Positions 1 through 64,000 of a stretch of 64,000 bases of DNA are shown here, in pieces. Numbering within the stretch: the first letter of the stretch is position 1; the number at the start of each line of letters is the position of its first letter. The position numbers were made by a program, and so were the translations under genes. The DNA lies in contig NC_134677.1 of assembly GCF_024713945.1 (NCBI RefSeq), positions 1,491,001-1,555,000 on the forward strand, written 5' to 3'. Source of the DNA: Dermatophagoides farinae (taxonomy: Eukaryota > Arthropoda > Arachnida > Sarcoptiformes > Pyroglyphidae). The notes under the pieces were generated by a model that had not been told where the DNA came from, did no database searches, and saw only the letters and a program-made list of their open reading frames with translations.

Positions 1-272
1 AATTCAACAATTTGCTGTTGATTTATTTTGTCACATATAAAAAAAAAACAAAACAAAACAAACGAAATGATGATCGCAATGAAATGCATAAAAACAATGA
101 AAAAAAAATCCACGATACGTTCATAAAAAACGTTATATCAAATTTTTACATGTGATTTTTTTTTCACTTTAATTCGAGATTCTTTGCATCAATTTTTTTT
201 TCAACTGGAAAAAATTATCCATCGATTGTTGGGATATTACTCACATAAATATTGAATTCAAATTATAACATC

Positions 273-926
273 ATGTTTCGATCATTATGGAATGGTTTTA
301 GTGTGATTGGCTCGAAATTTTTTCTTCCAAAATGTTCAAGTTTGAATCATTTTCCAGAATCGAATCTAAATTGTATGTATCTTTGATTTTGTCATTTTAA
401 ATGATGCAACCATTTTAAATAAACACATTTTACAGTAATAACAAACAGGTTTGAACTTATAAAACGTTCATTAATGATCGAATCTTTTCATGGTCAGAAA
501 ACAACGTCCGTAAACACAGCATCGAATCAGGGACAGCAAAAATTTGTTGAAATTCATTCGCATCCATTTGTTGGTACACGAGAAGATTGGGAAGAAGAAC
601 GATTTCTATTACGTATTCATAAAGCTGGACCTAAAGAAAGACATGTACGACGACATCCATTAGATAATCGACAACAGATGCGTGGTGTAGTGTTGAAAAC
701 ATTGATTCGTAAGCCAAAAAAACCAAATTCAGCTAATCGTAAATGTGTACTATTACGATTATCAAATGGCAAAGAGGTTACAGCATTTGTACCAGGTGAA
801 GGACATAATCTACAAGAACATAGTGTTGTTTTAGTACAAAAGAAACGGGTACGTGATGTTCCCGGTTTGAAGATTCGTGTCATTCGTGGTGCATATGATT
901 GTGCTCATGTTACTAAAAATAAATAG
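273..926 (+). CDS. MRPS12: Mitochondrial ribosomal protein S12 (uS12m)
   Basis: Component of the decoding centre of the mitochondrial small ribosomal subunit. Two exons are proposed, 273-372 and 436-926 (intron GTATGT...ACAG), giving 196 residues in one frame. The C-terminal 100 residues carry the uS12 hallmarks: [11 protein letters not shown], the [14 protein letters not shown] stretch, and RVRDVPGLK(I/Y)RVIRG. The first exon supplies an N-terminus with Phe, Arg, Ser and Lys and no acidic residue in its first half, as expected for a mitochondrial targeting peptide. An in-frame ATG at 474 lies inside exon 2 and would skip this leader, so the upstream start at 273 is preferred. An AATAAA-like signal follows near 1012. 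The family call is secure; the exact start is less so. Confidence 0.93.
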
Positions 927-1236
927 ATCATCATCTACAAAAAAATAATGTTGATGTTTATATTTATTATTGTTAGCAATCAATAGATGAATTGTTTAAT
1001 GTTTATTTTGTAAATAAAAAAAAATCATTTAATTTGAAAATTGCAAATTTTTTTTGTTTTTTAATTCAACTATATACACATTGTTTATGAATGGTTTTCT
1101 AGTTGCCAACAATACTTCCGCGAGTACACGTTTTTTCTTTCGTTCTTTTTCTTTATATTTCTAAACGTGTGCTGGCATTGTATTTGTTTTTTCATTATTT
1201 TGTTTCTTGAAATTATTCCAAATTTTTGAAACCAAA

Positions 1237-1303
1237 GTAAGTAAATTTTTTTCCCAATAATTCTGTTAATGCTATGATCAAGTTATTCTATACATTTTTA
1301 TAG
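1237..1303 (+). other. Probable 5' UTR intron of RPS28
   Basis: A GTAAGT donor at 1237 and a T-rich ...TTTTTATAG acceptor ending at 1303 lie just upstream of the RPS28 start. Upstream (about 1130-1160) is a pyrimidine-rich stretch that could hold the 5'-TOP start typical of ribosomal protein genes. This is inferred from sequence signals only. Confidence 0.5.
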
Positions 1304-1328
1304 TCACAAAACAAACAATTTAAATTGA

Positions 1329-1529
1329 ATGAACATGGATAAAATTCGTTTGGCTAAAGTATCAAAAGTTTTGGGTCGTACTGGCTCACAAGGACAATGT
1401 ACACAAGTTCGTGTAGAATTTTTGGATGAATCATATCGTTCAATCATACGAAATGTTAAAGGACCAGTTCGTGAGGGTGATATTCTTACCCTATTGGAAT
1501 CGGAACGTGAAGCCAGAAGATTACGTTAG
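1329..1529 (+). CDS. RPS28: 40S ribosomal protein S28 (eS28)
   Basis: Small-subunit ribosomal protein near the mRNA exit channel. The intronless 66-codon reading frame matches eS28 along its whole length: [19 protein letters not shown] near the start, then [28 protein letters not shown] at the end. Two nearby methionines (residues 1 and 3) are possible starts; the usual family N-terminus (Met-Asp-Lys) aligns with the second, at 1335. The protein is a few residues shorter than vertebrate S28 (69 aa). An AATAAA-like signal lies about 65 bp after the stop. It lies between MRPS12 and MOCS1 on the same strand; there is no sign of co-transcription. Confidence 0.95.
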
Positions 1530-1804
1530 GCATTTTTTTTTTTGATAGGAATATTTTTATCATTATAAAAACGAAAATAATGATCAAATAATTTGAAAAT
1601 AAATGGAATAATTTTTTTTCCTATTCACACATCGAGTTTACCTAGTCTTTTCTTTTTTTTTTTTTTTTTTGGTTTTTAAAAGCCCAAATATCTTGTGATC
1701 AATGAAATCATTGATTTGATAAAAATCACGATTTCTATTGTCACAGTCGCTGTGTACATATGTCTGTGTTTCGAGATCATCGATGTGATTGATATATTTA
1801 TAAA

Positions 1805-3628
1805 ATGATGACGCCTTTTCGTACATCATTGAAATATGTGACCAAAGAATCTTTGATTCTTCATCGGTCATTATCATCATCATCATCAGCATCATTATCA
1901 TCATTAACGAAACAAAAACCAAAAACAAACAATGATGCTAATTTTCAACCATTATTGGATACATTTGGACGTCGTCATGATTATCTTCGAATTTCATTAA
2001 CGGAAAGATGTAATCTTCGTTGTAAGATACTTTTGAGTTTTTTTCTGATTTTTTTTTGGTAAATGAAAAATTTCACTATTTATATAGGTCTTTATTGTAT
2101 GCCCGAAGAAGGTGTACAACTTTCACCTAAATCTAATCTCTTGAATAATGAAGAAATTTATCGTATGGCAAATTTATTTGTTCATCGATTTGGTACGAAA
2201 AAAATTCGTTTTACCGGTGGTGAACCATTAATTCGTAATGATATTATCGATATCATACAGAATGTTTCGAAATTAAAATCAAATGGATTGGAAAAAATTT
2301 CCATCACAACCAATGGAATTCTATTCGCACGTTATAGTTCAATGCTTCGCCAGGCTGGTCTTGATTCTGTGAATATTAGTTTAGATACATTGAATTCTGA
2401 TCGATTTCAATTAATTACACGTCGAAATGGTCTTGCCAAAGTAATCAAATCAATTGAAGCAGCTTTACGTGATGATTATGATTCGGTTAAAATTAATTTT
2501 GTACCCATACAAGGCCTTAATGATGATGAAATTGAAGATTTTATCCAGTTGACTAAAGATTCTAATTTAGAAATTCGTTTCATTGAATATATGCCATTCG
2601 ATGGTAATCGTTGGCATCCAGATAAAATGATTAGTTTCAAACAATTAATCAATCGAATTCAATCACGATTCAATGTTGAACGTCTTCCATTACGTACAAT
2701 ACATGATACAGCTGTATTATATCAAGTTCAAGGCTATGTCGGTACAATTGGATTCATTAATTCAATGACCAATGCATTCTGCGCCGGTTGTAATCGTGTA
2801 CGTTTAACAGCTGATGGACATTTAAAAGTTTGTCTATTTGGTAAGGATGAATTATCATTGAAACAAGCCATTCATAATGGTTTAAATGATGACGAAATCG
2901 ATGTATTGATACGTGAAGCCGTGAAACGAAAGAAAAAACAACATTCCGGTGCATTGAACATTGCCAAAGATAATACCAATCGGCCAATGATATTGATAGG
3001 TGGGTGATTTTAAAAATCCGTTATTTATTTTGCTGTTATTTTGTTTTCTTATTTTATTTTGTTTTCGTTAAATTAAATTATACTGTTCAAAACAAAACCA
3101 AAAAAAGATCAACGAAAATTTCTTTCCACATTATCGTCGTCTTCGAATGATAAAAATTTCACTCACATTGATCCAAATGATGGACAAGTTAAAATGGTAA
3201 ATGTAGGTGAAAAGTCTTCTACACGAAGAATAGCACGTGCACGTGCACGAATCGAAATCGGCAGCGATGTTATGAATAAAATTGAATACAATCAAATCGG
3301 TAAAGGAAATGTATTGACAGTGGCTAAAATTGCCGGAATAATGGCAGCAAAATCCACTAGTAATCTAATACCATTATGCCATCAATGTCCATTAGACCGG
3401 GTTGATGTACAATTTCATTTGGATTATTCAAATGAAGAAATCATTGTCGAAAGCATCTGTGAAACAACATGGAAAACCGGTGTCGAAATGGAAGCATTAA
3501 TGGCCGTTTCGATTGCTTCATTAACCATTTATGATATGTGTAAAGCATTGAACAAATCAATTGTAATTAGAGATTGTTGCCTAATGGCTAAAACTGGTGG
3601 AAAATCCGGTGATTTTAATCGTGTATAA
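1805..3628 (+). CDS. MOCS1: Molybdenum cofactor biosynthesis protein 1 (MOCS1A-MOCS1B fusion)
   Basis: Converts GTP to cyclic pyranopterin monophosphate in the first step of molybdenum cofactor synthesis, in mitochondria. Proposed exons 1805-2021, 2088-2999 and 3108-3628 give 549 residues in frame. The MoaA-like half is a radical-SAM enzyme: the N-terminal 4Fe-4S ligands CNLRCLYC are formed across the first intron, GGEPL follows, and the C-terminal cluster is FCAGC...VCLFG. The MoaC-like half has [28 protein letters not shown] and KTGGKSG. If the intron at 3000 is retained, the first half ends at a TGA (3005-3007) after Gly-Gly, as in active MOCS1A. The Ser/Arg/Lys-rich start fits a mitochondrial leader. 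The 3' end faces POT1, 51 bp away. Confidence 0.93.
3000..3107 (+). other. MOCS1 junction intron; retention would yield a MOCS1A-only protein
   Basis: The donor GTGGGT overlaps the codons for the terminal Gly-Gly of MOCS1A, and the acceptor AAAAAAG ends at 3107. Splicing (phase 1) removes both glycines and the stop and joins the two halves in frame. Retention leaves the glycines and stop. The donor and acceptor are both weak, which would favour mixed outcomes. Confidence 0.6.
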
Positions 3629-3679
3629 TTAAAATACATTATCATCATTATCTTTAAGAAAAAACAAAAGTTGGTTATC

Positions 3680-5749
3680 TTAAATTGTTGTATTTTTTGT
3701 TGATATTCCACAAGAAAAATCCTGATTCATTATGGAAACGTCAATCACGTGAAATTCACTTTGTTCGGTTGTTTCATAATCATTCATAGTCAATGTCCAT
3801 GTAATTTTTCTTGAACATTCTGTTTGTTCATTAGTCATATGAAAAGTGTGTTTAAAAAAGGCAGCAATTTGTTCCAATAATGGTGATGATGCTCCTTGAC
3901 AAAGTTCATATGTTGAACAATTGAAAAATACGTTTGCATCGATTCCGGTCAATCGTGATAAAATTAAACCATTATCATAGTCTTGTAATATAATGATGAA
4001 ATCCAAACATAGAATTATGTTTTGTTTATGACATTTTGGACATTTTAAACACTCCATATTACTTGATGAGGCAGTATTTGCATTGTTTGACGATTCATGA
4101 TTGATACATACTAATTGTTGATCTTTTTCGGTCAACCAATCAGAAGATTTCATTAGAAATGATTCAAATGAATCACGATATTCACATCCATTTTCAATGC
4201 AAAAAACCAGGCAAGCATATTTACGAAGTGAAGACATTGATTCAAAAATGTTATAACAATCTTGACTATATAATGTTAAACTATGAAATTTAGCATCGAT
4301 AAGAAAAAATTGATTTTCTGCTTTTTCACGTTCAATAAGCTCGGCGAATGAATTCAAACGAATAAATGATGAACGAACATTTTTTTGTGAATAAAAATGA
4401 CGATAAATAATTTCTTTTTGATATTTTGTATATTCATAATGTGGACATGGTACATTATTGATATCGGATCCAAGTATTGAATCATCCAATGTATTTGAAA
4501 AATAAAATGATGTTAAGCTCTGTTGATCAGTATTTCCATTGTGCTTCTTCCGTTTGGCCGGTGAACATTCTTGGTCGATATTATCGCTAGAAATTTCAAT
4601 TATTTGTGATAATGAATGATCGAGCCGATTTTCTTGATCAAGAGTTTCTCCTAGTACACATTTCTTTTCGATTTGTGTTTTCAATGCAATCGCTTTTTTT
4701 AGATGAATAAACCAAAAAAAAGATAAAGATTAAAATTCAGATTTTTTTTTGGCCAAATTAAACTTACCTAATTCTGAATTTTCATCAACCAAACGAATAC
4801 AACGACCATAATTGAGACCATCAAAAATAATAAATGAATGTTTAGCATAATAAAAATTATCAGATTTGATTAACAAATTATAAACGACGATAAAATCTAA
4901 CGGTTTCAGAGCAGTAGCAACAACACGATGAATTCCATATACAGAAATGAATACAATTCCATGTTGGTCGTAAATTTTTCGAATAAATTCTTCACTATAA
5001 ACATTTGGTTTTGATTCACTTCCATTCAATGTATCAATGATTTGTCTGACTTTAATCAATTGCATACATGGATAATCTTCGAATGGACAGCCATTCCAGC
5101 AGGCAAGAATAATACGATTATCGTATTTAAATTTACACAATACCTGAAATGCTGTATCAACTAAATACTGATATTTTGTTCTTGTAGATCGAACATTGGC
5201 CTCCAACAAAAAAGCAACATTCAAATGTGTAAGCACTGTAACTTTATTGCGATCTTCATCGGTAAATTCTGGTCCATTCTGGTCTACGAAGAATGGATTG
5301 AAAATTTCATCTTTGAATGATTCAAAAATGACTATGTCCTCGAAAACGTTACAAGTTCTGGTGAAATCTTCATGTAAAAATAGTTTATTAATTCGAATAA
5401 TATCACCAGTACGAGTGGGAAGACGAGGGGATTGATTAACAGAAACACATTGAGGTCTTGTATGAATAATTGGCCGGATGAATTTGATGGCAAAATCTTT
5501 TCTCGTTTCATCCATAACAATTAATACTCCTTTTTCCGGATCATATGACTGAATTATGGCAAAAATCGAAACTATTATAGAATTTTTTTCCAATGGATAT
5601 TCATTGAACACATCTTCAAGAGTCAAATATTGCGATGGTGAAGATTTGACAATTTTTTCATGATTATCAATAACATTTTCACCGTTAGATTTTCGACATT
5701 TTGATTGCTGTACCGGTGTACTGGCCATAATTGGATTAATCATGTTCAT
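3680..5749 (-). CDS. POT1: Protection of telomeres protein 1 (POT1-like)
   Basis: Binds the single-stranded 3' telomere overhang and protects it. Exons on the minus strand are 5749-4768 and 4692-3680 (donor GTAAGT), giving 664 residues, close to the 634 of human POT1. OB1 spans about residues 45-170, with VMDETRK and the GDIIRINKLF strand. OB2 spans about 195-320 and ends in LNYGRCIRLV, as in POT1 (SYGRGIRVL). The C-terminal half carries a CPKCHKQ zinc-knuckle pair and a hydrophobic OB3-like stretch, fitting the region that binds TPP1. The N-terminal region before OB1 is polar and looks disordered. The start at 5749 is the first of two close ATGs. The family call rests on order and motifs, as overall identity looks low. 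Confidence 0.85.
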
Positions 5750-5950
5750 TTTCTGAATCTAAAAAACTTGATGATTAATTATTATTATTTTTATTATTAA
5801 TACATCAACAATTGAAACACGTTTCGAATGTTTTCGTTTGAAATTTGATTAAGAAAAAAACAACTGTAACTATTTCGACCCAAAATGGCTTTTTGGATGT
5901 TTTTTTTATTGAATTTTTTTTCCAATTTAAATTCCTAAAAATAAATCAAT

Positions 5951-6810
5951 TCATTCTGATTTTAATCGAGAATTATTACAAAAAATATAACCTTGCGTTG
6001 CTAAATGTCTTACGATTTGTGCTAAATTATGACAATCATCAATACCGGAATGAGCACGGCCAATTGGTTGGATTTCTAAACGATCCAACATGAATGATTG
6101 ACTTTTGGGCCATTCATTCGTATGATCGACAAATGATTTTTTCACATTTATCCATGATTTCATATATGGTGGTACATCAAAATTACATATCTTACATTGT
6201 GTTGGAAATATTTTTTTCAGATCCCAATCACCTGAACATAATAAAATAATAAAATTTTATACACTTTGTGATGAACATTTTTGAATCAGCTTACCACATG
6301 TAATGAATGTAAATCTTGAAATTGGTGCTTGATTATCATTGATTAATCGGGTTTCCAATAACCATTTTTGAAAATCCTTAAAAACTTTTGAAAATCTATC
6401 GGAATCATCAACCATATCTTGTACGATACCAGTCAATTCAATGCAGAATGATGTAAGATTTGGATGAACAGTTGGTCGTACATAACGATGAAATGTGTCG
6501 ACAATTTCATATGTTCTACAATCAAATTTCAGCACTGGAAATTCAATTATTTCCATCGGTGTTAATTGTGGTCTATCGCATGTTGCCTATGAAAATTCAT
6601 TAACTTTATTATTTGAACACTTCAAAAAAGGGAAAAAATTTCATTTACCTCAAAATCTAGAATAAGAAAATAATCAAAATTTTGTTGTTGTTGTTCTTTT
6701 GGCCACGTTTGTTGAATAGTTTGTTGTTCACCACCACCAACAGTATGGAACAACCGAAATGATTCGTAAAACATTCGTGATAATTGATCCATTTTAATCA
6801 TTCCATTCAT
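5951..6810 (-). CDS. ERI3: ERI1-family 3'-5' exoribonuclease, closest to ERI3
   Basis: DEDDh-type RNase, a family involved in histone mRNA, 5.8S rRNA and small-RNA trimming. Exons 6810-6649, 6586-6295 and 6231-5951 give 244 residues. All catalytic motifs are visible: LILDFEATC (Asp, Glu), TCGDWDL (Asp) and HSGIDDC (His, Asp). The third and fourth motifs, plus EIIEFPVLK and GYIFCN, match ERI3 (also called PRNPIP or PINT1) better than ERI1. No SAP domain is present, which also argues against ERI1. An acceptor-like TTTTCAG at about 6848 suggests a 5' UTR intron; the ATG at 6810 is the first in frame after it, and 6801 and 6792 are alternatives. It lies 201 bp upstream of the POT1 start, on the same strand. 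Confidence 0.88.
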
Positions 6811-7524
6811 TTTCCATTTCACATCAATAGATCGGTGATTAAATTGTCTGAAAATTGTATTGATAACATTATTCCTTTCAATAATAATGATAGAAATCAA
6901 TTAATCAACCAATGAAATTTTAAAAGATAGATATTAAATTATTCTTACATTTGATAAAAAAAATGAAAAATTTTCTGTAACCAAAAAATATTCAAAATAA
7001 ACAAACACACATATGATTCTCATATTAATTGAATTTATAGAATCAAGATGGCGTTAGAGAAAAGAATTCTATGTTTATTCGAATACTCGGTGATTTGGTA
7101 TCATCATCATCATCATGATATGCCACTCTCTCTTTCTCATTTTTCTTTTTCTCTCTCTCTCTCTCTGAATCTCAATATGTATTTGATACATGCATGCAAT
7201 TGTTATGGAAAATTATTGATTTAGCCAGAAAAAAAAGAAGAAAAATTAACTTTAAAACAATCAAATTGATCAATTATTATTACCAATGGTGATTATCATT
7301 ACGAAAACAGCAACAACAACAAGTTGATTTGAGTTGATTAGAATCATCATCATCATCATCATCATCATTGTTATCGTTATGGTGGATTGATATTGTTCAT
7401 TGCGAACCATTGGTTATCAGCATTGTGTTCAATCATCATTTTAAGTTAATTTATTTATTACCAGATTTTATTGTTGAGTTTTTTTTCTGTTAAATTATAA
7501 TATATCTATCGACAAATTCAATCA
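6811..7524. other. Divergent intergenic region between ERI3 and FBXO8
   Basis: It should hold both promoters and the ERI3 5' UTR. I see (CT)n at 7126-7167, two (CAT)n tracts (about 7102-7117 and 7348-7370) and CAA/GTT runs. No conserved coding segment was recognised. Confidence 0.5.
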
Positions 7525-8677
7525 ATGGGACAAACATTGCGAAGCATTTCGAATAGTTTTAATAATCATACATCAACAAAAAATGAAAATCATCATGAAT
7601 TAGATAGTAAGAATTTATTTTTTTCTGTTACATTTGAATGTTTTTTAAAAATTTCAATTTTTCTCCTTTTTTTAGAACTTCCTGATTTAGCATCATGGCC
7701 ACCAGAATTAAGTTTAAATGTATTGAAAAATTTAAATGCAACTGAACTTTGTTTAGCTGCTTGTGTTTGGAATGAATTAGGACGTGATGATCTACTATGG
7801 CAATCATTATGTCATTCTGAATGGCCATATACATCAATATATTTTCGTAAGGAAAAACCATTAAATTTTTCCTATCACAAATTATATCTAACATTGGATG
7901 AAGCTACCGTTACGTTCAATGCTGATTGTCATCTGGTAAACCAAAAAAAAAACATTGATTTTTCCATTTTTTGATTGGTTTTTTTTTCATTTTCATCGTA
8001 AAATATAGGGGATGAATTATTTTTTCAAAAATAACCTTATCGAAGATGATCCCGGTGAAATTGCTAAATTATTTTTTCGTGCAAAACCATTAGATCGTAC
8101 ACAGATTCGTCGTTATATACAATCAGATCTCGATGTTCTTGATCATTTAATCAATTTATTTGATTTTTCCAATCAAACCCTTTCGGATGCATTACGGCAT
8201 TATTTTTCTGTATTAGAAGTACCAAGTCGTTATGATCATTATTTACATAAAATTGTCGAGAAATTTGCTTTCCGATATGTTCAATGTAATCAACCAATCA
8301 CATCGAATCGACCAATAATTCATACATCGGAAACGATTTATGTTCTTTGTTTTTCATTGATTATGCTTTCAGCTGATCTATATAATCCACAGATTAAGAA
8401 CAAAATGTCTAAACGTGAATTTATACGTAATGTTCGTCGTGCATTACGTGTACAAGATGATGAATTCTATGGCCATCTTTATGATGATGTTTATCTTCGT
8501 GGTCATATAGCTCATGGTGGTCATGATCATAATCATATGGTACAAAAATCATCATCATTATCATTGGGTCATTCATTTGAAAACATCCACCCATATCACC
8601 ATCACCACCACCACCATCATCATCATCAGCAGCAGCAGCAACAACATCAACAACCTCGTTTTCATATGATTCATTGA
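7525..8677 (+). CDS. FBXO8: F-box only protein 8 (F-box plus Sec7 domain)
   Basis: Predicted SCF ubiquitin-ligase adaptor that in mammals targets ARF6. Exons 7525-7606, 7676-7935 and 8009-8677 give 336 residues (human 319). The F-box is at about residues 30-75 (LPDLASWPPELSLNVLKNLN, ATELCLAACVW, LLWQSLC). The Sec7-like domain follows, including YVLCFSLIMLSADLYNPQIKNKMSKREFIRNVRRA. The start MGQTLR matches the Met-Gly-Gln start of the vertebrate protein and could be N-myristoylated. The first intron is 69 bp, a multiple of three, and open in this frame, so its retention would not break the protein. The C-terminal tail is a His run followed by a Gln run, absent from vertebrate FBXO8, made by adjoining (CAC/CAT)n and (CAG)n tracts at about 8596-8645. 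Confidence 0.95.
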
Positions 8678-10150
8678 TTAGTGATATAAATCCAATCCAA
8701 TTATTATTGAACTAAAAAAAATCTAGTCACACACATACACACACACACACAGACAAACACATAACCCATGCATTACGCAATATTAATGTATTTTTTTAAT
8801 GAAAAAAAAAACATATTCATTCTCATGATTTAGTTTTTTCTAATCAATTGATGATAATAATAATAAAAAATTTTGTTATCGGATCACACAGATTTTACTC
8901 TTTTTTTTTTGTTTCTCTTTTTCGACATTTAACCGAACAGGTTCCTATTACAAACACATCATTATCACAATTATAAAATTGAAATTACGTAAAGGTCAAG
9001 CACACATATGTTTGTGTCCTGTTTATTTATATTTTTTTGTGTGTGTGTGTGTGTTTAGCAAAAGAGCATCTAGTATTTCAAATCAAATGAAATCATTTAT
9101 TATCTAAATAAAATAAATTAGATTCATCCTGTCGATTGTTGTTCGAATTTTTTTTTTCATTCTGAAATTTCAATTTCCCCTTTTATATAACCTTCAATAT
9201 ATTATCATACACACACACACTGTGAGTTCCACGAAAAAAAAATCAAAACAAACAAACAAGCAAAAAAAACGTGAATGAATACACGTTATAACGTTAATTC
9301 ATTCACACAAATTACGAATATAATATCAATGCGCATGCTGAAGATTTTTTTTTCTCTAATAAAAATTTTTTCTTGCTTATTTGGCTAAATTGTTTGCAAA
9401 ATAATCAAACACAAATAAACACAAACACAAAAAAATGAAACTATTTGGCTATCAACCACCGAAACGTGTATGGTGTTGGTAGCTATAATTTTTTTGTTGT
9501 TGTTGTTGTTGTGATGATAATGATAATGAAAACGTGCCATGTTGTCACAAATTTTGAATGTGAATAAACAAAACAGAAAAAAAAACATCTGTCGTCCATG
9601 TATTGGCGGTGGTGGTGGACAGCCATTGTTTTTTGGTTTTTGTGAACGACAACAATGAGAAAAAAAAATCATCATCATCATCATCATATTCATCAAATAA
9701 ATTCACTGATTCGATTGAATGAATGAATGAATCCAATTTGATTAAATCTCGATATAATAATCGAGTATTTGCTAATGTTTGCCAATTTTTTTTCTATTGC
9801 TATATACCAATTGTGTAATCTTATCATTTTTTTTTCTTTCATTTTGGTTGGTTGGCGATTTTTTTTTAGAGTCCTGTTGTTGCCAACATTTCTTAATATT
9901 TACATTTGTGATGGTGATGTGTGTGTTTGTGTGTGTGTTGACTGAAAAACAACGGCAATAAAATCAATATATATAATTTTTCAATAATCGGTTGTTGTTT
10001 TGCGTTTGTGTGTGTGTGTGTATGTGTGTAAAAAGGAAACGAATGTTTGATTTTAATCACTAAATATTTGAAAAATTCTCTGATTTTGTTATTACATCGA
10101 AAAAGACAACAACAACGACAACAACAACAACATCGACTACGAATGTAACA
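8678..10150. other. Intergenic region rich in simple repeats
   Basis: Holds the FBXO8 3' UTR and the SLC35C2 promoter. I see (CA)n near 8727-8752, (GT)n near 9038-9054, GTT repeats near 9494-9511, (CAT)n at 9669-9688, (GT)n near 9918-9938 and 10004-10028, and a 36-bp dyad at 9271-9306. Open frames here read through low-complexity sequence and match nothing I recognise. Confidence 0.6.
9271..9306. repeat. 36-bp near-perfect palindrome
   Basis: Outer arms GTGAATGAAT and ATTCATTCAC flank a perfect 12-bp core palindrome ACGTTATAACGT, with two mismatched positions between each arm and the core. In total 16 of 18 base pairs match. No gene is recognised around it. Confidence 0.85.
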
Positions 10151-11634
10151 ATGTCACATTGGGAACGACAATTCTTCATCATAACACGGACGATTGGATT
10201 AATTTTGATTTATTATTCATTTTCAATTGGAATCACATTCTATCAGAAATGGTTTATCAAAGTAAGTTGATTATTATTAATTTGTATATGGATTGTAAAT
10301 GCAATTCTTCTTACAGCGTTTCCATTATCCATTGATTATTGTTGTTTGTCATTTGATCATCAAATTCTTGTTGGCATCATTATTTCGTTTGATATATCGA
10401 CAAACAACTGGCATAACAAGAATTACTTTACATTGGAAAGATAATGTTCGTCGAATATCATTACCAGGCATTGCTTCAGCATTGGATATTGGATTTTCCA
10501 ATTGGAGTTTTGAATTCATAACGATCTCATTGTATACAATGACTAAGTCAACATGTATCATATTTATACTTGCATTTGCATTATTATTAGACCTCGAAAA
10601 AAAGGTAAATTATCAATTAATTAATTGTTTGATCATTGAAATTTATTATTTCATTTCCTTTTTTTCCTACCAGCGATTATCGTTAATCGTCATCGTATCC
10701 TTGATATCAATTGGTCTCTTTATGTTTACCTATAAGTCAACACAATTTCAATTGAATGGATTTTTACTTGTACTTAGTGCATCGATGCTTAGCGGCCTTC
10801 GATGGACATTATCACAGAAATTGATGCAACGTAAAGAAAGTTGTATGTGTTAGTTGATTTTTTTTCGATGTTTTTTTTTTAAAAAATTTAAATTTAAATT
10901 CAATTTATTTATATTTATTTATTATAGCATTAAGCCATCCAATCGATATGATGTATCATATACAACCATGGATGATTATTGGTCTATTACCATTGGCATT
11001 AATTTTCGAATTATTACCAGCCATACATTATATTAATCATCATCATCCTGTTACATTGAATAAAAATGATTTTCCCACATTGGAAATGATACCAGATTTT
11101 TGGCATCTAATAATGATTGGTTCATTTCTAGCATTTTTAATGGAATTTTCTGAATATCTATTGTTAACATATACATCTAGTTTAACATTATCAATGGCCG
11201 GTATATTCAAGGAAATTTTTACATTATATTTAGCCGTAAATTTTAATGGTGATCAAATGAGTTTAACCAACTTTATAGGATTAATCATTTGTTTAATGGG
11301 CATTATTATTCATGTTATGCTTAAAGTGATGGATTCATATTCAGGTAATTCATTCATAATTAATTAATTCTTCTATATAGAAATTAAGAAATTTTCATCA
11401 TTTATAGCTATAGATTCATCGTTAAAAAATACATTATTCATCAACAAAGATGATAAATCAATTGAATCAAAACGATTGCTTGGTGGTAGTAATGGTGGTG
11501 GTGGTGATGATAATAATAGTGATATTATTCATTTTGATATTGTTCCAAAAATTGCCTGTGGTGGTAACAAGAAGAACAATAATAATAATAATGATTCCAG
11601 TGACAATCTAATTTTTGGGGCCAAATCCATCTGA
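10151..11634 (+). CDS. SLC35C2: SLC35C2-like Golgi nucleotide-sugar transporter family protein
   Basis: Multi-pass membrane protein of the nucleotide-sugar/triose-phosphate transporter superfamily. The vertebrate orthologue is a Golgi protein that affects Notch fucosylation. Five exons (10151-10261, 10317-10604, 10674-10842, 10928-11344, 11408-11634) give 403 residues (human 365). Diagnostic segments are YYSFSIGITFYQKWF near the start, SNWSFEFITISLYTMTKS, LFMFTYKSTQF and TSSLTLSMAGIFKE, with about ten hydrophobic segments. The C-terminal tail is polar, with Gly and Asn runs and few family features, as is usual beyond the transmembrane core. The substrate cannot be read from the sequence. Confidence 0.93.
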
Positions 11635-13590
11635 GAGAGAGAAAGAGAAAAAAAACATCAACAGATTGAAATCCACGTTTCATATTTAATCAAATGTCTT
11701 GAATATACGAAAGTATTATATTGATATGGATTTTTTTATTTACCAATTTTTTTTTATACACAGAGATTTTCTTTGTTTTTTTTTCTTTATTTAAAAATAA
11801 ATGAAATTTTATTCATTCTTTATTATCCATGCTGTTTTTTTCTCAATTGTAAATCAGACACGCGATAATTAAGACGTTGGAATTTGTTGTTGTTGTTGTT
11901 GTTAAATTGAATAATCCACCGAGATTACATCATTTGTTACCATTTTAAGATGTATCTATAAGATACATCATCATCATCATCATCATCATCAGGGCCATCC
12001 ATGTATGTTTCCGTAAATGGACATTTTATACACTACAAATTTGTGTGAATGAATAGTTTTTTTGTCTATAAAAAAATCCATGCCAAGGATTTTTGTTTTC
12101 TTTTTAGCCATAATGCTCTCCAATATAATCATCATCATCATCATCATAATGGAGGCGATTAACCAGGTCATCGTTTTTTTCTTCATTGTTTGTTTCTAAA
12201 TTGAAATGAAATCAATCAATATATATATAAATGCTAGTTTTGCTTATTCATTACCAATCATCTGTTTGTGCGTTTGATTTGTTTGTTTCGGTATTTCTGA
12301 ATTGAACATGAACAAAAAAAAAAAAAAAAATAATAATGTCCAATACATACCAACATACGGACATACAATCAATTGTATACAAAGAAAAGAATTACAAAAC
12401 AGTCAGTTGGTCATTGAGTAAATCATACAAATAAAAATCCATTTATTGATAAATACAACCAACCAACCAACTAACAACAACAACAACAACAACAATTGAA
12501 CATTAGAAACAAACAAACAAAACAGATAGAGCATCATAAACCCGAAAAAAAATCAATGAATGATGTAAAGTATATACTACTTGGTGACCACCACCACGAC
12601 GACACAATACAATTCAATGTTGTTCACAACAGGATTTTTTCTTTTCTTTTCTTCTTTTCCACATTGTTATTTTGTTGTTTATTATTAGCATCATCAAATG
12701 TCAAATCAGATGTCTATTCGAACGTTTATTCGAATCTTCTTCTAATCGAATATCTGTCGTTTTTTCGTTGTTGCAAATTTTGTTTTTTTTTGTATCGACC
12801 AAAATATTTGTTTATCACCATTTTTCAATCATTTCCTGTATGAAATTTATATGTCTACCTTGTTTTAATTGATTTTAATCAAATCAGACATATATCATCA
12901 TCATCAGATGATGATGATTTTTAAATTACTATCATCATCATAATCATCATCATCATTGCGATTAGAAAGTTTTTACTTTTTTTTTTTTGAAAAAAAACCG
13001 AAGATTTGAAAGTTTCAAACAGACAAACAAACAAACAAAAAAGTTATTTTCGTTCGATTTTTTTTTCTTTCTTCAAATGACACACTAATAATAATCATCA
13101 TCATGATAAATCGATTGAGAGAGAGAGAAAGTTAGTGAGAAACAGAAAAAAAGATGATGATGATGATATGGTCACCATATATATATATTATCATTATCAT
13201 CATCGACACAACATTACAACCATCAAAATGGATCATTTCGGTTTCATCATATAACAATTTTTTCATCATCATCATCATCGTCGTCGTCGTTATCGTTTTT
13301 TCCTCTAGTCTTCAGTTTTTATCCATGGAGAAAAAAATTTTTTTTCTTTACATTTTTTTTCCTCCTCTTTTTTTTCAAACAAATGAATCGATAGATAAAT
13401 TTTTTTTTTCGAATGACAGACCAAATGATGATGATGATGGAAAAAATGTATATTTGTGGATCAAAATGATTTAAAAACGAAAACAATGGTCTTGAAAATC
13501 TTTTTTTTTTTGTTTTGTTTCGTTTGTTGATATTTTTAGTTCATCATCATCATAATCATCATCACAGATATTGTTTCCGTGTCAATTTTA

Positions 13591-13624
13591 GAATTTTTTT
13601 TTTTTTTTTAAAAAAAAAAAATTC
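13591..13624. repeat. T16-A12 dyad tract
   Basis: A GAA, sixteen T, twelve A, TTC arrangement forms a nearly symmetrical all-AT dyad. It may be only a fused poly-T/poly-A tract. Confidence 0.7.
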
Positions 13625-14912
13625 GAATCACGCTTAAATCAAAGTGTGTACTTGACTTTAGTCACACACACACACAGAAAATGATCACAGAAATTCAATT
13701 AAAATGATAATAACGGCAGTTGTAGAATGAAATCTCATCGTCTATTTCTTTGTTTTTCTCTCTCTAAATTGAAAATCAAATTATTGTTTTCACGGTGTGT
13801 GTGTGTGTGTACACATGACTACCGCCCTCAACCCTTCAGACAATATGCCTTTTTTTCATTTTATCTATTTTTTTCATTTTGTTTTGTCAGATTTCAACCA
13901 TCAAAAAAGCAGAAAAAAAACTCGAAGAAATTGAAAAACAACAATAAAAAAAAATTAAACTATAGATTGATTGAATTGAACTAGAAAGAAACTCTTTTTC
14001 ATTTTATGAAAACAAAAAATTTGACAATTGAATTAAAACAAAATGGAAAAGAAAATCAAAAGAAATCATCATTTTGTACCATCCGATCATCGATCATTCA
14101 ATGTGAACAACAACAACAACAAAAACACCAACCACCAAAAGACACCAATTGATAAATAACCGAATTGGCAATTATCTGGTTATAATAATATTGTAAAATT
14201 CAAGGCTATATCTATTAAGGTTTGATTTATATATTAATTTGTTCGCTTACCATCACTTGTCTATTTATTTATATTTAATTAACGATACTAATTCGTGCCA
14301 TGGCCCACATATTTTTTTTTATTAATAAGAACGAAAAATTGATCATCATCATCATTATCATCATCACTAGACTATCATACACATCGGTTTATTAATTATC
14401 GACAATGTGATCTGAATGAATCTTCAAAATTTTGGTTTTTGTTTTTGCCTGCAGAAAAAAAGGTTTCGTTGTTGTTTTTTTTTTGTTGAACAAACAACCA
14501 TTAAGATTTGGGTGAAAAGAAAATCGACAGAAAAAATTTTGCTCCATGTGTTTGTGTGATCAATCATTATTCTCGAGAGAGAGAGAGAGAGAGAGAGAAA
14601 GACATTGAGAATTCGAAATGACAAACATTTTCAAGTGCAAATATCCGAAAAAAATGATTCATATATATATGAAACCAGGGACATGAAGATTTTTTTTCTG
14701 TTCTGTTTCACTTTCAATTCATATTTTTTTCGTCATAAACAACCATAATTAGATCATCATCATCATCCGGGCAAACGAAAAAATCCATAGGCGTATGCTT
14801 TTTTTTTGGTGAAAAAAAACGACACACACACACACATCCACCATCGTAAAATAAATAAAAATATCCTACACCCTATTCCCTATCGTATCAATAGATGATA
14901 TTTGGATTCTTG

Positions 14913-14933
14913 ATATTCTACAGTGTAGAATAT
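14913..14933. repeat. 21-bp perfect inverted repeat
   Basis: Ten-base arms ATATTCTACA and TGTAGAATAT flank a single G. It lies in the PACSIN upstream region outside simple repeats. Confidence 0.8.
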
Positions 14934-15251
14934 ACACATATATCACAAGAATACGTAATAATAATGGAATTATAGAGGATCAACGAAAATGAAAAATGAA
15001 TTTGACCAAAGCTATATATATATGTTTGCCCCTGGCATTTGATGATTGAGTTTTTTTTTTACCTACGTCCAGGTACAAAACCATAACGATGATAAGAAAG
15101 TAGAAAGAAAAAAAAATGTTTGTCTCAATGTCTCAAAGATTAAGGTGTCATATATATATATATATATTCATTCTATAAGGCGATCAATCAATCAGTCAGT
15201 CAGTCAATGTTGTGTATTTGAGTATGTGACAATTTTATAAATACCGACGAC

Positions 15252-15283
<32 letters not shown>
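15252..15283. repeat. (GAT)n microsatellite
   Basis: Uninterrupted GAT triplets over about 32 bp. It is one of many CAT/GAT tracts in the window, which recur on both strands between genes. Confidence 0.9.
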
Positions 15284-16199
15284 GTGCATTTTATATAAAA
15301 TCCGGTGATTAAAATGAAAAAAAAATTCCATTCATTCATTTTTGTTCAAATCAATTTGCAGGTATGATCGAGCAATTTTGTTTTTTTTTACTATACTAAA
15401 CAAAGTCAAACCGGTGTCGTTATGGGTTAAATTTGGGGAAATTTATATAGTGTGTCAAGTGTGTGTGTGTGTGTGTGTGTGTGTAACCAATTTTTTTTTT
15501 TTGTTTCTCGATCATCATCAAAAGAATTATAATCCCCCGATATTTTTAGTTTACACCCGCATACACACACACACACACACACACAGAGAGAGAGAGATCA
15601 TGAAATTTTTTTTTTAACCCATTCCTGCATCACTGGTTGGTTGCTTGGTGCAAAAAAAACGGGACATTTAAAAAATTTCTTATGATTAACCAATAATAAG
15701 ACATGCAATGGAATGGAATGGTATCACGAGTTGTTGTGGCCAAATTTTTTTTCTATTTGATCCACATTTTAGATATTTCTTTATCAGATTTTGTTGACAT
15801 TTTTTTTTCTTCTTTTCTCGTTTTTTATCCATAAGATAAGATTATTAGATGTTACCATCGTCATCATCATCATCAGTATGTGAACGGGGTAACACAGACA
15901 CAGACACACACACACACACACACTTGTAAATCACTGCCATTATAAATCTGATTTTTTTTTATTTTATTAAGTGAAAAAAAATCCAAAATGACATCTATAC
16001 ACACACACACACACACAAATGACAAATTGATGATTTATTCATGGACTAAATAAATTCTAAAAATCAATTGGTCAATAGCATCATTATTCAATGTCATGTT
16101 TTTTTTTTTTTGATCTTTCTCTTTTTCTCTCTTTTTTCACATTATTGTCCCAAATAAATATACACATTCCATTCATACAATTCATTCAACACCAATACA

Positions 16200-16200
<1 letters not shown>

Positions 16201-16240
<40 letters not shown>
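16201..16240. repeat. (CA)n microsatellite, 40 bp
   Basis: Twenty uninterrupted CA units, the longest dinucleotide tract in the window and a plausible polymorphic marker. Confidence 0.95.
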
Positions 16241-16241
<1 letters not shown>

Positions 16242-16437
16242 CTATTATATTACATCAAATAATCATCATCATCATCATCATTCAGAAAAAGTATTGAAAA
16301 CAATGATGATGATGATGATGAGAGACACAACATATACACAGTCATCAATTGGCGCCTAACTTGTTTTTATATATTATTAAATAAAAAAAAAAAATCATAC
16401 ACACACACACACGCACTTTATCAAACATTAGATAATA

Positions 16438-16477
16438 CTACTACTACTACTACCACTACTGCTACTACTGCTACTAT
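16438..16477. repeat. CTA/CTG trinucleotide tract
   Basis: Mixed CTA, CCA and CTG triplets in phase over about 40 bp, followed by unique sequence. Confidence 0.8.
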
Positions 16478-18424
16478 GACAATATTACGTGGATGTGTAT
16501 CATCACAAATATATAACTTCTACTTCAATGTATACTTTTTTTTTTTTTTTGACTTCTCTTTTTATTAAGAAAATTTTTTTTTTTTTTTTTTTTTTTGATC
16601 TTTTCATTTATTCAATTCTCACTTTACACATATATATTGCACATGTATATTAAAAAAAAAAATAGTTTTCCTGTCAACCAAAAAAACTTATACATCCATC
16701 TTTATCTGGATATCATTTTTTTTTATCGGGAAATAATAATTTCATCTATATAGATGAGTTTCTGTGTTTGTGCAACCTGTGCTACTATGACAATTTTTTC
16801 TGGCTGTTTTTCAAAAACACCACCACCACCACCACAACAACAACCGATTATGATGATGATGATGAACAAAACAGCAAGCAAAACAGCTTCTTCCATTGTA
16901 TATGAAACTCTTTGGACCACTATCACTCATCATCATTTCATTTCATTTCATATATGTTGTTGTTTACAAAGTGTATTTTTTTTCGATTGGTTTCTTTTTT
17001 CCAATTTTTTTTTTTTCGTTGATCGGGTCCTGGTTTTTTTTCCCTTTCATTTTTCGATTTATTATTCGTTTGAATTTTGTGATTTTTTTTTCTTGGATAT
17101 AGATATTCTTCTACGATTTTTCTTTTTAATCATCAAACATTATATAATATATAATATATCTATGTTCATCCCCTCCCTTTTTTTTCAAAGTGTGCGTGTT
17201 TACAATTATTTCTTTCTTTCTTTTTTTTTTGATGTTGGTGTTTGTGTGTGTAGGAGTACGAAGTGAAAATAAAATGAAATTCCTGAAATTTAAGCTATTG
17301 TGATTTTTTTTTCTAAAATTGAAAATTTCCAAATGAATTATTTGTCCATATAAACAAACAGACAGACAGACGAATGAAAGAAAATTGAAAAAACGCAAAT
17401 ATAACAACAACAACAAACAGCAAAACCAAAATTTATTCATAGTGCTGATCTATTATATAAAATTGAAATCTTTACCTCGATATTTTTTTTCAACAAAAGA
17501 AAAAAAAAATTTTATTGTCTTTCACGATTTATAACAAAATGATAATTTCTTATAATCAAAATTGAAAAAAGAAAAACAACCAACATCAAAAAATATACGC
17601 CATCAATAAATTTTTTTTTTTTTTTTTACAAAACAACCTGCCGATCTTGAAAGTCACACACAACACAACAGGTGTACAGTACAACATTTTTATTTTTATC
17701 ATTTAATTTGCGGTGTATGTATGTGTATAATTATCATTTTGGCCATCATCATCATCATCAGCAGCAGCAGCAGCAGTAGTAGATCAATCATCAAGTGATT
17801 TATCATCTTTAAGAAATAATTTTTTCATTTGACTTGACAAAAAATTCTTTTTTTTGTCCATCTAGAAAAATTTACCAATTATCTCATCTCATTCTGAATC
17901 GATCGCCAATGATAATCAATTTGAAAAAAATTTTTTGGCTATTTCAACCAAACGATTAACGCCAGTTAACTGTTTTTTTTTCTTGTATCTCGAAAACATC
18001 GATTCAATTTTCCTTCAACAACTGATCATCATCATCATCATCATCAGAACTAGTTTTATCCTGTCGTTCGGTGTTGTTGTTGTTGTTGTTGTTTTGTGAA
18101 TTATAAATGTTCAATGATACCGATACGAAAAAATCAATCAATCAATCCAACTTAACTCTCGAATGATTCAAAAATTTCTGTGTGTATGTTAAAAACAGAA
18201 AGAAAATTTTTTTTCTGGATTTTCATTTTTCAAAATTAAATCTTCCTTCAAATTTTTCCATTGCTGTTATCCTTAAGATTTGTCTGTGACTATTTTTACG
18301 TGTGCTGCTTTGCATGGGATTTAATTTTTTTTTCTTTTCCTCATCATAATAATCAGATAACAAGTGTTTGTGTTTAAAAAGAAAATCTTCATCGACAACA
18401 ACAACAACAACAACAACAACAAAA

Positions 18425-20990
18425 ATGTCGCATCATAGCGACGAAGCAATACCATCGGCAACGTCCGATAGTTTTTGGGAACCAGGAAATTATAAAAAAA
18501 CTACAAAACGTACTGAAGATGGTCATAAACTATGTAATGATTTAATGACATTGGTAAAAGAACGTTCTGAAATTGAATATGCATATGGAAAAAATCTTCG
18601 ACAATGGGCAAAAAAATGGGAAGAAATTATTGTTAAAGGACCTGAATATGGTACAACCGAATCAGCATGGAAAGGTGTACTTGGTGAAGCTGAAAAACGT
18701 TATGATTTACATATGAAAATTAAAAATGATCTAGAAAAAGATGCCATAGCCAAAATAAGAAATTGGCAAAAAGATAATTATCATAAAAATGTAATGCATA
18801 TAAAAGAAAAAAAAGAATTTGATGAGGCGTTTAAAAAAGTAAGTTGTTACATTTTTGTGGATTATATTTAATTAATTTAATTGATAATTATTACATATAG
18901 GCACAAAAACCATGGGCCAAATTATTGAGCAAAGTCAACAAATGTAAACAAGATTATTTTAATGCTTGTAAAAATGAACGTTCAATAACTAATCAAGAAA
19001 GAAATGCATCTGGTGATACATCATTATCTCCAGATCAGGTATTTATATTGAATCCTGGTTGCAATAATTGACATTGTGTCATTGATTGATTGATAATTTT
19101 CATTTTTGTTTTATACTTGTTTGTATTAGGTAAAAAAATTACAAGATCGTGCACAAAAAGCAAAAGATGAGGTACAAAAAACGCGTGAAAAATATGAACA
19201 ATCATTGAAAGAGATAAGTAACACTAATTCCAGATATATTGAAGATATGGAAGCCGTTTTTGATCGTTGCCAAGAATTTGAAGATAAAAGATTGAAATTT
19301 TTCAAAGAAATTCTATTCACCATTCATAATTGCCTTAATCTACCAAATATGCCTGAATTAGCGACCATCTATGAAGAGTTTAGGCATACGATACAGAATG
19401 CCGATGCATCAAAAGATTTGAAATATTGGTCAAACACTTATGGTGTTGGTATGGCCATGAATTGGCCTCAATTTGAGGTGAGTAAATTGTTTTTTTTTTA
19501 TTTTTTTTCAGCTAAAATCAATTTTCACACATGTGTGAATGTCTGAATGTGCTTGTCGTTTTTCTAATATTTTTTGTTTTTTTTTGCATGTATATATTTT
19601 ATATTTCAAATTGAATGTTCGTTTTCGTTATCTTTTATCATCATCTTTTTTTTGTTTATCGTATCTGTGTGTGTGTGTGTGTCGCATTCGTAATTCTGAT
19701 ATTTATGATATTACCTCGTTCGTTGATGATGATCATGTGGTTATTTATTTTGTCTATTGACATTCACCGATGCAATATCTACACCAAATCAAAAACAATT
19801 GAATGTTTGGTTACCATTACGTTTTTTTTCTATTGTTTTTTATTTCAATTTCCTGATTCAAAACAACAACAACATCAACAAAAAAATTATTCATTCATTC
19901 CAGGAATATTGTGAAGAATTTCGTGAAATAATCAAAAAGAAAACGACGACCGCAACAACGATATCGGAGAATGGAATCACATTGGTTAATCAACATAAAT
20001 TGACCGAAGAATTACCTGTAATGTGACCAATTTTATTTTGTTGTTACCTATTTGTGTCAATATGTTCGGGTCTGCTTTATTTCCGTTTTGTTTCTTTTAT
20101 TTTTTTCTCTCTTTCTATAGCCTTCTATATTCATTTGTATTTCATTAACATCTTTTTCCAATTGTTTTTAATTTCTATTTTATTTTATTTTATTTCACTT
20201 GACTAACTTTTCGGTGTTTTTTTTTTTGGTGACTGTCTTATATAATCGATTTTTTTCCTTCATTAATTTCTTTTTTCATCTGATTTCTTCATCAAATTGA
20301 TTGAATCTGTTGTTTGATTTAATTTTGTTTTTCTTCCACCTTTTCTTTTTCACCACCCTCATCCACAAATAATAGGAATACAATCATGAATTAGCTAGCA
20401 TATCGAAAAAGGATAAAAAAAACATAAACAATGGATATAATAATGGTGACAATGTTGTACTATCCAACTATCAGACTGAATATTATTCCGATAATAATAA
20501 AATTGATCAATCATGCAATAATAATGGAAATCTGAACAATAATAATAATAACACTACTGCCAAAAGGATAAACACGTATGTGTTCTATTTATTTATTTAT
20601 TTTTTCATTGATTTTATCTATTTCAATGTACATCCATCCATCCAGAACAAACGGTAAAAATGATCCAGAAAATCCATTTGAAGATGATCATGAAGATTGG
20701 GAAGATTATTCCACAGAAGCATTAGTAGATAATGGTGAACCGGGTGTACTGGTCAAAGCTCTTTATGATTATGAAGGTGCTGAATCGGATGAATTATCAT
20801 TCAAACAAGGTATTTAATGAATTTATTTTTTTTCGATTTTTTTTCTTCATTTTATCTACTTTATAAAGGTGATATATTTGAAAAATTGGAAGATGAAGAT
20901 GATCAAGGATGGTGTAAAGGCCGAAAAGATGGCCGTGTTGGTCTTTATCCAGCCAATTATATCGAAGTTCTTTCAACTAATGCCTCGTAG
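18425..20990 (+). CDS. PACSIN: PACSIN/syndapin (F-BAR and SH3 protein)
   Basis: Membrane-curving adaptor linking dynamin-driven endocytosis to actin. Seven exons (18425-18838, 18901-19038, 19130-19477, 19904-20017, 20376-20575, 20646-20809, 20869-20990) give 499 residues. The F-BAR domain covers about residues 14-280, with [14 protein letters not shown], a [17 protein letters not shown] motif and long charged helices. An Asn-rich linker follows, then one NPF motif (ENPFEDD, about residue 413), which would bind EH-domain proteins. The C-terminal SH3 domain (about 441-496) has ALYDY, DELSF, GWCKGR and YPANYIE. The introns flanking exon 4 are longer (426 and 358 bp) than the others. The linker exon 5 is low complexity and may be spliced variably. 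Only one gene of the family is seen here. Confidence 0.95.
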
Positions 20991-21855
20991 CTCAAAATAT
21001 AAAAGTATATCCGCTCTCTCGCTCTCTTTTTTCCCGCAATTCTTCCTCAACTATCATGATCATTTTTATTAATTTTGATTAATATCATCATTCATTCACA
21101 AACATTCACTCACATACACACAATTTGCAATCAATCAATCAATCAATCAAAAAAAAAAAAAAAAAATAAGAAAAGAATTTAATTTATTGAATCAAAGTTA
21201 ACAACAACAACAACAAAAATCGACTGACAATGGAAGGCTGAATTGTTTTTTTTTTGTTTTGTTTTACATTTCATTTATATACACATTTTATAAATAATAA
21301 TAACTAACACACACAAACAAACACATGAAAAAAAAATTATCTTTCAGACAACAACAACAACAACAACAAAAATGTTATATGCTGATGATGAGATCTACAA
21401 ACTATGTCAAATAATAATACGTTCCTATGATTATATTCTCGTAAATTCAAATTTTGTTTTGTTTTGAAAAAAACGCATAAATAATTCAATGATTGTGATG
21501 TGATTTCAACATCATTGAATAACAAACAAAATTCAACATATTCCAGATGTTCAGCCATTTTTTGTTAGTCCAAAAAACAAAACAAGAAAAAAGAAAGTTT
21601 CGAAAATTATTGAATTCTTTTTTCGCACAAAACAAAAACAAGACAATACAAAATACTTGGGATATTTTGTAGCAAATTTCATTTTTTTCATCCCCCAGTG
21701 CTTTATTTATTCACATTTTTTCATTCATTTGTACTTTGTACATGATGATGGTGGTAAACAAAAAAAGAAGAAACAAATGTTTTTATGTCAAATGTAACAA
21801 TATTAATATTAATAATAAAATAATAATAATTGGTGTTATTATATACAACAACAAG
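20991..21855. other. Convergent 3' region between PACSIN and METTL5
   Basis: Holds the 3' ends of both transcripts. There are (CAAT)n near 21129-21149, poly-A, CAA tracts (21201-21217 and 21352-21369) and an ATT/AAT-rich stretch near 21800-21830. No further gene was recognised; a short minus-strand frame around 21337-21558 runs through the repeats. Confidence 0.55.
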
Positions 21856-22515
21856 TCAATGATTTAATTTTTCGAATCGAAAAAAATCTACTTCAATATC
21901 TTTTGTATGTTTTTGATGAAATTTATAAGTACATGGTAGATCATATCGTAGTTTGGCCAGAACTTTTCCTTTGGCACCGAAATCATGTGCTTTTCGAAGA
22001 ACATGATCACGTGTCGAGGTTTTATGTAAGCTATAAACAGTACCGGATGATAATTCTAATGCTCTTCGTAAGAACATCATATCGATACCTTTGTTATTTT
22101 TCGTACCAAATGGTGGATTCATTATGACAACATCAAACAATGTATTGTTCATGAATCGTGACCATATGGAGTTATCACAAACATCGGCACACATCGTGTC
22201 GAAATTATTTAGAAAATTAGGCTCTTCATCTTCTTGCAGACATTTACGATTAGCGACACATTTTTCAATAGCATCCGGATCAATATCCACACCGAGTACA
22301 AATGCAGCATTAAGACAAGCACAAGATAATCCAAGACGACCACATCCAGTTCCCAAATCAAGTATCATTTTATCTTCGATATCATCATAGGAATTCATCG
22401 TGAATAACATACGTGCACCAATATGATGGCCGGTTTCATATTGTTCAAGCTGTATTTTTGGATTGTCGAAACCATCAATGGTTTCCAATAACATTTCCAA
22501 TTGAACGAGTTTCAT
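21856..22515 (-). CDS. METTL5: N6-adenosine methyltransferase METTL5
   Basis: SAM-dependent enzyme that, with TRMT112 as partner in characterised animals, methylates one adenosine of 18S rRNA. The gene is a single 219-codon exon, near the usual 209-220. The SAM-binding loop reads DLGTGCGRLG, the acidic turn VDIDPDA follows, and the catalytic NPPFGTKNNKG motif is intact at about residues 130-140. The C-terminal LRYDLPCTYKFH segment is also typical. The stretch after LEQY is Glu-Thr-Gly-His-His where relatives usually have Pro-Thr-x-x-His, a small local change. It is head to head with IMPACT, 151 bp apart. Confidence 0.95.
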   Translation of the reverse strand: MKLVQLEMLLETIDGFDNPKIQLEQYETGHHIGARMLFTMNSYDDIEDKMILDLGTGCGRLGLSCACLNAAFVLGVDIDPDAIEKCVANRKCLQEDEEPNFLNNFDTMCADVCDNSIWSRFMNNTLFDVVIMNPPFGTKNNKGIDMMFLRRALELSSGTVYSLHKTSTRDHVLRKAHDFGAKGKVLAKLRYDLPCTYKFHQKHTKDIEVDFFRFEKLNH

Positions 22516-22666
22516 GATTTGGAAAATAAATTTAAAAATTCAAAATTAACCAACCAGACTGTGTACATGCACTATCGCAAATCATACATCATCATCATCA
22601 TCGATTCAAACTATCGATTGTAATCGAAAAATTTACATTTCGTAATTTGCATTGATTGATTCGAAA
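22516..22666. promoter_or_regulatory. Candidate bidirectional promoter of METTL5 and IMPACT
   Basis: Only 151 bp separate the two start codons, so both promoters and 5' UTRs must fit here. The region has two ATCGATT motifs, one within ACTATCGATTG that resembles the DRE core of insects, and a short CAT run. There is no clear TATA box. Function is inferred from spacing. Confidence 0.6.
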
Positions 22667-23458
22667 ATGGATAATGAGGAAATGAAAAACGATGAAATTA
22701 TGGCACTTTCAGCCATTTATGGTGATGATTGGAAAGTAGAAAATCTCGACACTTCCACCTTTTCGTTAAGAATATTCTCTGAAAACGATCCAGATAAAAT
22801 TCATCCATCAACTATAGAATTTCGATTACCACAAAAATATCCCAGTGAAGCAAAACCCATGATAACAATTTCAGCACCATGGATGTCTCGTGAAGATAAA
22901 TCTATGCTCATCGATGATATCGATACAATCTGTGATGAACATCTAGGAGAGAATGTATTGTATATGATCATTGAAAAATTGAAACAATTTATTAATGAAA
23001 AAATATCATTTGAAAAAATCGAAGAATCTAATGAAATTTTACAAATGAATGAGAATATCGAACCTGCCAAGATTATGATATATCATGGATCACCAATAAC
23101 CGATCGAAAAAGTACATTTCAAGCACATTTAGCTTTTGTGGAATCATTGACAAAGGTGAAAAATGTTTTAGTACAATTGAAAACGAATAAAAAGATTGAT
23201 GAAGCAACGCATAATATTTATGCTTATCGAATTATCGATCCGGAACGTGCCAATAAATTGGATCAAGATTATGATGATGATGGTGAAACGCATGCAGGAT
23301 CACGATTATTGAAATTATTAGAAAATATGGATGCCAAAAATGTTTTAGTTATAGTTTCACGATGGTTCGGTGGAACATTATTAGGTGTGGATCGATTTCG
23401 TCATATACAAAATGTGGCCAAAGAATTATTGGTTAAACATAATATTGGCAATAAATAA
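22667..23458 (+). CDS. IMPACT: IMPACT homologue (RWD plus YigZ/IMPACT domain)
   Basis: In yeast and mammals IMPACT competes with GCN2 for GCN1 and so damps the amino-acid starvation response. The single exon encodes 263 residues. The RWD domain is at about residues 1-105 (EIMALSAIYGDDW, the FRLPQKYPSEAKP turn). The conserved C-terminal domain is at about 128-260, with SPITDRKSTFQAHL, THNIYAYRI, DDGETHAGSRLL and VSRWFGGTLLG. The ATG at 22667 is chosen because the open frame extends upstream without another ATG. The last two sense codons plus stop read AAT AAA TAA, so a polyadenylation hexamer (23450-23455) overlaps the end of the coding region. The convergent neighbour NOSIP stops 13 bp away. 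Confidence 0.94.
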   Translation: MDNEEMKNDEIMALSAIYGDDWKVENLDTSTFSLRIFSENDPDKIHPSTIEFRLPQKYPSEAKPMITISAPWMSREDKSMLIDDIDTICDEHLGENVLYMIIEKLKQFINEKISFEKIEESNEILQMNENIEPAKIMIYHGSPITDRKSTFQAHLAFVESLTKVKNVLVQLKTNKKIDEATHNIYAYRIIDPERANKLDQDYDDDGETHAGSRLLKLLENMDAKNVLVIVSRWFGGTLLGVDRFRHIQNVAKELLVKHNIGNK

Positions 23459-23471
23459 ATAAATTGAATTC

Positions 23472-24481
23472 TTAAGCACTCATTACAGGTCGATGAAGTT
23501 TAGCTTCTAATTCATTGGCACTTGAATAGCCAGTACCACCTCTTTGAAGTGGAATAATATCCGATTCTTTCAATGGTTTATCATTGATCGGATCAATCAT
23601 ATCTTTTTTGATTATTTTTTCCAAACATTCTTCGGTAACAACAGAACCACTGAATGAATGAATGAACAGACAGATAATCATCATAAGATTAATATTCAGA
23701 AAAACTTACGAAGTTTTTAGTACAACACATCGTGAAGAATTTGTTAAAATATCACCAGAAACGGCACATTTATACGTTGCTCGATATGGATTAATGCATT
23801 TCGGATCGACCGGTGTGAATTTCACTTCAATCAAACGATTTGATTTCAATGCTTTTCCGCTCATTGGACATCGAACAATAGTATCTGGTTTTTTTGTTCG
23901 ATCTTCGGTTGATGGCGTAAGATTTGGTATCCAAAAACTGGGCAATTGTTTATCATTTCCATTATTCATATTGGATATTGATGATGATGTACTGGCTTGT
24001 TGTTGTTCATCATCATTATTACCACTCAATACTTTCATTGTTTCATGGTCAGAAAATTTTTTCGTTTTTGTTTCATCATCTTTTTCCATTGATTCCTTTA
24101 ATCGTTGTTCATCTTTTTGTTTTTCTTTTTCATATCGTTTTATATTACGCATTATTTTTGCTTTTTGACGAATAATGTATTCAAGAATCGCTTCTTTATC
24201 ATATAGATAACCATCTGGGCTGTTGATAACAACGGATAATTAAAAAAATTAATGAATGTCTGTTTTCATCCTCTCTCTAGATCTCGGATCTGAAAATATA
24301 TTTACGTTAAAACCGGATTACGGCATGGTTGTAAACTTAGATTACAAGCATTAAAATCTTTTACAGAATCTTTATTCAATCGTTTATGCTGTGTTCCATA
24401 ACCACTTGATTGATTATCACGTTGCCGTTCATGATATGAATATACTGATGATGCTGTATTATTTTTTGCATGTCGTGTCAT
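23472..24481 (-). CDS. NOSIP: Nitric oxide synthase-interacting protein (NOSIP), U-box E3 ligase
   Basis: Nuclear/cytoplasmic E3 ubiquitin ligase and spliceosome-associated protein. Exons 24481-24306, 24219-23710 and 23649-23472 give 287 residues (human 301). The start MTRHAKNNTASSVYSYHER and SSGYGTQHKRL are diagnostic. The split U-box begins at FNACNLSLQPCRNPV and TPDGYLYDKEAIL, and its second half includes CPMSGKAL, KCAVSGDIL and VVTEECLEKIIKKDMIDP. The C-terminus ILPLQRGGTGYSSAN-like segment (here DIIPLQRGGTGYSSAN) matches the family. A charged coiled-coil insert separates the halves. Both introns are short and in frame. Confidence 0.95.
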
Positions 24482-25325
24482 TTTTTTTTTGTGAATTTAA
24501 ATTTAAAAATCGATGATGATAAACAAACAAAAACACCGATTGTTTATGTCCTATTATTTATGAGTGACATCATCATGGCCAGAGAAAAAAAAACCAGACC
24601 TGCGTTCATCGAAAAATCCAAAAAAATATATAGGCGTTTGAGAAAGAGAAAGAGAGTATTTAGACGTCGTCGTCATCATCATCATGATAATAATCATCAT
24701 CATCAGGCAGATTGAAACGCCACCACTTTAATGCTATTGTACTACTGTTGTTGTTGTTGTTGGTAGTCGCTTTTTTTTGAACCCGAATGAAATTGCATCC
24801 TCTATCCACCGCCACCACCACTCACTTACTCACTCGCCCAATAGTGAAAAGCTCCAATTTTTTTTATCTCTGTGCATGGTTTCAATTTGGTTTTTTTTTG
24901 GTGACTATATATTACTCTCTACTACGTACATTTTATATTTCTATAGTCTTATCTCCAATATAGAAGCATTTTGGCTCCTCAAAAAAAACAAAATCCTCAT
25001 CATTTTTATGGTAATAGTCATATATTATTATTAATCGAAGGATTCATCATTGCTACGACCGCTATCGGCTAGGTAAGGATTGGCCAGTTACGCCTCTTGT
25101 ATTTTTCTTGTTTTTTTTTCACCATTATTATAACATATCTCTTTTCACATATTTGCCATTGATATTTTTGATTTTTTACCATCTAGAATTTTTCAACAGT
25201 TCAATTTGACGACTACGACGACATTTGATTTTTCAAAATTCCATCATCATCATCATCATCGATTCTTCTTAACATTCGTTTATATTCACAAACCAAACCA
25301 AACAAAACAAAAAATATAATTAATA
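24482..25325. other. Divergent region between NOSIP and ATP6V0C, with a 5' UTR intron
   Basis: A donor AG|GTAAGG at 25073 and an acceptor CATCTAG ending at 25186 mark a likely 5' UTR intron of the V-ATPase gene. CAT tracts lie at 24675-24690 and 25243-25260. A charged open frame around 24470-24715 is low complexity and overlaps the NOSIP promoter, so I do not call it a gene. Confidence 0.55.
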
Positions 25326-25817
25326 ATGTCTAATGAAGCTGAATTATCACCAGTTTATGCACCATTTTTCGGTGTACTCGGTGCCGCATCGGCTATCGTA
25401 TTTAGTTCGTTTGGTGCTGCATATGGTACGGCAAAATCTGGGACCGGTATCGCAGCCATGGCTGTCATGAGACCTGAACTTATTATGAAATCAATTATTC
25501 CTGTGGTCATGGCTGGTATTATTGCCATTTATGGTTTGGTTGTGGCCGCCATCCTAGCCAACAATATTGGTGAAGGTGGTCTTGAAAGTGGTGGTTATCA
25601 TCTATACAAAGGTTTCTTGCATCTTGGTGCTGGTCTTTCCGTAGGCCTTTCCGGCTTGGCAGCTGGTTTTGCCATTGGTATTGTTGGTGATGCTGGTGTT
25701 CGTGGTACAGCACAACAGCCACGTCTTTTTGTTGGTATGATCCTTATTCTTATTTTTGCTGAAGTCTTGGGTCTTTACGGTTTGATTGTTGCATTGGTTT
25801 TGGCGACCAAAAACTAA
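25326..25817 (+). CDS. ATP6V0C: V-type H+-ATPase 16 kDa proteolipid subunit c
   Basis: Forms the proton-carrying rotor ring of the V-ATPase in endosomes, lysosomes and other acidic organelles. The single coding exon encodes 163 residues; the usual length is 155-161. Four transmembrane helices are evident, as two repeated hairpins: [25 protein letters not shown] and [32 protein letters not shown]. The essential glutamate in helix 4 is in [20 protein letters not shown] (about residue 139). Compared with most genes in this window, synonymous sites use C and G more often, as expected for high expression. A long 3' UTR follows, with hexamers near 26498 and 26630. Confidence 0.97.
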
Positions 25818-26764
25818 AATTCAAGTAATATCTTTCATTTATTCACAATTGAATCATCATCAAATTTTAATTTCACGATCACACCATCATTATCATCGTT
25901 TTTTTTCTTTGCAACTCATGATTATTCACTTAATCTCTTTATCACAATTCCCGATTGATTCTTCATTATCTCTCTCCATACACACACACACACACACACA
26001 CAAATTTATTCTATTTGATCAAAAGGTGAAAATTCAATCTCAAAAACAATGGTTTGCTTAGTTACATTCAGCTAAAAATTCCTGCGCATACAGAAAACAG
26101 AAAAAAAATAACCGAAAACGCCCACTCGCCAAAACTCTAAAATCAATCCACGTTTTAAAATTTGTTTTGATTGTAAAAAACAAAATTTAATTTATCAACG
26201 TTTTTGAACATCACCATATTCATCTAATAATTATAACCAAATGTTTGAAGAACAGAACATCGTTTTTTTTCACACAACAATCATTCCATCCCAAAGAAAA
26301 AAAAATATTGCAGGTTTTGCCGTTTTTTTCCCTCGAATCTTTTCTCCATGTTATTGATATTCATTTTTTTTCTTTGATTTTTTTTGTGTAAAAAAATTTG
26401 TTTATATTTACGTTTCACATCACATACATAAACACATAGACATTGCATTGTATTGGTTGTGTTTGTGTGGTAAGCAACAACAACAACAACAACAACAAAA
26501 TAAAACGAAAGTCATAGGTTAATGTTTTTCTTTTCCAAAAAAATGATTTGATCAAAAACAAAAATTATGTTATGCTAATTTCATTTTAATTATAATGAAT
26601 AATCAAGAAATTTTGTTATGTATCATAATAATAAACATTTTATTCCAGATTCATCAAAAAAAACATTCAAATTGACAAAAAAAAATTTTGAATTAAATAA
26701 AAATTATCATTTGGTGTGTGATTCGTTTTCAGTTTCACAAAAAAAACAATGATTGATATGGGTA
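25818..26764. other. ATP6V0C 3' UTR region, convergent with the RPB10-like gene
   Basis: Low-complexity AT-rich sequence with (CA)n at 25980-26001 and CAA repeats at 26476-26498. AATAAA is seen at about 26498 and 26630. No open frame with family features was found. Confidence 0.55.
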
Positions 26765-27071
26765 TTATGTCATATTACTATAATCTTCTGGAAAGCCCAT
26801 TTTAATCGCATCTTCATATGTTTCATAATGAGACAGGAACATTGTATGACAACAGAATCGTTTTAATCCCAATTCCTTGAATAATGGTCTAAAAAGTGTA
26901 AGAAATGTATTTCATCATTTGAATTTGAAAAAAATAAAATTTGATCACATACTCTAATCCATTTTCAAGATTATCATTGGAAACTTTGGCTATTTGAAGT
27001 CGTTCATTGTATTCATTCCAAAGATGTCCAATTACTTTGCCACAGGTCCAACATCGAACAGGAAAGAGCAT
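26765..27071 (-). CDS. Diverged second copy of RNA polymerase subunit RPB10 (RPABC5-like)
   Basis: Two exons, 27071-26953 and 26888-26765 (donor GTATGT, acceptor TTTTTAG), encode 80 residues; canonical RPB10 is 67-68. The N-terminus keeps the family signature PVRCWTCGKVIG, with zinc ligands Cys7 and Cys10. The second pair is Cys52-Cys53 in GLKRFCC. The middle is about eight residues longer and the C-terminal helix (after HTMFLSH) is quite different. The single intron is phase 2 and sits seven residues before GLKR, exactly as in the canonical copy at 53917-54192 in this window, so the copy most likely arose by duplication of the genomic gene. It could be a specialised polymerase subunit, a zinc-binding protein with a new role, or a decaying copy; the intact frame and ligands argue against decay. 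Confidence 0.85.
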
Positions 27072-27683
27072 TTTTTTAGGATTTAGAATGATAAAAATTT
27101 CAAAAAAAAAATAAAATAAAATGAAACTTGAAAGAAAATAGCATCACAGGTGAAAATTGGAAATATCCATAAAGGACGTATCCAATCTTTTATGACAATT
27201 TCGACTTTTTTTGTCGATGAAAAAGATTTCAAATTGCCAAAAAAAAATTTAGCCAAATTTGTTAGTAAGTAGGGTACCATCTGTATTTTATTATTTTTTT
27301 TTCACAGACAGATTTGAGAGAAAAAAAAGAACAAATGAAAAAGAAATAATGAGAAAAGCTTGGCTTCGATTTTTTTTTCTTTACAAAAAAAAACAGATGA
27401 ATCGATTTACAAAGTTATAAAAAATATAATTATGAATAAAAAAAAATTAAAACATCTTGTGAAACTATAAGGATGATGATTAATTTAGTGTGTAAACACA
27501 GACAAAACAAATGGATTCTAATAATAGAATAATGATTAATTACAACTCAAGTTTTTTCAATTCATGATTGATTTCAATTTCAGTCTAAATAACCAAACAA
27601 AAAACAAAAGTTTTTTTCCTGACAAATCAAGTGTTTGTCAAATTCATAACTGTTAGATGAAAGCAGAACAGAGTTTTGAGTAA
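27072..27683. other. Spacer between the MYO9 3' end and the RPB10-like gene
   Basis: Contains the MYO9 3' UTR and the RPB10-like promoter. A 65-codon ATG-started minus-strand frame at 27280-27083 ends 12 bp upstream of the RPB10-like ATG; it matches nothing I recognise and may be a uORF or chance. The rest is A/T-rich. Confidence 0.45.
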
Positions 27684-30600
27684 TTAACGAATTTCATCTT
27701 TGGTTTTTGTTAGATTCGTCGTTGATAATTTATTAGAATTGACAATTTCACCAGTGTTTTTCAAGGTTTTCATAGTATTCAATGTTTGTCCTGTTTTAGC
27801 ATTATCATTATTGATGACAGTAGAATTAAGACATTCATCTGAACTGGCATTAGTATTGGCCATTTCTTCATTTTCATTTGAAGAAAGAATATCTTCATCT
27901 GAACATGCCGAAGCGATTCTAAATGTCGGTAATATAGTAGTCAAATGGTTCCTAAAAAATTGTATAAAATATGAGTTAAAAATAGTATTATGTCAAAATA
28001 GATAAATCATACTTTTCGGTAATCAATTCGGAAATCTGTTGTGTCAGGTATTCTTCTTCATCATCATCGACATTCGAATGTGCACGTACAACCGATGTTG
28101 CATCACGATGCATGTTCATCTAAGTGAAAATAATTAATTTTCAAATAAATAAATTATTTTGCATTTATTGTAATTTACCTTGGAATGTCGAATCGAAGAT
28201 AAACGAGATGAGGCCGTATGACAGGCAGTATCCAATATATCAATATCGTTAAGTGTGTCAGATATCTGTCGCATTTGTTCGCTAATGATACTTTCAATGC
28301 AACTGTGTTCAAAGGGAAAAGAATTATTCATATTAATAGTGATTAAAAATGAAAAAAAAATAAAAATTTTTACATTGTCTGTTTACTGATATCATTCAAT
28401 TTATCTTGCATCTGCATCGATTTGTTTGTTCGTAATATACAAGGAGCAAATACAATGGCCAATGAATTTGCGTTCATACGATTGGCCGATTCTTGGCGTG
28501 CCACACGTGCTAAATGAAATGTCAGACGTTCAAGGAGATCATAGTTTGGCTTTGGTAGTTTACTGATATGATTGAATATTATTTGATTTCGTTCAATAGG
28601 ATCGGTAACTGTAGTGGCCCATAAGAAATCATCATAAAGTTCATAGGTCATTAGCGGTTCGGGCATTTCACGGAAAAATAATTTCAAACAACCGGCAAGA
28701 ACATGAACGCTATAATGGTCTAAATCAATATCCAAACGTTGTGCATCAAACATCTGTTTCAATTCATTTATGCTTGTTAGCCTAGCCGATTTACGATAAA
28801 TTCCTTCGGCATACAAGCCTTTTAGTTCGATTTTTGCAATCAAATGTTCAACAACTAATGGTATACGACATTCTTCCGTAACGAGTGCCGAAATTGGTGA
28901 TCCAAAGATTAATTTATTAGAGGATTTATTATTGTTACCACAGGTGGAAGCCACTTTATCGAAACATTTTTTATGACAAGCAAGTTTACAACGTCGACAT
29001 ATGAATATCCTTTCCATCATCCAAACATATGAATCACAAACTTCGCATACCGTATAAATGTTGGCCGTTGAAATGTAGAATTCATGTTCATATGTTTTAT
29101 AAACATCATCTTCTTTCTTGTTACGAGCACGTTTTTTACTTTGTTTACGTTTATTAGATTTCTTGAAAGTTGGTCCATTAATTCTTTCTTCTTTATTAAT
29201 TTTCGTATTATGCATATTACGTAATTCATCCATATAACCGCGAAAAGCATTCACGCCAAGAATCACGGGAAATGATTTAAATGTATTTTCTATTTCACAG
29301 ACATTTAATAAAATCTAAAATAGGTAAAAGAAATTTGGTTAATTCATAACAATAGGACATTCAGACAATAGATGATTAATAAAATACCTGTGCAAAATGG
29401 TCAATCAGATCCTTATAGGTCAATCGAACCACCATTCCATCTTGATGTGTCACCGAATAAGTGGAAATCAAATTATTTTTGAATTCTTTCAACGCTAACT
29501 TGAACACAATATCGACCATACATTCTTTTGGTTCATTAATTGTTTTCTTTTTGAACAGAATATTATCATCCATATCACGAATCTTTTTCGAAATGAATTT
29601 ATCCATTGAGGTTAGTTCATCTAGATCGGTGATAAGAACATCATGTGGATCGATAAATTGTTTGACTCTAACTGATTGTTTAGCTGGTGCAGCAAATGGC
29701 GTAACTTTCGATGATGATGATGTTAATGATTGATTCTCTTTGGTTGATGAATCAAGACTTTTTCCACTAGTAATTTTTGACTTTTTCTGCTTACTTCTTG
29801 GCGGCCGTGGTGGATTAAATGCTACAACAACAGAGAAAATTTTAGATACAATGAAAATTACAAAAGTGTAAATTACAAAATACCTCCAAGTACGGAAGAG
29901 CTTATGTTTGAACCTTCTTTGATACAAGGAATATCCGAGCTAAGATGAATACATTTCTTATGAAACAATTGTTTACATTCTGAACATTTTAAATGAATTT
30001 GTGGTTGATTCGATTGCTGCAATGGTTGTTGAACCAAAATTGGATTCTCACAAATGGCACAAATTTCACCAGATTTAAAACTACTTTCATCATGGATCGA
30101 ATGCCGTGAAAGAAGTGTAAAGTTTTCATCTTTAGCTTTCAATTGTTGTTGCTGTTGCGGATGATGATGCTGAAATGTATATGGTGTTGGCATATTCATA
30201 GAAGAAGAAAATATCGAATTCAATTGTGAATGCATATCACTTTGACTAGTTGAATTTTTCGATATAATAGGCATTTCATTTATTTTCATTCCTAAATCAT
30301 TGTTTGACAAACTTTTACTATTTAAAAGATTATATGTTTGATTCATTTGTTCGTTAAGGTTGTTTGCCGATTCAAATTCCATTCCTGCTTTTACCGACAT
30401 TGTTTGTTTCAACAAACGTTTATTAATCTCTGAATTACTTGAGGATTTACCCATAATGTTTCGAAATGTAGCTTTTGCTTTTTGAATGGGTCCCGATGTT
30501 GTTGATGATGATGATGATATGGCCGATGATTGAGATTCATCAAATGATGTTTGTTGTTTTGTCGTCGTTGCCGTTCGATTCGAAACATTGGGAGCTACTA

Positions 30601-33600
30601 TTTGATTGGCCGATGTTACATTGATCGAATATGGAAAAGTCGTAGTCGCCAATGTTGTTGTTGATGATGAAGGATGTTGTGACTGTACATTATCGGAACC
30701 AATGCTTGTTATGGAAGTAATGTATTGTTGTTGTTCACTGTTATTACTATTGACACTACCAATACGAAGTTTTTGTATACTTGATGCACTATCACTATTA
30801 GTTAGATAACCGGAAGAAACAAACGAAGAATTAGAACCGGCAAGCCCGAGCACTTTAGAATCACTGGATAATTTTGTCAATTGTCGATGTTGCTGTTGAT
30901 GATTGAAATTATGATCAGTTATTGTTAGATTCGATATACTTGTTGTTGTCGGTATCAGTGTTGCAGTCGCGGATGATGATTCTAATGTTGATGTTGATAA
31001 TGACGAAGCTGTAGTTGTAGTTGTCATCATCGATGATGATGCAGATGTCGTCATCAATAGTTTTTCATCTGATAATGATTTATGATTATTTGCTTTACGT
31101 TTAAATGATGTTTTTCGTATCGGAATATTACGTTTACGATTCAATCGTACACGTTGATTATCACCATTTTCAAAATCATCATCAAGATCAACAAGATCAT
31201 CATTAATATTACCAGTAATTGTAACAACATCATCGACGTCAATCACTGATGATGATGATGAAAATTCTTCATCACCACCAACACCAACATTTGCTGTAGC
31301 AGCCGGACGATTTATCACATTAACAGGAATGATTAGATTTGCATCCTGATTTGTAGTATCCGACTTATTGGAGAGAATATTATGAATGACTATTTCATTT
31401 TGATGTTGTTGATGATGATGAACATTTGTGTATGTTGTCGAAGCTGTCGAAACGTCACTACCATCTAAATATAAATTTACCGAATTTGTTTATATTTTCA
31501 TCAATAAAACAGATGAAACAATAATAAAGCTTACCTTTAATCGTTGCCAATGATGATGATGATGACGATGAATTTGTTGTTGGTGGTGTTGTTCGTATCA
31601 AAACTGAAACGTTAGACATTTTATTATTACTGTTATTGACCGATGATGAATGTCGATTCGATTCTGGTATTTCTAATTCCGTTTTTTTCTGTGCTCGTTC
31701 TCTAGCACGTGCACATTCTTCGATAATATCGTTCATACGATTAGTTTTACGAAAAATATGACCACGACAACAGGCCTGAAATTTTACGATTGATTTTCGT
31801 AGATTTGTAAACCACTTTCGTGTTTGATATGCACGCCAATGTTTCTGTATTGCATTCGCTGCCCAATTCTCATATTGAGCAATCATTTTCAAACGTTTTA
31901 AACGTTTTTGTGCAATAAAACGACGGACAAATGTCTGCACGATGACCGCCGCATTTCGCATTTCGTTGAATCGTTTTCGACAGATCCATGTTCGTACCTA
32001 GAAATTCATATATATATAGATGATTAAAAGCCATGAACAACAATAAAAAAAAGAGAGAATAAGATGATAATAATGGATTTTTTTCAAAAATTTATATCAA
32101 ACAAAAAACCAATTAATAAATGAACAGCTTTCATTCAAAATTCAAAAGAACAGAACACGCGGAAGCAATTAAATTCATTCATTCTCTTCCCGATTCTGGT
32201 ATTTGCCAAAAAAAACAAACAAACAAACAAACAAAAACAAAGTTCTCAAAGAATCTTTTATATTGAAAATACACATATTCTTCCTGTAAACATTGGATGC
32301 AATACGCATACATACACATGTATGTCACGTTTAAAAAAAAAATTAAATAAAGACAAGTTCGTTAACCCAATAAGTGTGTGTGTGCGTGTTGTATATTTTT
32401 ATGGTTAAAATCTTCTGTGTTTGTGTAAAAACGATCATTCAAAAATATTCAATAGAATAAAAAAAATAAAAAATAATGCACACCACTTTGTTGAAAATTA
32501 TTATTGAAAAAATTTATTTTCAAAGTAAATCTATAATAACAAGCTAAAGGCACCCATTATTATGTAGTGTAAGAAAAAAAATTGTCATCAAACAAAATAA
32601 TAATAAGACACACACACACACGCACAAACACATAAATAGACTAACAATCAATTTTCCTGTCACAAAAAGAAAATATCCACGAATTAAATTCACAATATGA
32701 ATGAAGAGATTTTTTAGTTTTAAATATCAAAAAAAAAAAAACACTAAAGAGACATCAAAACAATGATGATGATGATCAAACAATCTATCTCTTTCGCTAT
32801 AGCATTTTAAATCTTGATCAATTCTAAAAAACTCATGATCATCATCATCATCATCACCAAAGAGTTAAAAAAAATTGTTGGCCGATTTTTTTTTCTCGTT
32901 TGTTTTTGTATATTTGTTGGTTAGTAGCGTTCAATTCATAATAATAATATATGTATGATTTATATTTTATTTACTTATGTGGGGCTTTTCAATTCAACAT
33001 CGACAGCAGCAGCCGCAGCAGCAACAACAACAACAACAGCAATGATAATAATGTTGGTTAGCGTAACTAATTACTTGATGGTGATGGTGGTGATTATGAT
33101 GATGACAATATTTATCAAATCATCAACAACATACACACACACACGTAGACGATTCATTTCAATTCTATCTTAAAGAAATTTCTCTATTTTTCTTTCTTTG
33201 TTTTTGTCATCAACTAAAGAAAAAAAAATCCATCATCTCTCATCTCATTTTTGGCCAATCAACTTAATGTGACCTAAATTTAGGATTTTCAACCCTCGTA
33301 TGTATGTGATAATAATGGTTGATTGATATAAAAAGAAAAAAAAATTGAAAAAATCCAAACTTACCCATCGTTGAAGATTAATAATACGTCGTAATATCTC
33401 TTCATGTAATCGTTCATCTAGGGCTAATTTTTCACTTTCACGCATAAACACTTTTGTTTTGCCAATCTGATACATTGCAGATGGTAATTTCATGTTGAGT
33501 AAAAATTTCTGTACATCCATTTTGGATGATAATAATCCTTTCGGCAATAATATTCGATAATGTTGAATGAATTCATCGAATGTTAAACGTACAGAATATC

Positions 33601-36600
33601 CAGATTGTCGTATTCGAACCGTTTCTAACATTCCAGTATAACGAAGCTGTTGCAACACTAGTCGATCATCAAAATGATTTGGCATCTTATCTGCATTCGA
33701 TTTAATACAACGAACAAAAAATGGATTCGCATGGCTCAATGTGTCCATTAATTGTTGTAATGATTGTTGAAATTGATGTGTTACGGTTTGTGTTTGTTTT
33801 CGGGCCACCGTTCTTGACAATGAAACAGGTCTTTCTTTTGCAGATGTCAAACCAGGTGAATTGATCGTTGTAACTGGTGGACCTAATAGCTGTTTCAATA
33901 ATTTAAAATTACGTATAGATTTTTCAAATCCATTCTTTTTCTGCCATGAATAAGCGGATGATGATGATGAGTATTTCTTTTTCCTGTCATTTTCAAAAAA
34001 AATACACGGATTTCAATTATTTTAAAGTAAAAAAAAAATAAATATGCGGAAACGGAATCACCACTTGAAAAGGGGAGAGGGTAAAACAACGAGTAGATGA
34101 ATGTGAAAACAAAAACAAAAAATGGGGAAATAAAGTGTTTTGATGATTATATTGTCCACAATCGACAGCAACAACAACAACAACAAATGTTCAATTCAAT
34201 GTTCAATCATTTCCATTTCAAAAAAGGGATACCATACATCAAAATCATGATGATGATGAAGATGATGGAGCATTGAACATTTCATTTCATTTATTCATTC
34301 AAAAACTCATCATAATGAAAAAATAAAACTCAAAATCTCAATATCAAATGTATGGAAAACAAAAATTATTATGGTTGAATCAGAGAAAAAAAATAAATGA
34401 AAAAGGAAAATGCCGTGTATATCACCACACGAGTATTGTCAATGAAAGAGATGCCCCAATCATCATCATCATCATCCCCATATAAAGTAACATAAGCAAA
34501 GAAAAAAAATCTCCATATGTATCCTTTTCAACAACAACAACAATAACAGAAAATTGACAAAAAAGACATTATAATATGCCACATATTGTTGAATGAATGA
34601 TGAACAATAATAAATAAATATAAAAAATATGCACACACACACACACACTGAAGGAGAAAGCAAGGATTTATTTTTTTTTCTCCTTTCATTCAGGTTATAT
34701 AAAACCGGGAATTGATGTATCTATCCATTCATCATGAATCAGTGATATATCCTTATACACTTGTTATTACATGATGATGGATATTAAGATTTATAATTTT
34801 ATTATTATTATTATATCATGATGATGAATATTTTAACAACAAAAAAAAGATGAAACTACTACCAACTATTCAACTAATAAATCATTGATTATCAAAAAAA
34901 AAAAAAAAATATCATCTCACGATAGATATAAAACAACAACAACAAATCATCGACAAATGTCATTCTCATAAACATATAAATATATAATATGGGGCAAGAG
35001 AAAATGATGATGGCATTTCATTTTCGTTGTTTTCACACACTATATGAAGCTCAATATAAGAAAATTTTTTTTTAAATAAACAAGACAAATTACGAGAACG
35101 TAATCTTTTTTCTTGTTTTGAGATTATTGAAAACTAATTAAATTAAATATATAATACATGCAGATACAAGTGTTATTAACTATTGTTTATATGTTTCTAG
35201 ATAGACTGACAATCTAATTAAAATCGATTATGCTGATTGATTGATAATGAAGATGAGTGATGATGATGATGTTGATTAAAAATGAAATCATCAACATGGA
35301 TTATTAAATGAAAATGAAATGAATGAACTCAAATAAAATCGATATCGATTTTGGATTGATGATGACATCAAACACACATACATTAGAATTTTATTTGCAC
35401 GCGATAATACACGTGCTTCAGAAGAACAAAGATGTGCTTGTGTACCATGAAATGGACACGATAATGATGAAGATGAAATGGATGATGATGTACAATGTGA
35501 AGGTACAATAATTGCTGCTGAAGATGATGTCGGTTTACAACGGCTGTTGGCCAAAAATGCACTATAATTATGATGATGAAAATTTGATGATGATGATGAC
35601 GATGATGAAAGCCGTTTAGCGATATCAGAATATTTGGCTTTCGATTCATTTAAAACATTTGATTGGTGTATAGAATTATTATTATTACCGGCAATTTTAC
35701 TTTGATAAACAATACTGCAGCCTTTGTCGATTAAACTATATACATATACAACATGGAAACGTTATTAGAATTCAATAATTTTTTTTCAATAGCCCGAAAT
35801 ATCACTAACTAAATAACCCATCTCCCCCCATCACACTGAATGTTTTCCCAAAACCAAAAGAAAAATTCCCAAAAAAAAAAATTCCTGATCAAAACCAAGA
35901 ATCACATACCTTAATTGATTATTTTGCTGTTGTGCACCACCACTACTTCTTCGTTGATTGGCATTGGCATATTCTTTAACTAAATAAGTACCGGATAATC
36001 CTATAGGTTGAATGAAAAAAAAACGTCAAATCAGAATATAAAACTTTGTTTCATTGCAATGTGACAAACCTCGTTTCATTTTGGATATTTCACGTAATTT
36101 TGTAAAATGAAAATAAGCTTTAAAAAAAGCTTTAAGAATATGCCATCTAAATAATGCTAATGGATCAGAACAGACCAGTTCACGTACGAAAGCCATTTTC
36201 GATACTTTCAGTACGGCCACAATATCTGGACGCATGAGATCGAGATTTTTTTCACGAAAATCACGTATCTGATATTTAACTTTACCGGCATAATGTTTAA
36301 TAGTGAATGCCGAACCACGACAAGGCGGTACTTCGAACAATGGATTTGAATTATGATGATAAATAAATTTCTGTAATATTGTTTCATTACTACCACAAGG
36401 AAAATTGCACTGATCATCCAATAGATATAAAAGACCATCTGGTTTATCTTCAATCAATCCTAAACATTCAGTATTATCATTGAAATCAATATTTCGCCAA
36501 CTAATTCCTTCACGTTGATATTCTTCTTGTTCATATTTGAATACATGTGAATTAAAATAATACTGTAGCCGTTCATTGGCATAATTGATGCAGAATTGTT

Positions 36601-38339
36601 CGAAATTATTATGATCACCAAAATCTTCGAAACCAAAAATGTCCAATACACCGATACTGTTTCCTTTATGATCACGAGTATCTTTTTTCGATAATAATGC
36701 ATGATTAACTTGCATAACGATCCAATCGAATAATACACCATACAGACATTTGGCCATTGCATCTCGAGTGGCTATAGCATCTGGTAGTTTATAATTTATG
36801 ACCAACATTTCACCCTTTGCTGCTTTCGTTCGTTTACAGGTAAGTGCAGCGGTCAATGTCTCTTCTTTAACATTTAACAATTTAGAAATAATTGTCACCA
36901 CTTCGGGATTTTTGATCATAACAGTTTCATCTGAATGATAAGTTGATTTTTTCGAAAATTGAACATTGCCCAGATGCAGGACAGCTGAAAGTACACTAAA
37001 ACATAGAAATTGTTTATGACGACTAAATCCAACCATTTCCATTGATTGTGTGAGACGAAAAAATTCATGACGTTCATCGACACCTTCAAGTGTATAACAT
37101 TTGGATTGATTTAAGTAGAAATAATCTTGAGGTCTAGTTAGATATAATTTTTCTTTATCTTCGGTTGATAGGCCATCGAGTAAATAATAGAACACATGAT
37201 AATTTCGTTCACTTTTTACTTGCGATACGATTCGTGATTTTTCTAACAGATATTTCTGCACTAATGCTCCATGAACGGCACCATTTTCTTTATAATTAAC
37301 TTGAATGAATTTTCCAAATCTTGATGAATTATTATTGAATTTTGTTTTAGCATTACCAAACGCTTCCAATACGGGTCCAGCGCCAAGAATCGTTTGTTCA
37401 ACACCAGTACCATGTGTACCTTTTTGCGATAGCGCTGTCAAATGATGTAACAATAGATTGGTAGATTCAGTTTTACCCGAACCTGATTCACCACTTATCA
37501 CAATACATTGATTGGTCCGTTTTCGTAACATTGACTGTATGTGGAAAATAGAAAAAGTAATTAATTTTATCAATAAATAAATTATAACAACAGGTGGTTA
37601 TGAATCGATTAATACCTGATAGGCAGCATCTGCAATAGCAAAAATATGTGGTGGTAAATCGCCCAATCGACGATTTTGATATAATTGAACATATTTTGGA
37701 TTATAAATTGGATAAAATGTGAATGGATTTACTGCAATAAGTATCGATCCAACATATGTATAGATGTGATTTTTTTCGAATCGAGCCTATGTATAAAAAA
37801 AAAACTTAGCTAAAGAACAACAACATGACAAACGAATTAAAATTTACCTTAAGGTTATCCAAAAGTGTTTGTTCAGTAAGATCGGGTAATTGGCACAGAT
37901 CTGGATATTCAGAATTTCGTGGCTGATAAAGAAAACGTAGAAAATAATCACGTATCAATTGAGAATCATTTGAATCGGTCATGGATAATGGCCATAGATT
38001 GCCCATCCATTTTCGTCGTAAACAGAATTTATAATCAACATGGCCACCAGCTAATGTTCCTTTATCACTTTTTTTTGGCCATAATAATTTCAATGCAATT
38101 GGACATTCATTTGGACCTATACGACGTTCTTTACAATCTTGTCCACCCTGGTTACCGATTACTTCGGCCAATTCATATACATCGGTACCATCGGTAAGGC
38201 CTAATTTTTCACAAATACAATCGACAATTTCACGTGCCGTAGTGTTCTTTTCAGCTTCGATAGATAATGCTTCATATAGACGGCTATATGAACCAACATG
38301 TACTTGTAGAACGTATCGTTGTTTTCTATTATCACCCAT
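27684..38339 (-). CDS. MYO9: Class IX unconventional myosin with RhoGAP domain
   Basis: Actin motor that carries a RhoGAP, locally switching off Rho. Thirteen minus-strand exons: 38339-37848, 37786-37616, 37534-36070, 36000-35910, 35735-35382, 33983-33365, 31997-31535, 31464-29884, 29821-29388, 29314-28374, 28302-28179, 28119-28013, 27951-27684. They join in frame to 2369 residues (human MYO9A about 2550). Order: RA domain (residues 8-110); motor with P-loop GESGSGKT (about 235) and switch [11 protein letters not shown]; a long Ser-rich class IX loop-2 insert (about 710-900); converter; three IQ motifs; a Ser/Thr/Gln-rich spacer; a C1-like CxxC...HKKC module (about 1690); a second C1 (about 1968-2017, CEVC...CHKKC); and RhoGAP (about 2028-2190) with the arginine finger in GIYRKSA. 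Insects such as Drosophila lack the class. Confidence 0.93.
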
Positions 38340-39427
38340 TCTATTATTTTCTTTTCTTTTTTTTTTTACTTGTGTTGGTTTAATGTTTCACCAGATATGA
38401 GGGGTCAAAAAAAAAAATGTTCACTTTGATTTTCGATTGTATCAAGTCATTTTGTATGTATCATGTGTTTCGATGTGTGCAATTTGATAACTTGTGATAC
38501 CATTATACCATCATCATCATCATAAGAAAAAATCCTAAAAAGATCTAAAAAACGAAAGAAAAAAAAGACAAAAAATCCAGGATTAAATAAAATCGAAAAT
38601 ATATATAAAATTTTAAATATCAAATTCCATCGAAAGTTTAGCCAAATTTAAACACAGAATCAGATCTTTTTTTTTATTTGTTATTATTTCATGATGGTTG
38701 TTTGTTTGAACATCATCGTCAAAATAAAAAAAAAACAAAATTCTTTCAAAAAAAAAAATCCTCCTTCTCACCACAATCATCAACTGACAACAAAAATTTC
38801 ATGTCATATCAAATGTACATGTGTGTGTGTGTGTGTATGATTGTTTGATGATTCATTATTTGGAACAGACGAGGAATACTCAAAGCAGCACATCATCAAC
38901 AAATAAACATTTGATAACGTTTCACATAAACACAAACACACACACACACACAAAAATAATAATGTTCGAGTATATTCGGTAAATTCAAGATTTTTTTTTT
39001 GTTTAGAAATGTAAAAAAAACCTCTTTCATCATCATCATCTTATTTGCTTGGTTTAATGTGGCAGAAGCATCATCATATATCAAAACATGCACATTCAAA
39101 ACAAGATTGTAGTTTTCGAATCTCTCTCTCTCTCTATCACTCTTTCATTGCCTCATTTGTCGGATTGCCTGTTTTGGTGTATGAATGTGATAACGATTCG
39201 ATTCGATTAGAAAAGAAGATGCACATACACACAACAAAAACAGACAGACAAAGATTGCAGACATATTTAAAAAAAAGCAAAAAGCAACAGGTATAAATGA
39301 AAAACAAAACAAAACAAAAAAAAAATGTCTGGTTGAGAATTAATTCATAGATTATGTTATTATTTTATATCCTTTCAAGATTTTTGTTTTTCAAATGAAA
39401 AATTATTCATATTCATCATCATCATCA
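38340..39427. other. MYO9 upstream region and spacer
   Basis: The MYO9 promoter and 5' UTR should begin here. (GT)n at 38821-38837 and (CA)n at 38931-38951 are present, plus CAT runs and a CT run at 39120-39135. No coding signal was recognised. Confidence 0.5.
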
Positions 39428-39922
39428 TCATTGTTGTTTATTATGAGAAATTTTTTCAATATTTTTCAATTCTTTTAAATCAGAATTCTGTTGCTGCTGC
39501 TTCTGTTGTTGTTGTTTTTGTTGCTGTTCATATTCGTGTTGTGATGGTGGTCCAACTGATGATGATGATTCCAATCCACTAATAATCGATGATGATGATG
39601 ATGATGTATCTGGACTGATCATATGAAAATATCTACGACGTTTATAATTTTGTTGTTGCTGTTGTTGTTGTTGTTGTTGTTTGTTATTATCATTATTACC
39701 AACAATAGCTGAAAATAAATTAACACCACCGCCACCGCCACCACAACCAATATCATCATCATTATTATCAATAAAATTTTCATAAAATGCTAGATATAAT
39801 GCACGTAAACATATAATAACTAATAGACCAATGATTATGCCAAACAATAATATTGATGAATATAATAATATTTGACATATGGCCAGATAATTACAAATTG
39901 AACATTTATTATTCACATCCAT
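39428..39922 (-). CDS. Unassigned single-pass membrane protein, 164 residues
   Basis: I do not recognise this gene. The ATG-started frame encodes a Cys-containing N-terminus (NKCSICNYLAICQ), one strongly hydrophobic segment (about residues 12-45, rich in Leu and Ile), an Asp/Gly-rich segment, a Gln run, an Arg-rich patch (YKRRRYF), a Ser run, and a second Gln-rich tail. The hydrophobic part does not derive from simple repeats, which supports real coding; the tail is low complexity. Just upstream, a pyrimidine-rich stretch ends in TTGAG two codons before the ATG, suggesting a 3' splice site and 5' exons further upstream, perhaps near the GTAAGT-like donors on the minus strand at about 42939 or 43708. 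It could also be the last exon of a larger gene. Confidence 0.5.
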   Translation of the reverse strand: MDVNNKCSICNYLAICQILLYSSILLFGIIIGLLVIICLRALYLAFYENFIDNNDDDIGCGGGGGGVNLFSAIVGNNDNNKQQQQQQQQQQNYKRRRYFHMISPDTSSSSSSIISGLESSSSVGPPSQHEYEQQQKQQQQKQQQQNSDLKELKNIEKISHNKQQ

Positions 39923-41053
39923 TATTACTCAAGAAAATAAAAAATGAACAAAACAAACATTCGAAACAAACAAACACACACAAGCTATTTTTTTCCAATA
40001 AATTGCAATATTAATTAGAGAAAAAATGGAAATTCGATCAAACAACAAACATGTAAAAACAATAACAATCGATCGATTGATTTTATTAAAAAACAGCCAA
40101 AATAATAATGACGACGACGACGACGATAGAAATAATTGGAATTTAAGAAAAGTGAAAATTTTTGAAAATTTGTTTCTTAAATTAGATCTAGTTATAATTT
40201 TTTTTTCTATGACTCAATTAAATCAGAAAAAAAATTTGCCAGACATTGGAAAAATAATTTAAAAAAAACTTGAAATGAAAATTCCCGAGTTTGGTGAAAT
40301 AAAACAAAAAAATTATTCGATACTAATGGATTTCAGACCATATGGATTAATAAATGGGGATAATCCAACACCACCCATCATCATCACTATTTTATGATGA
40401 TTTAATGACGCACACAAATCCTTGGCCTATTAATACAAAATTTTTTTTTATTCGATTATATTAGTGTTGTGTGTGTGTTTTTGTATGATTTAGGACCCGA
40501 ATGATGATGACGATATTATTACGTACTACGTACCCAGAGATTTATATATTTAATCAAATTGAACAGATAAATAATCAATCAATCAAAATTTAACCAGAAA
40601 AAAACCAAAATGAAGCTTGTAAATTTTTTTCTACATTTATCAATATACGACGATCATATTATCGTCATCATCATCACCCAAAATGTGATTGATGAAAATA
40701 ATAGTTACGATGGCTGGGAAAAAAATTTCGATATTTCCGACAAAAATTTTTTGTTCAACACAATATGTGATCGATTGGCGGGAATCAAATTTGCGTTCTA
40801 TGTACATTAGATGTAAGATTACATAATCATGATGATATTAAATTCACACACACACACATACATAACGGATTATCATTGCATCGGAAATAATGTAATGTAT
40901 TGACACCCAAAAAAAAAAATTGTAACATGATGATTTGTAAACGATACAACGGCATTAAATGATCAAAATTCTCATGATCATATGATACGGCATACGTGAC
41001 AGGAAAAAAAATACCAACCATTTAAAAAAATTTGATCCAAATGTGTAGAATTC

Positions 41054-41115
41054 TGGTGGCCACCAAGTCAAGTGAAAATAGTTGTCAACAAAAAAAAATT
41101 GTTCGAATTCGAACA
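41054..41115. repeat. Two short perfect palindromes
   Basis: TGGTGGCCACCA (41054-41065) and TGTTCGAATTCGAACA (41100-41115) lie 34 bp apart in otherwise unremarkable sequence, with GTCAAG and CTTGAC motifs flanking the second one. Confidence 0.75.
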
Positions 41116-44100
41116 TTGTTTCACAAAACTTGACAATCTAATGTCACATGTTATGTGTGATTATCGTTATCATTATTATCATCATCATGGTAGTGTTTAG
41201 AAATAGAAATTATCTGTATAGATGATGATGATGATGATGATGTTCTATCTAAATATAGATCATCATCATCATATATCTTTCATTCATCACATTTTTATTC
41301 AAAATTCAATTTTTCTAATATGAATATAATATATGCACTAGAACTATATGGGGTATATACAACTATCATCATCATCATCATGAATAAAACAAAAACGCCT
41401 TCACCATCTCCATCCACAAACCATGTATATGTGTGGTAATGGAATATTCAAATCATCATCATCATCATCATAATAATAAAAAAAAACAACCCTCTTTGTC
41501 CCCCCGCCTCCCCACCGCAGTCACCATCATCAACAACCATGGCCTGTAATCTTAAAATAGTTTTATTATTATTTTTTTCATAATAATATCACTCATTTGC
41601 AACTATCAAAAAAAAGAAAATCATATGCCATTTAGTATGGATGAATTCAGATGATGTTTGTTTGTGTGTGCATGTTATAATTCGACAAGAAAAATTTGTA
41701 CATATGAAATTCTTAACGTTTTGTTTGTTTATTTGTATGTTGTTGTTGTTTTTCTTGGAAGAATTTTTCTTCATTTCTCATAAACACACACACACACACA
41801 TATGCCAATTGAATCATGATGTGATAATAATAATAATAACGACGCTAATGTGTTTGTTTGCATGTATATGAAACGAAACTAACCAAAACCAAAAAAAAAA
41901 CATCTTTTTTTCTTTTCTACCATGCAATAAAATGATTAATGGATTATAATTATACACAAATATATAAAATAATAAATAGTATATCATATGGTCTATAGAA
42001 AAAAAGGTCAAATTTGTCAAATACAACAAATATTTGTTCATGTTGTTGTGGTGGTTTTTTTACAGAGACAAATAATACAAAAAAAATGGCCGGACAAACT
42101 TTACAAATTATAATTTTTTTCTTGTTCACTCCCTCACATTATTATTTATCACATAATAATGGAAAAAAAGTGTGAAATAGGAAGATGATGAAATGACAGA
42201 AAACAAAAATAAATCGATGTGTTTGATTTGTCTTTCATTCTGTATGTTCAACAAGTGTCAATCTGTGATGTGTGTATTTTTGGACAATAAACACACACAC
42301 ACACACATGTAAAAATCAATAGTCAAAAAAAAAAAAACAAAATTCTGATTGAATATTGATCGAAATCGAAAGAAAAAAAAAATAATCACCGTTATTGCTA
42401 GTAAAAAAAAGGGGGTGATATTCAGGTCAAAATCATTAGATCAGCCTTGTTGATTGTTGTGTTGTGATTATCATTCTGATCATCATTCATAGCATCAAAA
42501 TAAAATCCACTGATGATGATAAGATGAAGAGAGAGAGAGAGAACACAATGTTGGATGGTGACATTAAACACACACACACACACTTGTTGAACATAAAAAA
42601 ATTTCCGCTTGAACGAAAAAAAAAATCAACAACAACAAAAATTCGATTGTTTTTATTTTAGGTAAATTTTTTTGCAATTGACAATTTGACAGATTTCTCA
42701 TTATAGAGATCTTTTTCTTCAGATTCCTTATTTCTTTTCTATCTAGTTCATAATACAGAATCTACTAAACAAAACATTTTAAACATGTCAAAAAAATGGC
42801 GAAAAGAAAAAATCAAACGAAAATTGCTTTTTTTGACATTCGAATTCAACTAAATCCAAACATTTAGAAACACAATACACACACACACACAGTTATTTGG
42901 TTCTTACATTCGATTCATTTATCAAAAAAAAAGAAACTTACCACTTGGTAGATAATAATGATGAAACAGATATGTGTCCAAATAAAGTTTGAAGATCAAT
43001 AAGAGCAAGAAAAAAATTATTATCAATGATTCAGATTTATGTCGATGATTATGATGATGATGATCAGATTTTTTTTTTGTTTAAATAAATAAAAATTAAT
43101 TCAAAGATCAATAGGTTTGAGAATTCGAATTCCAAAATGAGATTGATGAAAATTTTCCGGTAAGTTTCAACAAAAAAACAAAAACAAAATCGAAATTCAT
43201 TTAAAATTCATTCATGTGTTCGATGTTGTTTGTTTTTTTGTTTGTTATCACCAGATTTTCATTGTCAATTGTTTTAGTGGATAAAAAATTTATTGAATAA
43301 ATAACAAACCGTTTTTTTTTAATTATCCACAGTGTTGATGTGTCAGTGTTTTAGATTTGATGGCAATAATTTCGGGTTCTTATGGTGTGTGTTTGTGTGT
43401 GTGTGTGTAATGAATTTTTTTTTTTTTTACTTTGAACAGATATATTGTTGATGTTGATGTTTTTTTTTTGTCGGTTGTGATGTACAGAAGAAGAATATTG
43501 GCTTGGTTGGCTGGTTCTCACAAAAATACTCACACTGTGCACAATACATAGCAAACACACATACACGCTCGTTTCGAAGACTTTATCATCAAATACATAA
43601 AACAACAACAACAACACCACCACCAATGTAGTCATTTGATCATCATCATCATCAACAACTCCTATATTGGCTGTATGTGTGTGAATGAAACTTGAAAATC
43701 GAATCAAATTTACCTTGTTTTCACGAATTTAAAAATCACTCTCAACGAGTTATACCGGATATCAAGATAATATTCAAAAAAAAGATACTACCATAGATAG
43801 TGTAGTACTCTTATATTCACTGAGTTTATGACGTGATAATACGGTAACATATATTCAACAACAATCTAGCGTAACAGGCTTTGCTGCTGCTACTACTGCT
43901 ACTACAATTTTGATTTTCTCTCTCGTTCGTTTCTCACTCAATTCATTCACGATCCAAGCTGGCTGAATATGACTTTTTGTTGCTTTATTATTGCTACTAC
44001 AGTAATAATTTGGTTATAACACAATAGTTACGCAAGTGATCATTGTCATTAAAACAGCGAATATGACTGTATTTTCTTTTTATTTCCAATAATGAATACC

Positions 44101-44617
44101 ATATAAATGAAACGGAATTGATTTCCAAGAAGAAAATGAGTGATGATGAGCAGCAACAAGTAATAAATTTTTGTATGATTCATATTTGTATGTTTATTGT
44201 GAATCATAATTTATTAGCCAGGTCTAGATCTTTCATCTGCAGATAATCGAATGAAATAAAACAAAACAGGAACTTTGAAATTTGGTGGGAAATTCGAATT
44301 TTTTTTCATCTTACAACCATATGAATCATATTGAGCGAAATCTAGTGTCAATTCCTGTCATTAATTCTGGATTTTTATTTCGAGCCGGTTTACAAACGAA
44401 CAAAGATATGAATTTTACTGAATGGTAATTTTTTTTTTAATTTTAACAAGCCCAATTCTTTGTACATGATGATGATGATGATGATTATCTTGTCGATCGT
44501 TTGACATGATTAATCGATTGTAATCATTTTTGCCCGCCTTTTGTATACAAGAAGATTGTTGATTGGTGATGAAAACTTTCGTGTGTATAAAGAAAAAAAT
44601 GTAAAGATTTTTTTTGT

Positions 44618-44655
44618 CTCGCGCGCACGTTGCGCACGTTTCGTGCTCGACATTC
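44618..44655. promoter_or_regulatory. CG-rich patch with a tandem 9-mer
   Basis: GCGCACGTT occurs twice in tandem (44623-44640), followed by TCGTGCTCGA. It has many CpGs where the surrounding DNA has almost none. It resembles NRF1-like or CACGT-type promoter motifs and lies about 0.85 kb before the LRP5/6 start. Role unknown. Confidence 0.4.
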
Positions 44656-45481
44656 TCGATATCGAAGAACCCCTAAAAGAAAAATCTTAAGTTTGGAATA
44701 AAAAAAAAAAAAAAAGTTGTTGAGCTACCCAACATATATCAGATTTATAAATGGACCCTTGAAAAATAAGACTAACCATTATGTACTGCCGCCACCACCA
44801 CCACCACCACCACTATTACACACTATTGGACGATATATATCGATGATGATGGAACGATCATGTCTGCACTATTTTTTTTTCTATGGTGTATGGCATGGCT
44901 AATACTTGTTGAAAGTTTCAAGAATACAGACAAGGCTTACATTTTTTTTTGTTGATTCTTGTTTATCCATGAGTTCGTCGTCGTCGTTGTTGAGAAATGT
45001 GATTGTTGATCAAAAACCATGGTTTCTTTTTTTTTTGGTTATAGGAAAACTAGTGTGTATGTGTATACCAACAACAACAACAACAACAATCATCGTGTGT
45101 CGTAGCGGCTAAAATTGTATCGGGCTTTTACCAAAAAAAAAAAAAAAAAATATTTTGTAGCCATTTGTCCATTTGGGTTGTTGCCATATTAATCCCGCTT
45201 TAAGTATAGTTTCTTGGTGATTACTCTTGTCATGTGTGTATAAATGTGTGTATCGTTCGATCGTATCATTTTGATCGCATAAAATTTATTTATTGATGCT
45301 ATATATACTCTCTCGAATGATGGTGTTCAATTTTCCTTACTTTTACTTTTAATGCAACATGTTTTTTTTTAAAATCTGATCTCATTGCCCATATAATGTC
45401 CAACTTTTTCCAAGAATTCCATTGGTAGCTAACATCATCATCATCGATCGTACATACTCATCATTGTCATGTCTTGAATCA

Positions 45482-48400
45482 ATGAATTTTTTTTTTAACA
45501 AAAAACCAACAGAAGAAAAAATCATGTCAAAGAAAAATGTCAACTTTTTGTATTCAAAAACAACAACATCAACAACAACAACAATTCAAACCATCAAATA
45601 TCAACAAAACATTGATGATATAACCATTTTGGATCCATTTACCAATCGAAATGTTATTCCATATTATCACAAGTGTTTCATACTATTTATTGCAATTTTA
45701 TGGTTGATAAATTGTAAGTTTGTTGATTGTTACAACTATATCTAATTTATTGTTTAATAATTTTCATCATCGATTTTTCTAGTTTTCTGTACATATCCTG
45801 TAAATTGTTCTCAATCAATAATAGTCGCTAATCGTAAAGATATAAGAAAATTAGATGAATTAGCATTCAATAGAAATATTTCACATTATCATCATCATTA
45901 TAATAATAAAAAAATATATGATGCTACCATACTCATTGATCAATTGGAAGATGCAATTGCCATTGATTTTGATTATGAACAGAATCTACTATTCTGGACT
46001 GATCGTGGTTTTGAAGCTATTAAAAGTTTAAATCTAATCGATCGTCATCATGTATTCGATGTAGCCAATACTGGTATTGAATCACCTGAATCATTAGCAT
46101 GTGATTGGATAACGAAAAAACTTTATTGGGTTGATTCAGAAATCAATAATTTAGTAGTCAGTAATTATGATGGTACACAACGAACAGTTTTGGTGTGGAA
46201 AAATATGGATACACCGCGTACAATTGTTTTGGTTCCAAGTGAAGGGTAAGTTTTTTTGTATTCATTTCATTGTTGCTCATTCTCTCATGAATTTTTTACA
46301 GTTTCATGTTCTGGTCTGATTGGGGACAAGAACCAAAAATCGAAAAAATTTCAATGGATGGTGATGAATCGACCAGAGTGATTGTCATCAACAAAGATAT
46401 TTATTGGCCAAATGCATTAACTGTTGATTATGAATCGAAACGGCTGTATTTTGGTGATGCAAAATACGGTTACATTGCTTCATGTGATTTTGATGGAAAA
46501 AATCTAAAGAAAATCGTGTCAAATGTATCGAATATATTTGCATTAACTATGAACAATAATATGTTGTATTGGACTGAGGTATCGAATGATATGCAAAATA
46601 ATCGAATCCATCGAAATGGTCTCTATTATTTTGATATGGATACCGGTATTGTTAGTACGCCGAATCTGAATCCCGAATTACGGCTATCACCGATTGGCAT
46701 TACAGTGTTTAGTTCATCAAGGCAGCCAAAATCTTTCAATCCATGTGATCGAAATAATGGTGGTTGTTCACATTTATGTTTATTATCGTCAGCTAATCCA
46801 TCGCATTATTCTTGTGCTTGTCCGACCGGTGTCATCTTGAAATCAGATAATCGAACATGTCATTCAAATGCACAGAAATTTTTGCTATTAGCACGTCGAT
46901 TCGATATTCGAATAATTTCATTGGATACGGCTGATTATACGCCTGTTGTGTTGCCCATACGTAACATGAAAAACACAATCACATTGGATTATGATCCAGT
47001 AGAAGGTAAAGTTTATTGGACCGATGATGACTTACGTACGATCAAATGGTCCACCTTAAATGGATCTCATCAAGAAACGATTATATCGTCGGAAATAATG
47101 CATACAGATGGTTTGGCCATCGATTGGGTTGCTCGAAATATCTATTGGACAGATACGACCATCGACCGCATCGAAGTGGCACGACTAGATGGTTCTTTTC
47201 GAAAAATTCTAATCAATGAAAATATTGATCAACCACGTGCCATTGCCGTACATCCATACGAAGGTCTAATGTTTTGGACAGATTGGGGTCAAACACCAAA
47301 AGTTGAACGAGCTTCATTGGATGGATCGGATCGAATTGCTATTATAAATTCATCTCTGACCTGGCCAAATGGTCTTGCTATTGATTTTGAATTATCACAC
47401 ATTTATTGGTGTGATGCTAAAGAGAAAACTATAGAAATGGCACGTTTCGATGGATCCGATAGAAAAACCATTGCATCATTTGATCGTTCGCATATGTTTG
47501 GTTTTTCTATGATCGATGAATGGATTTATTGGACAGATTGGACATTGCGAACAATTGAACGTGTACATAAAATGACTGGTCATGGCCATTCGATAATCAT
47601 TGAAAATTTGCCCGATTTGATGGGCCTCAAAGCAGTGGGAAAACAATTTACCGAAACAAATGCATGCAGTGCACCACATAACGGAAATTGTTCACATTTC
47701 TGTTTCAATCGTCCTCATCAGCGATTTGTTTGTGCCTGTTCGGATGGATTCGAATTGAATGAAGATGGACAAACTTGTAGCAAATCTGAATTATATTTTT
47801 TTGTGCTTCGCCATAATGATACGACAAAAATTTCTTTTAGAGAAAAAAAGAAAATTCCTTTGCCCATCAATGATATGCATTGGGCTTCATCATTTGATGT
47901 TGACATTGGCGGCAATCACATATATTGGACCCATAATAGGAATCGAATAATTTACCGATCATTGATCAATGGATCAAAATCTGAAGCAATTGTTCAAACT
48001 GGACTTGGTAGCCCAGTCAATTTGGCCATTGATTGGATCAGTGAAAATCTTTATTGGGTGGATGTTGAATTCCGACGTATCGAAGTGGCCAAATCAAATG
48101 GATTTTTTCGTCGTATACTATTTTATGATCGTTCACGACAACCAAATTCATTGGTTGTGGATCCAATTGATAGCCATTTATTTTGGAGTGATTGGTCCAA
48201 TAATGGTCGTATAGTGTCATCATTTCTTGATGGAAACAAACGAAAAAATATTGTTGATTCTGTTGGAAGAGCTACCGGTCTAACGATTGATTTTTATGCA
48301 AAAAGATTGTTTTGGATTAGTTTGGATAAAATCATGTCTTCATATTATAATGGCACTGGAAGATCATCCATTACTTTGGATTTCACCGTTCCTATCAAAC

Positions 48401-51400
48401 CTATTAGCATGGCTATTGATGAAAATTTCGTATATTTTCTTAGTCCAGATTCGAAAACATTAGAATTTGTGAACAAAAGTCATGAAGAATATTTTCAACA
48501 AAATATATGGCTAAAAGATGATCTATTCTCGGCTGCAAATCATTTATCAATCTACGATGTTAGCATTCATAAAGGCTGGAATATGTGTTCCGATAAGAAT
48601 AATAAATGTGAACATTTATGTTTTATTAAAACAAAAACCACGCAAAAACATCGACATCAAGATCCTTATTGTAGCTGTGCATCACATTATACGCTGGATA
48701 CACATGATTTTAAACGATGTTTACGTATGTATTTTATCCGAATGTTTTATTGATTGATCATTTTTTTTCTTTGATTCCATTTATAGCTCCAGAAAAATTT
48801 CTTCTATTCAGCCAGAAAAATTTAATCATGAGATTCTTGTTTGATCCAAAGACAACAACATCCGGAGATTTTCAAGACATCATATTGCCTATACACAATC
48901 TTAAAAATGTTCGAACATTAGCATTTGATCAATTTGATCATTTTGTTTATTGGATTGATGGTAAATCAATTAAACGTACTAATGCTAGTGGTCTATATCC
49001 GATCGAAACATTACTATATCCACATCAATCCGTGCAACCAATAGATTTGGTTATAGATCCATATGCAAGAATCCTATTCTGGACATGTAATATTACTAAT
49101 TCTATCAATGCAACACGTATTATTGGAAAACCAATTATGGTCGGTACAGTTCATCATAATCCAGCCACACAGGACCGACCACGTTTATTGGCCTATCATC
49201 AGAGAACAAAGTATGTGAAGAAAAAAAATCTTAATTCATTGTAAAAACATTATTTTTTTCTCTCATAAACAGCATTCTATTTTGGACCAATAATATTGCA
49301 TATCCACAAATCCGTCGAATATCATTTATACCGTCAATGAAAAAAACTACTGTAATTAAAGATCTTCGATTTGAAGTGACAGCCATAGCAGTTGATCAAG
49401 AATTGGATATACTAATTTGGTTTGTTTCGTTGATGAATCAAATCGAATGCAGTAATCTGGAAGGTTATTCACGTCAAGTGTTGTATAGTGAAGATAATCT
49501 TTATCCAATCGCTATGGCCGCTTATGATCGATATTTATTCTGGATTGAAAGAGATAAGAAATCTGTAATGAAATTACCATTAGATCTGAATGAAGGAAAA
49601 AATAAACAAACCATATTCATCAAAGATCATACGTTGACTGATATAATAGCCGTACCACAAATGTCAAAATATTCATCGGATTTATTTTGTAGCGTAAGTT
49701 TTTTTTTGTAATCTAATTAACAAAACATTCGGAAGCAACATTCATAAGAGCCTTGTTTGAACATTTTTCTCTCTTCTCACTCGGAAAGGAGAATTTCTTT
49801 TTCTCAATCATAAAGCCTATGTTCTTCCAAAAGAAATTGCGAAAAAATCGGTTTCTGAAGTTTTGTCTTTAAAGTCAAATGTTTGCCTAACTTTCGTTCC
49901 CCGATTAACATTTTTTTGTTTTTGTTTTTTGATTACAGAGAGAAAATGGTGGATGTTCACATTTTTGTTTCGTATCGAATTATTCCAGTTCATTTAATTG
50001 TACCTGTCCACAAGGTCTAATGTTATCGGATGGTGAGACCGCCCGAGATTGTATTGATGTTATTGAATGTAAAACTGGTGAATATCAATGTCATACGGGA
50101 AAATGTATTCCAGGATCGTTACGTTGTAATGGAATCTCAGAATGTCCCGACACATCGGACGAAATGGATTGTCCGATTTGTGCTACAAATCAAACAATTT
50201 GCTACAATCATGATAATTTGTTTTGTCTGGAAAAACGCCAACTATGTGATGGAATTAATGATTGTGCCGGTGGTTTCGATGAAATCTGCTGTAATCATGA
50301 ATATGAATTCCGTTGCAATAGTAATAATTGTATCACTAAACAACAGCTATGTGATGGAAAACAAGATTGTTTAGATGGTGAAGATGAACATTCGGATCGT
50401 TGCCATGATCTTGCCAATAACATGAACAATATTGGCAACAAAATATCCACATCTAATCCTATTCCAAATCTGCGTTTTATTTTTTTGATCGTGATTTTCG
50501 CCATCATCGTTTTCATCTATTCATATTATCAATGTCGCCGCTACAATAATTCTAACCATAATGATGATAAAGATGTTGGAAATGGTGTGAACGATATGTT
50601 AATGACTGAACGTTATTCATTGCCTGGATCAACAACCACTACTGATCGTGGAAATATTATCATCAACAATAATAATCGTAATCCACATAAAAAACATCAA
50701 TTGAATGGATTCATTAATACCACAAATAATAATCTAAATGGCACCGTTGGTAAACTTGATTGTAATACAATGACAACGACTACGACAACAATATCGAATG
50801 GTATGGATACACTACCAACCGAACATTTGAACAATATACTTGGTGGTGTTGGCTCATCAAACATGAACAACAATATGACATCAATGAATCCATCATCATC
50901 GATTATATTGACACAAACTGAATCATTGATTGAACGCAATGTTACCGGTGCATCAAGTACAAGTTCATCGGCAAATATTGCAGCATATGCACAGCAAGCA
51001 ATCAATCCACCGCCTAGTCCGGCAACACAACGTTCACAATGTTCAACATTATCATCCTCATTATTCGTTGCTCGACCACGACAAGGTCGTAATATTAAAA
51101 ACAACATGTTCGCTAATAGTAGTGGTAGTAAAAATCGTAAAAAAACCAATAAAAACAAGAACAAATGGAATAATAAATTATCGAATCGTGGTCCACCACC
51201 AACACCATGTAGTACAGATGTTTATGAAGATATTGAACCATCCACAATCAAATATGTATATTATGATAATAATCAAACAGAAATGGATGATGAATATGAC
51301 TATAAACCACCACCACCAACACCGCGTTATTTTTCCGATCCAAGTTGTCCACCATCACCGGTTACTGAACGTAGCTATTGTAATCCATATCCACCACCAC

Positions 51401-51426
51401 CATCACCAGTTCAAGATTATGAATGA
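45482..51426 (+). CDS. LRP6: LDL receptor-related protein 5/6 (arrow), Wnt co-receptor
   Basis: Frizzled co-receptor for Wnt. Six exons (45482-45713, 45783-46245, 46302-48724, 48787-49210, 49273-49693, 49939-51426) give 1816 residues in frame; human LRP5/6 have about 1615. Four YWTD beta-propellers each end in an EGF-like module (CSHLC, CSHFC, CEHLC, CSHFC). Three LDLa repeats follow (for example CDGINDCAGGFDE), then one transmembrane helix (about 50466-50525). The cytoplasmic tail has all five PPPSP-type motifs (NPPPSP, GPPPTP, PPPPTP, CPPSP, PPPPSP), which GSK3 and CK1 phosphorylate and Axin binds. A Thr/Asn-rich insert lengthens the tail. The N-terminus is uncertain: the hydrophobic signal (CFILFIAILWL) comes about 60 residues in, so a later ATG (45524) or a spliced upstream start is possible. 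Confidence 0.94.
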
Positions 51427-51637
51427 ATGGTAAAAAAAAAATCAAATTTCATCATGTAAATAATCATCATCATTTTTTTTATTATTTGTATGTAAATATT
51501 CTGTTGAACATTTTTTAATTTATTTTCGAAATAAAAAAAAAAATTTTTTTTTTGTCTAAATGAATGAAGAAAAAGGATGATAATTTTTTATAATAATAAT
51601 AGAATAATAATCTTAAAATAAATGAATGAATGAATTT

Positions 51638-53618
51638 TTACGGTGATTGTTTATATGAATCTGAATATTTATCCGTGCTACCATTATTTGTTGATAATAA
51701 CTCATTATTATAACGGTTACGTTTACGGCTATCAGGTGATCGACTACTGCCATGACGATCACGTTTACGATCTCTATCGCGTTCACGATCACGATGATGG
51801 CTTTTACTATTATGATCTCGATGATGGTTACGTCCACCACTATTGCGGTCACGTTCACGATCACGACTTCGTTCACGACGATCAGATCGATCACGACGAT
51901 TACGATCACGTTCACGACTTCTACTTCGTCTCATTGGTCGATCTCTATCTCGTTCATTGCGACGATCGCGTAAAGAATTTCTAACGTGGACAAAAACAGA
52001 ATAAATTAATTGTATAAAAATTTCCATAAAAAATACATACTTTTCATCTCGATCATCACCACCGCTACGGTAATCATTTGAAGATTTCATTGAACTACGA
52101 CTATCGCCCAAACCGCCACCTAATCGTCGTGGTAACCATCCTTTAACCGTACGGCCACGTTCAACATCAACTAATACACGACGTCCTTCGATTTTTTTAC
52201 CATCCGCATGTTTATAAGCAGCTATATTTTTTGCAAAATTGGCAGGATAGACACAAAATCATAAACACTTACCCCCAATAAAAAAACAAACACAAACAAA
52301 AAAACATAAGAAATCAAATTGGAGATCGATTGCGATTCTCCATATATGAAGCAATACCTGACCACCTAACATCTGATATTTTTTTTTATATCTCACCGTT
52401 TCATTTTCTATCCATCAAACGAATGTAAAAGAAACCTGACCATTGTGGCAAAATTCATTTTTTTTCATAAATTATTTTTTTTCACATTTACCTCACAACT
52501 TACGGTAATATCCAAATCACATGAATGATTTCGAAAAATAAGGATCTATATGTAATAATAATAATATATAATAACCGGATCGAAACATGCAAACGGTTTT
52601 GAGTTTTTTTTGCGGTTTAAACGGAAACGATCTTACCCCATCTTACCACAATCAAGTATAAGATGGTAGGAGATGGAATCAAGTCCGAAGTCAAATCGAC
52701 CGATTCTGGAACAAGTAAATGTACTTACAAAAGTTGTATGTTCGGTCGTTTCGGAAATTGTTTTTGCTTTTTCGATAAAATGCGAACAATGCTTACCTAC
52801 TAAATCATTCATTTTAGCTTACTGTTTTTTTTGTTACCTTTCTTACATCTGTATTCAATTTCAATTTGCTTTGATTCTTTGATTTATGCAACTCAATTCA
52901 TTGTATGAAAGATGATTGATTGTTTGATAGAATAGCTCGAACATCAAATTACGTCAAATACTTACAATGCATATCCCTTTCATTTTCAAACTCAATAAAA
53001 GCATAGCCTCTAGGTTTTCCTGATATTTTGTCATGTATTAACATTACCTGCATTAAAAGAAAAATAAAATGTATTAATCACATGAAAGTAAAAAATGAAA
53101 TTGAACAAACTTTTTTTATTGGACCATATACTTCGAATTCTTTTCGAAGACGTGATTCCGATGTATCGGAATTGATACGGGCCACAAACAGCGTTTTATA
53201 TGGATCATTCGTAGCATATTGATTATTACTTGGATCCCCTGTTTAATAATCAATTAGAAAAAAAATAGTTGAATAAATAATGAATTTCGATAATTTTACA
53301 TACATAAAGCTATTCCCTGTTCACGAATATAAGCAGCTCTTTCCAGTTTTTCACGTTGTTTACGTTCCAATCGTTCTTCTCTTGTTTCAATTTTTACAGC
53401 GGGTGGTGTATCTTTTGGATCCTATTTTATTTTAAATTATAAATCATTATTAATCAAAAAAATCACATATATACCTCAAAAAGATGAAGATATTGTCCGA
53501 CACCAAAATAGCCATGTGTTTTCTTTTCATGATTTAATTTGGTTACCGGCGGTATATATGGAATTGGATCTCTTGGCGCAAATAATGCCAAAAGATTTGG
53601 TGGTAAAAATGCTGTCAT
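51638..53618 (-). CDS. SNRNP70: U1 snRNP 70 kDa protein (U1-70K)
   Basis: Core U1 snRNP protein that binds U1 stem-loop I and helps select 5' splice sites. Six exons (53618-53475, 53421-53304, 53238-53111, 53047-52966, 52221-52041, 51980-51638) give 331 residues. The N-terminus [21 protein letters not shown] is the U1-70K signature. The RRM has RNP2 TLFVARI and RNP1 RGYAFIEF, then the [25 protein letters not shown] segment, GGGLG, and an Arg/Asp/Glu/Ser tail. Intron 4 (52965-52222, 744 bp) is ten times longer than the others and is described separately. Intron 3 has an unusual GTTTGT donor. The LRP5/6 gene converges, 211 bp away; RPB10 diverges, 298 bp away. Confidence 0.95.
52222..52965 (-). 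promoter_or_regulatory. Long SNRNP70 intron with many 5' splice-site-like motifs
   Basis: On the minus strand, the pentamer GTAAG starts at 52846, 52822, 52796, 52728, 52646, 52636, 52503 and 52272, in addition to the real donor at 52965. My rough expectation for this length and composition is about one. The flanking introns are 50-66 bp. U1-70K genes in vertebrates and plants are known to be controlled by regulated splicing to non-coding isoforms. Confidence 0.6.
52647..52705 (-). other. Candidate poison cassette exon in SNRNP70 intron 4
   Basis: The acceptor ...CTTGTTCCAG ends at 52706 and the donor GTG|GTAAGA follows 52647. The 59-nt exon is not a multiple of three. Joined to exon 4, which ends with a single T, its first two bases (AA) create an immediate TAA stop. 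Eight-base arms 52638-52645 and 52659-52666 can pair and place the donor at a hairpin boundary. No transcript evidence is available. Confidence 0.4.
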
Positions 53619-54192
<574 letters not shown>

Positions 54193-54278
54193 TTTTAATT
54201 TAATTTTATCAAATAAAAATACACATTTTTTTAAATAAAAAAAACTTTTTTATTCATTTTTTTAAAATTTTAAATTTT

Positions 54279-55080
<802 letters not shown>

Positions 55081-55380
55081 TTTTTTTTACAAGTCACACA
55101 CACAATGTTAAGCGGAAAAAGGAACACTCAATTGCCACACACGAAAAACAGCACAGCAAAGCACAGCATTGAACTGTAAAGTGTGAGTGTGTGTGAGAGA
55201 GAGAGAAGGCACATGTCAAGTTTTCATGTGCCATTCATATACACTATAATACGAACATGCGCATTGCTACAACTTGAAGCTCAAAATTTTCATTTGTTTC
55301 ATTTCAGGTATTTTGAATGAAAAATTCTTTTAACAAAAAATTTATATCGTTGTATTTGCATAATCAATCAGTGATTAAAA
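55081..55380. promoter_or_regulatory. Divergent promoter region of RPL27A and NUP58
   Basis: Three hundred bases between start codons. It contains a (TG)n/(AG)n tract at 55182-55205 and, at the end, a splice-like GTATTTT following TTTCAG just before the NUP58 start. No TATA-like motif was convincing. Confidence 0.4.
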
Positions 55381-56655
55381 ATGTTTTCCTCACAAACGAC
55401 TGGAACAAACACTGGCTTTGGCATCGCACCGACATTCGGTGCAACAAGCACTGGATTTGGAACAATCCAACAGCCACAACAACAACCAACAGCTGCTGCT
55501 GTTACAGGTTTTGGAATGTTTAATTCGGCCAATTCTTTTACGAATAATAATAATAAACGAACATTCGGTGGTCCAATACAGCCACAACAGCCAACATTGA
55601 CATTAACATTGAATACTCCGGCATCGACATCCACAACTGTAGCAACAACATCGACAACAACTTCGATTGGATTGGGTGGTGCACCACTTCCATCAAGTAA
55701 TGGAAAATACGTTGGTGATAATGTGGCCAAGAATAAATCATATCGTGACCAATTGGTTCCACCAGAAATCATCCCACTTGTTGAGAATATGAAAAAATTT
55801 CTAGAGAAACAGAAACAAATCCACGATGAAAATGCACATGGACATTTCTATAAAGATTCAATACTCGAGATCGGTACGACCATTGAAGATGAACTTAAAG
55901 TTAAAATGAACAAAATCGATATCCAATTACAAAAGAATGCTAAAGCAATCGAATTTCTTAAAAAAGATACGAATAATCTATTATCTAATGGTGAATTGGT
56001 ATATCGTATTTCAAGACTTGATTTACCATTATCTAATTCGGCCGAAGTTATTGCACAAAATAATTTCATCAACGCCAAGACACATCAATATTTTATGGAA
56101 GTTTTGGATAATTGTAAGAAACAAATGGCCGAATATTCTGAACAAATTCAAACATTAAAATCTCATTGTGCATTGACAAATGATCGACAACAATATACGG
56201 CCGATGAAATCAATCAAATTATTCGAAAACAACATGAAAATTTTGTTGCATTAGCATCGAAAGTTTATTTAATACATGAATATGCCAATAAATTACGTGT
56301 AAAAGCAGCGAATGATTCAAGCAATGATATTGCATTGATTAATCGTAATAATATAGAAATGTCAAATCGTAATCAACAACAACAACAACAACGTCTAACA
56401 TCAAGCGATCCATATGGACCGACACCATTTTTGGCCAAATCAAATAATATTTTAATCAATATGGCAGGTGTTCATCAAACACCCGTTTCGTCAGCAATGC
56501 CAACCATTACCAATTTCAGCCAACAACCACAACCAACAACATCGTTTACTAGTTCAATGTTCAATTTTGGTGGCAACAGCAGCAACAACAACAACAATCT
56601 AATGACATCAAATGCCAATACTTCATTTTCATTTGGTAAAAACAAAAAACTTTGA
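55381..56655 (+). CDS. NUP58: Nucleoporin NUP58 (p58/p45)
   Basis: FG nucleoporin of the central NUP62-NUP58-NUP54 channel complex. The single exon encodes 424 residues, shorter than the human protein (about 600). The N-terminus has FG repeats (TGFGI, STGFGT, VTGFGMF) rich in Thr, Gln and Asn. A coiled-coil region follows (about 120-325), with LVPPEIIPLVENMKKFLEKQKQIHDE and YSEQIQTLKSH. The tail has PYGPTPF and a final SFSFGK. The order (FG, helical core, short FG tail) and the helical motifs point to NUP58, not NUP54 or NUP62. An intron in the coding part is not evident. It converges on LENG1, 72 bp from its stop. Confidence 0.87.
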   Translation: MFSSQTTGTNTGFGIAPTFGATSTGFGTIQQPQQQPTAAAVTGFGMFNSANSFTNNNNKRTFGGPIQPQQPTLTLTLNTPASTSTTVATTSTTTSIGLGGAPLPSSNGKYVGDNVAKNKSYRDQLVPPEIIPLVENMKKFLEKQKQIHDENAHGHFYKDSILEIGTTIEDELKVKMNKIDIQLQKNAKAIEFLKKDTNNLLSNGELVYRISRLDLPLSNSAEVIAQNNFINAKTHQYFMEVLDNCKKQMAEYSEQIQTLKSHCALTNDRQQYTADEINQIIRKQHENFVALASKVYLIHEYANKLRVKAANDSSNDIALINRNNIEMSNRNQQQQQQRLTSSDPYGPTPFLAKSNNILINMAGVHQTPVSSAMPTITNFSQQPQPTTSFTSSMFNFGGNSSNNNNNLMTSNANTSFSFGKNKKL

Positions 56656-56727
56656 TCCATTTTTGGTGTTCCATTTTGAATTGTTTCAACTTTCTTATTA
56701 AATTATTAATATTGGATGATAATTTCT

Positions 56728-57594
56728 TCAAGTAAAATTTTGCTTCGCTAAATGAGGATTGAATTGTGAATTATATTTCTGCTTTAAATCACTGTTCGCT
56801 ATGGAACGTGATGAAGACGACGACGGTCCTTGAATCAATTGTATTGCACGATCACGTTCTCTTCGTTCACGATCCAAACGTTCAGCTCGAAGTTTTTGTA
56901 ATAAAATTTTTTTACATTGATTATCTGAATCCGAATCAGATGATGATGATGATGATGAATGGCGATGTTTACGCTTTTTACGTTTTTTATTCTTTCTTTT
57001 ATGATTTGAGCTCACTAGATCTATGTCCTCGTCTTTAATGATTTTTGGTGGATGGGTAACTTCATTCATGTTGAATGTTTCATTCTTTTTCATCACTGAC
57101 AAATAGCTTTTCATATTTTCCAATGGATCATTCATTCGTTTATTACGTTCATCTTTGGCATTTTTAATCGTATCATCATTTTTGGCATTGATATTCATAC
57201 GTTCTTCATGTGATTTTAGATACCATTCATCGTTGGCATTTTTTTCATGTTTATATCGGCCATCCAGATAGCTAAATATTCCGGTTCGAACTTCCCATTT
57301 TTCTTGTTCAGCTTTTTTCTCTTCTTTTTTTCCTGAATCTTCAGAAATTTTATCTTTGAAATCTTTGAATAGATCAAACTTTTCTGATGTATTTGTATCA
57401 TTTTTTCGTTTATTATCATTAGTTTCAATACCATGTTTATGTTTTAGATGATCAATTCGAGCTTCATGTTCAGCCAAACTAATTCGTCGTTGAAGTTCTT
57501 CTTCTTCAAGTCGTGCTTTTTCCTCATCACGACGAACACGGGCAATATTTTTCTTGGTACGAACATGCCAGGATTTATGTGGCAAGATATTCAT
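56728..57594 (-). CDS. LENG1: LENG1 homologue (spliceosome-associated, function unclear)
   Basis: Member of the leukocyte receptor cluster 1 family, conserved nuclear proteins found with spliceosomes. The single exon encodes 288 residues. The N-terminus MNILPHKSWHVRTKKNIARVRRDEEKAR and the C-terminus YNSQFNPHLAK match LENG1 closely, and LRAERLDRERRERDRA sits between them. A run of KRKKRKH and serine makes a basic, nuclear-localisation-like middle. The start is placed at 57594, the first ATG, since upstream sequence lacks one in frame. The central region is highly charged, low complexity and mostly helix-forming. Confidence 0.88.
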   Translation of the reverse strand: MNILPHKSWHVRTKKNIARVRRDEEKARLEEEELQRRISLAEHEARIDHLKHKHGIETNDNKRKNDTNTSEKFDLFKDFKDKISEDSGKKEEKKAEQEKWEVRTGIFSYLDGRYKHEKNANDEWYLKSHEERMNINAKNDDTIKNAKDERNKRMNDPLENMKSYLSVMKKNETFNMNEVTHPPKIIKDEDIDLVSSNHKRKNKKRKKRKHRHSSSSSSSDSDSDNQCKKILLQKLRAERLDRERRERDRAIQLIQGPSSSSSRSIANSDLKQKYNSQFNPHLAKQNFT

Positions 57595-58019
57595 TTTCAA
57601 AACAATAATATATCATCATCTGAGAAAATTAAAATAACACAACACACACATTTCATCATTATAAAACGATGACCTATTTCAAAGTATCGATTGTTCCATA
57701 TCGATACCTGTAATGTTTGTGGAAGAATAAAATTTACAATCCATATTGAGCCAGGTTTTTTTTACTTTGAATCTTTTGAGCCAAATTGATTTTTAATAAT
57801 TATTCTATATTTCTTATCCGATGAAAATATTTTGTTTTTGTTTTCATTTCATACCAAAAATTTCAATAATCAATCATTTATGTGCCAAAAAAATGATGAT
57901 AATGATGACTAGATGATCTCCATTTGTATTTAATTTAATTTAATTATTTATTATTTTAAAACCTTTCATCAATCATGTATTAATCCATAAGTAAATACTA
58001 CCTAACCAAAAAAAAAACA
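57595..58019. promoter_or_regulatory. Divergent region between LENG1 and the CCDC102-like gene, with TATCGATA
   Basis: Contains TATCGATA at 57699-57706, identical to the DRE core used by insect promoter factors, and a related TATCGATT at 57685-57692. Its use in mites is not established. The rest is AT-rich. Confidence 0.4.
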
Positions 58020-59627
58020 ATGATAAGCAACAAAGAAAAACGTTTATCACATGCAGCACCAACATTATCTAACAATGATGGTTTTAATTTTGCATCGGAT
58101 GCAATCATAGTGAATCATATAAAACCGCCAAATTATGGCCTAAACAACAACAACACTAATCATCATAGCAATGTGCCAATAAATCATATGAATGTACCAA
58201 TGAAAGATCCACATCTGAAAAAACTTGTACAAGAACAACGAAACAGTCATAGTTTAAATCATGATTTTTCACAGCTGTATATATCGAATCTAAAGAATCA
58301 GATTGAAAGTCATACAACATCATCTGGTGTGAAACATCGAGCCATAGATCCTAATCGTGGTTTTGAAGAGATGAATTCCTACAAAAAAGAAGCGTTGGAA
58401 TCGAAAAAACAAATGTTTCAAATGGAAAAGGTTTTCTTTTTATTTTTGATGATTTATTGTTTATTAATTTGAAATTTTGATATTTCTCTCTAACAGTCAA
58501 TAAGTTTTTGGAGTGATTGTACCGAGTATTGGCGAAATAAATGGCGGATAACAAGAGATGAAAAAAATAAATTAAGAGATGAAGTGAAACAACTTCGTTC
58601 TCGAATGAATAAACTTGAACATCAGCTAAAAACATCCGAAGAGAAACGAATACGTTTGGGTAATGAAGTGAATTTTTTGAATGAAGAATTATCGCGTTAT
58701 ATGTATCGATATGAAGATGATACAGCAGTTAATAATCGGAAAAAACCGACAACACATAATCCTATTCAATATAATTCAGATCGTCGTGTTGATTATCGGA
58801 AAAAACATCGACGAAAAATCCATAATTTGATTGCTAAATCATCTACAAATCAAACGACAATTCCATCAAATATTGAATCTTCCAGTAGTGATTCCGAGAA
58901 TCAACATCATCATAATGCTCAATCACATCATTCATACACAATGGTGCAACCACAACAACAACATCAGCAGAAAAAACATTATGATATCGATCAAATTCAT
59001 AGCCTAGGAAAATTTTCATCAAATTCAAAAATCGTATTCCGTCATCATGAGAGACTATTTGACAAAAGAATTATGAACAAAAAACGTTTCTCACAAGTAG
59101 TCATGTTAGATGAGGATGAAATTTTCCAAATGAACAAAGATTTTCCATTGGCATCGTCATTATCGAAAACCAATGCAACGACAAACGATGATTGCGATAC
59201 ATTGAAAATTAGCCATAGTAGTAGTATAATGCAACAATCTGAACTCAATGATACATTGAATACTTTTACAAATAGCCATAAACATCGTTATATGGATTAT
59301 CTACCCGAAGATGTGGAAGAAGAAGATTCATTTGATGATCGTATAAAACCTGGACAATTTTTTAGCGATGATTTAGATTTTGAATCAACTGGACTTGGTT
59401 CGTCCACTACAAACATTGTTGCATCAACAAATAATATAGCTACAAATAATAATAATACCTCAGAAAGTATTGCAAAAGTTCACGATGATTCAATTAGTCA
59501 AGATGAAGGGAATGGTGAAGAAAAAACGGACAATAACAATAACAATGATGATGATGATGATGAAAAAAAATCGAATGAAACATTCGAAAATGGTAATAAT
59601 GATGATGACGATGATGATGAAGTTTAG
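58020..59627 (+). CDS. CCDC102A: CCDC102-like coiled-coil protein
   Basis: Exons 58020-58430 and 58497-59627 give 513 residues. The diagnostic segment FWSDCTEYWRNKWRITRDEKNKLRDE (about residues 140-165) matches the WSDCT-WR-KW motif of CCDC102A/B. A coiled coil follows (about 165-200). Unlike the vertebrate proteins, the C-terminal half has few heptads and is rich in Ser, Asn, Asp and Glu. Vertebrate CCDC102B is centrosomal; the role here is not known. The donor GTTTTC is weak, but the frame and acceptor (CTAACAG) agree with one intron. The start ATG at 58020 is the first in frame. Confidence 0.78.
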
Positions 59628-60013
59628 TGTTTGTTAGCCATATTTTTAGCTTTAATTACTTATATTATATCGACCGTAAATCATCATCATCATCATTGAA
59701 TAATCCAACAAATATCTGTGATTGTATAATTTAGATTTGAACTCGATGTTTTTTTTTTTTTTTGCTGCTGCCAAATAGATTACATTTTTCATTTCTTTGT
59801 TTTTTATTTCAATTTTTTTTCGAATTTAAAATGTGGTTGATTGATAATAATAATAATAAAATCATTTAATTAATAAAAAATATATTTGTGAATTAGATAT
59901 AAGTAAAAATAATATAGTATAGATTTGAATTTTAAATTTCAATTTTTTTTTAGAAATACAAAAAAAAAAATCACTCAAAATATAATCGATATAATCGTTC
60001 AGCCCTTTTTTCT
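59628..60013. other. Convergent 3' region between CCDC102-like and SZRD1
   Basis: AT-rich sequence with a CAT tract at 59680-59694, poly-T at 59750-59763, (ATA)n-like sequence at 59847-59860, and AATAAA-type signals near 59860. No gene was recognised. Confidence 0.5.
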
Positions 60014-60856
60014 CTATTGTTTTTCATGATGATGATGATGATGAAAACCTCGAGTACCATCTGGTCCTAATGGTTGTCGAATAATTCGTTCATTATCATT
60101 GTCATTATTTGTACGAATCAAATTCAATAATGGCTGTTTATTATTATTGTTATTATTGCTGAAAACGTCCGACATCATTGTTGGCTGTGTTGTTTGTTGA
60201 TTTTGTTCGCTGCTATTGTTCAGATTTATCGCTGCAGTCATGTTGAACACTAAATCTTCATCGGGCATTACTTCGCCCAGAATCCGCAGCCTTGCTTTAG
60301 CATATTCTGCTTGTTTTTCTTTGAAACTTTTCTTTAATTTTTCATGTATATTTTCTGCTTCATTTGATTTGGTCTCATTTTTTCCAGAATCAGAATTCTT
60401 ATTTGGCCTATTCAATATACGTAAACCTTTAACAAATTTTGTACGAGTATTATCATCTTCAAGGATAATTTTCGGTTGATTTGTGAATGGAGAATCTGTA
60501 TCATTATCATCGATATTGTTGGACACACGTTGTATGATTCGAAATGAAGAAGATGATGATGATTCGCCATTTAAGTTTTGATTATTGACGCTCAAAGGCG
60601 ATTCAAAATTATCAGCAAAAGTAACATTGCCAGTAGCAACCGTGGCAGAAGTACCAACACCTGAATCGATTTCATTTTTAGTATTTGCTGCCAATATACT
60701 CGAATAGGTTGGCTTTTTATTGGGTTTGATCACAATTTTCTACGAATATAATAAATCAATAAAAAAATGAAAAATTTTACAGGTTTTAATTGAGCAACAA
60801 AAAAAACTTACATCGACATCGACATCTTCCCATGATTCACAAACATCGTCGGTCAT
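60014..60856 (-). CDS. SZRD1: SUZ RNA-binding domain-containing protein 1
   Basis: Exons 60856-60812 and 60739-60014 give 256 residues; human SZRD1 is about 150. The N-terminus MTDDVCESWEDVDVD matches the acidic ESWEE start of the family. The SUZ domain is at about residues 105-165 (RILNRP, KQAEYAKARLRILG). The C-terminal SUZ-C motif reads IRQPLGPDGTRGF, followed by a His run from a CAT tract. The extra length is Asn/Ser/Gln-rich spacer. SUZ domains bind RNA; a cellular role is not settled even in mammals. Confidence 0.9.
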
Positions 60857-62112
60857 TTTTTTAAAAAATTGAATGTTTTTTCTCAAAATAAATGTGATAT
60901 AAAAAGTTTAGAAAATTCTAAACAATTTTTAGATGCAGAACATTTTGTATTTTGTTTAAAAAAATTACATTCAAAATACCGTTCAATATTCAATACTCTC
61001 ATCTGAAGATCCAGAAAAATTTTTCATTAGAATTTCTTCTTGAATAAAGCTATTTTGATTATAAATATCACAAAACCAGGTGAATGAAATAATTATATGA
61101 ATAATGATAATGATGAATACAGGATGCAAAACGAAAAATTATCAATTTATTTTTCTTTCGTTCGACACGATATATAAATTGTGAATAATAATATATTTAT
61201 TGGAAATATGATGATTGCTGCCAACTAAATATGTGTGTGTATGTGTATTGCTTGAGATATTACCCTAAAATCACGACTATAAGACGTTCTTATACGAAAA
61301 AAAAGTTGAAAAATAGTCATACATCATACAGTAATTTAGTTAATTAGTGCGGGTTATAGCCGTTATATTACTTTATGGGAAAAAATATCTATAGTCACGA
61401 TTTTAGGGTAGATAGACACACATATGTATAAATACAACATAGATAATCGAATAGGACGAATCTATCGATTGTTTGTTTGTTTGAATGTACCGTTTTCAAA
61501 TAAAAATATTTCTTCAACATCGTGAAGCACACCCACATGCACATAAAACAATACAGAAATACAAACAAACACCCATTCATTTGCTAACCTCATGCATTAA
61601 TTTCACCACATTTGTATGCGTAAATTCAACAACGCATTTAAATACACACATACCATCACAATATAAACAACAACACATAATTTTCTTTTGCTTTATTTTT
61701 TTCACTTTTATTTCTATAAATTTTGATGATTTCTTTAATTATTGGATCTTATACATGCAAAAAAAAACTTTTGGATAACTCACCATAAACAAAGTATTAT
61801 TATTATTGTGACAATTAGAATCCGGAATTGATACTTTTTAGATTTTCGGACCATCATTGGCTTCATTATTTTTTTCTGTTAATGATGATGATGATGATGA
61901 TGTTAAGTTTATTGCATCTAAAAATGTCAAGTTTATCTGATGTAACGTACTATTTGAATGTATTATTGTGAGCAAGTTTTTTTTTATGAAATCAATTGTT
62001 ATTGTCTTTCTGTTGTTGAATGATGATGTTGTATTCTGAATTGATTCATTAAAAATAATTAAAACGATTATTTTCAATTCTTAAAATATCAACATTTTCA
62101 TTATTGAACGCT
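60857..62112. other. Divergent region between SZRD1 and VPS4, carrying a MITE-like element
   Basis: Contains the inverted-repeat element at 61261-61410 and unique AT-rich sequence. A minus-strand frame at 62077-61838 lacks an ATG and is not called. The VPS4 promoter should lie in the last few hundred bases. Confidence 0.5.
61261..61410. mobile_element. Short MITE-like element with TA-flanked inverted repeats
   Basis: Terminal inverted repeats CCCTAAAATCACGACTATA (61263-61281) and its near complement (61390-61408) match at 17 of 19 positions. Each end is bordered by TA, the target duplication of Tc1/mariner elements. The 108-bp interior has no open frame. A single copy is seen in the window, so mobility is an inference from structure. 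Confidence 0.6.
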
Positions 62113-63638
62113 ATGACCACTTTGCAGGTAATTGAAATTATTATTTTTATCATTTTCATTCAATTTATTTTTCATTATATAAATCTTGATTGAACAAAAA
62201 AAAAAATGTAGAAAGCGATTGATCTGGTGACCCAAGCAACAGAAGAAGATAAAGCCAAGAATTATGAAGAGGCACTTCGATTATACAAACATGCATGTGA
62301 ATATTTTATGCATGCAATTAAATGTAAGTCCATTGCCAGTGTGTCATGTCAATGTTTTTTTTATCGTTTTCCATTACAGATGAAGCTCAAACAGATAAAG
62401 CCAAAGATAGTATTCGACAAAAAGTTTTCCAATACATTGAACGTGCAGAAAAATTGAATGATTATATTAAAGAATAAAAAATCGAAAAGTAAACCTGTCA
62501 AAGATAATCCAACAAATGGTACAAAAACCAAAGATGACTCAGATGAAGATGATGATAAAGAAGAGGATAAGGAGAAGAAAAAATTGATGGCTCAATTGGA
62601 AGGCGCAATGGTCATTGAAAAACCAAACATACGATGGGATGATGTTGCTGGCTTAAAGATGGCTAAAGAAGCATTAAAAGAGGCTGTGATATTGCCAATT
62701 AGATTTCCTAATCTATTCACTGGTAAACGTAAACCATGGAAAGGCATCCTATTGTTTGGACCACCTGGTACTGGTAAATCTTATCTGGCTAAAGCTGTCG
62801 CCACTGAAGCTAGCAATTCGACTTTCATTTCGGTTTCCTCCTCAAATCTTGTATCAAAATGGCTTGGTGAATCGGAAAAATTGGTCAAAAATCTTTTTGA
62901 ATTAGCCCGTGAAAATAAACCTAGTATTATTTTCATCGATGAAATTGATTCATTATGTTCATCACGTTCTGACAATGAATCTGAATCTGCACGTCGTATA
63001 AAAACCGAATTCCTTATTCAAATGCAAGGTGTCGGTAAAGACATGGAAAATATATTGGTATTGGGAGCCACTAATATACCATGGGTTCTTGATTCGGCCA
63101 TTCGAAGACGTTTCGAAAAACGTATCTATATACCATTGCCCGATGAAGAGGCACGATACGTTATGTTAAAGATGAATATTGGAGATACTCCTAATTCATT
63201 GTCCGAACAAGACCTAAGAGCATTAGCAGATCGTACTGAAAGGTTTTCAGGTGCCGATATTTCTGTTCTTGTTCGTGATGCCTTGATGCAACCTGTTCGT
63301 AAAGTCCAAAGCGCCACTCATTTTAAAAGAGTTAGTATTCCATAATTTTAGGTTTGATAATGAATCATTAATCATTTTTTATCCTTTTACTATAGTGTCG
63401 AGGACCTAACCCTAGGAATCCAAACGAAATTGTCAACGACCTTCTAACACCGTGCCTACCGGAAGAATCTGGTGCTATAAAAATGTCATGGACTGATGTA
63501 GCCAGCGATAAATTGTTGGAACCACTTGTATCAATGTCTGACATGTTGAAATCATTGGCTAATGCTAAACCAACGGTAAATGAAGCAGATCTTGATAAAT
63601 TACAAGACTTTATGCAAGATTTCGGTCAAGAAGGTTAA
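62113..63638 (+). CDS. VPS4: VPS4 AAA ATPase (ESCRT-III disassembly), with a frame disruption
   Basis: Hexameric AAA ATPase that recycles ESCRT-III at endosomes, midbody and other membranes. Exons: 62113-62127, 62212-62323, 62380-63330 and 63396-63638. The MIT domain ([44 protein letters not shown]) covers the first 75 residues. The AAA core has Walker A GPPGTGKS, Walker B IIFIDE, sensor/[19 protein letters not shown] and the family C-terminus ([23 protein letters not shown]). In the linker after LNDYIKE the frame meets TAA (62475-62477), and the AAA part continues one base later. The frame would be restored if one base (for example T62475) were absent. An AAA-frame ATG lies at 62458. This may be a sequence error, an allele or unusual decoding; the gene is otherwise intact. 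Confidence 0.92.
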
Positions 63639-64000
63639 TTAATTAATCCCATGTTTTAGTCGATAATAAAATTTTATTGATTTATTTTTTAATGAAAAAA
63701 AATCGAAAAAACTTACTAATAATAATAATACCTTTTATTGTTGTCGTCGTCGCCGCCTCCGCCGCTTCATTGATTCTTCATTTTTGTTTTTGATTGTGAA
63801 TTTAGTTGATTAAAACTTTTATTTTTAAAAATCATCATTAATAAGTACAAAATATATTGACAAATCTTTTGACAAGTTGCACACACACTCATAACATTCA
63901 CGTAAACATACACTCATTTAAAAAAAAAATTTGTTATTTGTTTTTACCAATTATTGTTTCCCCACTTTTCCTTCTCAATAAAAACAAAACTTGTCTCAAT
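63639..64000. other. VPS4 3' region and window end
   Basis: AATAAA-type signals lie near 63664-63670. A CG-rich GTCGTCGTCGCCGCCTCCGCC tract at 63739-63761 stands out against AT-rich DNA; it may be a repeat or the start of another gene's promoter beyond the window. Nothing coding was recognised. Confidence 0.45.

Follow-up and report, generated by a model that had tools for sequence, protein, structure and literature searches.

RPB10 is one of the five subunits common to RNA polymerases (Pol) I, II and III (PMC8136413), and alpha-like heterodimers bind Rpb10 and Rpb12 to give an early assembly platform (PMC13374769; PMC8136413). Members of this platform are reported as more than one copy in several eukaryotes. 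The Pol I of Trypanosoma brucei contains the paralogues RPB5z, RPB6z and RPB10z, the last being described without evidence of a special role in Pol I mRNA transcription (PMC8311968). In Arabidopsis, two AC40 paralogues are reported to differ in their association with Pol I and Pol III (PMC13374769). Finally, Oxytricha possesses two RPB10 paralogues, one of which is reported as preferentially expressed in macronuclear development, the expression module of this developmental copy having been set aside for variable replicates (PMC5312943). Within the open-access literature searched, we found no second RPB10 or AC40 copy in an animal.

Here, we report the analysis of a second RPB10-type gene, named RPB10b, in the dust mite Dermatophagoides farinae. 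It lies in a stretch of 64,000 nucleotides (C1:1491001-1555000, hereafter the window), which also holds the canonical gene, and the genome searched comprises 22 contigs and 62,435,336 bases. The features of the two loci are, in window positions:

26953..27071, minus strand: RPB10b coding exon 1, with the ATG at 27071, the CxxC zinc half-site and a middle longer by 8 residues
26889..26952, minus strand: RPB10b intron, 64 nt, GT-AG (GTATGT...TTTTTAG), phase 2, with the split codon 7 residues before GLKR
26765..26888, minus strand: RPB10b coding exon 2, with the GLKRFCC zinc half-site, CCHTM and HYETYE; the stop codon TAA ends at 26765
26639..26644, minus strand: AATAAA, which may be a polyadenylation signal, some 120 nt beyond the RPB10b stop (consensus match only)
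53917..54011, plus strand: canonical RPB10 coding exon 1
54012..54080, plus strand: canonical RPB10 intron, 69 nt, phase 2
54081..54192, plus strand: canonical RPB10 coding exon 2

RPB10b thus reads on the minus strand (27071..26765) as two exons encoding 80 aa plus a stop, with an intact frame under the predicted splicing. Its 64-nt intron was chosen by eye among three GT-AG pairs that leave GLKR in frame, and the other two pairs, which also keep the frame through GLKR, would give proteins of 65 and 77 aa. The gene is located in the interior of a large contig among neighbours with ordinary animal domains, the nearest Pfam-matching frames being an ATP synthase C frame (V-ATPase subunit c-like, 25323-25814) and a RhoGAP/C1 frame (28373-29314). 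Repeat scans of both RPB10 loci returned short, mostly AT-rich repeats. A sigma-70 promoter scan was dropped, as it has no meaning for an animal gene.

The canonical mite protein is an ordinary RPB10 of 68 aa to which the human chain is 90% identical, and its best solved-structure match over the whole protein is RPABC5 (E 1.3e-41). RPB10b shares with canonical RPB10/RPABC5 (POLR2L; PF01194) the MxxPxRC start, the four zinc cysteines (C7, C10, C52 and C53), GLKRxCC and the phase-2 intron of the mite canonical gene. It differs by its middle, by CCHTM in place of CCRRM, by HYETYE in place of HVDLIE and by a new tail that is 4 residues longer. The initial annotation had proposed a second, diverged gene of 80 residues with all four zinc cysteines, GLKR(Y/F)CC and a longer middle. 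This description stands: the Pfam family PF01194 (RNA_pol_N) matches RPB10b with 73.1 bits (E 2.1e-20) against a curated cut-off of 26.9, and alignment with the canonical copy gives the 8 extra residues. Moreover, a six-frame search of the window gives two occurrences of GLKRxCC, whereas none of 100 block shuffles contains the motif. Given this family score and the absence of the motif from the shuffles, a resemblance by chance is excluded. The best solved-structure matches of RPB10b are archaeal and eukaryotic RPB10-type chains (E about 5e-12). RPB10b is nonetheless without the conserved CCRRM and HVDLIE block of cellular RPB10; this weakens the case for an ordinary RPB10, but not the case for membership of the sequence family.

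Between the two mite copies, 28 of 68 aligned residues are identical, as are 114 of 204 bases. When the flanks of the two loci were compared, the single strong match was a segment of exon 1 (55 bases, 80%), and the remaining matches were short and AT-rich (filter off; best E 5e-4). Over 50 alignment columns, RPB10b keeps 14 of the 24 positions that are invariant in six reference RPB10s and 11 of the 26 variable ones (Fisher p 0.20). As invariant positions are kept no better than variable ones, the ordinary interface is not specifically preserved. The losses are clustered. RPB10b keeps 7 of 10 invariants within the first 25 residues and 6 of 9 in a stretch of 11 residues, but 1 of 5 after this stretch; the zinc core has thus been held, and the C-terminal face is new.

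It had also been proposed that the C-terminal helix was replaced. This point has to be amended, since the alignment-based model of RPB10b (three rows; mean pLDDT 70 and pTM 0.52, a low-to-moderate confidence) places a helix at residues 51-69: the helix probably stays, and it is its sequence, hence its surface, that differs. With this model as query, Foldseek returned 14 matches at E <= 10, all of them RNA polymerase small chains, with a best E of 0.021, so that none reaches E 0.001. Twelve of the 14 are entries named RPB10/Rpo10 or viral homologue; the remaining two we take to be polymerase small chains from their chain letter. As the zinc core is kept, the RPB10 fold is probably kept as well. 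A model made from the single sequence was all helix (pLDDT 64), unlike RPB10, and was discarded.

To place RPB10b among the polymerase subunits of the mite, we carried out a census of the families RPB10, RPB1, RPB2, RPB5, RPB6, RPB8, RPB12, RPB11/RPAC2 and RPB3/RPAC1. The census covers contigs C1-C10, matches on C11-C22 having been set aside beforehand as belonging to another organism. Indeed, C11-C22 are gene-dense and intron-poor, with 2.5 frames of >=400 codons per 10 kb (12 stretches on 6 of the 12 contigs) against 0.78 in the window, and they carry their own RPB1, 2, 3, 5, 6, 10, 11 and 12; for these reasons we treat them as another, co-assembled eukaryote. There, we counted two RPB1, three RPB2, two RPB11-type and two RPB3-type genes, one each of RPB5, RPB6, RPB10 and RPB12, and the six-frame search found no RPB8. 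The RPB2 of C13 scores nearly equally against several eukaryotes. As seven of nine long frames from these contigs have no Pfam match at 1e-5 (two matched), this organism may be very fast-evolving or little known.

On C1-C10, we found three RPB1-type genes (one on C1, two on C9) and three RPB2-type genes (one on C3, two on C1). Based on their motifs, we take each set of three to represent Pol I, Pol II and Pol III. RPB5, RPB6, RPB8 and RPB12 are present as one gene each, and the two RPB11-type genes (C4 and C3) are presumably, again from motifs, one RPB11 and one RPAC2. RPB10 is present as two genes, the canonical one and RPB10b. A further PF01194 match at C4:18190 was below threshold (E 1.9, 15 bits), in a frame that looks by eye like a transposon fragment, and was dropped. 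The six-frame search of C1-C10 found no second RPAC2, RPB12, RPB11, RPB5, RPB6 or RPB8. All these counts are lower bounds: genes can be missed because only the best candidates of the six-frame search were scored, exon by exon, and the incomplete set on C11-C22 (two RPB1-type genes against three RPB2-type, no RPB8) indicates that search or assembly can miss genes.

The RPB3/RPAC1 family is represented by three genes, on C8, C9 and C10. The C8 gene, which has the cysteine loop, is by eye an RPB3 and the single one found on C1-C10. The other two have RPAC1 as their best solved-structure match (6.4e-44 for the C9 gene and 9.1e-38 for the C10 gene). RPAC1-C9 (C9:3004477-3003377, minus strand) is predicted to encode 294 or 296 aa after splicing, depending on which of two acceptors is used, and the coding exon of nine bases with which it begins is a guess; a flagged TAA falls in an intron, and the frame is open once introns are removed. 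RPAC1-C10 (C10:1229870-1228920, minus strand) is a single open exon of 316 aa. It may be an old retrocopy, with its frame intact. The two proteins are 31% identical (89/287) and keep, respectively, 79 and 68 of the 163 positions shared by human and S. pombe RPAC1. In a tree they group together at 87/90, below the mark for firm support, with C10 on a long branch. The mite thus has two RPB10 and two RPAC1 genes beside one RPAC2, one RPB11 and one RPB12 found.

These data allow a comparison with the systems described above. Like T. brucei RPB10z, RPB10b duplicates a subunit that the polymerases normally share; RPB10z is listed in Pol I together with RPB5z and RPB6z (PMC8311968), whereas among the families searched the mite doubles RPB10 and RPAC1 only. 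As in Arabidopsis, two RPAC1/AC40 genes are found in one genome; there, a different association of the two forms with Pol I and Pol III is reported, whereas the mite genes are known from sequence, and the mite has an extra RPB10 as well. A second RPB10 gene is also shared with Oxytricha, in which RPB1, 2, 4, 7 and 11 are multiplied too, in contrast to the mite, in which no second large-subunit set was found (PMC5312943).

Altogether, we tentatively favour, at somewhat less than even confidence, the reading that RPB10b is a real, host-encoded and fast-evolving paralogue whose most likely place would be in the Pol I or Pol III platform together with an RPAC1 variant. In Pol I or Pol III, RPB10b would replace canonical RPB10 within the RPAC1-RPAC2-RPB10-RPB12 assembly platform and pair there with one of the diverged RPAC1 (AC40) proteins, and Pol II would keep the canonical protein. 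A platform built from variants fits the census, as RPB10 and RPAC1 are doubled and single RPAC2 and RPB12 genes were found. The proposal of the initial annotation that RPB10b may serve a modified polymerase gains unexpected support from the second RPAC1, since this subunit belongs to the same Pol I/III platform as RPB10. We infer that RPB10b is expressed and acts as a polymerase subunit; its putative pairing with an RPAC1 variant and the choice of polymerase are proposed at the same level. Against this reading, the ordinary interface is not specifically kept, RPB10b has lost four of the five invariants that follow CCxxM, its constraint is relaxed, and the search of C1-C10 gave no second RPAC2, RPB12 or large subunit. 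In addition, the putative link to RPAC1 is a co-occurrence in one genome, and both RPAC1 proteins are diverged, with a grouping that is not fully supported; the joint doubling is suggestive, not proof, of a pairing. A bolder version, which we consider doubtful, is that the alpha-like platform has been split in an animal: the RPAC1 variant and RPB10b would together give rise to a distinct Pol I or Pol III, RPB10 would no longer be common to all three polymerases, and in dust mites, whose piRNAs are reported as lost, the products of this enzyme might include germline or siRNA precursor transcripts.

A different possibility, to which we give a rather low probability, is that RPB10b is an isoform restricted to certain stages or tissues, able to take the place of the canonical subunit in all three polymerases, with no special tie to RPAC1. 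The developmental RPB10 paralogue reported in Oxytricha offers a precedent (PMC5312943), and the conservation of the zinc core and GLKR block in RPB10b is what would be expected of such an isoform. On the other hand, the CCRRM and HVDLIE residues have been lost and a single RPB3 gene was found on C1-C10, which makes full interchangeability less likely.

RPB10b could also have left the polymerase to become a small zinc protein with another partner. Its longer middle and altered C-terminal sequence are compatible with such a change, as is the finding that invariant positions are kept no better than variable ones. We nonetheless consider this improbable, since RPB10b clears the curated family cut-off by a wide margin and the chains matched by its fold model are small subunits of polymerases.

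We then considered the selection acting on RPB10b, which bears on the idea that it is a slowly decaying duplicate still open by luck. The pairwise dN between RPB10b and the canonical gene is 0.60 and dS is 0.99, a value near saturation, for a dN/dS of 0.60; this ratio, together with the loss of 10 of the 24 invariants, would be consistent with decay. We simulated neutral evolution by introducing point changes into the canonical coding sequence until the observed base identity was reached (n=4000), indels being left out, which makes the simulation conservative. The frame remained open in 24 of the 4000 runs and the four cysteines in 5, and both were kept in none; the maximum number of identical residues was 26, against 28 observed. 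Neutral drift alone is therefore unlikely. The simulation argues against neutrality over the whole history of the gene, not against a recent loss of function. Moreover, the start codon, the splice sites and the downstream AATAAA are all present. From these sequence comparisons, the constraint on RPB10b is relaxed but non-neutral, and decay appears to us quite improbable.

The origin of RPB10b also has to be considered. Each RPB10 gene has one phase-2 intron with the split codon 7 residues before GLKR, as was noted at the outset and as the two sequences, read directly, bear out. Since RPB10b keeps an intron at the place and in the phase of the canonical gene, it would be a DNA-level copy and not a retrocopy, in agreement with the initial annotation. 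That annotation took the intron as a sign that the genomic gene had been copied. As proof of descent from the neighbouring canonical gene, the intron falls short: the RPB10 of contig C21 (93748-93971), taken to be that of the other organism, has by eye an intron at the same place and in the same phase, its exon ending ...ATAGA and continuing CGAAATTTTG after the intron. The intron would thus be old. It argues against a viral gene as well as against a retrocopy, and neither the date of the duplication that gave RPB10b nor its parent copy can be read from it.

This shared intron is compatible with a gain of RPB10b from another eukaryote, and a large DNA virus could be considered as a source too. 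In a protein tree of ten rows and 69 columns, in which the branch of RPB10b is about 3.6, neither a grouping with the mite canonical protein (AU p 0.147) nor one with two viral rows (AU p 0.144) is rejected, and no tree establishes a mite ancestry for RPB10b. Several observations nonetheless make a viral or foreign origin very unlikely. A scan of viral contigs with RPB10b as query, which reaches close relatives only, gave nine stretches that fit the pattern and none that was confirmed. Four viral contigs encode RPB10s whose genes lack introns and whose sequences retain HVD, and RPB10b is 35% identical to the one compared, against 43% to the mite canonical protein. Among solved chains, 17 cellular RPB10-type chains score 39-49 bits with RPB10b and two virus chains 15 bits. 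The African swine fever virus homologue (CP80R) resembles RPB10b by its length of 80 residues and differs by this score of 15 bits against the 39-49 of the cellular chains. Finally, RPB10b is embedded in a large contig and surrounded by genes for ordinary animal domains, which argues for a host gene. The claim that RPB10b is not viral is therefore probably right as far as the scan and the scores are concerned, and the tree groups it neither way. In the RPB10s of the four viral contigs, a long insertion separates the zinc half-sites, in the middle part that is also lengthened in RPB10b. A search for strays of mite DNA in contigs of prokaryote genomes gave 56 stretches that fit the pattern and none that was confirmed.

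The remaining suggestion, an alternative polymerase in the style of plant Pol IV/V, here a dedicated fourth enzyme for the plant-like siRNA pathway that dust mites use, draws on the reported lack of piRNAs in D. farinae and on its Dicer siRNAs and RNA-dependent RNA polymerases (RdRPs), and is highly improbable, since the six-frame search of C1-C10, whose counts are lower bounds, found three RPB1-type and three RPB2-type genes that read as the Pol I, II and III types and no fourth largest or second-largest subunit gene.

Dust mites are also unusual in their reported lack of piRNAs. In D. farinae, piRNAs are reported to be absent, transposons to be silenced by Dicer siRNAs and RdRPs to be present, in one study (PMC5805368) and in another (PMC5886382); one sentence of the latter states the opposite on piRNAs and is probably a slip. 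The reported absence of piRNAs makes a link between RPB10b and silencing tempting, though speculative. The reported loss of piRNAs makes it worth asking which polymerase lies behind the siRNA precursors of dust mites. More broadly, RPB10b, with its changed C-terminal face, and the doubled RPAC1 offer a natural experiment in which to see how polymerases break free of the constraint that shared parts impose.
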